DNA of 32,472 nt from a virus. This document shows positions 1 to 32,472 of this stretch, piece after piece (the first letter of the stretch is position 1; each line of letters opens with the position of its first letter). The position numbers and the translations under genes were made by a program. The notes beneath the pieces were generated by a model. That model saw nothing but the letters and a program-made list of their open reading frames with translations. It was not told where the DNA came from and did no database searches. The stretch spans positions 1-32,472 of IMG/VR virus record IMGVR_UViG_3300036425_000002. One strand, written 5' to 3'.

Positions 1-269
1 GCGGTACCGTCAGTCTGAATCGTCGAGATGACCGTATCCAGTGTGCTGGTGGTCGCGTCAGTGCTCGTAGTGCTCAGCGCCGAGATGATCGATAGGATAC
101 TGGTCACGTCGGTGAGCACAGTCGGCAGGTCGGCGGCGATGATGGTTTCAACGTTGTCGATCTGCGCAGTAGTGCAGCCGGTCGTCATGAACGATGCACT
201 CAGCGTCAGGATGCACATGTACAGGCCGAGAAGGAACTGATTGGTGAAATACTTCAAACGGATAGGCAT
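1..269 (-). CDS. Putative exported lipoprotein-like protein (partial, runs off left edge)
   Basis: The frame opens with ATG at 269 and stays open to the window edge, so about 89 residues are visible and the C-terminus is missing. The N-terminus has basic residues (RLK), then a hydrophobic stretch (FLLGLYMCILTLSASF) and MTTGC, which resembles a lipobox although the usual Leu at -3 is absent. The mature part is Thr/Ser/Asp/Ile rich and looks helical. Its ATG overlaps the stop of the preceding exported coiled-coil gene as TAATG, so the two are probably translationally coupled. Placement after a cysteine protease and a holin-like gene suggests an envelope or lysis role, for example an outer-membrane spanin-like lipoprotein. 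That is inference from position; I do not recognise the family. Confidence 0.6.
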   Translation of the reverse strand, partial: MPIRLKYFTNQFLLGLYMCILTLSASFMTTGCTTAQIDNVETIIAADLPTVLTDVTSILSIISALSTTSTDATTSTLDTVISTIQTDGT

Positions 270-553
270 TATTTGCTCTCCTTCTTGATCGCGGGTTTGA
301 TGGGTTCAGCGGCCTTCTTGGCAGCGTCGAGTGCGGCTTGCGCCTTCTGTGCCTCAGCTTGGACGCCAGGATACTGTGCTTGGGCAAGTTGGAACTGCAA
401 CTGCAGCAACTGCTGCTTCAACTGCGCGATGGTCACATCGGCCTGGGCAACCTGTACCGGGCAAGGCTCAGTCGGCTGCGGACCTTGTGCAAACACGTTC
501 GTGGGGATAAGCATCGCGAGTCCAAATACTGTTCCAAACATCAGTTTATTCAC
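269..553 (-). CDS. Small exported coiled-coil protein with signal peptide
   Basis: This 94-aa protein starts at GTG 553, chosen because a clear AAGGAG site lies just upstream and no better ATG precedes the signal sequence. Residues 1-22 form a Sec signal peptide (NKLMFGTVFGLAMLIPTNVFA, cut after AFA/Q or nearby). Residues 38-75 are a Gln/Leu/Ala-rich heptad region, a probable coiled coil, followed by an Ala/Lys tail ending in KKESK. The mature protein should be periplasmic. It sits between the holin-like gene and the lipoprotein-like gene, with a TAATG overlap to the latter. A periplasmic coiled coil next to a lipoprotein would fit an envelope-disrupting pair, but no spanin family signature is recognisable. 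Confidence 0.7.
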   Translation of the reverse strand: MNKLMFGTVFGLAMLIPTNVFAQGPQPTEPCPVQVAQADVTIAQLKQQLLQLQFQLAQAQYPGVQAEAQKAQAALDAAKKAAEPIKPAIKKESK

Positions 554-562
554 GGTATCTCC

Positions 563-760
563 TTAAATCTTGTTGGAAGGGTCACGACTGAGGATTCCCA
601 GGAATGCAGTAGCCAGAGCGCCGATGAGCGCAACTACCGTTCCTGTTCCGGCATGTCCGAGGGTGATCCCCTGCTGAGTGAGTACCCCGCAAGCCGTGAT
701 AACAGCAAGCAGGATACCCGCGATAGTCGTCTGAGGGTGTTGCCAAAAGTTCTGGATCAT
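563..760 (-). CDS. Holin-like small membrane protein
   Basis: This 65-aa protein begins at ATG 760, overlapping the TGA of the cysteine protease gene as TGATG; a GTG one codon upstream (763) is an alternative. After a short polar N-terminus (IQNFWQHPQTT) come two hydrophobic segments, about residues 12-31 and 40-59, separated by a short Gly/His turn, and a charged tail (SRDPSNKI). Size, two predicted membrane helices and a place directly after a candidate lytic peptidase match class II holins in general plan. Phage holins are defined more by topology than sequence, so this is a positional and topological call. Other small phage membrane proteins would look similar. Confidence 0.6.
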   Translation of the reverse strand: MIQNFWQHPQTTIAGILLAVITACGVLTQQGITLGHAGTGTVVALIGALATAFLGILSRDPSNKI

Positions 761-1539
761 CACTTAATCGCCTTCAAGTCAGCCTGTAACTGCGCAAGGT
801 CAAGCCCAGTGGGATCAACGCCAGAAGCATTAAGCCAGTCAGGGCTGATAACAGCATAAATCTCATCGAAGAATTTGCTGAAAAATTCCCAGGTCATCTG
901 GTAAAGGGCACCCCAACTAATTGCAACGGGCCCTGTCTCATTGTAGCCAATAAGCACAACACAGTGACCGCCTTCGATGCTAGTGTCATCTGTGACAGTC
1001 CATTCCACCTGGCCCCGAGAAGCATTCGGGAAGTTCATGCCGACATACAGCGGCCCAAACAATGAAATCGCCTGCTTGATTTCCGTGAGGTTGGAGACAT
1101 CCGCCGAAGCAAAAGCATCGATCTTGTGGCCGTTGATGCCCTGTGTTTTCCAGTCAGTCAAAACGTCAAGGAGAATCCCGCCTTGGTCCGTATTAGGATC
1201 GCTCGGGCTGTAGCCGCAAAACCTCTCGTAATAAGTGGTAGCGTCGTTGTCGTTAAAAACAGCCTCGACACCTGAATTAAGTGTCCAACCTTGGATAGCG
1301 TGCATTGCACCGGCAATGGTGCAGTCGCCCAAATCTGAATTAGCTAGCATCAGCCAGTCTTTGACGCCCTTGGTCCAGTCAACCGAAGTCGGTGGGGCAG
1401 GGAGCGTGGGGGTAATGTAAGATGCTAGCTTCAGGGTGCGAGAGTCTCGCTTTACAGCCTTGCGGCCAAGACGATACTTGTCACACCAAACAATCGGACC
1501 TGGGTCCCACGGGAATACGGGGCGTGCTTCATCAGACAT
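760..1539 (-). CDS. Papain-like (C1-type) cysteine protease
   Basis: This 259-aa protein starts at ATG 1539 behind a TAGGAGAAACC ribosome site. The arrangement is that of a papain-fold cysteine peptidase: VDWT near residue 53, GDCTIAGAMHAI with the likely nucleophile Cys73, GGHCVVLIGYN with the likely catalytic His192, then AISWG at 207-210 where papains have an Asn-Ser-Trp-Gly motif. The usual Asn is replaced by Ile or Ser here, so the third catalytic residue may differ or be weak. There is no signal peptide. It lies upstream of a holin-like gene and an exported protein, so a lytic or host-directed role is possible. Phage endolysins are normally peptidoglycan hydrolases, so a true protein-cleaving enzyme here would be unusual. 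Cysteine peptidase identity is fairly secure; function is not. Confidence 0.7.
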   Translation of the reverse strand: MSDEARPVFPWDPGPIVWCDKYRLGRKAVKRDSRTLKLASYITPTLPAPPTSVDWTKGVKDWLMLANSDLGDCTIAGAMHAIQGWTLNSGVEAVFNDNDATTYYERFCGYSPSDPNTDQGGILLDVLTDWKTQGINGHKIDAFASADVSNLTEIKQAISLFGPLYVGMNFPNASRGQVEWTVTDDTSIEGGHCVVLIGYNETGPVAISWGALYQMTWEFFSKFFDEIYAVISPDWLNASGVDPTGLDLAQLQADLKAIK

Positions 1540-1547
1540 GGTTTCTC

Positions 1548-1931
1548 CTAATTATCGAGCGCCATAACAGGCGGGATTGGTTTGGTTGCTTTTGAGAATT
1601 GGGGATCACGGTCTAAAAAACTTTGGCCGTTGCTGTCTTGGGTAGTGGTGTTGGGAACAGGAATTGGGGTGATACGAAAGGAACGCATCAGGAGACTCTG
1701 ATTAGCCTGTAGTGCGTCAATCTGCCTCTGTTGACCAGAATACGCTTTGCGAAAGTCCTGATTCTGCTGGCTGACAGCGGAGACTGTTTTGTTTAGCGCA
1801 TCGAGAGTATCGCTCACATGCGTACACCACGCTGACATAGCCCATACTGTGCTGCCTATCGCGAGGATAGATGCAACCACAGGTATCCATTTAGGTATCC
1901 TCTGCCAGTATTTTGAGAATTCAGTCGTCAC
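1548..1931 (-). CDS. Membrane-anchored coiled-coil protein
   Basis: I take GTG 1931 as the start because GAGAGGGA lies at proper spacing before it; a TTG at 1952 would add seven residues. The 127-aa product has one membrane helix at about residues 14-32 (WIPVVASILAIGSTVWAM), then a helical stretch to about residue 80 with heptad-like spacing (VSDTLDALNKTVSAVSQQNQ), and a Pro/Thr-rich tail. The expected topology is N-in, C-terminal domain outside. Single-pass coiled-coil proteins beside lysis genes include inner-membrane spanin components, and this one sits immediately before the cysteine protease. No family is recognised, and a structural or superinfection role is equally possible. Confidence 0.6.
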   Translation of the reverse strand: MTTEFSKYWQRIPKWIPVVASILAIGSTVWAMSAWCTHVSDTLDALNKTVSAVSQQNQDFRKAYSGQQRQIDALQANQSLLMRSFRITPIPVPNTTTQDSNGQSFLDRDPQFSKATKPIPPVMALDN

Positions 1932-1954
1932 CGCGTTCCCTCTCGTACTCAATA

Positions 1955-2320
1955 TTATGCTACAACAGCACCGGTCAAAAGTGTGGTCATGCTGCTGTGA
2001 CTCTTCAGCGCAAGGTATGCCTGCATCTGCGCCATATCAGTTACCTTGGTCGGCTGTGTTCCAGATGGATCGGTGCCGAGCGCAGTTGCAAAATTGTCGG
2101 TGTACAGCAGCGTGTTCCCGTCCGACGAGTCATAGAACGAGCATGTGCCTGATGCCACTGCATCATTGCCCGCAGTAGCAGTAGCGGCAGTTGCATAGAT
2201 CGAGTAACTCACTACTGCTTGTTTAGTAGCATGTTCCACGATCACGTTCGTGATACGCAGATAAGCTGCCGTCAGTGCGATTCCGCTCGATGTTGTGTAG
2301 CCACTAAGTTGGTATGCCAT
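1955..2320 (-). CDS. Small virion-type protein of unknown function
   Basis: This 121-aa protein starts at ATG 2320 behind AAGGAGAGC, and its start overlaps the end of the preceding exported-protein gene by 17 bases. It is rich in Ala, Thr and Ser, begins AYQLSGYTTSSGIAL and has alternating polar/hydrophobic segments suggesting a beta sandwich. It has no signal peptide, in contrast to the three genes upstream. Its place at the end of the fibre genes suggests a small tail or fibre-associated protein. I do not recognise a named family. Confidence 0.6.
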   Translation of the reverse strand: MAYQLSGYTTSSGIALTAAYLRITNVIVEHATKQAVVSYSIYATAATATAGNDAVASGTCSFYDSSDGNTLLYTDNFATALGTDPSGTQPTKVTDMAQMQAYLALKSHSSMTTLLTGAVVA

Positions 2321-2897
2321 GATGCTCTCCTTGTCCTGCTAACTTTTCGCAGTATTCTTTCGCGCCCGTATGCCACGGAGAACCAAGATCAAACATCCTT
2401 CTCTGTCCGTTAGAAGTAATCCACCAAATAAGGTGATTGCCCCCGCCCGCAGTTGCTACGATGTAAATAGAACTCGGGATGATATCTCTTGTTCCAACTG
2501 TAGTCGTGGTCGTAACTGACACTTCAAGCTCTACAACTACTGTTGACAAGTTAGATACAGAAGAAGACGAAGCTGACTTGGTGTCGCTTCTCCAAGAAAC
2601 ATCGTAATAATCGTATATCTGCGTATAGGTAGACCCTCCATTTGTGCTATATCTCACATACGCATCGGCGTTTAGATTACCGGATGCGTTTGTGTTTCCC
2701 GACGATACTACGTAAATGGTTATGGACCCAGTTACTGACTGGGATGCCCACGCGTAATCTTTTGTAGCGTCACAGCCGCCATTAACGACTACGGCGGTGC
2801 ATGATGTTGTCGCAAGAGTGGTGCTCGTGTTATAGGTCGTCGCACTTGCCCACATAGAGCACGCAATCAGCGCCAGAATTGTGATGATCTTCTTCAT
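2304..2897 (-). CDS. Exported protein with signal peptide, fibre-cluster
   Basis: The start is placed at ATG 2897, which has AGGAGCC just upstream and begins exactly at a signal peptide (KKIITILALIACSMWASA). The 197-aa product carries paired Cys residues after the cleavage site (TTSCTAVVVNGGCDATK) and a long Thr/Ser/Val beta-rich region. Its C-terminal 40 residues (ITSNGQRRMFDLGSPWHTGAK onward) are more charged. The Cys pair could form a disulfide outside the cytoplasm. It follows two larger signal-peptide fibre-like genes with an 8-base gap, so it probably belongs to the same exported set. No enzymatic motif is visible and I do not recognise the family. Confidence 0.65.
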   Translation of the reverse strand: MKKIITILALIACSMWASATTYNTSTTLATTSCTAVVVNGGCDATKDYAWASQSVTGSITIYVVSSGNTNASGNLNADAYVRYSTNGGSTYTQIYDYYDVSWRSDTKSASSSSVSNLSTVVVELEVSVTTTTTVGTRDIIPSSIYIVATAGGGNHLIWWITSNGQRRMFDLGSPWHTGAKEYCEKLAGQGEHHGIPT

Positions 2898-2905
2898 GGT
2901 GGCTC

Positions 2906-5284
2906 CTAGTAAGTGCTGCAAAGGCTGAATGACAATCCCGCCGCTGTGCTATCTGCTGTTGATGGGGCGACAACGCTAAATAGATTCTGAGAACTAAACG
3001 AGGTAGAGGTTACACTCATCGTTCCCGTAGACCCACCTGCGCCAAAAGCGATAGTGCCGAACTGAACTCCCGCCGCTTCCAATATAAAAGTTGTGCTAGC
3101 CGTAGCTGCTGTTTTGAGATAGGCATTCCCTTGGCAAATGATGCCAAGATTTGTTGAACTTGTTGAAATGGTAGTGGCAAATGGCACGTGGGTAGATGCG
3201 ACAACTTGGCTAGCAGTGTATGCCGAGGTATTAGTGTCTGTGGCAGAGAACTGATGAACTTGGGCCGTAATCGTTGATGGATTTATCCCCGTAGGGAAGC
3301 TGACAACAGCGCCCAAAGAAGGTATAGATTCTACTATGACACCGCCAACGTAAAACTGTATGGAATCATCTCTACTAGAGAACATACCTGTGTTATATAA
3401 ACCGTCCCCAACGAAGGAATATCCACTAGATCCATAAGTGCCTTCTGCCGCTGTGACTAATCCATTTATAACCGCATCAGATGCAGTAAATCCTCCAGGA
3501 GCGCTGAGAACACCGTCAACCGATAATGTTCCACTAACTGTTCCCGACGACAATGTAGCTACCGCACTTGCCACAATGCTAGTAGTAGTGATGCCCCCAG
3601 TGACAGATAAGGACCCGGGAATCGTTGTGTTTCCACTTGCGTCAAGCAGCGTTAGAGTACGAGCAATCGTACCCGTCGAAAAACTGCTGCTGTACTGGCG
3701 CACATAGATAGGTTCTGTCCCATCGTCTGCTGTTGCAATTTCGGCCCATCCAGCATTCTCTGCTGTAGCTCCTACCTCAATTCTGAAATAATCATTTCCT
3801 CCTATCGTTGCGTAGACAAGAGCAGTCGATGTGGTACCCACGTCGGGCATCACGATATTGGTCGCCGTGGTGGCTGAAGTTGCATTGCCAGTGAGATTAC
3901 CAGTAATACCACCACTTGCAGTTAGCATACCGGAGATTAGGGCAGTGCCACACGCCTCGAACCCATATCCCGCATCGGCGCATCCGGTAGTAATATCTCC
4001 TGTGCCAAAGACAATAAGTTTATTCTCATTTCCGACAAGACCGAATCCGGCATAGTTTGAGGTACTACCATTTCCGCCGTAGTAGAACGTTTCACTAGCA
4101 GCATTCAGACTGCTTTCATTTACACCATGGCGTAGGTAACTTATAAACCCATCAGTTGCAAGATTTGGGGTCATAAACGATGCAACATCCGACAAATTTG
4201 TTGATGTAGTATTGACGAATGTGTTCGACGCTAAGCCGCTCTCTGTGATCGGTCCCGTTGCGAGAGTTCCAGACACTGTAAGTGCTCCACTCCCATTCAG
4301 CGACATGATGGTCGTGCCGGATGCCGTAGCGGTTGCGCCTTCTGTCCAGTTCCATGTCGCGCTAGTACCTGTTGACTCGCTGTCGAACCACGTGAAGTCG
4401 TCAGTGTACAGATGCAAATTACCGCTATCGTAAATCTTTGATCCGGCAGGTAAAGTTCCCCAAGTTATATTTCCTCCTGCCGTGAGAAAATAAATTTCAT
4501 TGTTATTCATCGTGAGTTGCCCTGTCAGCGTTCCACCGGAGAGCGGAAGATATGATCCAGAAAGCCCACTCACCGAGGCCGCTGGAATCGTCGTGCTGGA
4601 TGTGCAAGCACTAGACCCATTGCAATATACGTATCCGGTAAGGCCGGTAAATATGGGGGCAGCAGACGCATCGAACTGGAGGGCTAATACTCCATTTTCA
4701 TAGAAATTCAAGATTCCATCGCCAGATGAAAACATACCCGTGTCTTGACTTCCATCAGCGGTAAAAGAGTATCCTCCTGCTGTCGCAGTTCCTTCTGCTG
4801 CTAAAAACTTTCCGCCAGAAGTAATGTTCCCGCTCATTGAGGTAGATGTTCCATTCAGAGCGCCAGTGAGTGTTCCTCCAGATAAGGGCAGATAAGTGCC
4901 GGTATTTGTAGTGACCTGTTGGTCCTTATAACAGTTTTTACCTGTATACGAGCTTACGTAGCAAACAGTGTACAGGCCGGGAGAAAGATACGCTGAGCAC
5001 ATGCCAAAGTTGTTTGTCTTCACCGGGTTAGTAACAGAAGTTCCGGTAGTGCTTGAATATACGGCAGCGAGTGGAGTAAAGGTAATAGTATTAGCTGGCT
5101 GAGTAAGGAAGTAAACAGACGCTCCAGAAATCGCCTGTCCCATTACAGTCTGAAGCTGGCACGTCTGATAAAGTCCATACGACTGAGAGTATGCAAAAGA
5201 AGCAAACAAGATAGGAGCTATTGCAACAATTTTGACGATTTGCTTCAAAAGCATAGAAAACAAAAGCGATACAATATTCTTCAT
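2906..5284 (-). CDS. Fibre-like repetitive protein with N-terminal signal peptide
   Basis: This 792-aa protein starts at ATG 5284 behind AGGAGAG. Residues 1-34 form a long signal peptide ending FASFAYSQ. A Cys-containing globular domain follows (about 35-125, Cys at 42, 96, 108 and 118), resembling an Ig or carboxypeptidase-regulatory type fold. The remainder is typical phage-fibre sequence: two YLPLSGGTLTG modules (131 and 245), two copies of a GYSF..DG...TGMFSS..D module (near 171 and 620), and long Thr/Ser/Gly beta-rich stretches. No C-terminal chaperone or peptidase domain is evident. Fibres of this type bind host receptors as trimers on the virion, but those are cytoplasmic proteins; a Sec signal is unexpected. 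It may be an exported adhesin-like protein instead of, or as well as, a virion fibre. Confidence 0.75.
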   Translation of the reverse strand: MKNIVSLLFSMLLKQIVKIVAIAPILFASFAYSQSYGLYQTCQLQTVMGQAISGASVYFLTQPANTITFTPLAAVYSSTTGTSVTNPVKTNNFGMCSAYLSPGLYTVCYVSSYTGKNCYKDQQVTTNTGTYLPLSGGTLTGALNGTSTSMSGNITSGGKFLAAEGTATAGGYSFTADGSQDTGMFSSGDGILNFYENGVLALQFDASAAPIFTGLTGYVYCNGSSACTSSTTIPAASVSGLSGSYLPLSGGTLTGQLTMNNNEIYFLTAGGNITWGTLPAGSKIYDSGNLHLYTDDFTWFDSESTGTSATWNWTEGATATASGTTIMSLNGSGALTVSGTLATGPITESGLASNTFVNTTSTNLSDVASFMTPNLATDGFISYLRHGVNESSLNAASETFYYGGNGSTSNYAGFGLVGNENKLIVFGTGDITTGCADAGYGFEACGTALISGMLTASGGITGNLTGNATSATTATNIVMPDVGTTSTALVYATIGGNDYFRIEVGATAENAGWAEIATADDGTEPIYVRQYSSSFSTGTIARTLTLLDASGNTTIPGSLSVTGGITTTSIVASAVATLSSGTVSGTLSVDGVLSAPGGFTASDAVINGLVTAAEGTYGSSGYSFVGDGLYNTGMFSSRDDSIQFYVGGVIVESIPSLGAVVSFPTGINPSTITAQVHQFSATDTNTSAYTASQVVASTHVPFATTISTSSTNLGIICQGNAYLKTAATASTTFILEAAGVQFGTIAFGAGGSTGTMSVTSTSFSSQNLFSVVAPSTADSTAAGLSFSLCSTY

Positions 5285-5351
5285 AACTCTCCTATTTCAC
5301 CCACTCAACGACAACGTCTGTGCGGTACTGACCGCCAGCGTTGGGTGCTAC

Positions 5352-6617
5352 TTACGGTTGGCATGAATAGTTTACCGTGAAAGTAATACCAAGAACAGAT
5401 ACTGCCGTCGTAACATTCATTCCTGTGGTGGTAGCAACACTGTTCCCAATTCCGTAGGAGGTTGCTCCACCATTCATTGTTGCTGTACAAACATATGCTG
5501 TTGGTGTTGCCGTCCAACTAAGCGCAGCTACCGTACCTGTTGTCGCTGTTCCGCCTACGATCGTCAGTGTTCCACGCAAATTGGTGCAGGCAGCAGATGC
5601 GCAAGTTACGCTTGTTACGCCCGTGCCCGGTGTCAGAGTTGCGGTATTGGCTGTTACTACAGGGCTATTCGCGAATGTCCATACACCCGCCGAAGACACT
5701 GTTGCCGAATCAGTCGTCCCGGCATTCGTCACAAAATGAATGGCGTTGGCCGTGTTAGTGCCAAGTACAAGATCGCCGGTCTGCGCGTAGAGATAGACTG
5801 CGTTCGCCAGATTAAGACTTCCGGTTCCTGTAAAGGCGGAAGAATTCATCCCAAAATCGCCATAATACGTGGTATCAGTCGAGGAATTGTTATTGACGAT
5901 GAAATCCGCCGACGCCGCCGTTCCCGACATTATGTTTCGAATAATAAATTGAAGGTAATTATTGACATTCCCTGAGAAAGAAGCAAGTGAATTTGCAGCA
6001 GTGTATCCAAGCGTGCCTTCGGTGAGTCCTGTCACAACAGCCGCACCAAGATTTGGTGTCACGAGCGTAGGCGAAGTCGCTCTTACCACGCTGCCCGACC
6101 CTGTCGTTGCCAACCAAGCCGGAGCTGCTCCAACCGTCCCTGTGCCTGTTTGCGTCAACACATTAAGCGTCGTGGTGGTGTTCGGCGCAAGAATCGCAGT
6201 CGTATTCGGTGCGCTCTGATAGAAGGTCGAGCCAAGCACGCCACCAGAAAGACTTCCATAAAAGTTATTGGCGTATACACCTGCCCATGGGTATGTTACA
6301 GACCCAAGAGAATAGGTGTTTGCCGCATTTGGGATAATGCTTCCTTCCAGCGATACAGACGATAGAACACCATTAGTGGATATTCCGAGGATTCCTCCAC
6401 TGACTGTTCCGATAAAAGGATTATTAGTGATCCAGACGAAGTTGCCCAAAAATGACTTACAAGTGTAATTAGAGCCAGTGCCCGAATCGATCCATGAAGA
6501 ATTTACGCTAGCGGAAGAGCAGGTGCTCGTCGGAATCCCAGGGCCGTATGTCTGGGCAGTAGCAATACTACATACAGCAATAACGAAAAGCAAAATGGCT
6601 AAGACGGTTTTCTTCAT
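5352..6617 (-). CDS. Fibre-like protein with N-terminal signal peptide
   Basis: This 421-aa protein starts at ATG 6617 behind TAGGTGG. Residues 1-21 are a strong Sec signal (KKTVLAILLFVIAVCSIATA, then QTYG). Two Cys (33 and 53) lie in the first mature domain. Residues 80-340 are tail-fibre-like, with NTYSLGSVTYPWAGVYANNF, repeated TTTTL and GTG segments and LVTPNLG. The C-terminal 90 residues contain four more Cys (CASAAC, YVC, SCQP), probably disulfide-linked beta structure. The Cys-rich ends suit an oxidising compartment, consistent with export. It precedes the 792-aa exported fibre-like gene by 67 bases and probably functions with it. Exact role, whether virion fibre or cell-surface protein, cannot be told from sequence. 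Confidence 0.75.
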   Translation of the reverse strand: MKKTVLAILLFVIAVCSIATAQTYGPGIPTSTCSSASVNSSWIDSGTGSNYTCKSFLGNFVWITNNPFIGTVSGGILGISTNGVLSSVSLEGSIIPNAANTYSLGSVTYPWAGVYANNFYGSLSGGVLGSTFYQSAPNTTAILAPNTTTTLNVLTQTGTGTVGAAPAWLATTGSGSVVRATSPTLVTPNLGAAVVTGLTEGTLGYTAANSLASFSGNVNNYLQFIIRNIMSGTAASADFIVNNNSSTDTTYYGDFGMNSSAFTGTGSLNLANAVYLYAQTGDLVLGTNTANAIHFVTNAGTTDSATVSSAGVWTFANSPVVTANTATLTPGTGVTSVTCASAACTNLRGTLTIVGGTATTGTVAALSWTATPTAYVCTATMNGGATSYGIGNSVATTTGMNVTTAVSVLGITFTVNYSCQP

Positions 6618-6659
6618 GGTTCCACCTATCGAGAGTGCAAGAGGTCTTTAGCGGTCTCT

Positions 6660-7421
6660 TTACGCAAAGACAGTGCCGATTGTTGACATAGTGCCACTGA
6701 TTGCCGTTACCTTGAATCGCAAAAACTTGCACATGATGAATTGGTACATTGCTCCAGACTGCGTTACTGCGCCAGCAGCTACTACAGCAGCGTTCGCACT
6801 CTCTGCGATGATGGTTGAGCTACCGACAAGCGTTCCGTAGCTGTTTTGGAGCGTCTGGTAGCGCGTGTCATCATCGACGTTTGCCCCCTGGAGTGTGATC
6901 GTGCAAGAGGTCGGAATGGTCGGAAACTTGAAGTCCACGAATAGACACCGCGAGTTGTCCGAATCATCAGGGGTAAACGACTGTGTCACCGGCCATGACG
7001 CGCTTGTGGTCGTAATGGCGTCTGAGGTCTCGTAAGGAAGAGCGACCAATTCTCCAGGGCTGGCAACCGAGGCAACAGTCTGGCTGGTCGCGACGGTGTA
7101 GCTGATCGTTCCTGAGCCATTCACGTCGAGAGACACAGCGGTAATCGCAGCATAGGAAGTGTTCATGTTGCCACTGCCAGCAGTCACGCCTTGCACGCCG
7201 ATGATCTGTCCCACAACAGGAAGAGTCAGGTACGGAGGACCACCGCCACTCTTGAGCACCACCGTAGCAGTGACAGTCGTAGTCGTCTGGGAGACGTTCG
7301 TAATGGAGAACTTGAACGGCGTCTGATGCGGGTCAAGATTCCCAAACAGGTAGATAGGCAGAACACCTGTCTGCATCTTGATCGGTGCCGGTTTGAAAAC
7401 TGACTGCTGATAAAGTGGCAT
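6660..7421 (-). CDS. Virion-type structural protein of unknown function
   Basis: The start is ATG 7421, which has GGAGAAG upstream; the frame is open further upstream but without a better start. The 253-aa protein begins PLYQQSVFKPAPIKMQTGVL and has Ig-like beta-rich stretches (VSQTTTTVTATVVLKSGG) and a C-terminal segment ending LRFKVTAISGTMSTIGTVFA. The alternating pattern and lack of a signal peptide suggest a cytoplasmically assembled beta-sandwich, such as a tail-tip or fibre-attachment protein. It lies between the candidate ejection proteins and the exported fibre-like genes. No named family is recognised. Confidence 0.6.
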   Translation of the reverse strand: MPLYQQSVFKPAPIKMQTGVLPIYLFGNLDPHQTPFKFSITNVSQTTTTVTATVVLKSGGGPPYLTLPVVGQIIGVQGVTAGSGNMNTSYAAITAVSLDVNGSGTISYTVATSQTVASVASPGELVALPYETSDAITTTSASWPVTQSFTPDDSDNSRCLFVDFKFPTIPTSCTITLQGANVDDDTRYQTLQNSYGTLVGSSTIIAESANAAVVAAGAVTQSGAMYQFIMCKFLRFKVTAISGTMSTIGTVFA

Positions 7422-7432
7422 GTCTACTTCTC

Positions 7433-7573
7433 CTATGCTGAAACAGCGGCCAGTATCACCGCCAGCGCCAAGCCCTTCCATGTATCTCTCGGCCAGTCAT
7501 GTTCATAGTATATCTCGCCGATAGAGTAGAAGATGCGTATCGCTACCAAAATGATAGCTACGGTAAATATCAC
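7433..7573 (-). CDS. 46-aa two-helix membrane mini-protein
   Basis: This short gene fills the gap between the 514-aa and 253-aa genes. It starts at GTG 7573, which overlaps the upstream stop as GTGA, and ends at TAG 7433-7435. The product has a strong membrane helix at residues 1-21 (IFTVAIILVAIRIFYSIGEI), a charged loop (YYEHDWPRDTWKG) and a second hydrophobic segment at the end (LALAVILAAVSA). Close coupling, correct-strand placement and the clean two-helix plan argue that it is real. It could be a second holin-like or antiholin-like protein, or a membrane factor for genome entry; nothing in the sequence decides. Confidence 0.5.
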   Translation of the reverse strand: MIFTVAIILVAIRIFYSIGEIYYEHDWPRDTWKGLALAVILAAVSA

Positions 7574-9114
7574 TGGTCCCCTCTGTTTCGCAAATACTGG
7601 GATGTTGCTGATATTGCACCCACAATCGGGCGTAGTCCGCCAGAACCGTGCAGCATACGCGCGGCTACCATCTGGCCCTCTGGAGAAGCGAGAAGCTCGG
7701 GGAGGAAAACTCCGGTCAAACCACCTGCAACTGCACCAGGGAGTCCGCCTTCCCGATATCCTTCCGTACTCCCAACTCCAGCACCCACCAAAGCTCCAGT
7801 ATGTGCGCCAAAACGTCCGAGCGCCCGCTGCATGGTTGGCGCTTCAGATGCCACCCGCTCTCCCTGCTTTGCCACAGGGATGAGGCTAGAGACTCTCTGG
7901 TCTAGCTCTTTTGACTCGGGGACGATGTTGTGGAGTTCTTGATTCAACTTGCCATAAGCGAGTCTAGCTGCGCCTTTCTGCGCTGCCGGTTGTTCGAGGC
8001 TCCACTTCCCGATATAGTCCGAGTTTAGGCCGCGCTTCATCGCACGAAGACCAGGGGCAGATTGATTCTCAGAAAGAGGAAGACCCGTCAGCTTATCGCG
8101 GTCGAGGAAGTCTGCAATGGGCTTGATATCTTGCACCGTGTCCGTTGCACGGTTTAATCGGTTTCCAGCCATCTTGTTCTCTACAGCGTCTCTTGCCGGG
8201 GCCAAAGAACCACGGTCACCGCGTGCAGCGCTTGCCGCATCCATAGCCGAAATTTCTGGCTCAAGCTGATTGATTTTTGCCTGAGCACTTTTTGCAATCG
8301 TGGCAGGACGGACGCCGGTCGTATCCTCCAAAATAGCCTCGCCAGGGGTACGGCCAAAAAGCCTCTGATTCCCACGGACGCGCAAACCGGACTCAGCGAT
8401 ACCGGGGGCAATACCCTGTAGAGCTTGTCCGGCAGCCGCGCCACCGGCACCGAGTTCTGCGCCAGTCACAGGAGAACCTCCCTGCACATCGCTCACTCCA
8501 GCCCCGCCAAGAGAAGACATGGCAATCTTAGAAAGGGGTTCAGCAAATCGGCCGAGCTTGGGCAAAAACTCTGCCGCCTTCAGTGCAGCCTTATCTTCAA
8601 GCCCACCAGGAAGCATGTACTCAGCGGTTTGCTCACCCCCATATCCGATATTCTGCATGGTGCCTTCGGGCGTCGCCATTTTCTGGATTTCGTCAGGAGT
8701 CATCGGAGCCGGTTCTCCGGGAAGGCGAGTCGGAAGGGCAGGGAGATACTTCTGCTCAAGGGCCTGTACCTTACCGGGGATAGCTACAATGGGGGCCATC
8801 GTGTGCAGAAGCCCCTTCCCCGCGCCTTCGATAAGGTTACCTACTGCTGGACCTGCTTCCTTCATGAGTTGGGTGCTGAAGCGTTCTTGTGGCTCATCCG
8901 GTTGTGCCCAAAGTTTGTATGCAGGGTCCTGCGGGCCAAAATCACTCTGGGTGCCAGTGACAGCGCCTTCATTCGGCGGAGTAGATACTCCCTGGTATTT
9001 AGGATTTGCGGCAGGGGGTTCAGCAGATATCCCGGTATAGACCTGGGCACCAGCACTAGGTGCGTTCTTGCCTTTCATCTTCGCGGCTTCTTGCTCCCAA
9101 ACATCATCTGCCAT
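7570..9114 (-). CDS. Candidate ejection (internal virion) protein
   Basis: The start is ATG 9114, overlapping the upstream stop as TAATG; an in-frame frame extends a few codons further but without support. The 514-aa protein has a polar, Pro-rich N-terminus (DDVWEQEAAKMKGKNAPS), mixed Ala/Gly-rich helices, and a Gly-zipper-like segment near 450-480 (GALVGAGVGSTEG, GAVAGGLTGVFLPELL) that could enter a membrane. There is no tape measure in the window, and this is one of three consecutive Ala/Gln-rich proteins after the gp10-like gene. That order matches the ejection proteins of short-tailed phages, which leave the capsid and build a conduit for DNA. The call rests on composition and position; no conserved family is recognised. 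Confidence 0.55.
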   Translation of the reverse strand: MADDVWEQEAAKMKGKNAPSAGAQVYTGISAEPPAANPKYQGVSTPPNEGAVTGTQSDFGPQDPAYKLWAQPDEPQERFSTQLMKEAGPAVGNLIEGAGKGLLHTMAPIVAIPGKVQALEQKYLPALPTRLPGEPAPMTPDEIQKMATPEGTMQNIGYGGEQTAEYMLPGGLEDKAALKAAEFLPKLGRFAEPLSKIAMSSLGGAGVSDVQGGSPVTGAELGAGGAAAGQALQGIAPGIAESGLRVRGNQRLFGRTPGEAILEDTTGVRPATIAKSAQAKINQLEPEISAMDAASAARGDRGSLAPARDAVENKMAGNRLNRATDTVQDIKPIADFLDRDKLTGLPLSENQSAPGLRAMKRGLNSDYIGKWSLEQPAAQKGAARLAYGKLNQELHNIVPESKELDQRVSSLIPVAKQGERVASEAPTMQRALGRFGAHTGALVGAGVGSTEGYREGGLPGAVAGGLTGVFLPELLASPEGQMVAARMLHGSGGLRPIVGAISATSQYLRNRGDQ

Positions 9115-10607
9115 TATTTCACCGCCCAACCGTCATTACCGGCCAACTGCTTGGCCCTCTGCGCATTCCCGCCCGCTAGACCGAGGTAATAATGAATCGT
9201 AGCATTATTCGGGGTGCGTTCCGGCCCATCATCTCTCGCGCCTAGATACGCCGCTTCCCCGCGAGCCTTACGAACATCTTCCTGGTAACGTCCTTGGGCG
9301 TTGTTAATCATCTCGCGCATCTGCCCGGTAGAAAGCGTAATCCCGGTCAAGTATCCTCTGCTGTCGAACTTTGCTCCCATTCCCTGCAAGAACGGCTGTG
9401 ACTGCTGAGCCTCGTGGATGGAGTCCCGAGTCATACGAGCGCCCTTCTGAAGACCCATTGTCATGCCCATGTGGTTATAGAGCAAGGAGAGCATGGCTTG
9501 CTGATCGTGCTTGCCGACAGCATCCTCATAGTTCTGCGTCATGACATTCATGCGCTCAGCAGAATCCATTACCGGCTGATAGGTCTTGTAGACCTGTGAT
9601 TTCTGGGAAGCATCCTGCTTGTTCTCACGCATACTGAGGCCCATCATAGCGATTGCGTGCGCTTGTGCCCGAGCAGCTTGTGCATCCTCCCGCTTGGCTG
9701 CGTTATTTTCTTTCGCTCCTTCTGCGGTTTCAATCGCATTCAGCATCTTGTCCATACGGTCATAATCACCCTTGGTAGCTCCAGCGCCTAGCTGGAATTC
9801 CTTAGGCAAAGGGGCACCAGGGTGATAAACATCGTATCTCTGCTGGAATGCTGAATTCAGGTTATCGACATTCTCCAGAGGCTCCTTATCTGGGAGCTTT
9901 GACCAAGGATTTTTAAGCCCATAAAGTTGTGCCTCTTTAAGTTCTTTATCCGCCTTGAACTCGGGGCTGTATTCCTCGGGGTCTTGGGCGACTACTTTAC
10001 CCGTTGTCGGATCGACTTTCAAACCATGTGTAGAAAGCTGCTCGTTAAACTCCTGCTGTTTAAGCTCTCTTTCTTGCGGAATATTCTCAGTCTGTGCCTG
10101 TCGAAGTGCCATCTCGCTATTGGCGTTCTGCTGAGCAATAGTGTCCTGTTTCGAGCGTTCCATCTCCTGTTGCGCCTGTTGATGCTGGTTCATGTTGTAG
10201 AGCATCGAACCAGGAATCATCTCTTCAGCCATAGCCGCGCCGGGGATGAATGCGGCTGCTCCTGCCTGTCCGATACGGCTTGCAACCTGACCAAGTTTAT
10301 GCCAGAAGTTTCCGCTCAAAGGACTGATCGCCGGTTTCTGCGCAAGATCATTCAAGGGGTTACTGACCATTGGCTTCAATGTGGGCAGCGTTGACGGAAC
10401 GGCAGCCGCTGGTGCAACACCACCTATCTGCGCTTGGCTCATTGGGGGAGTAGCGGCCATGGGCTGCATTGCTGCCATTGCAGCAGTAGGAGACGCTGGC
10501 TGTCCACCCATAGACATTTGGGGAAGATTGCCAAGAGTACGCATCGGCAAAGGCTGCAAGTATTGGCTGCGGTCGTCAGGAGCGAGATTTGGAAGTGTCG
10601 TCGCCAT
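9114..10607 (-). CDS. Candidate ejection (internal virion) protein
   Basis: This 497-aa protein starts at ATG 10607, two bases after the previous stop, with only a weak ribosome site, so coupling to the upstream gene is likely. Residues 1-90 are Met/Pro/Ala-rich (ASPTAAMAAMQPMAATPP) and probably disordered. A short hydrophobic helix follows (IGQAGAAAFIPGAAMAEEM), then a long Gln/Glu/Lys-rich helical region (about 135-350, for example NIPQERELKQQEFNEQL) with coiled-coil character, and a C-terminal region with YHYLGLAGGN-like sequence (IHYYLGLAGGNAQRAKQL). Such helical, low-complexity proteins in this position are typical of podovirus internal virion proteins. No peptidoglycan hydrolase domain is visible. 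Confidence 0.55.
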   Translation of the reverse strand: MATTLPNLAPDDRSQYLQPLPMRTLGNLPQMSMGGQPASPTAAMAAMQPMAATPPMSQAQIGGVAPAAAVPSTLPTLKPMVSNPLNDLAQKPAISPLSGNFWHKLGQVASRIGQAGAAAFIPGAAMAEEMIPGSMLYNMNQHQQAQQEMERSKQDTIAQQNANSEMALRQAQTENIPQERELKQQEFNEQLSTHGLKVDPTTGKVVAQDPEEYSPEFKADKELKEAQLYGLKNPWSKLPDKEPLENVDNLNSAFQQRYDVYHPGAPLPKEFQLGAGATKGDYDRMDKMLNAIETAEGAKENNAAKREDAQAARAQAHAIAMMGLSMRENKQDASQKSQVYKTYQPVMDSAERMNVMTQNYEDAVGKHDQQAMLSLLYNHMGMTMGLQKGARMTRDSIHEAQQSQPFLQGMGAKFDSRGYLTGITLSTGQMREMINNAQGRYQEDVRKARGEAAYLGARDDGPERTPNNATIHYYLGLAGGNAQRAKQLAGNDGWAVK

Positions 10608-10609
10608 AG

Positions 10610-11155
10610 TTAACTCTTGTATGCCTTGTAAACATTTGCTCCAGCATTAGCCAGCCCTGTCAGATTTTGGAGCCATCCACCTTGGTTTGCTTCAATCTCG
10701 TCCTTGATGTCAGAAGACTGGACATTTCCCTCGCCAACACCGGCACTTGAAGCTGCGCTATACAGACTTCCAAGGCTGCTCTCTGCTTGCTGCTGTTGCT
10801 GAAGCTTAGTCTGCGCATTGGTCGCTGCGACGTTTTCTCCGGTACTAGCAACGCCTTTTGCCGCTGTGCGCGAAGCAGCATCAAGAGCGGCAGAAAATCC
10901 CATTGGGTTTCTGGTCTGCATACTATTCGCACCAGCCGCGCCATAGAGGCCAGCAGTAGAACCGCCTTCACCGGCCATCTTCTGAGTAATTTGAGACTGA
11001 ACATCCCGCTGGCTCATACCCTGAGGATTGGTCATCTGCCGGGTAAGAGTAGGGACAAGATTTGCAGCAATATTTCCAGCCGTAGATTGGTATGCGCCCG
11101 CTGCACTACCAGCGGAACTCGCAGCATTCCCGGCAGCAGCAGCCGCGTCACGCAT
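10610..11155 (-). CDS. Ala-rich candidate ejection protein
   Basis: This 181-aa protein starts at ATG 11155 behind TAGGAG, and overlaps the end of the GNAT-like gene by 8 bases. It is dominated by Ala, Ser, Gln and Gly (RDAAAAAGNAASSAGSAAG at the start; LQQQQQAESSLGSLYSAAS near 125), consistent with amphipathic helices. The C-terminus (GGWLQNLTGLANAGANVYKAYKS) is a moderately hydrophobic helix. It is the first of three consecutive proteins of this character, so I group it with the internal virion or ejection proteins. No family signature is visible; a scaffolding-like or tail-needle-like role is an alternative. Confidence 0.5.
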   Translation of the reverse strand: MRDAAAAAGNAASSAGSAAGAYQSTAGNIAANLVPTLTRQMTNPQGMSQRDVQSQITQKMAGEGGSTAGLYGAAGANSMQTRNPMGFSAALDAASRTAAKGVASTGENVAATNAQTKLQQQQQAESSLGSLYSAASSAGVGEGNVQSSDIKDEIEANQGGWLQNLTGLANAGANVYKAYKS

Positions 11156-11564
11156 GGGTAACTCCTACACCAGTTAAGCGACTCCAAGGATGCCAGCCTT
11201 CGCGATTCTGGGTCCAGCCTAACTGCTTCAATCGTTTGCGGAAGCGCCGTTCGGTCTCTTCTGGGATACGGGCTTCAATAAGGTCAATTCCATTATCCCA
11301 CGCTGCGCCGAGAATTGCTGGTTGCATTTGTAACATAGAATCAACTTTCTCTCTCGGCTTAGAATCGGGAGACAACCAAAGATAAGTCTCTGCGGAAATC
11401 CGCAAGAAACATGCTCCTACAACTTTTCCTTCATCGTTCTCTACAACCTTCTTGATAAAAAACAATGGAGAATGAAGATCAGGCAAGGAATAGTCCATTC
11501 CCATCTGGCGGTGAATCTCCTGAATCACTGGATAATCGGTCTCATCTGCGTCTCTTACTCTCAT
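11148..11564 (-). CDS. GNAT-like N-acetyltransferase-fold protein
   Basis: The start is ATG 11564, which overlaps the upstream stop as ATGA; it also begins right at the family-like first strand (RVRDADETDYPVIQEIH). The 138-aa product then has a strand pair (GKVVGACFLRISAETYLWLS), a long helix, a strand (IDLIEARIP) and a final helix-strand unit (RRFRKRLKQLGWTQ), the order seen in GNAT proteins. The classical acetyl-CoA loop (Q/RxxGxG/A) is not recognisable, so catalytic activity is uncertain. GNAT-like proteins of this kind occur among phage virion genes, where their role is unclear; modification of an injected or host protein is possible. Its place among ejection-protein genes suggests it could be packaged. 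Confidence 0.55.
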   Translation of the reverse strand: MRVRDADETDYPVIQEIHRQMGMDYSLPDLHSPLFFIKKVVENDEGKVVGACFLRISAETYLWLSPDSKPREKVDSMLQMQPAILGAAWDNGIDLIEARIPEETERRFRKRLKQLGWTQNREGWHPWSRLTGVGVTHA

Positions 11565-12157
11565 GAAGCCCTCGATGGTGTTTTCCCAAGTCCCCATCCG
11601 CCTTGCTGACCGTTGTTATTAGCGGTCCCAGACCCGTGGGACGTTTGCAGCGTCATATCGGTACTTCCGCCCATTGTGTGCGCTGTGGGGCTGCTAGACC
11701 CGCCTACAGTCGTCGTAGCAGAAGGCGGACCGCCAGGATGCTGCGCATAAGACCGGACATAATAATTCACTGCTGTCCCATCAGAATCGTTTGTGGGGAG
11801 AGGAAAAGGATGCGATGTTCTACTTGCGCCATGATCGATCACCAAAGGATTGGTAAAAGCGCTGTCCGTAGATACTTCGGAGATGTAGTGGATTCCTCGC
11901 TGAATTGCTCCAGAATGGTTAATCGACACTTGCATCATTTCACCTGCCGTAGAAACCGATACCGAGTCAGGTGCTTTCGGAGCAGATACCTGCCCAGTGG
12001 GAGACACGCCAGCATTTAACGCCGTTTGATTTACCCCACTGATAATCTTGCGGAGCACACTCCCAAGAGCAGGATTCTTTGACTCAATCTCTGCCAGTTC
12101 TCTGCCACCATCGATATTTCCGCCAGTGCTAAAAGTATTTCCTTGATGCACAGCCAT
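11561..12157 (-). CDS. FN3-like virion protein
   Basis: I start this at ATG 12157; an ATG two codons upstream (12163) overlaps the previous stop as ATGA and is nearly as good. The 198-aa product begins AVHQGNTFSTGGNIDGGREL. A fibronectin type III-like domain spans about residues 58-150: it starts APKAPDSVSVSTAGEMMQ, has a YISEVSTDSAF strand and NYYVRSYAQHPGG where FN3 domains have the Y.VRA strand. The last 45 residues are Gly/Ser/Thr-rich and probably flexible. FN3 and Ig-like modules commonly decorate phage tails and capsids and bind carbohydrates weakly. It follows the gp10-like gene, so a tail-associated or decoration role is likely. Confidence 0.6.
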   Translation of the reverse strand: MAVHQGNTFSTGGNIDGGRELAEIESKNPALGSVLRKIISGVNQTALNAGVSPTGQVSAPKAPDSVSVSTAGEMMQVSINHSGAIQRGIHYISEVSTDSAFTNPLVIDHGASRTSHPFPLPTNDSDGTAVNYYVRSYAQHPGGPPSATTTVGGSSSPTAHTMGGSTDMTLQTSHGSGTANNNGQQGGWGLGKTPSRAS

Positions 12158-12159
12158 AA

Positions 12160-15100
12160 TCATACCCCAGAGGTAACTCCAGCACCACGCAGCGGTGCCC
12201 AGGCATCGGCTCTGCCCGTAAGAGTGAGATGCGACAAGTTGAACCACGACCCAACAGCGTTGGACGATACTTCTACGAATATTCTAATTCCATAGACATT
12301 TAGCGGGCCTTCATAGTCATTCGGCGCGCTGCTTAAAAGATTCATTCCACCAGCTACGGTAAATGGGTATGGAGCGCTCAAGACATTCTGCAAGAAACGA
12401 ATTTTCGCTGTGCCACTTCCATATGCCATGAAATCCCAGTAGATGAATCTCTTGTTAAACATCCCGAGAAGCGGAGTTTCTTGCGATCCCTTCTTATCCA
12501 CAAAACCATAGGTAGTGTACAAGGAAAGGAATACCGTTCCGTTGTCATTACCATAAGTGCTAGTATCCAGCTTCGAGATTTGCGAAGAGGAAATTCCGTT
12601 GCAGAAAACGATCTCGCTATTCAATTCCGAACGCTTGATAAAACCGATGTACGGAGTGGCGATAGTCCACAGAGAATACTTGCGGCGCATATCTAGTGCA
12701 GCAAGACTGCCCATCATCGTCACATGAAGAGCTTGCGCTTCCATCAACCCTTCAACGGTAGAAATTCCTTCCCAGTTAAGAAGGATGACGACATTATTGT
12801 ACAAAGGATCAGTCACAGTGGGTTCATCGGGGAGCCACGTATTTGGCGTGCTCATCGGACAAGCGATGTAAATCCGGCGGTTCGGGAAATCATTACGAAC
12901 GCAGATCGTCTTTGCAGCATCCCAGTTAATAGCGGACCAAATATCTGGGATTTCAAGCTGAATCGGGCTTGGAGTTCCTCCATTAGATACATACAGCCCA
13001 GATTGATTGGCCATGATCGCCCAATCTTCGCCATAGTCGTAGGCGTTGATTCCGCAAGCACCAGCCACATTGGAAATCTCTTCAAAAGGATTCCACGAAG
13101 TAGGCTCAACTCCCTGCGTTTCGGAGAAGAACCCCATGGAATTTTCCTTCAGGATATATAGCCGTCCGCGCATGACGAATCCGCCATTGGTAGGCTGTTG
13201 GTTCAGGTTCGACGTAGTAAGTTTGCCCGTAATTTGGTCATAAGAGTCCAAGTTGTCTTTGTAGCTTACACTCAGGTCGGTAAGGTTCACCGGATCAATT
13301 GTGGGAAACAACTCTATCCTGTCAATTTCAATTGCCGCTCCGGCAGGAAGGTTTTCTGCCCAAACTCTGAAGTACAGATCGCTCGGAATTTGGGTAGTGA
13401 ACTCGCTCGTGAGCAGGGTGCCCTCGTAGGTCGCCATAGAACTGGCCATACTAGATAGAGCCAGGGTGTAAGTACCGTAGGTTGTACTCCATCCAGTACC
13501 AGAGTTGTATTCGGACAAATCGATTACAAGATTGCCGCTGGTGGAAGAATCCATCTGCCGGCAGGTCACTCGAACAGAGTAAAGGGTATTCGTCTGCAAA
13601 ATAGCTACCAGACTTTGGTCCTGATAGACAGACTGGGCAATCATCCCGTAGCTGCTGATCGTGGCGCTAGTCGAATTATCGATATACAGCGCATCTCCGT
13701 AGATAGGGGAAATCGCGAGAGAAGCGCCGGAGTCGTAGGTATTCCACCCAAGAGGTGTAGTCGATCCAGAAAGATACCCGCCATCAAAGCTCATATTGAG
13801 CATGTTCTGGATTTTGTTACGAACCTTACCCCATACCATGCGGCCAGCGTACTGGATATTCCAAGCAGAGTCTCCAAGCTCTGCAAGATTAAACAGATTG
13901 TTCCCGTCAATATCGATCTCTGTTGCAGCTAAGAGAACGGTATCGGTGAATGTAAACTTCGCATAAGTCGTCGTGTTGTCGTTAATGATAAGCTGCGACG
14001 ATGTATAGGTTACGCTGTTGTACACAAACTGCACAGGAGTAGGAATCGTGTAATAACTTGCTCCGGGGACACCATCAGAACCAGCCTCTGTGAATGCAAT
14101 GCCACGGGCGATGACTTCGGGCGGCCCAATAGGGATATTCGACGCCAGGATATAGTTGGCATTCGTGCTTACGGTAAATTCGATATAAGGTGACGGCGCA
14201 GTCCAAAATCCATTTCTCGTGATAAAGAATACAACCCCTCGGCGGGTTCCTGTAGAAACTACGACGACTGTAGAGCCGACCACCTTGATGTATCCGCTAG
14301 ATGCTGTTCCATAAATCGGGCTGCTTGTCGTGCCGAGGGTGAGAGGGCCGGGGTCAATGATGAATTGCGTGCCAGAGGTTGTTGCTGAGCCTTCTTCAGT
14401 TTCCGAACTGTAGCTCAAAGAACCGTCAAATCCTTCAATAGTAAATGTTCCAGAAGTGCTACCGGTCACGTTGCTGATAGAAGCATCAGTGACATTAAAG
14501 ATCAAGTCTCCATTGGTAGTACCGAGAATGGTGACGAGTTGCCCTGCGGTAGGAGCCACCGTCGTGCTTCCAGAAACTTCCCAACTATAGGTTGCCACAC
14601 CATCCGTCATCGCCGTTTCTGTGATGGTATAGCTGCCATTGTACGGGGTATACAGAACAGTCCAAGTGTTATCCCATGAGGTCACACTGGCATCCGTAAT
14701 AGTGATCTGGTCGCCAGTTTCTACACCGGGGAGAGAGTTCGACGTGACAACCGTTGCAATCGTCATCTCGTACCGACCGGCAGCAGAGTTATCTCCGCTC
14801 TGAATCTTCTGGTAGCTGCTCGATGTAACGCTATAGGTGAAGTAATACCTCTCGGCACTTGCTCCTGGAGGCGTTCCTTTTCCAATTGACGTTACGAGAA
14901 AAGTCCCATTCGCTACACCAATTGCGGTGCCAGTAACATAGACATATACAGAATACAGACCGCCGCTAAAAGCCTTATCGAGAACCGTGTCCTCAACAGT
15001 TCTGCTGTAGTAGATCGTAATGACGTTTCCGCTACTGGTAGAGCCTACTCCGGCGCTCCACAGGATGCCGTCAAATCCAGTCTGCGAAGTAGGTTGTGAC

Positions 15101-16947
15101 ACGTTCTGCGTAATGCTGCTGATTGCATAGGTATATTGACCAGTAACGGTTGCCGTAGATGTACCGCTAGCAGTTGTAACAAGCGTAGAAGAGATTTCAA
15201 ATGCAGTTGTGCTAAGCCCCGTTCCAAGGACATTGAAGCTGAGTCCATTCAGCGCATAAAGTGCATCAGACGATGTGGCGGTAAACGCTACTACCTCTCC
15301 AGCGGTAAAGGTATTGGCCGCTGTAAGGGTGAGAATTCCGCTGGAGTAGGTGAATGCCGTAACAGTTGCCGATCCTGTCGTAGTGAGCGTTCCTGTAAAT
15401 GAAGGAGGAGCACCGGGACCGCACTGGGAGACCCTGTCAGCCCATTCTGGCTTGTCGGTATACTGCATCGGTGGATAATTGCCAGACCCTCCATTGGTCA
15501 TCAAGGATGACACATATCCGGTCTCGGTCCCACTGGTATATCCGTCACTAAGAATTCCATACTTGAAGGTGAGCGTGTCTGTGCCAACAGCAGTCAAAGT
15601 GAACGAGGTATTCATCCAAGTATTATTGGTAGCACCAGAGATAGAAATTGTATCTCCGGCAGAGTATCCAGTTGCCGAAGTCAAAAGGGTGATGACGGTT
15701 TGCAGCCACGTTTCGCCGGAGATGACAACCAGTGTGCACACAACGCTGCTAATTGCCGTGTGCAGGTAATCCCCGCTGGAAATTGCCATATACAAGCGAG
15801 AATTCGCGTTTGCAGCAGTAGCGTAACTATTTACTGGAACGTCTATAATGTCGGTGAGCGACGTAAGAATTCCTGGATTGCTTGTTACATCCTCTACCCA
15901 AAAATCTCCGTTTGCATCGAGAGCGACATTCTTGATATTCCCGAAGCTATCTTCATAGGTAGAAATTAGGTTGAAATTTGCAGACGAAGTCGATCTGCTT
16001 ATAGTAATCGAAACATATTCAAGATAGATTTCTGATGTAGATTCATCCGGCGCAGTAAAACACACACCGAATTCAGTGCTATTTACTTCGTCAGCAGATA
16101 TAGCAGTCCCCCACAGATCGGTGGTGCTACCTAGCGTAATAGAGCCTTCCGACGTGGGAAGCGATATTTGCTTCAATGTCCCGGCGACACTTCCGCCAAT
16201 GATTAACTTAGCATCGATAGAGGCACTCGCCGAATACCCTTTAAGAGTGACCGTAACGCCAGTGATTGACGAGGAAGATGGGATACTGAACCCGAATCCT
16301 TCCACGAACAGGCTATCACTTACATTTTCATACCCACTAATCGCGGCTGTTCCAGTTTCTGTACCGGAACTCGTGTATGTTCCGCTGGAGTTAAACCCGG
16401 TCGGAGGATTCGATAACAAAAGATCAAACGCAATCGTGTTTTCAGAGAAAACAACATCGGAATAGCTGAGGGATACACCGTTGAATGCAGTGTCTAAAGT
16501 CATTCCAGACAGCGTGACAGTTGACGAAGAATTGCCTGGGTCGGTTACTGTGCTGGTAAAAGTAAGCGTGATAGTGTAATGCCCAATCGACGGCGCATGG
16601 CTTACGACTGAGATTCTGGAGATTGTCCAGTCCTGGGAATACGTTCCAGAAACGTCAATTGATGTATAGGACGAATCATCGAGAAGAATGTTTGTCGGAC
16701 TATTCCATGCAGTAGTTCCATCGGCTTGATCTACAGCGGTGCTTCCACTGTTCGGTCCAGAACTCCCGCCAGAATAAGAATAGAGGTTCTTTAGGCCGGG
16801 GCGAGTGTAGACGCCTCCCACGTTGTAATCAACATTTTGATTTCGCGGGGAAGCGCCTTCAGGAACGCACTCAGGCTGCGCAAGGGTCACAAGCCCATTG
16901 AAGGATTCGAGTTGTACGGAGCTTCTTCCTGTTTGATTGTGACCCAT
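12160..16947 (-). CDS. Very large gp10-like DNA-stabilisation/tail hub protein with inserted Ig-like repeats
   Basis: This 1595-aa protein starts at ATG 16947 behind a GGAGCAGGA site. The N-terminus (PEGASPRNQNVDYNVGGVYTRPGL, quoted in part) resembles the opening of P22 gp10-like packaged-DNA stabilisation proteins and tail-tube B-type hubs: an early statement of positions followed by TRPGL. The last 400 residues also look hub-like, with WAINWDAA-type, VRNDFPNRRIYIACPM and SLWTIATPYIGFIKR segments of a beta-propeller. Between them, about residues 60-1100 are Thr/Ser/Gly-rich repeats (for example LTLTAANTFTAGEVVAFTAT) that look like Ig-like or similar beta modules. P22 gp10 is about 470 aa, so this one is more than three times longer. 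It probably joins the portal/connector to the tail fibres. Confidence 0.6.
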   Translation of the reverse strand: MGHNQTGRSSVQLESFNGLVTLAQPECVPEGASPRNQNVDYNVGGVYTRPGLKNLYSYSGGSSGPNSGSTAVDQADGTTAWNSPTNILLDDSSYTSIDVSGTYSQDWTISRISVVSHAPSIGHYTITLTFTSTVTDPGNSSSTVTLSGMTLDTAFNGVSLSYSDVVFSENTIAFDLLLSNPPTGFNSSGTYTSSGTETGTAAISGYENVSDSLFVEGFGFSIPSSSSITGVTVTLKGYSASASIDAKLIIGGSVAGTLKQISLPTSEGSITLGSTTDLWGTAISADEVNSTEFGVCFTAPDESTSEIYLEYVSITISRSTSSANFNLISTYEDSFGNIKNVALDANGDFWVEDVTSNPGILTSLTDIIDVPVNSYATAANANSRLYMAISSGDYLHTAISSVVCTLVVISGETWLQTVITLLTSATGYSAGDTISISGATNNTWMNTSFTLTAVGTDTLTFKYGILSDGYTSGTETGYVSSLMTNGGSGNYPPMQYTDKPEWADRVSQCGPGAPPSFTGTLTTTGSATVTAFTYSSGILTLTAANTFTAGEVVAFTATSSDALYALNGLSFNVLGTGLSTTAFEISSTLVTTASGTSTATVTGQYTYAISSITQNVSQPTSQTGFDGILWSAGVGSTSSGNVITIYYSRTVEDTVLDKAFSGGLYSVYVYVTGTAIGVANGTFLVTSIGKGTPPGASAERYYFTYSVTSSSYQKIQSGDNSAAGRYEMTIATVVTSNSLPGVETGDQITITDASVTSWDNTWTVLYTPYNGSYTITETAMTDGVATYSWEVSGSTTVAPTAGQLVTILGTTNGDLIFNVTDASISNVTGSTSGTFTIEGFDGSLSYSSETEEGSATTSGTQFIIDPGPLTLGTTSSPIYGTASSGYIKVVGSTVVVVSTGTRRGVVFFITRNGFWTAPSPYIEFTVSTNANYILASNIPIGPPEVIARGIAFTEAGSDGVPGASYYTIPTPVQFVYNSVTYTSSQLIINDNTTTYAKFTFTDTVLLAATEIDIDGNNLFNLAELGDSAWNIQYAGRMVWGKVRNKIQNMLNMSFDGGYLSGSTTPLGWNTYDSGASLAISPIYGDALYIDNSTSATISSYGMIAQSVYQDQSLVAILQTNTLYSVRVTCRQMDSSTSGNLVIDLSEYNSGTGWSTTYGTYTLALSSMASSMATYEGTLLTSEFTTQIPSDLYFRVWAENLPAGAAIEIDRIELFPTIDPVNLTDLSVSYKDNLDSYDQITGKLTTSNLNQQPTNGGFVMRGRLYILKENSMGFFSETQGVEPTSWNPFEEISNVAGACGINAYDYGEDWAIMANQSGLYVSNGGTPSPIQLEIPDIWSAINWDAAKTICVRNDFPNRRIYIACPMSTPNTWLPDEPTVTDPLYNNVVILLNWEGISTVEGLMEAQALHVTMMGSLAALDMRRKYSLWTIATPYIGFIKRSELNSEIVFCNGISSSQISKLDTSTYGNDNGTVFLSLYTTYGFVDKKGSQETPLLGMFNKRFIYWDFMAYGSGTAKIRFLQNVLSAPYPFTVAGGMNLLSSAPNDYEGPLNVYGIRIFVEVSSNAVGSWFNLSHLTLTGRADAWAPLRGAGVTSGV

Positions 16948-16956
16948 TCCTGCTCC

Positions 16957-17610
16957 TTAGTCGCGGGCGTATTCTGCTTCAAACTCAATTACGTCAGAAA
17001 CCACAGCGGCAGGAAGAGCACCAGCCGTAAGCTCAATCAAAGGATACTGAGTAGCGACTACGGCAGCATCCACAGTGAAAATCTGGATGGTTCCATTAGC
17101 CTTATTGTAGCCGTAGGTATATCCAGAGCCGGAAACGCTCTGAATCCACATGGTATCAGGGCCGATATAGATCGCAGCCTGTCCAGCATCCGTAACAGTC
17201 GTCGCTGTGGTTGTGAGAGTAACAGTGAACGATGTGCTAGCCGTCACAGTAGCTACCAAAGCAGTAATGCCGTTCAGAGGGGCACTCAGGGCGTTCTTGA
17301 AGCCAGAGAGGGTCACGTACTGACCAGCCGTAGGCGGGTTTGCCGTCAACAGAGTAACGGTAGTGCCGGAAACCGTAATACCTGTGATTTTTAAAATCGT
17401 AGGCTGAGTATAGTTTGCGAGGATAACATTCTGCCCAGAAACGTCCTGTAACTGAGAAAGGACTCCCGCCGTAGATAGATTGGGGATCAACCCGCCAGCG
17501 ACATAACTACCAGAGCTAAAATCCAGAAGTCCATGGACATAGCTACGAGTCTGCGTCATATCGAGACCATAGGGCGCATTGTAGACAGTTTCTACAAGAA
17601 CATTTGCCAT
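16957..17610 (-). CDS. Virion-type structural protein with Ig-like segment
   Basis: This 217-aa protein starts at ATG 17610 behind AGGAGAG. Residues 1-70 are globular (ANVLVETVYNAPYGLDMTQT). Residues 72-150 look like an Ig-like or bacterial surface beta domain (ITGITVSGTTVTLLTANPPT, VTASTSFTVTLTTTATTVTD), and the C-terminal part ends EFEAEYARD. It follows a GIY-YIG gene and the 280-aa connector candidate, and precedes the gp10-like gene. This position suggests a head-completion, decoration or connector protein. No family is recognised. Confidence 0.55.
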   Translation of the reverse strand: MANVLVETVYNAPYGLDMTQTRSYVHGLLDFSSGSYVAGGLIPNLSTAGVLSQLQDVSGQNVILANYTQPTILKITGITVSGTTVTLLTANPPTAGQYVTLSGFKNALSAPLNGITALVATVTASTSFTVTLTTTATTVTDAGQAAIYIGPDTMWIQSVSGSGYTYGYNKANGTIQIFTVDAAVVATQYPLIELTAGALPAAVVSDVIEFEAEYARD

Positions 17611-17625
17611 TTCACTCTCCTGCGT

Positions 17626-18225
17626 CTACGCGTAGACGCCGATTAACTTCTTTTTGGCTATGGCTTCTCGGATAGCCGCCACTCGCCTTGCCCTGATCTC
17701 CGGGGAAGCATTTTTAGCTGCTAATGACATTTTAGCTCTTTGTTCAGGGGATTTGGGCTTTCCCCTGTGAGCGTTCCCGACAGCATCCCTTTGCGCCTGG
17801 GTGGGAATTCTTCCTTTGTTGTTTCCCTTTAGAGCTATTCTAAGCTTTTCGCAAGTTTCCTTAGAGACCTTTCTGCCACGATTTTTTTGTGATATCTCTT
17901 CCACGGTTATTTTGTTCTGCTTGTACCCTGATAGTCCCCCTGTTTGGAGATTATATCCATTTGGATACATACTTCTGTGGGAGATTATTTCTTTTGATTC
18001 CATTTCGTCAAGCTCGTCGCGCGAATCTCCAAATCTTATTGCGACTACTAAAAAAGCGTCTTTCCCAAAATCACGGATAGCTTGCGCGATGGGAGAATGC
18101 CTACCGTTTCTTGCCGCTTCCTTGTGGCAAGCCCATCTTCGGCCTAGAGTCATGCTTGTGCTTCCAACATAGCTCATTCCGTTTACCCGATTCGTTATCA
18201 GATACACAGTCCCAAATCTTTTCAT
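17626..18225 (-). CDS. GIY-YIG homing endonuclease with NUMOD3 repeats
   Basis: The start is ATG 18225: the family begins exactly there and an extended -10 box lies 6 nt upstream, although the frame is open 33 codons further. The 199-aa protein has a GIY-YIG nuclease domain: GTVYLI at 5-10 and SYVGST at 18-23, an Arg in GRRWACH (29/30), the metal-binding Glu76 in LDEMESKEI, and GYNLQTGG at 90-97. Two NUMOD3 DNA-binding repeats follow, GRKVSKETCEKL (117-128) and GKPKSPEQRAKM (155-166), then a basic tail. This plan matches free-standing homing endonucleases such as the I-TevI/SegA type. It lies in the junction between two structural genes and probably spreads by cutting phages lacking it. All expected catalytic residues seem present, so it is likely active. 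Confidence 0.9.
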   Translation of the reverse strand: MKRFGTVYLITNRVNGMSYVGSTSMTLGRRWACHKEAARNGRHSPIAQAIRDFGKDAFLVVAIRFGDSRDELDEMESKEIISHRSMYPNGYNLQTGGLSGYKQNKITVEEISQKNRGRKVSKETCEKLRIALKGNNKGRIPTQAQRDAVGNAHRGKPKSPEQRAKMSLAAKNASPEIRARRVAAIREAIAKKKLIGVYA

Positions 18226-18244
18226 AAGTGCATTATAGCACTTA
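18225..18244 (-). promoter_or_regulatory. Palindromic extended -10 promoter of the GIY-YIG gene
   Basis: A perfect interrupted palindrome (TAAGTGC, 6-nt centre, GCACTTA) spans this site. The centre on the minus strand is TATAAT (18232-18237), preceded by TGC, so it reads as an extended -10 box. No good -35 is seen. The ATG follows the hexamer by 6 nt, so transcription from here would give a leaderless or nearly leaderless message. The symmetric arms around the -10 could be an operator, perhaps for autoregulation as known for I-TevI, or an RNA hairpin in read-through transcripts. Confidence 0.45.
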
Positions 18245-18253
18245 ATACATAAA

Positions 18254-19096
18254 TCAGTATAGCATCGCTGATGGATCACCAGCACTACCAGCGCCGTTTC
18301 CATATGGCCGCGTGCGGTAGTCAATCTTTTGACGGTCTCGCGTCACTTGTTGCTTCAATTTTAGCAGACTTTGAGCCGCCGATAGCTTTGCGTCCGCAAG
18401 GGCATCGCCGCCAAGACGCGCAGCATACCTTACGGAAATCTTGTCCGCAATTGCCTCTTGACTATCCATGACGGGGACATAGGTCGTTGACCAATCAATG
18501 CTCGAACTGGCTAAATCAGCATAAGTGGCAATATAGCGAAGGCGAATGTCCTTTGTCAGTGTAGCGCCATTCATCCAGATAGAGTCTGTGCGCCATTCCC
18601 ACTCGCCGAGGCATGAGGTCTGCATACGAGGGCACAATGCCCCACTTGCTTGGTGCATCTGTTCAAAAGGATTTGGGCTGCTGGCTTCTCTCTCCCACAT
18701 CTCAAGAGGAAGGATCATGTCCGATGGGAGAGACACATTCCCAGAATTCGTCCATGAAGTCTGCGTCTCAAGACCATCGAAATATCCGTCGAAGGTAAGT
18801 GCGACCTGGATAGCAGGGTTCACAACACCCACGCCGAGGGTAGAGTTAATCGGGGGCATGTTCAGAACAAGATAGTTGTCCTTGATGAGTGTCGGCTGGC
18901 CCATGATTCTGGTATCGCGGTAGGTGTCTCGGATTGCCGAATTCATCAGGTTCTGCAACGTCACGCTGGAGTCAGTAAGAATTTGCCCCTCACCGGCAGT
19001 TCCTGTGGCTCCAGCCTGATCGTCATTCACTATTGTACGAACGAGGTTGGCGATTGTTTCCAGAGAAGGATAGTTTGTCAGCCCAGTAATCGCCAT
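18254..19096 (-). CDS. Candidate head-tail connector (adaptor) protein
   Basis: This 280-aa protein starts at ATG 19096 behind AAGGAGTGAG. It begins AITGLTNYPSLETIANLVR, with an N-terminal helical part (NLVRTIVNDDQ, TLQNLMNSAIRDTYRDTRIM), a central beta-rich part with LPSDMILPLEMWER and GEWEWRTDSIWM, and a C-terminal helical part (QEAIADKISVRYAARLG, LSAAQSLLKLKQQVTRDRQK). A helix-rich protein of this size after capsid genes and before the gp10-like gene matches the place of the adaptor that sits on the portal ring in short-tailed phages. I do not recognise a specific family, so the assignment is positional. Confidence 0.5.
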   Translation of the reverse strand: MAITGLTNYPSLETIANLVRTIVNDDQAGATGTAGEGQILTDSSVTLQNLMNSAIRDTYRDTRIMGQPTLIKDNYLVLNMPPINSTLGVGVVNPAIQVALTFDGYFDGLETQTSWTNSGNVSLPSDMILPLEMWEREASSPNPFEQMHQASGALCPRMQTSCLGEWEWRTDSIWMNGATLTKDIRLRYIATYADLASSSIDWSTTYVPVMDSQEAIADKISVRYAARLGGDALADAKLSAAQSLLKLKQQVTRDRQKIDYRTRPYGNGAGSAGDPSAMLY

Positions 19097-19196
19097 ATCT
19101 CACTCCTTGAAGCATCTAGGGACTCCGCAACATCTGAGAATGGCCGGAGACCGTTGGTTATCTCACCGTTGAATGACGCGCTCGGCCCCTAGAAGA
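19097..19196 (-). other. Intergenic RNA-structure candidate
   Basis: This 100-base spacer is long for this compact array and has no open frame with a start. In the minus-strand transcript CTAGGG near its 5' end pairs with CCCTAG near its 3' end, and a nested GGCCGAG...CTCCGGCC arm lies inside. The AAGGAGTGAG ribosome site of the connector gene follows immediately. It could tune expression or mark an RNA processing site. It is not a tRNA (no T-arm). Confidence 0.3.
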
Positions 19197-19961
19197 TTAA
19201 ACTTGCTCTTCAGCAGCCTTGCGGCCACCGGTTTGCTGATTGATCCAGCGTTCAAACTTCTTCTCTTCCTGCGGCGCATGGCAGTAACGGCAGATGATCG
19301 CCTCATGCTGAATAAATTCACCGCAAGCCAAGCAGCGCTTCTTTCCACCCTCCTTCGGGACAAGATTCGACCGATAGTAGGAGGTGGACTGTCCAAAATA
19401 CTTGGCAGCGGCGCGGCTGATATCCGTGGCAGCATCGAGAGCATTCTCTGGGTTCTTAGCTTCGATTCGCGCCATCCGATCAAGCTCTTTGCGGTACGTT
19501 TCTCCCATGCGGAACTTCGCCGCTTCTAACTCCTGCTTGAGAGGCGGGTTATGCTCACTCCAAAATACGCCATAGTCATTGAGATTTGCGCCTTGGTTCA
19601 GCGTATCGTTTGTCGTCCAATTTTGGTCAACACCAGGGTTCTGGGGTGACAGCATAACCGTGGCTTCACGATGACCATCGACATAATCAATCTTTCGTGC
19701 CCCGTTTTGGTCATAATCAGTTTGGGGAAAGGGATGCTCAATTTGTCCCGCAAGTGCGTACTCTTTTTTGTCGGGGCATTTAACAATCGTCAGATGGGGA
19801 TGGTTGGGGGCGCGGAACTCATGGAATTCAAGCCCGGAAACGTTGTAGATGTAGATAGGAATGGCCTTCGCGCCGAAAGTTGGCGAGATATTACTGATTA
19901 CAGAAGGGAACACCTTTTCGTTTTCAGAAAGGCTTTTAGGCGACAGATAGGTTTCAGGCAT
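19197..19961 (-). CDS. Phage protein with C-terminal zinc ribbon
   Basis: This 254-aa protein starts at ATG 19961 behind GGGAGACTAC, overlapping the previous gene by 8 bases. Residues 1-130 look globular and mixed alpha/beta (PIYIYNVSGLEFHEFRAPNH, LTIVKCPDKKEYALAGQI). Residues 145-190 are helical and charged. At about 211-229 is a four-Cys zinc ribbon (RCLACGEFIQ then ICRYCHAPQEE), followed by a basic/acidic tail. Zinc ribbons bind nucleic acid or protein; no catalytic motif is visible. It is paired with the 240-aa gene upstream and both follow the GroES-like gene. A chaperone-associated or virion-assembly role is possible, and I do not recognise a family. Confidence 0.6.
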   Translation of the reverse strand: MPETYLSPKSLSENEKVFPSVISNISPTFGAKAIPIYIYNVSGLEFHEFRAPNHPHLTIVKCPDKKEYALAGQIEHPFPQTDYDQNGARKIDYVDGHREATVMLSPQNPGVDQNWTTNDTLNQGANLNDYGVFWSEHNPPLKQELEAAKFRMGETYRKELDRMARIEAKNPENALDAATDISRAAAKYFGQSTSYYRSNLVPKEGGKKRCLACGEFIQHEAIICRYCHAPQEEKKFERWINQQTGGRKAAEEQV

Positions 19962-20676
19962 TTTGTAGTCTCCCTTGCGATTGGAAGAACTTGTCGCGCT
20001 GCAACTTCATTACTAAAGCGGCGTTAAAGCTCTTTTCGATTGATCTTTGCTTATCCTCAAGCCACGCGGTGGAGGCAAGCGTTGATTTCCGATGAATATC
20101 GCGCCATAAGTCGTCAAATTCCTTAGCGCGTTCATCGTCTTCTCTTTCTTCCTCATCCTTCATAAACTTCATTTTGGCCTGTACAGATACGGCCATAGAA
20201 GCCTTGATGATAGGAACCATCATTTCAACAATTTCTGTCGAAAGTGGGAATGCGTCAATAGACATTTGACCCTGCACAAATGTTTTGGCCAAGAGGTTCA
20301 ATGCAATTTCATAATGACCATGGTACGGATATTCGCCAAGGATTTGTAACCCAGTTCCGGGATCGCGGTTTTCTTCATAGTATGAAACGTCCGACTGGGA
20401 TGGGAGATGCGGCATATCAAGGCTTTTCCCTGCATCAATCCACTGCATCAGCATCCAGTGCGGAAGCCCATCGCCCTTATAGACTTCCCAGTAGCCCACG
20501 AAGGCTCCGTCGTCATCGCTATTCTTTCCCCCACGCCAAGTTGTCTCTGTCTGCGCCCAAACGAGCTTGAAGTTCGGCTTACGGTATCTGTTCAGGCCAC
20601 CAACCTGCGTAATGCGCCGCTGGAAGTGGTCTGGGCACCGTAGCCGTTCTGGGGAGCAACTATGCGCTAGCTGCAC
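19954..20676 (-). CDS. Conserved-looking phage protein of unknown function
   Basis: The start is GTG 20676, chosen because GGGAGAGAACA lies just upstream; it overlaps the end of the GroES-like gene by 17 bases. The 240-aa protein has a globular N-terminal half with many aromatics (KLVWAQTETTWRGG, VGYWEVYKGDGLPHWMLMQW, GEYPYHGHYEI), then long charged helices from about residue 135 (MKFMKDEEEREDDERAKEF, DDLWRDIHRKSTLAS) with coiled-coil potential. There is no signal peptide or membrane segment. Its place between the co-chaperonin and the zinc-ribbon protein suggests the three form a functional module in capsid assembly, but that is positional inference. Confidence 0.6.
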   Translation of the reverse strand: MQLAHSCSPERLRCPDHFQRRITQVGGLNRYRKPNFKLVWAQTETTWRGGKNSDDDGAFVGYWEVYKGDGLPHWMLMQWIDAGKSLDMPHLPSQSDVSYYEENRDPGTGLQILGEYPYHGHYEIALNLLAKTFVQGQMSIDAFPLSTEIVEMMVPIIKASMAVSVQAKMKFMKDEEEREDDERAKEFDDLWRDIHRKSTLASTAWLEDKQRSIEKSFNAALVMKLQRDKFFQSQGRLQNA

Positions 20677-21103
20677 TGTTCTCTCCCTCGAAGTGGACCT
20701 TTTCGATGAGCTTCAAGTCAAAGACAGAGACCAGGGAGAATTCCTTGCCATCGCGGGCAACGTCCTCGGCTTGGAAGTTCCCAAAAGTCACTACGTCGCC
20801 AGGGCGAACAATGTCTGCCGTGGGGAATGTCTTGCCATCGACGATATAGAAGTCGGACACAGCGATGACGACTCCCTGGTTCGGCTTCTTTACCACAGTT
20901 TCGGGGATGAAGAACTTCGTCCCGTTCCAAGTCGTCTCTGCTTCCTTGCGGGCAACTAGAACATAGTCGAATCGCGGGCGAGGGTCTTCATAAACTCTCT
21001 CTGCGGAAAGAATGATCGGTGATTTTGGAGTGACAAGCGACACTCCATTTTCACCTGCCTTGCGTTTGTCAACAATCTCAAACGGTTCGTGCTGCTTAGT
21101 CAT
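20660..21103 (-). CDS. GroES-like co-chaperonin (Cpn10) homologue
   Basis: The start is ATG 21103, with GGAGAC upstream; a longer frame to 21142 would run through an RNA hairpin and is unlikely. The 147-aa protein resembles Cpn10 over about residues 43-137: DYVLVARKEAET corresponds to the GroES D.VLVK..EAE strand, FFIPETVVKKPNQGVVIAV to GI.LP.....KPQ.G.V.AVG, DIVRPGDVVTFGNF to ..VK.GD.VLFGKY and GKEFSLVSVFDL to G.EYLI....IL. The N-terminal 40 residues are an extension. GroES caps GroEL; phages T4 (gp31) and RB49 (CocO) encode divergent co-chaperonins that fold the major capsid protein. Position directly after the capsid gene strongly suggests the same role here. Confidence 0.75.
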   Translation of the reverse strand: MTKQHEPFEIVDKRKAGENGVSLVTPKSPIILSAERVYEDPRPRFDYVLVARKEAETTWNGTKFFIPETVVKKPNQGVVIAVSDFYIVDGKTFPTADIVRPGDVVTFGNFQAEDVARDGKEFSLVSVFDLKLIEKVHFEGENSAASA

Positions 21104-21121
21104 ATTAGTCTCCATGTAGGA

Positions 21122-21149
21122 GGGGACCATGCTGGTTTGCACAGTCCCC
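21122..21149 (-). other. Stable RNA hairpin between capsid and co-chaperonin genes
   Basis: In the minus-strand transcript GGGGACUGUGC and GCAUGGUCCCC form an 11-bp stem with two G-U pairs and a 6-nt AAACCA loop. It sits 7 nt after the capsid stop codon. There is no U-tract after it, so it is not a canonical terminator; it could slow 3' decay of the capsid message or attenuate downstream expression. It also supports the shorter start for the next gene. Confidence 0.55.
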
Positions 21150-21156
21150 GTTGTGG

Positions 21157-22482
21157 TTAGATAGTAGCCTGAGCCGCGTTATAGGTGAAAAGCTGGTGTT
21201 TCGGAGCCGTGCAGACCATATTGAAGCTGGTCTCATACACGAACTGCGAACTCGTTAGCCATCCGTTACCTGAAGGGTCAGGGACCGGCATTACGGTATT
21301 GCCACCGGCAAAATCGAACAACTGCAACGGGACCAACTCGCAGATGTTCCATTCCTTCGTCAGGATAAGGTCCAAACGTCCTTTAGGCTGGACAGTGCTT
21401 ACGGTAGCGTCACGACCGCCAAAAGTGGTCTGGAAATACTTCTTGGAAACATCGGGGACAGTTCCGGTGTTGCCAGAGCTATTGGACTGCTGGAAAATCA
21501 TCTGCTTGTTGTAGTAATTGGTCTGGGCAATCGCTACCGCCTGATCTTCTGGAATGATGTAAATACCAGAATCCTTTGTCTGGTTATCAATACCCATCGC
21601 ACGATCAAGCAACGCCTCAATACGAGACGAAAGAGATGCCGTCACGGAGCCGCCATTCAAATTGATAGAAGGCGACGTAATACGGTTCGGAAATTCCTGA
21701 CGATTTATGCCAGCGAGAGTTCCGGTCGTAGCGTTGTTCACCCACGCGGTAGTTCCATAGACGCCCTGTCCGACTGCGCCAGAAGCACCCGCGATCATGA
21801 TGTAATCGCCAACAGCGGTTGAGGCGGGAAGCGCGGTAGAGAAGAACAAAGTTTCGGATGCCGGGTCATTGACCGAAACCGTAGCAGTACCGCGAACGGT
21901 TCCGCCTTCAGACGGAAAAATCTGAACAATCTGGTTGTCCGTAAAAGCCATGGCGCGAACGCCGGTAATGTAACTGGTGTAGTTGCCAGTGCCCGAACTA
22001 GACGAGACAGTCCCGGTAGTCGGAATCTGCGTGATAGCGCCCGAAGAGTCACCATACATGATGCCTTCGAGGCCAGCCATGGCAGAGTCCAGAGAGTTCT
22101 TCAACTCTTCTGCCTTCAGACTGACCAAACCGCGTTTCTTGCCATTTACGGCAAGCTGGGACAAATGGCTTTGCTCATTGACCGCATAATGCCATACAGG
22201 CGAAACTACAAAGTCGCGCCAAATAGACATATTGCCACGGCCCAGAGAATCGCCATTGCCAGTACCCTGCGCAATAGCAGAACCGCCCTGGACGCGGAAC
22301 GGAACGCGGAAAGACGGACGCTGTGTGCCACCACCTAGGGTGCTCACAGAAGTTGGAATAGTTGTGAATCGATCTTTTGCAAGAGCATAAAACGTCTTGC
22401 TATGGGGAATCAACGAGGGAATTTCAGTCGCGAAGGCTTCAATTTCTACGGATTCGACAGCAGCTTCTGTGCCGATTGCCAT
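21157..22482 (-). CDS. Major capsid protein
   Basis: This 441-aa protein starts at ATG 22482 behind AGGGGAGAAC. It begins AIGTEAAVESVEIEAFATEI, has a central basic helix region (NEQSHLSQLAVNGKKRGLVS, KAEELKNSLDSAMAGLEGIMYG) and a beta-rich C-terminal half (VSVNDPASETLFFSTALPAS, PKGRLDLILTKEWNICELVP). Length matches HK97-fold capsid proteins of the P22-like size class (P22 gp5 is 430 aa). It lies after the scaffold gene, as in almost all tailed phages, with only an endonuclease gene in between, and before a GroES-like gene. There is no prohead protease beside it, consistent with uncleaved scaffold-assisted assembly. The assignment rests on order, size and overall composition. Confidence 0.8.
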   Translation of the reverse strand: MAIGTEAAVESVEIEAFATEIPSLIPHSKTFYALAKDRFTTIPTSVSTLGGGTQRPSFRVPFRVQGGSAIAQGTGNGDSLGRGNMSIWRDFVVSPVWHYAVNEQSHLSQLAVNGKKRGLVSLKAEELKNSLDSAMAGLEGIMYGDSSGAITQIPTTGTVSSSSGTGNYTSYITGVRAMAFTDNQIVQIFPSEGGTVRGTATVSVNDPASETLFFSTALPASTAVGDYIMIAGASGAVGQGVYGTTAWVNNATTGTLAGINRQEFPNRITSPSINLNGGSVTASLSSRIEALLDRAMGIDNQTKDSGIYIIPEDQAVAIAQTNYYNKQMIFQQSNSSGNTGTVPDVSKKYFQTTFGGRDATVSTVQPKGRLDLILTKEWNICELVPLQLFDFAGGNTVMPVPDPSGNGWLTSSQFVYETSFNMVCTAPKHQLFTYNAAQATI

Positions 22483-22624
22483 GATAAGTTCTCCCCTGGC
22501 CTAAGCCAGCATTAAATATTTGGTCTCGTTTACACGCTTGCGGAGAACTTCTAGTTTTCTATCACGACGAATGTCGAACGCCGATAACGCTATGGTATTA
22601 GCTGGCCATAGGCAGGGGTGAAGT
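22483..22624. other. Non-coding spacer between endonuclease and capsid genes
   Basis: A minus-strand frame is open across this stretch and ends (EVLRKRVNETKYLMLA) just before the capsid ribosome site, but it has no ATG, GTG or TTG start that does not lie inside the endonuclease gene. It may be a remnant from insertion of the endonuclease gene, or 5' leader of the capsid message. Nothing else is visible. Confidence 0.4.
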
Positions 22625-23161
22625 TCATCTATAAGGATTATATATCTTCTCTGGTATTTTGCAAATTCCTTCTCGAATAGTCTTGGCAACATAGGACCTA
22701 CCAATTTTCTTGTTCTCGCGGGTGGGCTCCAGATCATTATCTTCGATATATTTCATGACTTTTACCATAAATTCTTTGCTGAGCTTCCGCCTCTCTCCCT
22801 TGAACCCATCAACAATGATTTCGGATTCGATGTTGCTGAAATTCTGGTCTGCCTTTGGAATGAATACTGAACTTCTCTTGGTTGGCGACGTGATAACGTC
22901 GGCGATTTCCTCCCAAGTAAAGGAAAACCATTCTCCATTGATCTTCTTCTTCCAGTATTTTTCATGTAGTTCATGCTCAAGGAAGAGAGGATTTGGAGTC
23001 ATCCATAATCCGTAAATTTGTATTTTGAATGGGAGCAAAATTCCAAGATGCTTTACCCGAATACTTGGGTCATTGGCCTTACCAATTTTGTACCAGCCGA
23101 AGCGCCTAGAACCGATTAAATATACATATCCGTTGTATGATGGGTTAGATGGGGATTGCAT
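22625..23161 (-). CDS. T5orf172-type GIY-YIG nuclease (putative free-standing homing endonuclease)
   Basis: This 178-aa protein starts at ATG 23161 behind a very strong AGGAGGAAG site. It has the short GIY-YIG plan of the T5orf172/MUG113 group: GYVYLIG (11-17), YKIGKAND.SIRV (24-36) with Arg35 as likely catalytic residue, LEHELHEKYW (61-70) with Glu62/Glu64 and His66, and NGEWF (75-79). The C-terminal 95 residues are Lys/Glu-rich and helical and may bind DNA. It lies between scaffold and capsid genes, where no structural gene is expected, and is richer in A+T than its neighbours in codon choice (AAA, ATT, TAT). That fits recent arrival. It could alternatively be a host-DNA nuclease. Confidence 0.75.
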   Translation of the reverse strand: MQSPSNPSYNGYVYLIGSRRFGWYKIGKANDPSIRVKHLGILLPFKIQIYGLWMTPNPLFLEHELHEKYWKKKINGEWFSFTWEEIADVITSPTKRSSVFIPKADQNFSNIESEIIVDGFKGERRKLSKEFMVKVMKYIEDNDLEPTRENKKIGRSYVAKTIREGICKIPEKIYNPYR

Positions 23162-23238
23162 TCAGGCTTCCTCCTGAGTGAAAACTATGGTGCTTGAACA
23201 CCAACAATCCCCATGCTAACACATTATTTACATGTCTA

Positions 23239-24483
23239 CTAACCACGCCATGCAACAAATTTTCCAGACTTCAAATATGCACGGCCTTTAATCAGGTTCA
23301 TATCTGCATCCGGCTTGCTCCAGTCGATATCGGCATCTGCCGGACGTGCACTGACGCGTAATGGGCCACCGCTAGGAGAAGTCTTCGGTCCGCCAGCCTT
23401 CGGCAAACCAGTTGTCATCTTGCGCCCACCCTTCAGCGGGCCAAATACCTTTTCACACTCCTTCAGCGTGCCGAATGCCTCGACCTTGACGCGCCGATTG
23501 AACTCGTCAGAGATGTATTTTGCCACCGACTGCGATGTACGGCCCTTTGCCTTTACGCGAATGTCCACCTGCTTCTTGTGCGTGGAGTCTTCGTCCATCT
23601 GTCCTTTGACTTTATTGAACAGATTCGACCAGAACAGCTTTTTCTGGTCATCATTCAGGCCATACTGCTTGGTGTACTTGTCAACTTCCCCATTGATTAC
23701 TGGAAGAGAGAGATGGTCGATGTGCATACGAACGCCATCGTTGAAAGTCTCTTCGCGCTCCTTGTTCAGAGTCTCGCGTTCCTTTTCAAACGGCTTTGTC
23801 GTCTGCGCCGAAGTGTTGCTCTGGAGCGCCTGTTTCGATGTGGTGATCTGCCCCTGAAGATACTGCGAAATCTGCTTGAGAGTCTCATCCTTGCGGGCAG
23901 GGTCAGTTTCGCGAAGAGCCATGTCGATATAAGACGGGATATTCGACTGCTCGATCATCTGGATAGCATATGGGCCAATGGCCTTTTGGAACTCTTGCGG
24001 ATTCTGCGCCGCAACACGCTCCAGATATGCCGAGGCCAACTGGACTGCCTGTTGTGGGTAGTCCTTGAAGAACGAGTCAAGAACCGACGGGTCACCAGCC
24101 TCTAGGCCAGTTTCCTGGGTATCGTATTCCTGCACCCGTGCCTGAAGAGTTGACGCACCGTCTACGCCGCCAATGGCCTCAATCAGGTTCTTGGCCGTCT
24201 GTGCCTCTTCCACGGTGGGGAACTGAGCCTTATAAGCCTGTTCGCGGTAGTACGAGTTGCCGAGTTCCTTGAGCGTGCCAGCCTGTTCGGGAGAAGCCTC
24301 AGAAGCCGCCTTCAGCGCGGCGCGGATGTTCTTCGGGCCAGTACCTACCTGTTCGCTCTCAGTTCCTTCTGTGGGTTCCTGCCCTTCATCACCAGTCGGT
24401 TCAACGAGTTCTTCGACTTGTTCCTGTCCGCCTTCGACAGGTTCTTCCTGGGTTCCGAGGTCAAGCGTTTCTTCGCCGTCCAT
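23239..24483 (-). CDS. Scaffolding protein
   Basis: This 414-aa protein starts at ATG 24483 behind AGGAGACC. The first 60 residues are extremely acidic and Glu/Gln/Gly-rich (EEPVEGGQEQVEELVEPTG), the middle is charged and helical (TLKELGNSYYREQAYKAQF, KPFEKERETLNKEREETFND), and the C-terminus is basic (AKGRTSQSVAKYISDEFNRR, KGGRKMTTGLPKAGG). This acidic-helical-basic composition is typical of phage scaffolds, whose basic C-terminus binds coat protein. It lies after the portal (and a phosphatase) and before the capsid gene, the usual place. There is no catalytic motif for a protease, so self-cleavage is not expected. Family identity is by composition and order. Confidence 0.7.
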   Translation of the reverse strand: MDGEETLDLGTQEEPVEGGQEQVEELVEPTGDEGQEPTEGTESEQVGTGPKNIRAALKAASEASPEQAGTLKELGNSYYREQAYKAQFPTVEEAQTAKNLIEAIGGVDGASTLQARVQEYDTQETGLEAGDPSVLDSFFKDYPQQAVQLASAYLERVAAQNPQEFQKAIGPYAIQMIEQSNIPSYIDMALRETDPARKDETLKQISQYLQGQITTSKQALQSNTSAQTTKPFEKERETLNKEREETFNDGVRMHIDHLSLPVINGEVDKYTKQYGLNDDQKKLFWSNLFNKVKGQMDEDSTHKKQVDIRVKAKGRTSQSVAKYISDEFNRRVKVEAFGTLKECEKVFGPLKGGRKMTTGLPKAGGPKTSPSGGPLRVSARPADADIDWSKPDADMNLIKGRAYLKSGKFVAWRG

Positions 24484-24491
24484 GAGGTCTC

Positions 24492-25103
24492 CTATGCCTT
24501 GCCCAATATGGCAGGTCTTGTCATTCCGAATACCGGTTTGACCCGATGATTCGTACCGTCAAAGTAAACCGCCAGAACGCCACCCGGCTTGACTATCTCT
24601 GTTTTGTACGGGTCAACGTCAATATCCTCTGTGAATTTCACCAAACTTGTCATCACGCTTGAATGTGTCACAAAAGCAGTGAGTCTACGCTTGGACATTT
24701 CAAACGCGGCCTTCCAGAAGGCAAACTGCCGATCGTCAAAGGAGCAAAGGCTTTCTCCGTCTGGAATCTTCACCTCTGGGTTATTGATGAACAGCTTGAG
24801 GGCTTCATAGTTCTCGTCCCTCGGCATTCCGCAGAAGATTCCCATGTTCCAGGGGAAAAGCCCTCTCGTCTGTGAAGGGATCAATCCATGGGGCTTTGCC
24901 ACAACATGCGCCGTCTGAAATGCTCGTAAGAGCGGAGAGCAAACCACCTGCTTGATCGGTTTGTCTTTCATGAAATCCGCCGTCTCGCCTACCTGCTTGA
25001 ACCCATTGGCGTCCAGAGTCCCATCATTCCAACTACGGAAAACAGGAACGGTATTGGCGGAAGTTTCACCATGCCGGATCACATAACAGACGAGCTTATC
25101 CAT
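24492..25103 (-). CDS. Histidine phosphatase (phosphoglycerate mutase-like) superfamily protein
   Basis: This 203-aa protein starts at ATG 25103, overlapping the portal stop as TAATG. It has the complete branch 1 signature: VIRHGETSAN with catalytic His11 and Arg10, CSPLLRAFQTA with Arg60, and AFVTHSSV with the second His147. An acidic residue in the middle region (GMPRDENYE, 92-100, or DGESL, 115-119) could be the proton donor. In the family the first His is phosphorylated during removal of phosphate from sugars, nucleotides, proteins or other small molecules. It is found between portal and scaffold, an unusual place for an enzyme. It may act on a nucleotide or a cell metabolite during infection, or be packaged; the substrate cannot be told. 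Confidence 0.85.
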   Translation of the reverse strand: MDKLVCYVIRHGETSANTVPVFRSWNDGTLDANGFKQVGETADFMKDKPIKQVVCSPLLRAFQTAHVVAKPHGLIPSQTRGLFPWNMGIFCGMPRDENYEALKLFINNPEVKIPDGESLCSFDDRQFAFWKAAFEMSKRRLTAFVTHSSVMTSLVKFTEDIDVDPYKTEIVKPGGVLAVYFDGTNHRVKPVFGMTRPAILGKA

Positions 25104-27601
25104 TACAGCCGCCTCCGGGTACGCGTCTTGATTTCTGCCATCGGCGTACGTTGAATCGACTCGACCTCCGTCTCATTGGGCTGATTCATGCTATCGGGTG
25201 GGGTGCTAATCCCTGCCGCCAACTGGAGAAGCTGCGCTTGTTGCTCGGGAGACAGTTTGCCCGTGAGCGAAACCTTCGGAGGCGCTGCCTGTGCTTGCTT
25301 GAACTGCGCAGCTACCTTTTTGTTCTGCTGCCAGTACAGATAGACGTTCGTCCACTTCTTCCAGTTTTCTCCGCCTTCTTGCTCCTGTCCAGACTTGCGG
25401 CGCAGAGAACGTCCGTGCGGTTCGCCCATCCAAGAGAGCACAGTTGCCGCGATAGTGTCATGATCTTGAGAATCATCCTGAGCAACTTCGACGCTCGGGA
25501 AATATTTGTCCATCTTGTCGAACTGGTCCTTCAGGTCATTTACCTGATCCTGCATTTCTTGACCAGCCTGTATTTGCTCCTGCCCAATTTTCCCTGTCTG
25601 CGCAGCAGCAGAAGCTACCTGCTTGGCTTCTTCGTGCATGGCATTCATCTTCTCATAGTGCGACTTCATCTCGACCCACTCTGGATTGATGATAGGTTCG
25701 CTGTCGAGAAGCCTGTCGATATCTTCAAGCGCCGCGTCTTCCCAGTTTGCCTCATCAATCGTAATCACACCATCCATGTGGAGAGCATCGACGATTGCTT
25801 TTGCATTCGACGGTTTGCCAACTTCTCCAGCAATTGTGGGGTTGAGTTGAGCCATGTCGAGAATCTGTAAGACCTTAGCTTCGCGGGCAGAACCGCTTTC
25901 GGGGATGGAGTTCGAGGTCTCTGCCTTGCACTTTACGTTTCCGCCAAGGTTCTTCGGACTCAGCACAAAATCGCCATCATCCGACGAGTATTCTGTATCC
26001 TGGCCATTATTTGCAAAGCACCCAACCGCCTGAAGCAACACTCCCTCAAAGATACTGTTGATTACCTGCCATGGTCTCTGGTTACGCTCAAGTGCCTGAC
26101 CAAGGCGAATCTGCGTAGCTCCTACGGTGTTGTCCGATCCTTCTCCTTGGCCAAATAGTGCAGGTGTACCGCCATCGATTGCCTGGATCAGAGGGCCTAC
26201 ATACTGTAAGAACATGGAGTCCATACCGGGGATAGGCGTAGGAGAAGGAGTCTGGCCTACAATGTCTTGCATGGTCTGTCCTTCACCTGGCTTTACCCCA
26301 ATTTTTCTTCCAGGATCGGCATTTAATTCATTGATCGCTTCCATGTTGAAGCAATCGCTATCCAACAACGTCGCGGGAATAGCCTGTCGCACGAACTTAT
26401 CCCACAAATCCGCCCAAATGTTGATTCTTTTCTGGATGGGCAAATCATTGGACCCGAGTGCACGGCGATTCTGCCCGAAACCACGGCAGAACATTCCCAT
26501 GGTCAAGTGGTCGTCCATCGACTCATTCCAACAGGCCACGACTTCAGGACCGGCCATAATCAGGAACATGCCGTCAGGAAAGTTCTTTAACAACCACTCG
26601 CGCTGCGCTGGAGTAACAGCATCATCGTAGAAAATGCCAGGGCGGAACCAGTTGTATCCCATCGTGCATTCTCGGATACCGCTAGTGCCAGTGATGTACT
26701 TGCCTACAATGCCGATCCTTGTGTTGATTCTGGCAATGCGCTCGAATTCAAGCTCCCCAAATGTTCCCCAACTCGGCTTGATCTTCTTTCCCATCCAGGG
26801 ATACATGGCACGCGCAATCGAGTAATCCATTTCCTCGAACAACTGAGCGTAGCCCATGTCCTTTAGGCAATCAGCCATCATTGGGAGCTTTGTCTCAAGC
26901 ACTCCAAAAGCGCTCGACATTTCAGCGCGGCGCACAGACCCGTCATCCGCAAGTCCAAACCGGCTCTTGTCTGCAACAGTCCGAGTCCACACTACGGCAC
27001 GAGGATCAGTCCACGCCAAATCAGATAGATAACGCTGGAACTCTCCTGCACAGTTCTCTTCATACCACATGCACTTGTATTTATTGGCTTCATCAGCAGC
27101 CATCACATCTGCTGGCTCTTTCTGCCTATTAGGCGAGAAGTTCACCGTAACCGCGCCACGGTTCAAACAGGAAGTGATAATGTCTCCCTGAGCAGAGTAT
27201 ATATTTGTAGGGTAAAGATTGGCATCGTCCATGTCGCTAAGGGAATTGTGCCGAGCAGTCGTGAGTCCGTTACCGGCCCCCATGACATTCCATCCACCAT
27301 TCTGACTACCTTCAAGGTATTGATACCCTCGATCGAAGTGGCGCTCTTGCCAACACTGCAACACGCTGAAACGGCGTGCAGCTTCATCCGTCGTGCTCAC
27401 GGTGTTGACCAGTGTCGTCAGCAGCCCAATAATTGTTGGGTCTTCCTTCTTGATATCGTCCGGTTTCCACACCATCTCTGTGGTGTAGATAGACGGAGCG
27501 AGTTCTCCCGGCTCATATTCTTCTGCAACCGAAAGCTCTTCTTGCTCTTCTTGACCAAGATCATTCGCCGAGGACGGCATCTGGACAATGTCTGTTGGCA
27601 T
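25103..27601 (-). CDS. Portal protein
   Basis: This 832-aa protein starts at ATG 27601, overlapping the previous stop as ATGA. It begins with a polar, acidic N-terminus (EEQEELSVAEEYEPGEL), then segments with portal character: AARRFSVLQCWQERHFDRGY, GAVTVNFSPNRQKEPADVM, DEANKYKCMWYEENCAGEFQ, WFRPGIFYDDAVTPAQREWL. The central part with PTPIPGMDSMFLQYVGPLIQ and GSDNTVGATQIRLGQALERN resembles the stem and clip region of P22-type portals. The C-terminal 190 residues are Gln/Ala-rich helices (AKQVASAAAQTGKIGQEQIQ), like the long barrel of P22 gp1 (725 aa). Twelve copies form the channel for DNA entry at the capsid vertex. Size and position between terminase and scaffold support the call. Confidence 0.8.
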   Translation of the reverse strand: MPTDIVQMPSSANDLGQEEQEELSVAEEYEPGELAPSIYTTEMVWKPDDIKKEDPTIIGLLTTLVNTVSTTDEAARRFSVLQCWQERHFDRGYQYLEGSQNGGWNVMGAGNGLTTARHNSLSDMDDANLYPTNIYSAQGDIITSCLNRGAVTVNFSPNRQKEPADVMAADEANKYKCMWYEENCAGEFQRYLSDLAWTDPRAVVWTRTVADKSRFGLADDGSVRRAEMSSAFGVLETKLPMMADCLKDMGYAQLFEEMDYSIARAMYPWMGKKIKPSWGTFGELEFERIARINTRIGIVGKYITGTSGIRECTMGYNWFRPGIFYDDAVTPAQREWLLKNFPDGMFLIMAGPEVVACWNESMDDHLTMGMFCRGFGQNRRALGSNDLPIQKRINIWADLWDKFVRQAIPATLLDSDCFNMEAINELNADPGRKIGVKPGEGQTMQDIVGQTPSPTPIPGMDSMFLQYVGPLIQAIDGGTPALFGQGEGSDNTVGATQIRLGQALERNQRPWQVINSIFEGVLLQAVGCFANNGQDTEYSSDDGDFVLSPKNLGGNVKCKAETSNSIPESGSAREAKVLQILDMAQLNPTIAGEVGKPSNAKAIVDALHMDGVITIDEANWEDAALEDIDRLLDSEPIINPEWVEMKSHYEKMNAMHEEAKQVASAAAQTGKIGQEQIQAGQEMQDQVNDLKDQFDKMDKYFPSVEVAQDDSQDHDTIAATVLSWMGEPHGRSLRRKSGQEQEGGENWKKWTNVYLYWQQNKKVAAQFKQAQAAPPKVSLTGKLSPEQQAQLLQLAAGISTPPDSMNQPNETEVESIQRTPMAEIKTRTRRRL

Positions 27602-27834
27602 CAGTTCACCCTGCTAAAACGAGATACAAAATCGTTGACGGTCTGCACCAACTTGCTGATTTTCTTGGAAGTATCGTTCCATTCTTTCTCAAGGTTATAC
27701 CGCGAAAGAGACTGCTCACTCTGAATGTTTGCAATCAATTCTCGCATTAAGTTGTTGTCGTGCTCCAGATCGTGCAGACGATTTTCTACTGACGACACTG
27801 GAGTTGGGTCCGCTTCTCCTGGCCAAAGTTCCAT
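27601..27834 (-). CDS. Small coiled-coil phage protein
   Basis: I choose ATG 27834 because GGAGAG lies 4-5 nt before it; an ATG at 27864 has no ribosome site. The 77-aa product starts ELWPGEADPTPVSSVENRLH, followed by a helical, heptad-like region (LEHDNNLMRELIANIQSEQS, NLEKEWNDTSKKISKLVQTV) that probably forms a coiled coil. It ends four bases into the portal gene (ATGA), so it is coupled to the portal. It overlaps another small frame by about 119 bases. Role unknown; small helical proteins here may aid portal assembly. Confidence 0.6.
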   Translation of the reverse strand: MELWPGEADPTPVSSVENRLHDLEHDNNLMRELIANIQSEQSLSRYNLEKEWNDTSKKISKLVQTVNDFVSRFSRVN

Positions 27835-27940
27835 CGGTCTCTCCATCAAGGATCGGGCATCCATTCTTATATGTATTGAATGCCCGATCCCATCCGCTTC
27901 TGTATTCGTCGTTGGACGGCTTCATCTTCTCAAAGTCCAT
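27716..27940 (-). CDS. Small hypothetical protein overlapping the next gene
   Basis: This 74-aa frame starts at ATG 27940, overlapping the previous stop as TAATG, but has no ribosome site of its own. The first 37 residues (for example DEYRSGWDRAFNTYKNGCPI) look like ordinary protein. The last half (ARRSGPNSSVVSRKSSARSG) is low-complexity and lies in another frame of the 77-aa gene. Either both genes are read through a 119-base overlap, or only the first part is real and a frameshift error lies near 27830. I cannot decide from sequence. Confidence 0.4.
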   Translation of the reverse strand: MDFEKMKPSNDEYRSGWDRAFNTYKNGCPILDGETDGTLARRSGPNSSVVSRKSSARSGARQQLNARIDCKHSE

Positions 27941-28233
27941 TACTGCGGTCCCATACCAAGACTTTGGCCAGCAGGAGCCATGCTGCCATTCTGCTCAAGA
28001 CCTGCGCTCTCGGGACCTTGCCCCATTGCACTCTCAACATCTTCAGGTGTATACCCCATCTGCTGCAACTGATCGACCAACTGCATCGCCTTGGGATCAT
28101 CTTGGATGTTCCCGCCCTTATCACCGTCCTGGGCAGCAGAAGGCGTTACAGGCGGCTTTGCACCGAGACGGGCATTATGCTGGTTCACACCCATCTGATT
28201 TCCAAACATCGTTCCGTCACTTGCTTTTGGCAT
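27940..28233 (-). CDS. Small phage protein of unknown function
   Basis: This 97-aa protein starts at ATG 28233 behind AAGGAGAAAG and overlaps the previous gene by 17 bases. The N-terminus is Gly/Asn/Gln-rich and probably disordered (PKASDGTMFGNQMGVNQHNA). A short helical motif follows (AMQLVDQLQQMGYTPEDVES, resembling a UBA-like or EF-like helix pair), then a Gly/Pro/Ser tail ending GQSLGMGPQ. Such disordered small proteins between terminase and portal occur in many phages; the function is unknown. Confidence 0.6.
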   Translation of the reverse strand: MPKASDGTMFGNQMGVNQHNARLGAKPPVTPSAAQDGDKGGNIQDDPKAMQLVDQLQQMGYTPEDVESAMGQGPESAGLEQNGSMAPAGQSLGMGPQ

Positions 28234-28513
28234 CTTTCTCCTTCTCCGCTAAATCATACGGACCTTTTGCTTCTGGTTCTAGCGCTTCCTCGGGGTTCTC
28301 TCGCCGATAGCGCTTGACTTCTTCCCAACCTTTAGGCTGTACCTTCACCAGTTTACCATCCGACTTACGCTCGAAGTACACTTTCTGCGCGGGCTTGGCA
28401 ATGTTGACAATCGCTTCCTGAAGCTCGTCCACCCTGCGCTTTGACTGGGCAAGTTGTGTCTGTAGATACTCGATTTCATGCTCCAGATGCGCTCGATATG
28501 GGAACAGAACCAT
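28217..28513 (-). CDS. Small charged coiled-coil protein
   Basis: This 98-aa protein starts at ATG 28513 behind AGGAGACTGG, ten bases after the terminase stop. Residues 8-38 are a clear heptad helix (HLEHEIEYLQTQLAQSKRRV), then a short beta-like piece (KVYFERKSDGKLVKVQPKGW) and a Lys/Glu tail ending EKEKDAKSK. A coiled coil with a compact hairpin suggests a protein-binding function. No family is recognised. Confidence 0.6.
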   Translation of the reverse strand: MVLFPYRAHLEHEIEYLQTQLAQSKRRVDELQEAIVNIAKPAQKVYFERKSDGKLVKVQPKGWEEVKRYRRENPEEALEPEAKGPYDLAEKEKDAKSK

Positions 28514-28522
28514 TCCAGTCTC

Positions 28523-31033
28523 CTATCCGATGTTATTTTTCCATGACGGCGGCATGATCCTTCTCGCCACCTTCTGCTTACTGAATTGATGCTTGAATGC
28601 AAGTACCAAGCGCTCTTCAGGCGTTGCCGCTTGCATGTTGATGTTGTACTTATCTTCGGATGTTTTGTGCTTTGGTGCAAGCATCGACTTCAGGGTATAA
28701 CGGCAATTATGGACGAGAAATCCGTTTGCATAGAACTCGTGTTTCCCGTCTACCTCAATGTCGTACACATCCGCGTATCCCGCCTCCTGCAATCCTACTA
28801 ACCGAACTGCACTCTCTGCTGCAATGCAATGTCTTGCTGTATTTGATGCATCTGAACTCTTTGCCGCATACCTTACACGTCCTTTGGACGTAGTCGATCT
28901 TTCTTGACCTCCGCCAAGATGATTTGCAGTTGTTAGAGCAGAACTTTCCTTTGGTTGTCCCCAAAAAAGTCTTTCCGCACTGTGCGCACGTTCTTTCCTC
29001 CCTTGCGAATACGATGCTCCGCGCGTGCTGAGAGTGCCACTCTCTTCCTTCTTTTGACCAGTGCCATTCAGCAGCCATAGGGCGAATCTCCGCAAGATGC
29101 TCAGTCTGGTCTGGCCTATCAGGTTCATGAATCTGCACGTGCTCTTTCGGCGTGATACACGCGAGCTTAGAAACGTCCGTTGTGCTCTTGGGAGAATGGT
29201 TGACGTGATGGACGATATTTCCGCTAGGTATTTCTCCCTTGTAGTATCTCCATACTGCCCGGTGTAAGAACTCAGACCCATCGGAGTAATATCCGTCTTT
29301 CCTGATTTTGTAGATTCTTCCGTTAAACTCGACTCTGTCCATATGGTAATTTTATCAGAATAACGGATAGAATCAAGGCTTACAAACCCTCTGTCTGTCA
29401 AAAATCTGTGATTCGGGGTGCATATTACTGTGCGCCCATTGCTGAATATAGCGCGAACCACTGGGGCGTATTCTCTCGTCATCCATGAGTGAGTTACACG
29501 GTGCCATCCTTCACGTGTCATTACCTCATCAGAGTCATCTACCCGTTCGATTGGAGCATATCCACGCTTTGTCAAAACTGGTGTTCCGGCCACGAAACAA
29601 GCGTCTGCTACGTCCTGCTCAATCTTCGCTTGTCCCTTGTCCGTCTTGAGCACATCATCCAGATTCTTTGGATCACGCATCAGAATCGGAATGGCCGCGA
29701 GTAGCTCTTGGCACTCAGCAGAGATCAACAAGGCATCGGTATACTGGAATCGCTTGCCTTCCTTATCGATTCCCCATCCTTTGCCCTTTGTCGCCCGCAT
29801 CATCTTGTCGATGAGCATCCATCCGCCAATGCGCTCATTGTCTGCCTTGACCGGCCCTGGCATCCCATCGGCGTGCAGCACAGCACCCATCTGATACCCT
29901 ACGCAGTTCGGGTCGTCGGTGCATTCCTCGGGACTCAGGAAGAACGATCGGTACTTGCTTCTCTCATCCGGCGGCGTGCAGTCGATGATCGAATGACCTA
30001 CCTGCGCCGCGTCCATTTCATTGACAATCATCTCGCGGTAGATCGTCGTTACCTTGATGCCTTCAGGAACGTCCCACCCCAACGCTGCCTTGGCCTCTGA
30101 CGGGCTGAGGTTGATGCGTGTTGCCCAGTACACTGCCGTGTTGTGCGTCTTGCCCCAGTCAGCACCTAGCCAATAGCTGCCCCACGGCTTCCACAGCTTG
30201 GCAATCGTACCAGGACCTACGCGGACTGATTCCAGATCGAACGAGTTGCTGAAGTACGTGCCCTCAAGAGAGTCCCAGTCGCCTTCCCAGTCCGCCTTGC
30301 GGATCACAGCATCATCAGACGCCAGAGAGTGTGTATAAGGTCCGCGCTTGGCGGCGTAGCTCTTGCGCTGCTCATCGGTCCATCGGTAGTAGTCTTCCTC
30401 GTTGTAGCCGTCTTCCTTCAGCGAAGCTCTGACCCACTCGATGTTATCCCAAGGGTTCATCTTCAGAAACACATAGTCGCCAGCATCTTCGTCTTTGTTG
30501 ACTTCATGCAGGTAGAACCACTTCCTGAGTCCAGCAATGCCAGCGCCGCGCATGTTGAACAGCAGCACCAGCTTTGCTCTCTCGCCGCCCTTCACGCGGT
30601 TTGCCTTACGAACCTCGCGGAGTTCACGCTCTGAGAACTGCTCTGCCTGATCGATGAAGATGTATTTGTAGTTGGCCGACCTGAAGCGTCTTTCAATGTC
30701 ATCGATGTTCTCTGCATAGCTGAAATCTAAGCGGCTCTTGCCAATGTAGACATTCGCGGGCATTGTCTTCTTCATGGACTTCTCAAGGAATGGGAAGTCA
30801 GTGGCAATCGCTTGCATGTGGTACTTGTACACCTGATCGTAGTTGCGCATCATCATACAGGCGATAGTTCCAGGGCGTTCCGCGAGGAGTAACGCTGCTA
30901 CTCTGTCAGCCCCTGCGCTCTTGGCAGCGCCACGACCTCCACCAATGCCAATGACCGGCGCAGGATCATCACGCACCAGCCTCAACATCTCAGCCTGTTT
31001 GGGCTGTAATCCAATATGGATGTTCTTATCCAA
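28523..31033 (-). CDS. terL: Terminase large subunit, interrupted by an intein
   Basis: The frame starts at TTG 31033 (GGGGTG upstream; no in-frame ATG before residue 15). The 836-aa precursor comprises 478 residues of terminase, a 298-aa intein (479-776) and 60 further terminase residues, so the spliced protein would be 538 aa. ATPase features: a Walker A variant GGGRGAAKS (31-39), Walker B IFIDQAE (126-132, Asp129/Glu132) and LVLLFNMRG as coupling segment. Nuclease features: GADWGKT (Asp293) of an RNase H-like fold and QDVADA|CRY (Asp474/Asp477), which matches the DD..DA.RY metal-binding motif of the family. The intein lies within that last motif, so the nuclease cannot function until splicing. 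The enzyme translocates DNA through the portal and cuts concatemers. Confidence 0.9.
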   Translation of the reverse strand: MDKNIHIGLQPKQAEMLRLVRDDPAPVIGIGGGRGAAKSAGADRVAALLLAERPGTIACMMMRNYDQVYKYHMQAIATDFPFLEKSMKKTMPANVYIGKSRLDFSYAENIDDIERRFRSANYKYIFIDQAEQFSERELREVRKANRVKGGERAKLVLLFNMRGAGIAGLRKWFYLHEVNKDEDAGDYVFLKMNPWDNIEWVRASLKEDGYNEEDYYRWTDEQRKSYAAKRGPYTHSLASDDAVIRKADWEGDWDSLEGTYFSNSFDLESVRVGPGTIAKLWKPWGSYWLGADWGKTHNTAVYWATRINLSPSEAKAALGWDVPEGIKVTTIYREMIVNEMDAAQVGHSIIDCTPPDERSKYRSFFLSPEECTDDPNCVGYQMGAVLHADGMPGPVKADNERIGGWMLIDKMMRATKGKGWGIDKEGKRFQYTDALLISAECQELLAAIPILMRDPKNLDDVLKTDKGQAKIEQDVADACFVAGTPVLTKRGYAPIERVDDSDEVMTREGWHRVTHSWMTREYAPVVRAIFSNGRTVICTPNHRFLTDRGFVSLDSIRYSDKITIWTESSLTEESTKSGKTDITPMGLSSYTGQYGDTTREKYLAEISSITSTILPRAQRTFLSSRVSRRKSTCRFMNLIGQTRLSILRRFALWLLNGTGQKKEESGTLSTRGASYSQGRKERAHSAERLFWGQPKESSALTTANHLGGGQERSTTSKGRVRYAAKSSDASNTARHCIAAESAVRLVGLQEAGYADVYDIEVDGKHEFYANGFLVHNCRYTLKSMLAPKHKTSEDKYNINMQAATPEERLVLAFKHQFSKQKVARRIMPPSWKNNIG
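28706..29599 (-). mobile_element. Intein in the terminase large subunit nuclease motif
   Basis: Precursor residues 479-776. Block A starts at Cys479 (CFVAGTPVLTKRGYAPIERV); block B contains TPNH (539-542); block F is DVYDIEVDGKHEFYANG (755-771); block G is FLVHN with terminal Asn776, followed by Cys777 as first C-extein residue. All residues for canonical class 1 splicing (Cys1, TxxH, His-Asn, Cys+1) are present. The splicing parts add to roughly 120 aa, a normal mini-intein. The 180 residues between, about 566-745, are Ser/Thr/Arg-rich and resemble no known intein endonuclease in this frame. That interval coincides with an HNH gene in another frame. No introns or target repeats are seen. Confidence 0.93.
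28755..29342 (-). CDS. HNH endonuclease encoded inside the intein in a different reading frame
   Basis: This 195-aa frame starts at ATG 29342, on the third base of intein codon 564, and ends at TGA in codon 758-760, entirely within the intein. A TAA lies four codons upstream, so the start is fixed. No ribosome site is evident. An HNH_3-like core lies at 27-72: HRAVWRYYKGEIPSGNIVHH, with His45/His46 and Asn48, then ITPKEHVQIH. The downstream Asn of the usual motif is not obvious. Two zinc-finger-like motifs follow, Cys119/Cys122 with Cys135/Cys139 and Cys156/Cys159 with Cys174/Cys178, with basic segments SSWRRSRK between. Such fingers usually aid DNA binding. The likely role is homing of the intein into terminase genes that lack it. 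Translation must be by internal initiation, or is inefficient. Confidence 0.85.
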   Translation of the reverse strand: MDRVEFNGRIYKIRKDGYYSDGSEFLHRAVWRYYKGEIPSGNIVHHVNHSPKSTTDVSKLACITPKEHVQIHEPDRPDQTEHLAEIRPMAAEWHWSKEGREWHSQHARSIVFAREERTCAQCGKTFLGTTKGKFCSNNCKSSWRRSRKIDYVQRTCKVCGKEFRCIKYSKTLHCSRECSSVSRIAGGGIRGCVRH

Positions 31034-31148
31034 GCTTAGACACCCCGCACACCTTGCAGTCTTGCCTGTGATACATCGCCCCTGCTCCGTGAACCCTGAT
31101 CCTCTTGCCCCAACTATGCCCCAACAACCAGCAAACCAATCGTGTCAT
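31026..31148 (-). CDS. 40-aa Cys/His mini-protein (DUF1660-like)
   Basis: This short gene starts at ATG 31148 behind a strong AGGAGAGA site, and its stop overlaps the TTG start of terminase by a few bases, so the two are coupled. The product starts TRLVCWLLGHSWGKRIRV and has DCKVCGVSKLG at the end. The pattern C...GH.W...C..CG is like small zinc-binding phage proteins (DUF1660-type). Coupled translation would help the weak TTG start of terminase. A DNA- or protein-binding role is plausible; there is nothing catalytic. Confidence 0.6.
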   Translation of the reverse strand: MTRLVCWLLGHSWGKRIRVHGAGAMYHRQDCKVCGVSKLG

Positions 31149-31166
31149 TCTCTCCTGCTTATTCAG

Positions 31167-31249
31167 ATAATCGTGTTACGATTGCCTGTTCCAACCCGGT
31201 AAAAGTGATCGTTTGACTCACAAGTGAACAAGTGCCGTAACACGATTAT
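31167..31249. repeat. 14-bp inverted repeat around 55-nt spacer
   Basis: ATAATCGTGTTACG at 31167-31180 and its exact reverse complement at 31236-31249 flank 55 nt. The left copy is itself within a small palindrome (AATCGT, GTT, ACGATT). The spacer holds two CAAGTG copies (CAAGTGAACAAGTG). It lies between terminase-subunit genes, upstream of the 40-aa gene. It may be an RNA stem in the leftward message, a repressor/operator pair or part of the packaging (pac/cos) recognition region. No T-tract follows, so termination is not suggested. Confidence 0.6.
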
Positions 31250-31269
31250 TGCGTTCTAAAGGACTTACG

Positions 31270-31458
31270 CTATTTCTTCTTGAGTGCGAATACGGACTTC
31301 TTCACACGTTTAGGTAGATTCTTCTCTTTGGTCGAGGCAAAATCACTCAATTGGCTCTTATCCATATCCAATACGCCGCGATTCTTGGCGTAGACTTCAC
31401 CGGGATTGTGCTCTGCAATGGCCATTAGCTTGCGTTGCGCCTTACTTGTTGCTGGCAT
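31270..31458 (-). CDS. DUF3008-like small protein
   Basis: This 62-aa protein starts at ATG 31458, overlapping the terminase small subunit by 17 bases, behind a TAGGAGGTC-like site. The opening PATSKAQRKLMAIAEHNPGE resembles the start of DUF3008 proteins (MPAxSKAQxRxMxxA...). The rest is basic with a FASTKEKNLPKRVKK segment. The function of the family is unknown; it is common near phage terminase genes. There are no membrane or catalytic motifs. Confidence 0.7.
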   Translation of the reverse strand: MPATSKAQRKLMAIAEHNPGEVYAKNRGVLDMDKSQLSDFASTKEKNLPKRVKKSVFALKKK

Positions 31459-31897
31459 TCTGACCTCCTACGTACTCAACAATGAATTTCACAGGTCCTC
31501 CATCATCTCCAGATACCGCGAGCTTTTCTCCGTATTTCTTAGGCAATAGCTTCATAGCAATCCACTTACGGGACTCAATTTGCAGTTTGCTGCGCTCAAC
31601 GGAATCGCCGACAGTGACCTCTTCCCCGCCATCAGCCTTAATGGTGATTTTACGAGCCTCGACGGGAGTATCCGCAAGCGCAATGATTTCAGAGGCATAG
31701 TGCTCCGCCTGGAGTTCCCTCGCACGCGCGTATTGCTCAACAAATTCGGGGAAAGCGTTGAGCCAATTATAGATAGTAGTTTCGGATGGGAAATCGGGAT
31801 CATTGCTGATTTGGCTCACAGACCTACCTAGAGCTATCTGCTCACAAATCGCATCTGCCATGATTTTCGAGTATGAGGATGGTCTGCCAGCGCCCAT
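31442..31897 (-). CDS. terS: Terminase small subunit
   Basis: This 151-aa protein starts at ATG 31897 behind AGGGAGATAAAT. It opens GAGRPSSYSKIMADAICEQI, typical of terminase small subunits of the GRP.. type. An HTH region follows at about 25-55 (LGRSVSQISNDPDFPSETT, then IYNWLNAFPEFVEQY), which would recognise the packaging site. A helical oligomerisation part (RARELQAEHYASEIIAL) and a C-terminal segment with RSKLQIESRKWIAMKLLPKKYGEK, a common motif of the group, complete it. It is the first gene of the late array and recruits the large subunit to DNA. Confidence 0.85.
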   Translation of the reverse strand: MGAGRPSSYSKIMADAICEQIALGRSVSQISNDPDFPSETTIYNWLNAFPEFVEQYARARELQAEHYASEIIALADTPVEARKITIKADGGEEVTVGDSVERSKLQIESRKWIAMKLLPKKYGEKLAVSGDDGGPVKFIVEYVGGQNASNK

Positions 31898-31922
31898 ATT
31901 TATCTCCCTGTCTACGCTTGGA

Positions 31923-32021
31923 CTAGTGTTTGAAGTGGTTCCAGTAATCGCGGAAAATGAGCATCATCCATCCAATGCCCACAGAAATGACTAGAGCTAG
32001 CGCACTTTGTACTGTATCCAC
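31923..32021 (-). CDS. Possible 32-aa leaderless membrane peptide
   Basis: This frame starts at GTG 32021, exactly 6 nt after a consensus extended -10 box, so it could be read from a leaderless message. The product (DTVQSALALVISVGIGWMML, then a polar tail IFRDYWNHFKH) is a single membrane helix. There is no ribosome site. It might be a small membrane regulator, or simply the leader of the terminase message. The hydrophobic pattern and promoter spacing argue weakly for it. Confidence 0.3.
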   Translation of the reverse strand: MDTVQSALALVISVGIGWMMLIFRDYWNHFKH

Positions 32022-32027
32022 TATCCC

Positions 32028-32055
32028 ATTATACCATTGGTCGAGATTGATTCAA
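32028..32055 (-). promoter_or_regulatory. Leftward late-operon promoter candidate
   Basis: On the minus strand TTGAAT (32050-32055), a 16-bp spacer and TATAAT (32028-32033) form a sigma-70-like promoter; TGG before the -10 gives an extended TGn element. Transcription would begin near 32021 and run into the terminase genes. It is the only good leftward promoter upstream of the array. Confidence 0.6.
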
Positions 32056-32094
32056 CCATCTTATTTAGATTCAGTGACATAACTTATCCTACTG

Positions 32095-32116
32095 TGATAG
32101 CCGACACACACTATCA
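32095..32116. promoter_or_regulatory. Operator-like inverted repeat between the divergent promoters
   Basis: TGATAG, 10 nt, CTATCA lies just upstream of the rightward -35 and between the two promoters. The spacing puts its halves about one and a half turns apart, typical of dimeric HTH repressors. No repressor gene is visible here; this is a weak candidate. Confidence 0.3.
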
Positions 32117-32135
32117 TTATCTATGTAAAATATCC

Positions 32136-32163
32136 TTGACACAGTTTCTAGTTGTGCTATTCT
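32136..32163 (+). promoter_or_regulatory. Rightward promoter
   Basis: TTGACA (32136-32141), a 16-bp spacer and TATTCT (32158-32163), with TGC just before the -10. This is a near-consensus sigma-70 promoter about 35 nt upstream of the first ATG with a ribosome site at 32198. It should drive the short rightward operon, presumably early genes. Confidence 0.7.
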
Positions 32164-32197
32164 GAGTGTGTTGATGAGAGAGAGAGGAGACAAGATC

Positions 32198-32254
32198 ATG
32201 ACAATGCATTTTGCAGCAATCACCGATTACAACACATGGCGGCAACAGCGCTAA
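32198..32254 (+). CDS. Possible 18-aa leader peptide
   Basis: ATG 32198 has the best ribosome site on this strand (GAGAGGAGA about 7 nt upstream), yet the frame ends after 18 codons (TMHFAAITDYNTWRQQR). A second frame begins within it. It may be a leader peptide controlling the following gene, or a sequence error may hide a fused longer gene. No functional motif. Confidence 0.35.
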   Translation: MTMHFAAITDYNTWRQQR

Positions 32255-32300
32255 CTCAATAGCCCGCCCGTGGGCTGACAAGAGCCATTTCAATCCCGGC

Positions 32301-32414
32301 ATGAGCGTTAGAGAGATTGTTACGATCGGCAAACCATCAAAGTCTGCTCGACGGAACGCACAACGCAAACGCGCACGAGCGCGGAAGCTGCAAGCAAAGG
32401 AAGAGGCGAGGTGA
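32301..32414 (+). CDS. Small basic protein, rightward operon
   Basis: I start this at ATG 32301, giving 37 aa; the same frame is open from a TTG at 32211 (67 aa), which lies in the 18-codon leader. The product starts SVREIVTIGKPSKSARRNAQ and then is strongly basic (RKRARARKLQAKEEAR), consistent with nucleic-acid binding. It ends as TGATG into the next gene, so the operon is coupled. Neither start has a good ribosome site. No family is recognised. Confidence 0.45.
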   Translation: MSVREIVTIGKPSKSARRNAQRKRARARKLQAKEEAR

Positions 32415-32472
32415 TGCAGCATCTAGGCAATGCCGTTATGTTCATCGTCCTTGCCGTCGTCCTACTCGCCGT
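32414..32472 (+). CDS. Small membrane protein (partial, runs off right edge)
   Basis: ATG 32414 overlaps the previous stop as TGATG; a GTG sits one codon earlier. The visible 19 residues (QHLGNAVMFIVLAVVLLA) are mostly a membrane helix. The gene continues beyond the window, so nothing more can be said. Confidence 0.5.
   Translation, partial: MQHLGNAVMFIVLAVVLLA

Follow-up and report, generated by a model that had tools for sequence, protein, structure and literature searches.

The terminase locus and its intein

The window, by which is meant the whole stretch of DNA analysed (a virus record of 32,472 nt), has terS, terL and further genes on its minus strand. The features relevant here are as follows.

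31442..31897 (-): terminase small subunit gene, Sf6-like terS, upstream of terL (PF20901, E 1.6e-36)
28523..31033 (-): terminase large subunit (TerL) gene with an intein, 836 codons (TerL, PHROG_2)
28706..29599 (-): the intein, TerL residues 479-776 (C1 to N298), followed by Cys777 as +1 residue (PF14890, TIGR01443, TIGR01445)
29339..29599 (-): N-terminal splicing half, with block A CFVAGTPVLT and block B TPNH (pLDDT mostly about 95-97)
28811..29338 (-): TerL residues 566-741, the in-frame linker that joins the two halves; the HNH gene is overprinted on it, and it is predicted to be disordered
28706..28810 (-): blocks F and G (VYDIEVDGKHEFYANGFLVHN), which make up the C-terminal splicing half (last 30 residues with pLDDT about 95-98)
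28755..29342 (-): 195-codon HNH endonuclease gene inside the intein, in the host +2 (= -1) frame
28755..28810 (-): last part (3′ end) of the HNH gene, overlapping the block F region; L223, a mini-intein, has the homologous intein residues

A first-pass annotation had proposed that the TerL frame is open for 836 codons and carries all of the splicing blocks, and this is so at the positions given above: blocks A, B, F and G are present with Cys1, TxxH, HN and the +1 Cys, and the Pfam Intein_splicing match spans TerL 509-776 (E 3.5e-11). The two halves belong to one continuous 836-codon frame and not, as in a split intein, to separate ORFs; nor is there an endonuclease in frame between blocks B and F, as in a bifunctional intein, the HNH gene being in the +2 frame. 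That the in-frame linker lacks endonuclease-like features is borne out by the lack of any Pfam match to it. In AlphaFold models of the intein the splicing halves have pLDDT of about 95-98 and residues 91-256 are mostly below 50, so that the splicing blocks can be predicted with confidence to adopt a Hint fold and the linker to be disordered. The best PDB matches to the intein model are mini-inteins and split inteins, including gp41-1 (6qaz, TM 0.86 by target). Elsewhere on the same strand, a 1595-aa ORF at 12160-16947 and an 832-aa ORF at 25103-27601, the latter in the usual position of the portal gene, have no PHROG match.

The nested HNH gene and its active site

The ATG of the HNH gene starts on the third base of TerL codon 564, and the complete out-of-frame 195-codon HNH/zinc-finger gene called in the first pass is confirmed at 28755-29342 (-). 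Pfam HNH_3 (PF13392, E 2.3e-7) and the PHROG_15471 HNH endonuclease (E 2.4e-33) both match solely the HNH frame and not the TerL frame; the product carries two four-cysteine zinc-finger motifs and is modelled with a mean pLDDT of 92.7, with no confident match in the PDB by sequence or by fold.

While the canonical active-site residues are all present in most HNH relatives, the window protein has the substitutions D48N, N54T, N55T and N59K at positions where conservation among 160 homologues is 92-97%; the H-N-H motif has lost its central Asn in this way. Since these near-invariant residues are replaced, it is uncertain from the protein sequence whether this particular HNH protein cuts. It could be that the window copy is decaying, a splicing intein accompanied by a catalytically dead or repurposed HNH protein, a reading that touches the activity of this copy and leaves the layout uncontradicted. 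Speaking against decay, the HNH frame is open and is under purifying selection relative to L120, which itself lacks the canonical residues at these positions (most of the losses are common to the nearest relatives, L120 and L016), and both histidine motifs, all zinc-finger cysteines and every other near-invariant residue except N166 are retained. On this evidence decay is rather unlikely.

How often, and in which frame, the gene is nested

Relatives were gathered by two kinds of scan, one seeded by the HNH protein only and the other by an intein C-terminal motif of 26 residues only, the N-half alignment being too poorly conserved to serve as a query; matches were ranked by similarity, and the proportions given here are among the matches listed and not unbiased frequencies. 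A tblastn search of phage records with the HNH protein yielded 25 records, and HNH-protein-seeded scans of viral and genome contigs at least 177 further loci. When HNH loci were sorted with a profile for each intein half, 116 of the 191 among the matches listed proved to be nested in a stop-free host frame, all of them in +2, the remainder having the intein halves in separate open segments (31), no detected intein (36) or one half only (8). In-frame HNH relatives, the case named beforehand as telling against the proposal, were sought and none was found in these 191 listed loci; +1 nesting is likewise absent from this HNH-seeded set. From the other direction, the intein-motif scan yielded 70 unique inteins whose two halves share a frame, and 64 of these, among the matches listed, carry an HNH gene in the +2 frame, which is thus the usual state in that scan; the other listed cases are one +1 nesting (L206), three mini-inteins and two long inteins without HNH.

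Taken over both kinds of scan, at least 157 non-redundant inteins, mostly on viral contigs, have the overlap that the first pass had suggested looking for, in the same relative frame, and out-of-frame nesting of HNH in an intein is confirmed as real and general and not a one-off. Named phages in which the HNH gene lies out of frame in an open terL intein include Tetrasphaera phage TJE1, Acinetobacter phage Highwayman, Rhodobacteraceae phage LS06-2018-MD07 and a faecal phage; in Yuaviruses a freestanding HNH gene adjoins terL.

An endonuclease nested in frame as an intein domain is the textbook arrangement (general knowledge; PMC6801210), and it might be supposed that an ordinary intein of that sort has been displaced by frameshifts in sequencing or assembly. 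A sequencing frameshift is, however, excluded because at least 157 non-redundant relatives share the nesting in the same relative frame, with none in frame, and the window and L120 also align over all 195 HNH codons, at 68% HNH identity, with no indel; such an artefact is scarcely credible.

The TerL intein of L206 has another zinc-finger/HNH protein nested in it, one that is longer (about 300 aa) and lies in the +1 frame; it seems to be a separate, independent occurrence of the out-of-frame layout. In L068, L039, L059, L182, L111 and L013 the N-intein, HNH and C-intein are on separate open segments, in several of them with a C-half start and its ribosome-binding site at the HNH stop; these are likely to be split inteins with the HNH gene between the halves.

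An open host frame and what selection acts on

How surprising it is for the host frame to be open across the HNH gene depends on the null adopted. The initial estimate of about nine expected stops in the second frame was too high: re-coding the HNH protein with the codon usage of the window's own TerL gives 2.2 expected TerL-frame stops, with P(0) = 0.06, and re-coding with that of freestanding and split relatives gives 4.5, with P(0) = 0.01, so that the single locus alone is only suggestive. The decisive evidence is comparative. Host-frame stops number zero in 103 of 103 and, in a second set, 54 of 54 non-redundant nested genes of about 188 codons among the matches listed, as against means of 6.2 stops in the corresponding frame of 34 freestanding homologues and 6.6 in 27 split ones. 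The 'nested open' class is itself defined by absence of stops, so the weight lies on the finding that the majority of HNH genes with an intein half on either side belong to it. Stops in the third frame of the nested genes number about 20 (16 in the second set), and this would account for the use of +2 by the HNH gene.

Though both frames had been proposed to be kept open, and zero host stops uphold that, constraint on the two is unequal. The suggested per-frame comparison of synonymous and nonsynonymous change, made against L120, gives a pN/pS of 0.26 for the HNH frame but 1.13 for the host linker, and over many pairs the host-frame residues are conserved only slightly better than in freestanding and split controls. 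With such values, and a linker conserved much as in the controls, purifying selection is acting on the protein encoded in the HNH frame, and what is selected in the host linker is essentially an open, stop-free frame. The possibility of the linker being a conserved domain in its own right was rejected on its pN/pS, its low pLDDT and its lack of a Pfam match; the near-invariant glycines within it probably arise as a side effect of HNH codons.

A different way to dispose of the insert would be its removal as RNA, by a group I intron, or expression of the whole as a split intein, the open host frame then being incidental. There are indeed 27 non-redundant relatives in which the intein halves occupy separate frames or have intervening stops, and several with a separate C-half start and ribosome-binding site at the HNH stop. 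Set against this, a search for a group I intron catalytic core found no Rfam match at E up to 1, and zero host-frame stops in the 157 nested cases among the matches listed point to selection for read-through, making removal as RNA or splitting most improbable.

Insertion site and origin

Among 21 loci with close TerL relatives readable across the insertion site, EQDxGDA|xRYLLKSML, the site is empty in 18, and the insertion is, as expected for an intein, precise, in frame and in a conserved host motif with empty homologues. The three occupied sites are in L273, whose TerL is 100% identical to that of the window and which is probably the same phage, L274, on the same contig as L120, and L292, whose HNH gene likewise does not share the frame of its host. 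At the same TerL site L223 has a mini-intein of 125 aa that is without exactly the HNH stretch, and the final HNH codons overprint intein residues that are also found in L223. Invasion of a mini-intein by the HNH gene, as originally proposed, is supported by this mini-intein and the 18 empty sites; both fit HNH entry, though L223 may instead be a mini-intein from which HNH was lost. A single origin of the nested state is unsupported, since the strongly supported branches of a tree of 160 HNH proteins force at least seven switches into or out of that state.

Predicted expression of the nested gene

About half of the nested HNH genes have a Shine-Dalgarno-like site before the internal start, and the mean best Shine-Dalgarno energy is -4.4 at nested HNH starts versus -2.1 at control ATGs, the former being the best of several candidate starts and so biased upward. 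Neither the window nor L120 has a ribosome-binding site at the HNH start. What the window does have is a candidate promoter:

29349..29376 (-): sigma-70-like site, TTGATT - 16 nt - TAAAAT, its -10 being of the extended (TG) type

Its -10 ends 6 nt before the HNH ATG, and an RNA start at or near that ATG is therefore predicted. Against a synonymous-codon null the window's own site is not significant alone (p 0.10); the promoter-like score exceeds the null in 12 adjacent relatives without a Shine-Dalgarno site (mean z 1.93, p 6e-5), a result from the same data that gave rise to the promoter idea, and the excess is repeated in four new cases of this kind (p 0.001), but non-adjacent ones in the second set show it as well, which counts against the idea. 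An internal promoter for the HNH gene is accordingly best described as suggestive. Also telling against it, the mini-intein L223, with no HNH gene, has a perfect extended -10 where HNH would start, which may be a remnant of a lost HNH gene or a by-product of intein codons.

Programmed frameshifts of bacteria and phages commonly go in the -1 direction, and the HNH frame is the host -1 frame, so that ribosomes leaving the TerL frame might be considered as the source of the nuclease, in the form of an intein-N/HNH fusion. Yet in the window a stop lies close ahead of the HNH start, the frame being open over just 12 nt before the HNH profile match begins; inspection reveals no host-phase X XXY YYZ heptamer there, and in many relatives an ATG at the HNH start is preceded by a ribosome-binding site. 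Synthesis through -1 ribosomal frameshifting is thus very unlikely.

A probable dual-coded mobile intein

The explanation that we hold to be highly probable is that of a dual-coded mobile intein, in which an HNH gene lies within a mini-intein, out of frame with it, and its nuclease would be made separately and serve homing. An independent HNH homing-endonuclease gene would have entered, in the host +2 frame, a mini-intein of a terminase gene at the point where intein endonucleases are canonically inserted. Ribosomes translating terL would pass through the whole element, after which the Hint halves would fold and excise the intein, the stretch between them acting only as a stop-free disordered spacer. 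Internal initiation would yield the nuclease from the same DNA: about half of the relatives have a separate ribosome-binding site for it, and in the window an internal promoter may supply an almost leaderless mRNA. The nuclease would then cut intein-free terL of co-infecting phages, and repair of the break would copy the element. Splicing, internal expression, cleavage and homing are steps that we infer, and so is the decoupling of homing from splicing that the first pass proposed.

A wider version, which is possible but which we would put forward only tentatively, is that the dual-coded state is a major form of phage terminase inteins, with even the nuclease promoter overprinted (the codons for the conserved motif LDxLRYGDxI spelling a -35 and extended -10 that would lead to a leaderless mRNA), and that HNH genes have moved repeatedly between freestanding, split and nested states, the split state being a viable bridge.

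Relation to known systems

Intein endonucleases are taught as in-frame domains; in this one large group of phage inteins, an endonuclease gene in a different frame is usual. No description of an out-of-frame endonuclease in an intein was found in the full-text literature searched. The closest published case found is the ShiLan domain (Arsenault, Gosselin and Gogarten 2025, PMC11855218), an out-of-frame 195-aa HNH/zinc-finger gene in a phage methylase. The likeness extends to an HNH gene lying out of frame in an open phage host gene, to patchy distribution (PMC11855218) and, when checked on JN020143, to use of the host +2 frame. The host, however, is a methylase with no splicing domain, and the element is for that reason judged to stay in the protein (PMC11855218), whereas the window intein has complete splicing blocks; zinc fingers are on both sides of the HNH in ShiLan and after it in the window protein. 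What PMC11855218 describes is the layout, and not in an intein.

With bifunctional inteins that have an in-frame homing endonuclease, of the PI-SceI type or the HNH type (Dalgaard 1997, as cited in PMC5050341), the window element shares the Hint splicing domain, the canonical endonuclease insertion point and a location in a conserved host motif; the difference is that its endonuclease is in another frame and is no part of the spliced-out protein. Pseudomonas phages PAE1 and FBPa53 and Sphaerotilus phage SN1 have a member of the same HNH family (about 38-40% identity) beside terL, but there it is freestanding and not nested, and no intein was detected. In the fractured genes of Dassa 2009 a freestanding endonuclease reportedly separates the two parts of a split intein; an endonuclease gene between intein halves is in common, and gp41-1 is among the best fold matches, but the window halves remain one continuous open frame.

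An out-of-frame endonuclease leaves splicing and nuclease expression free to evolve apart. The freestanding, split and nested states amount to an observable path for entry of endonucleases into inteins, and at least 157 cases with one frame relation make up a rare, large natural set of overlapping genes for the study of overprinting. Standard annotation overlooks the nested nuclease: in TJE1, Highwayman and LS06-2018-MD07 the HNH gene is unannotated within terL.
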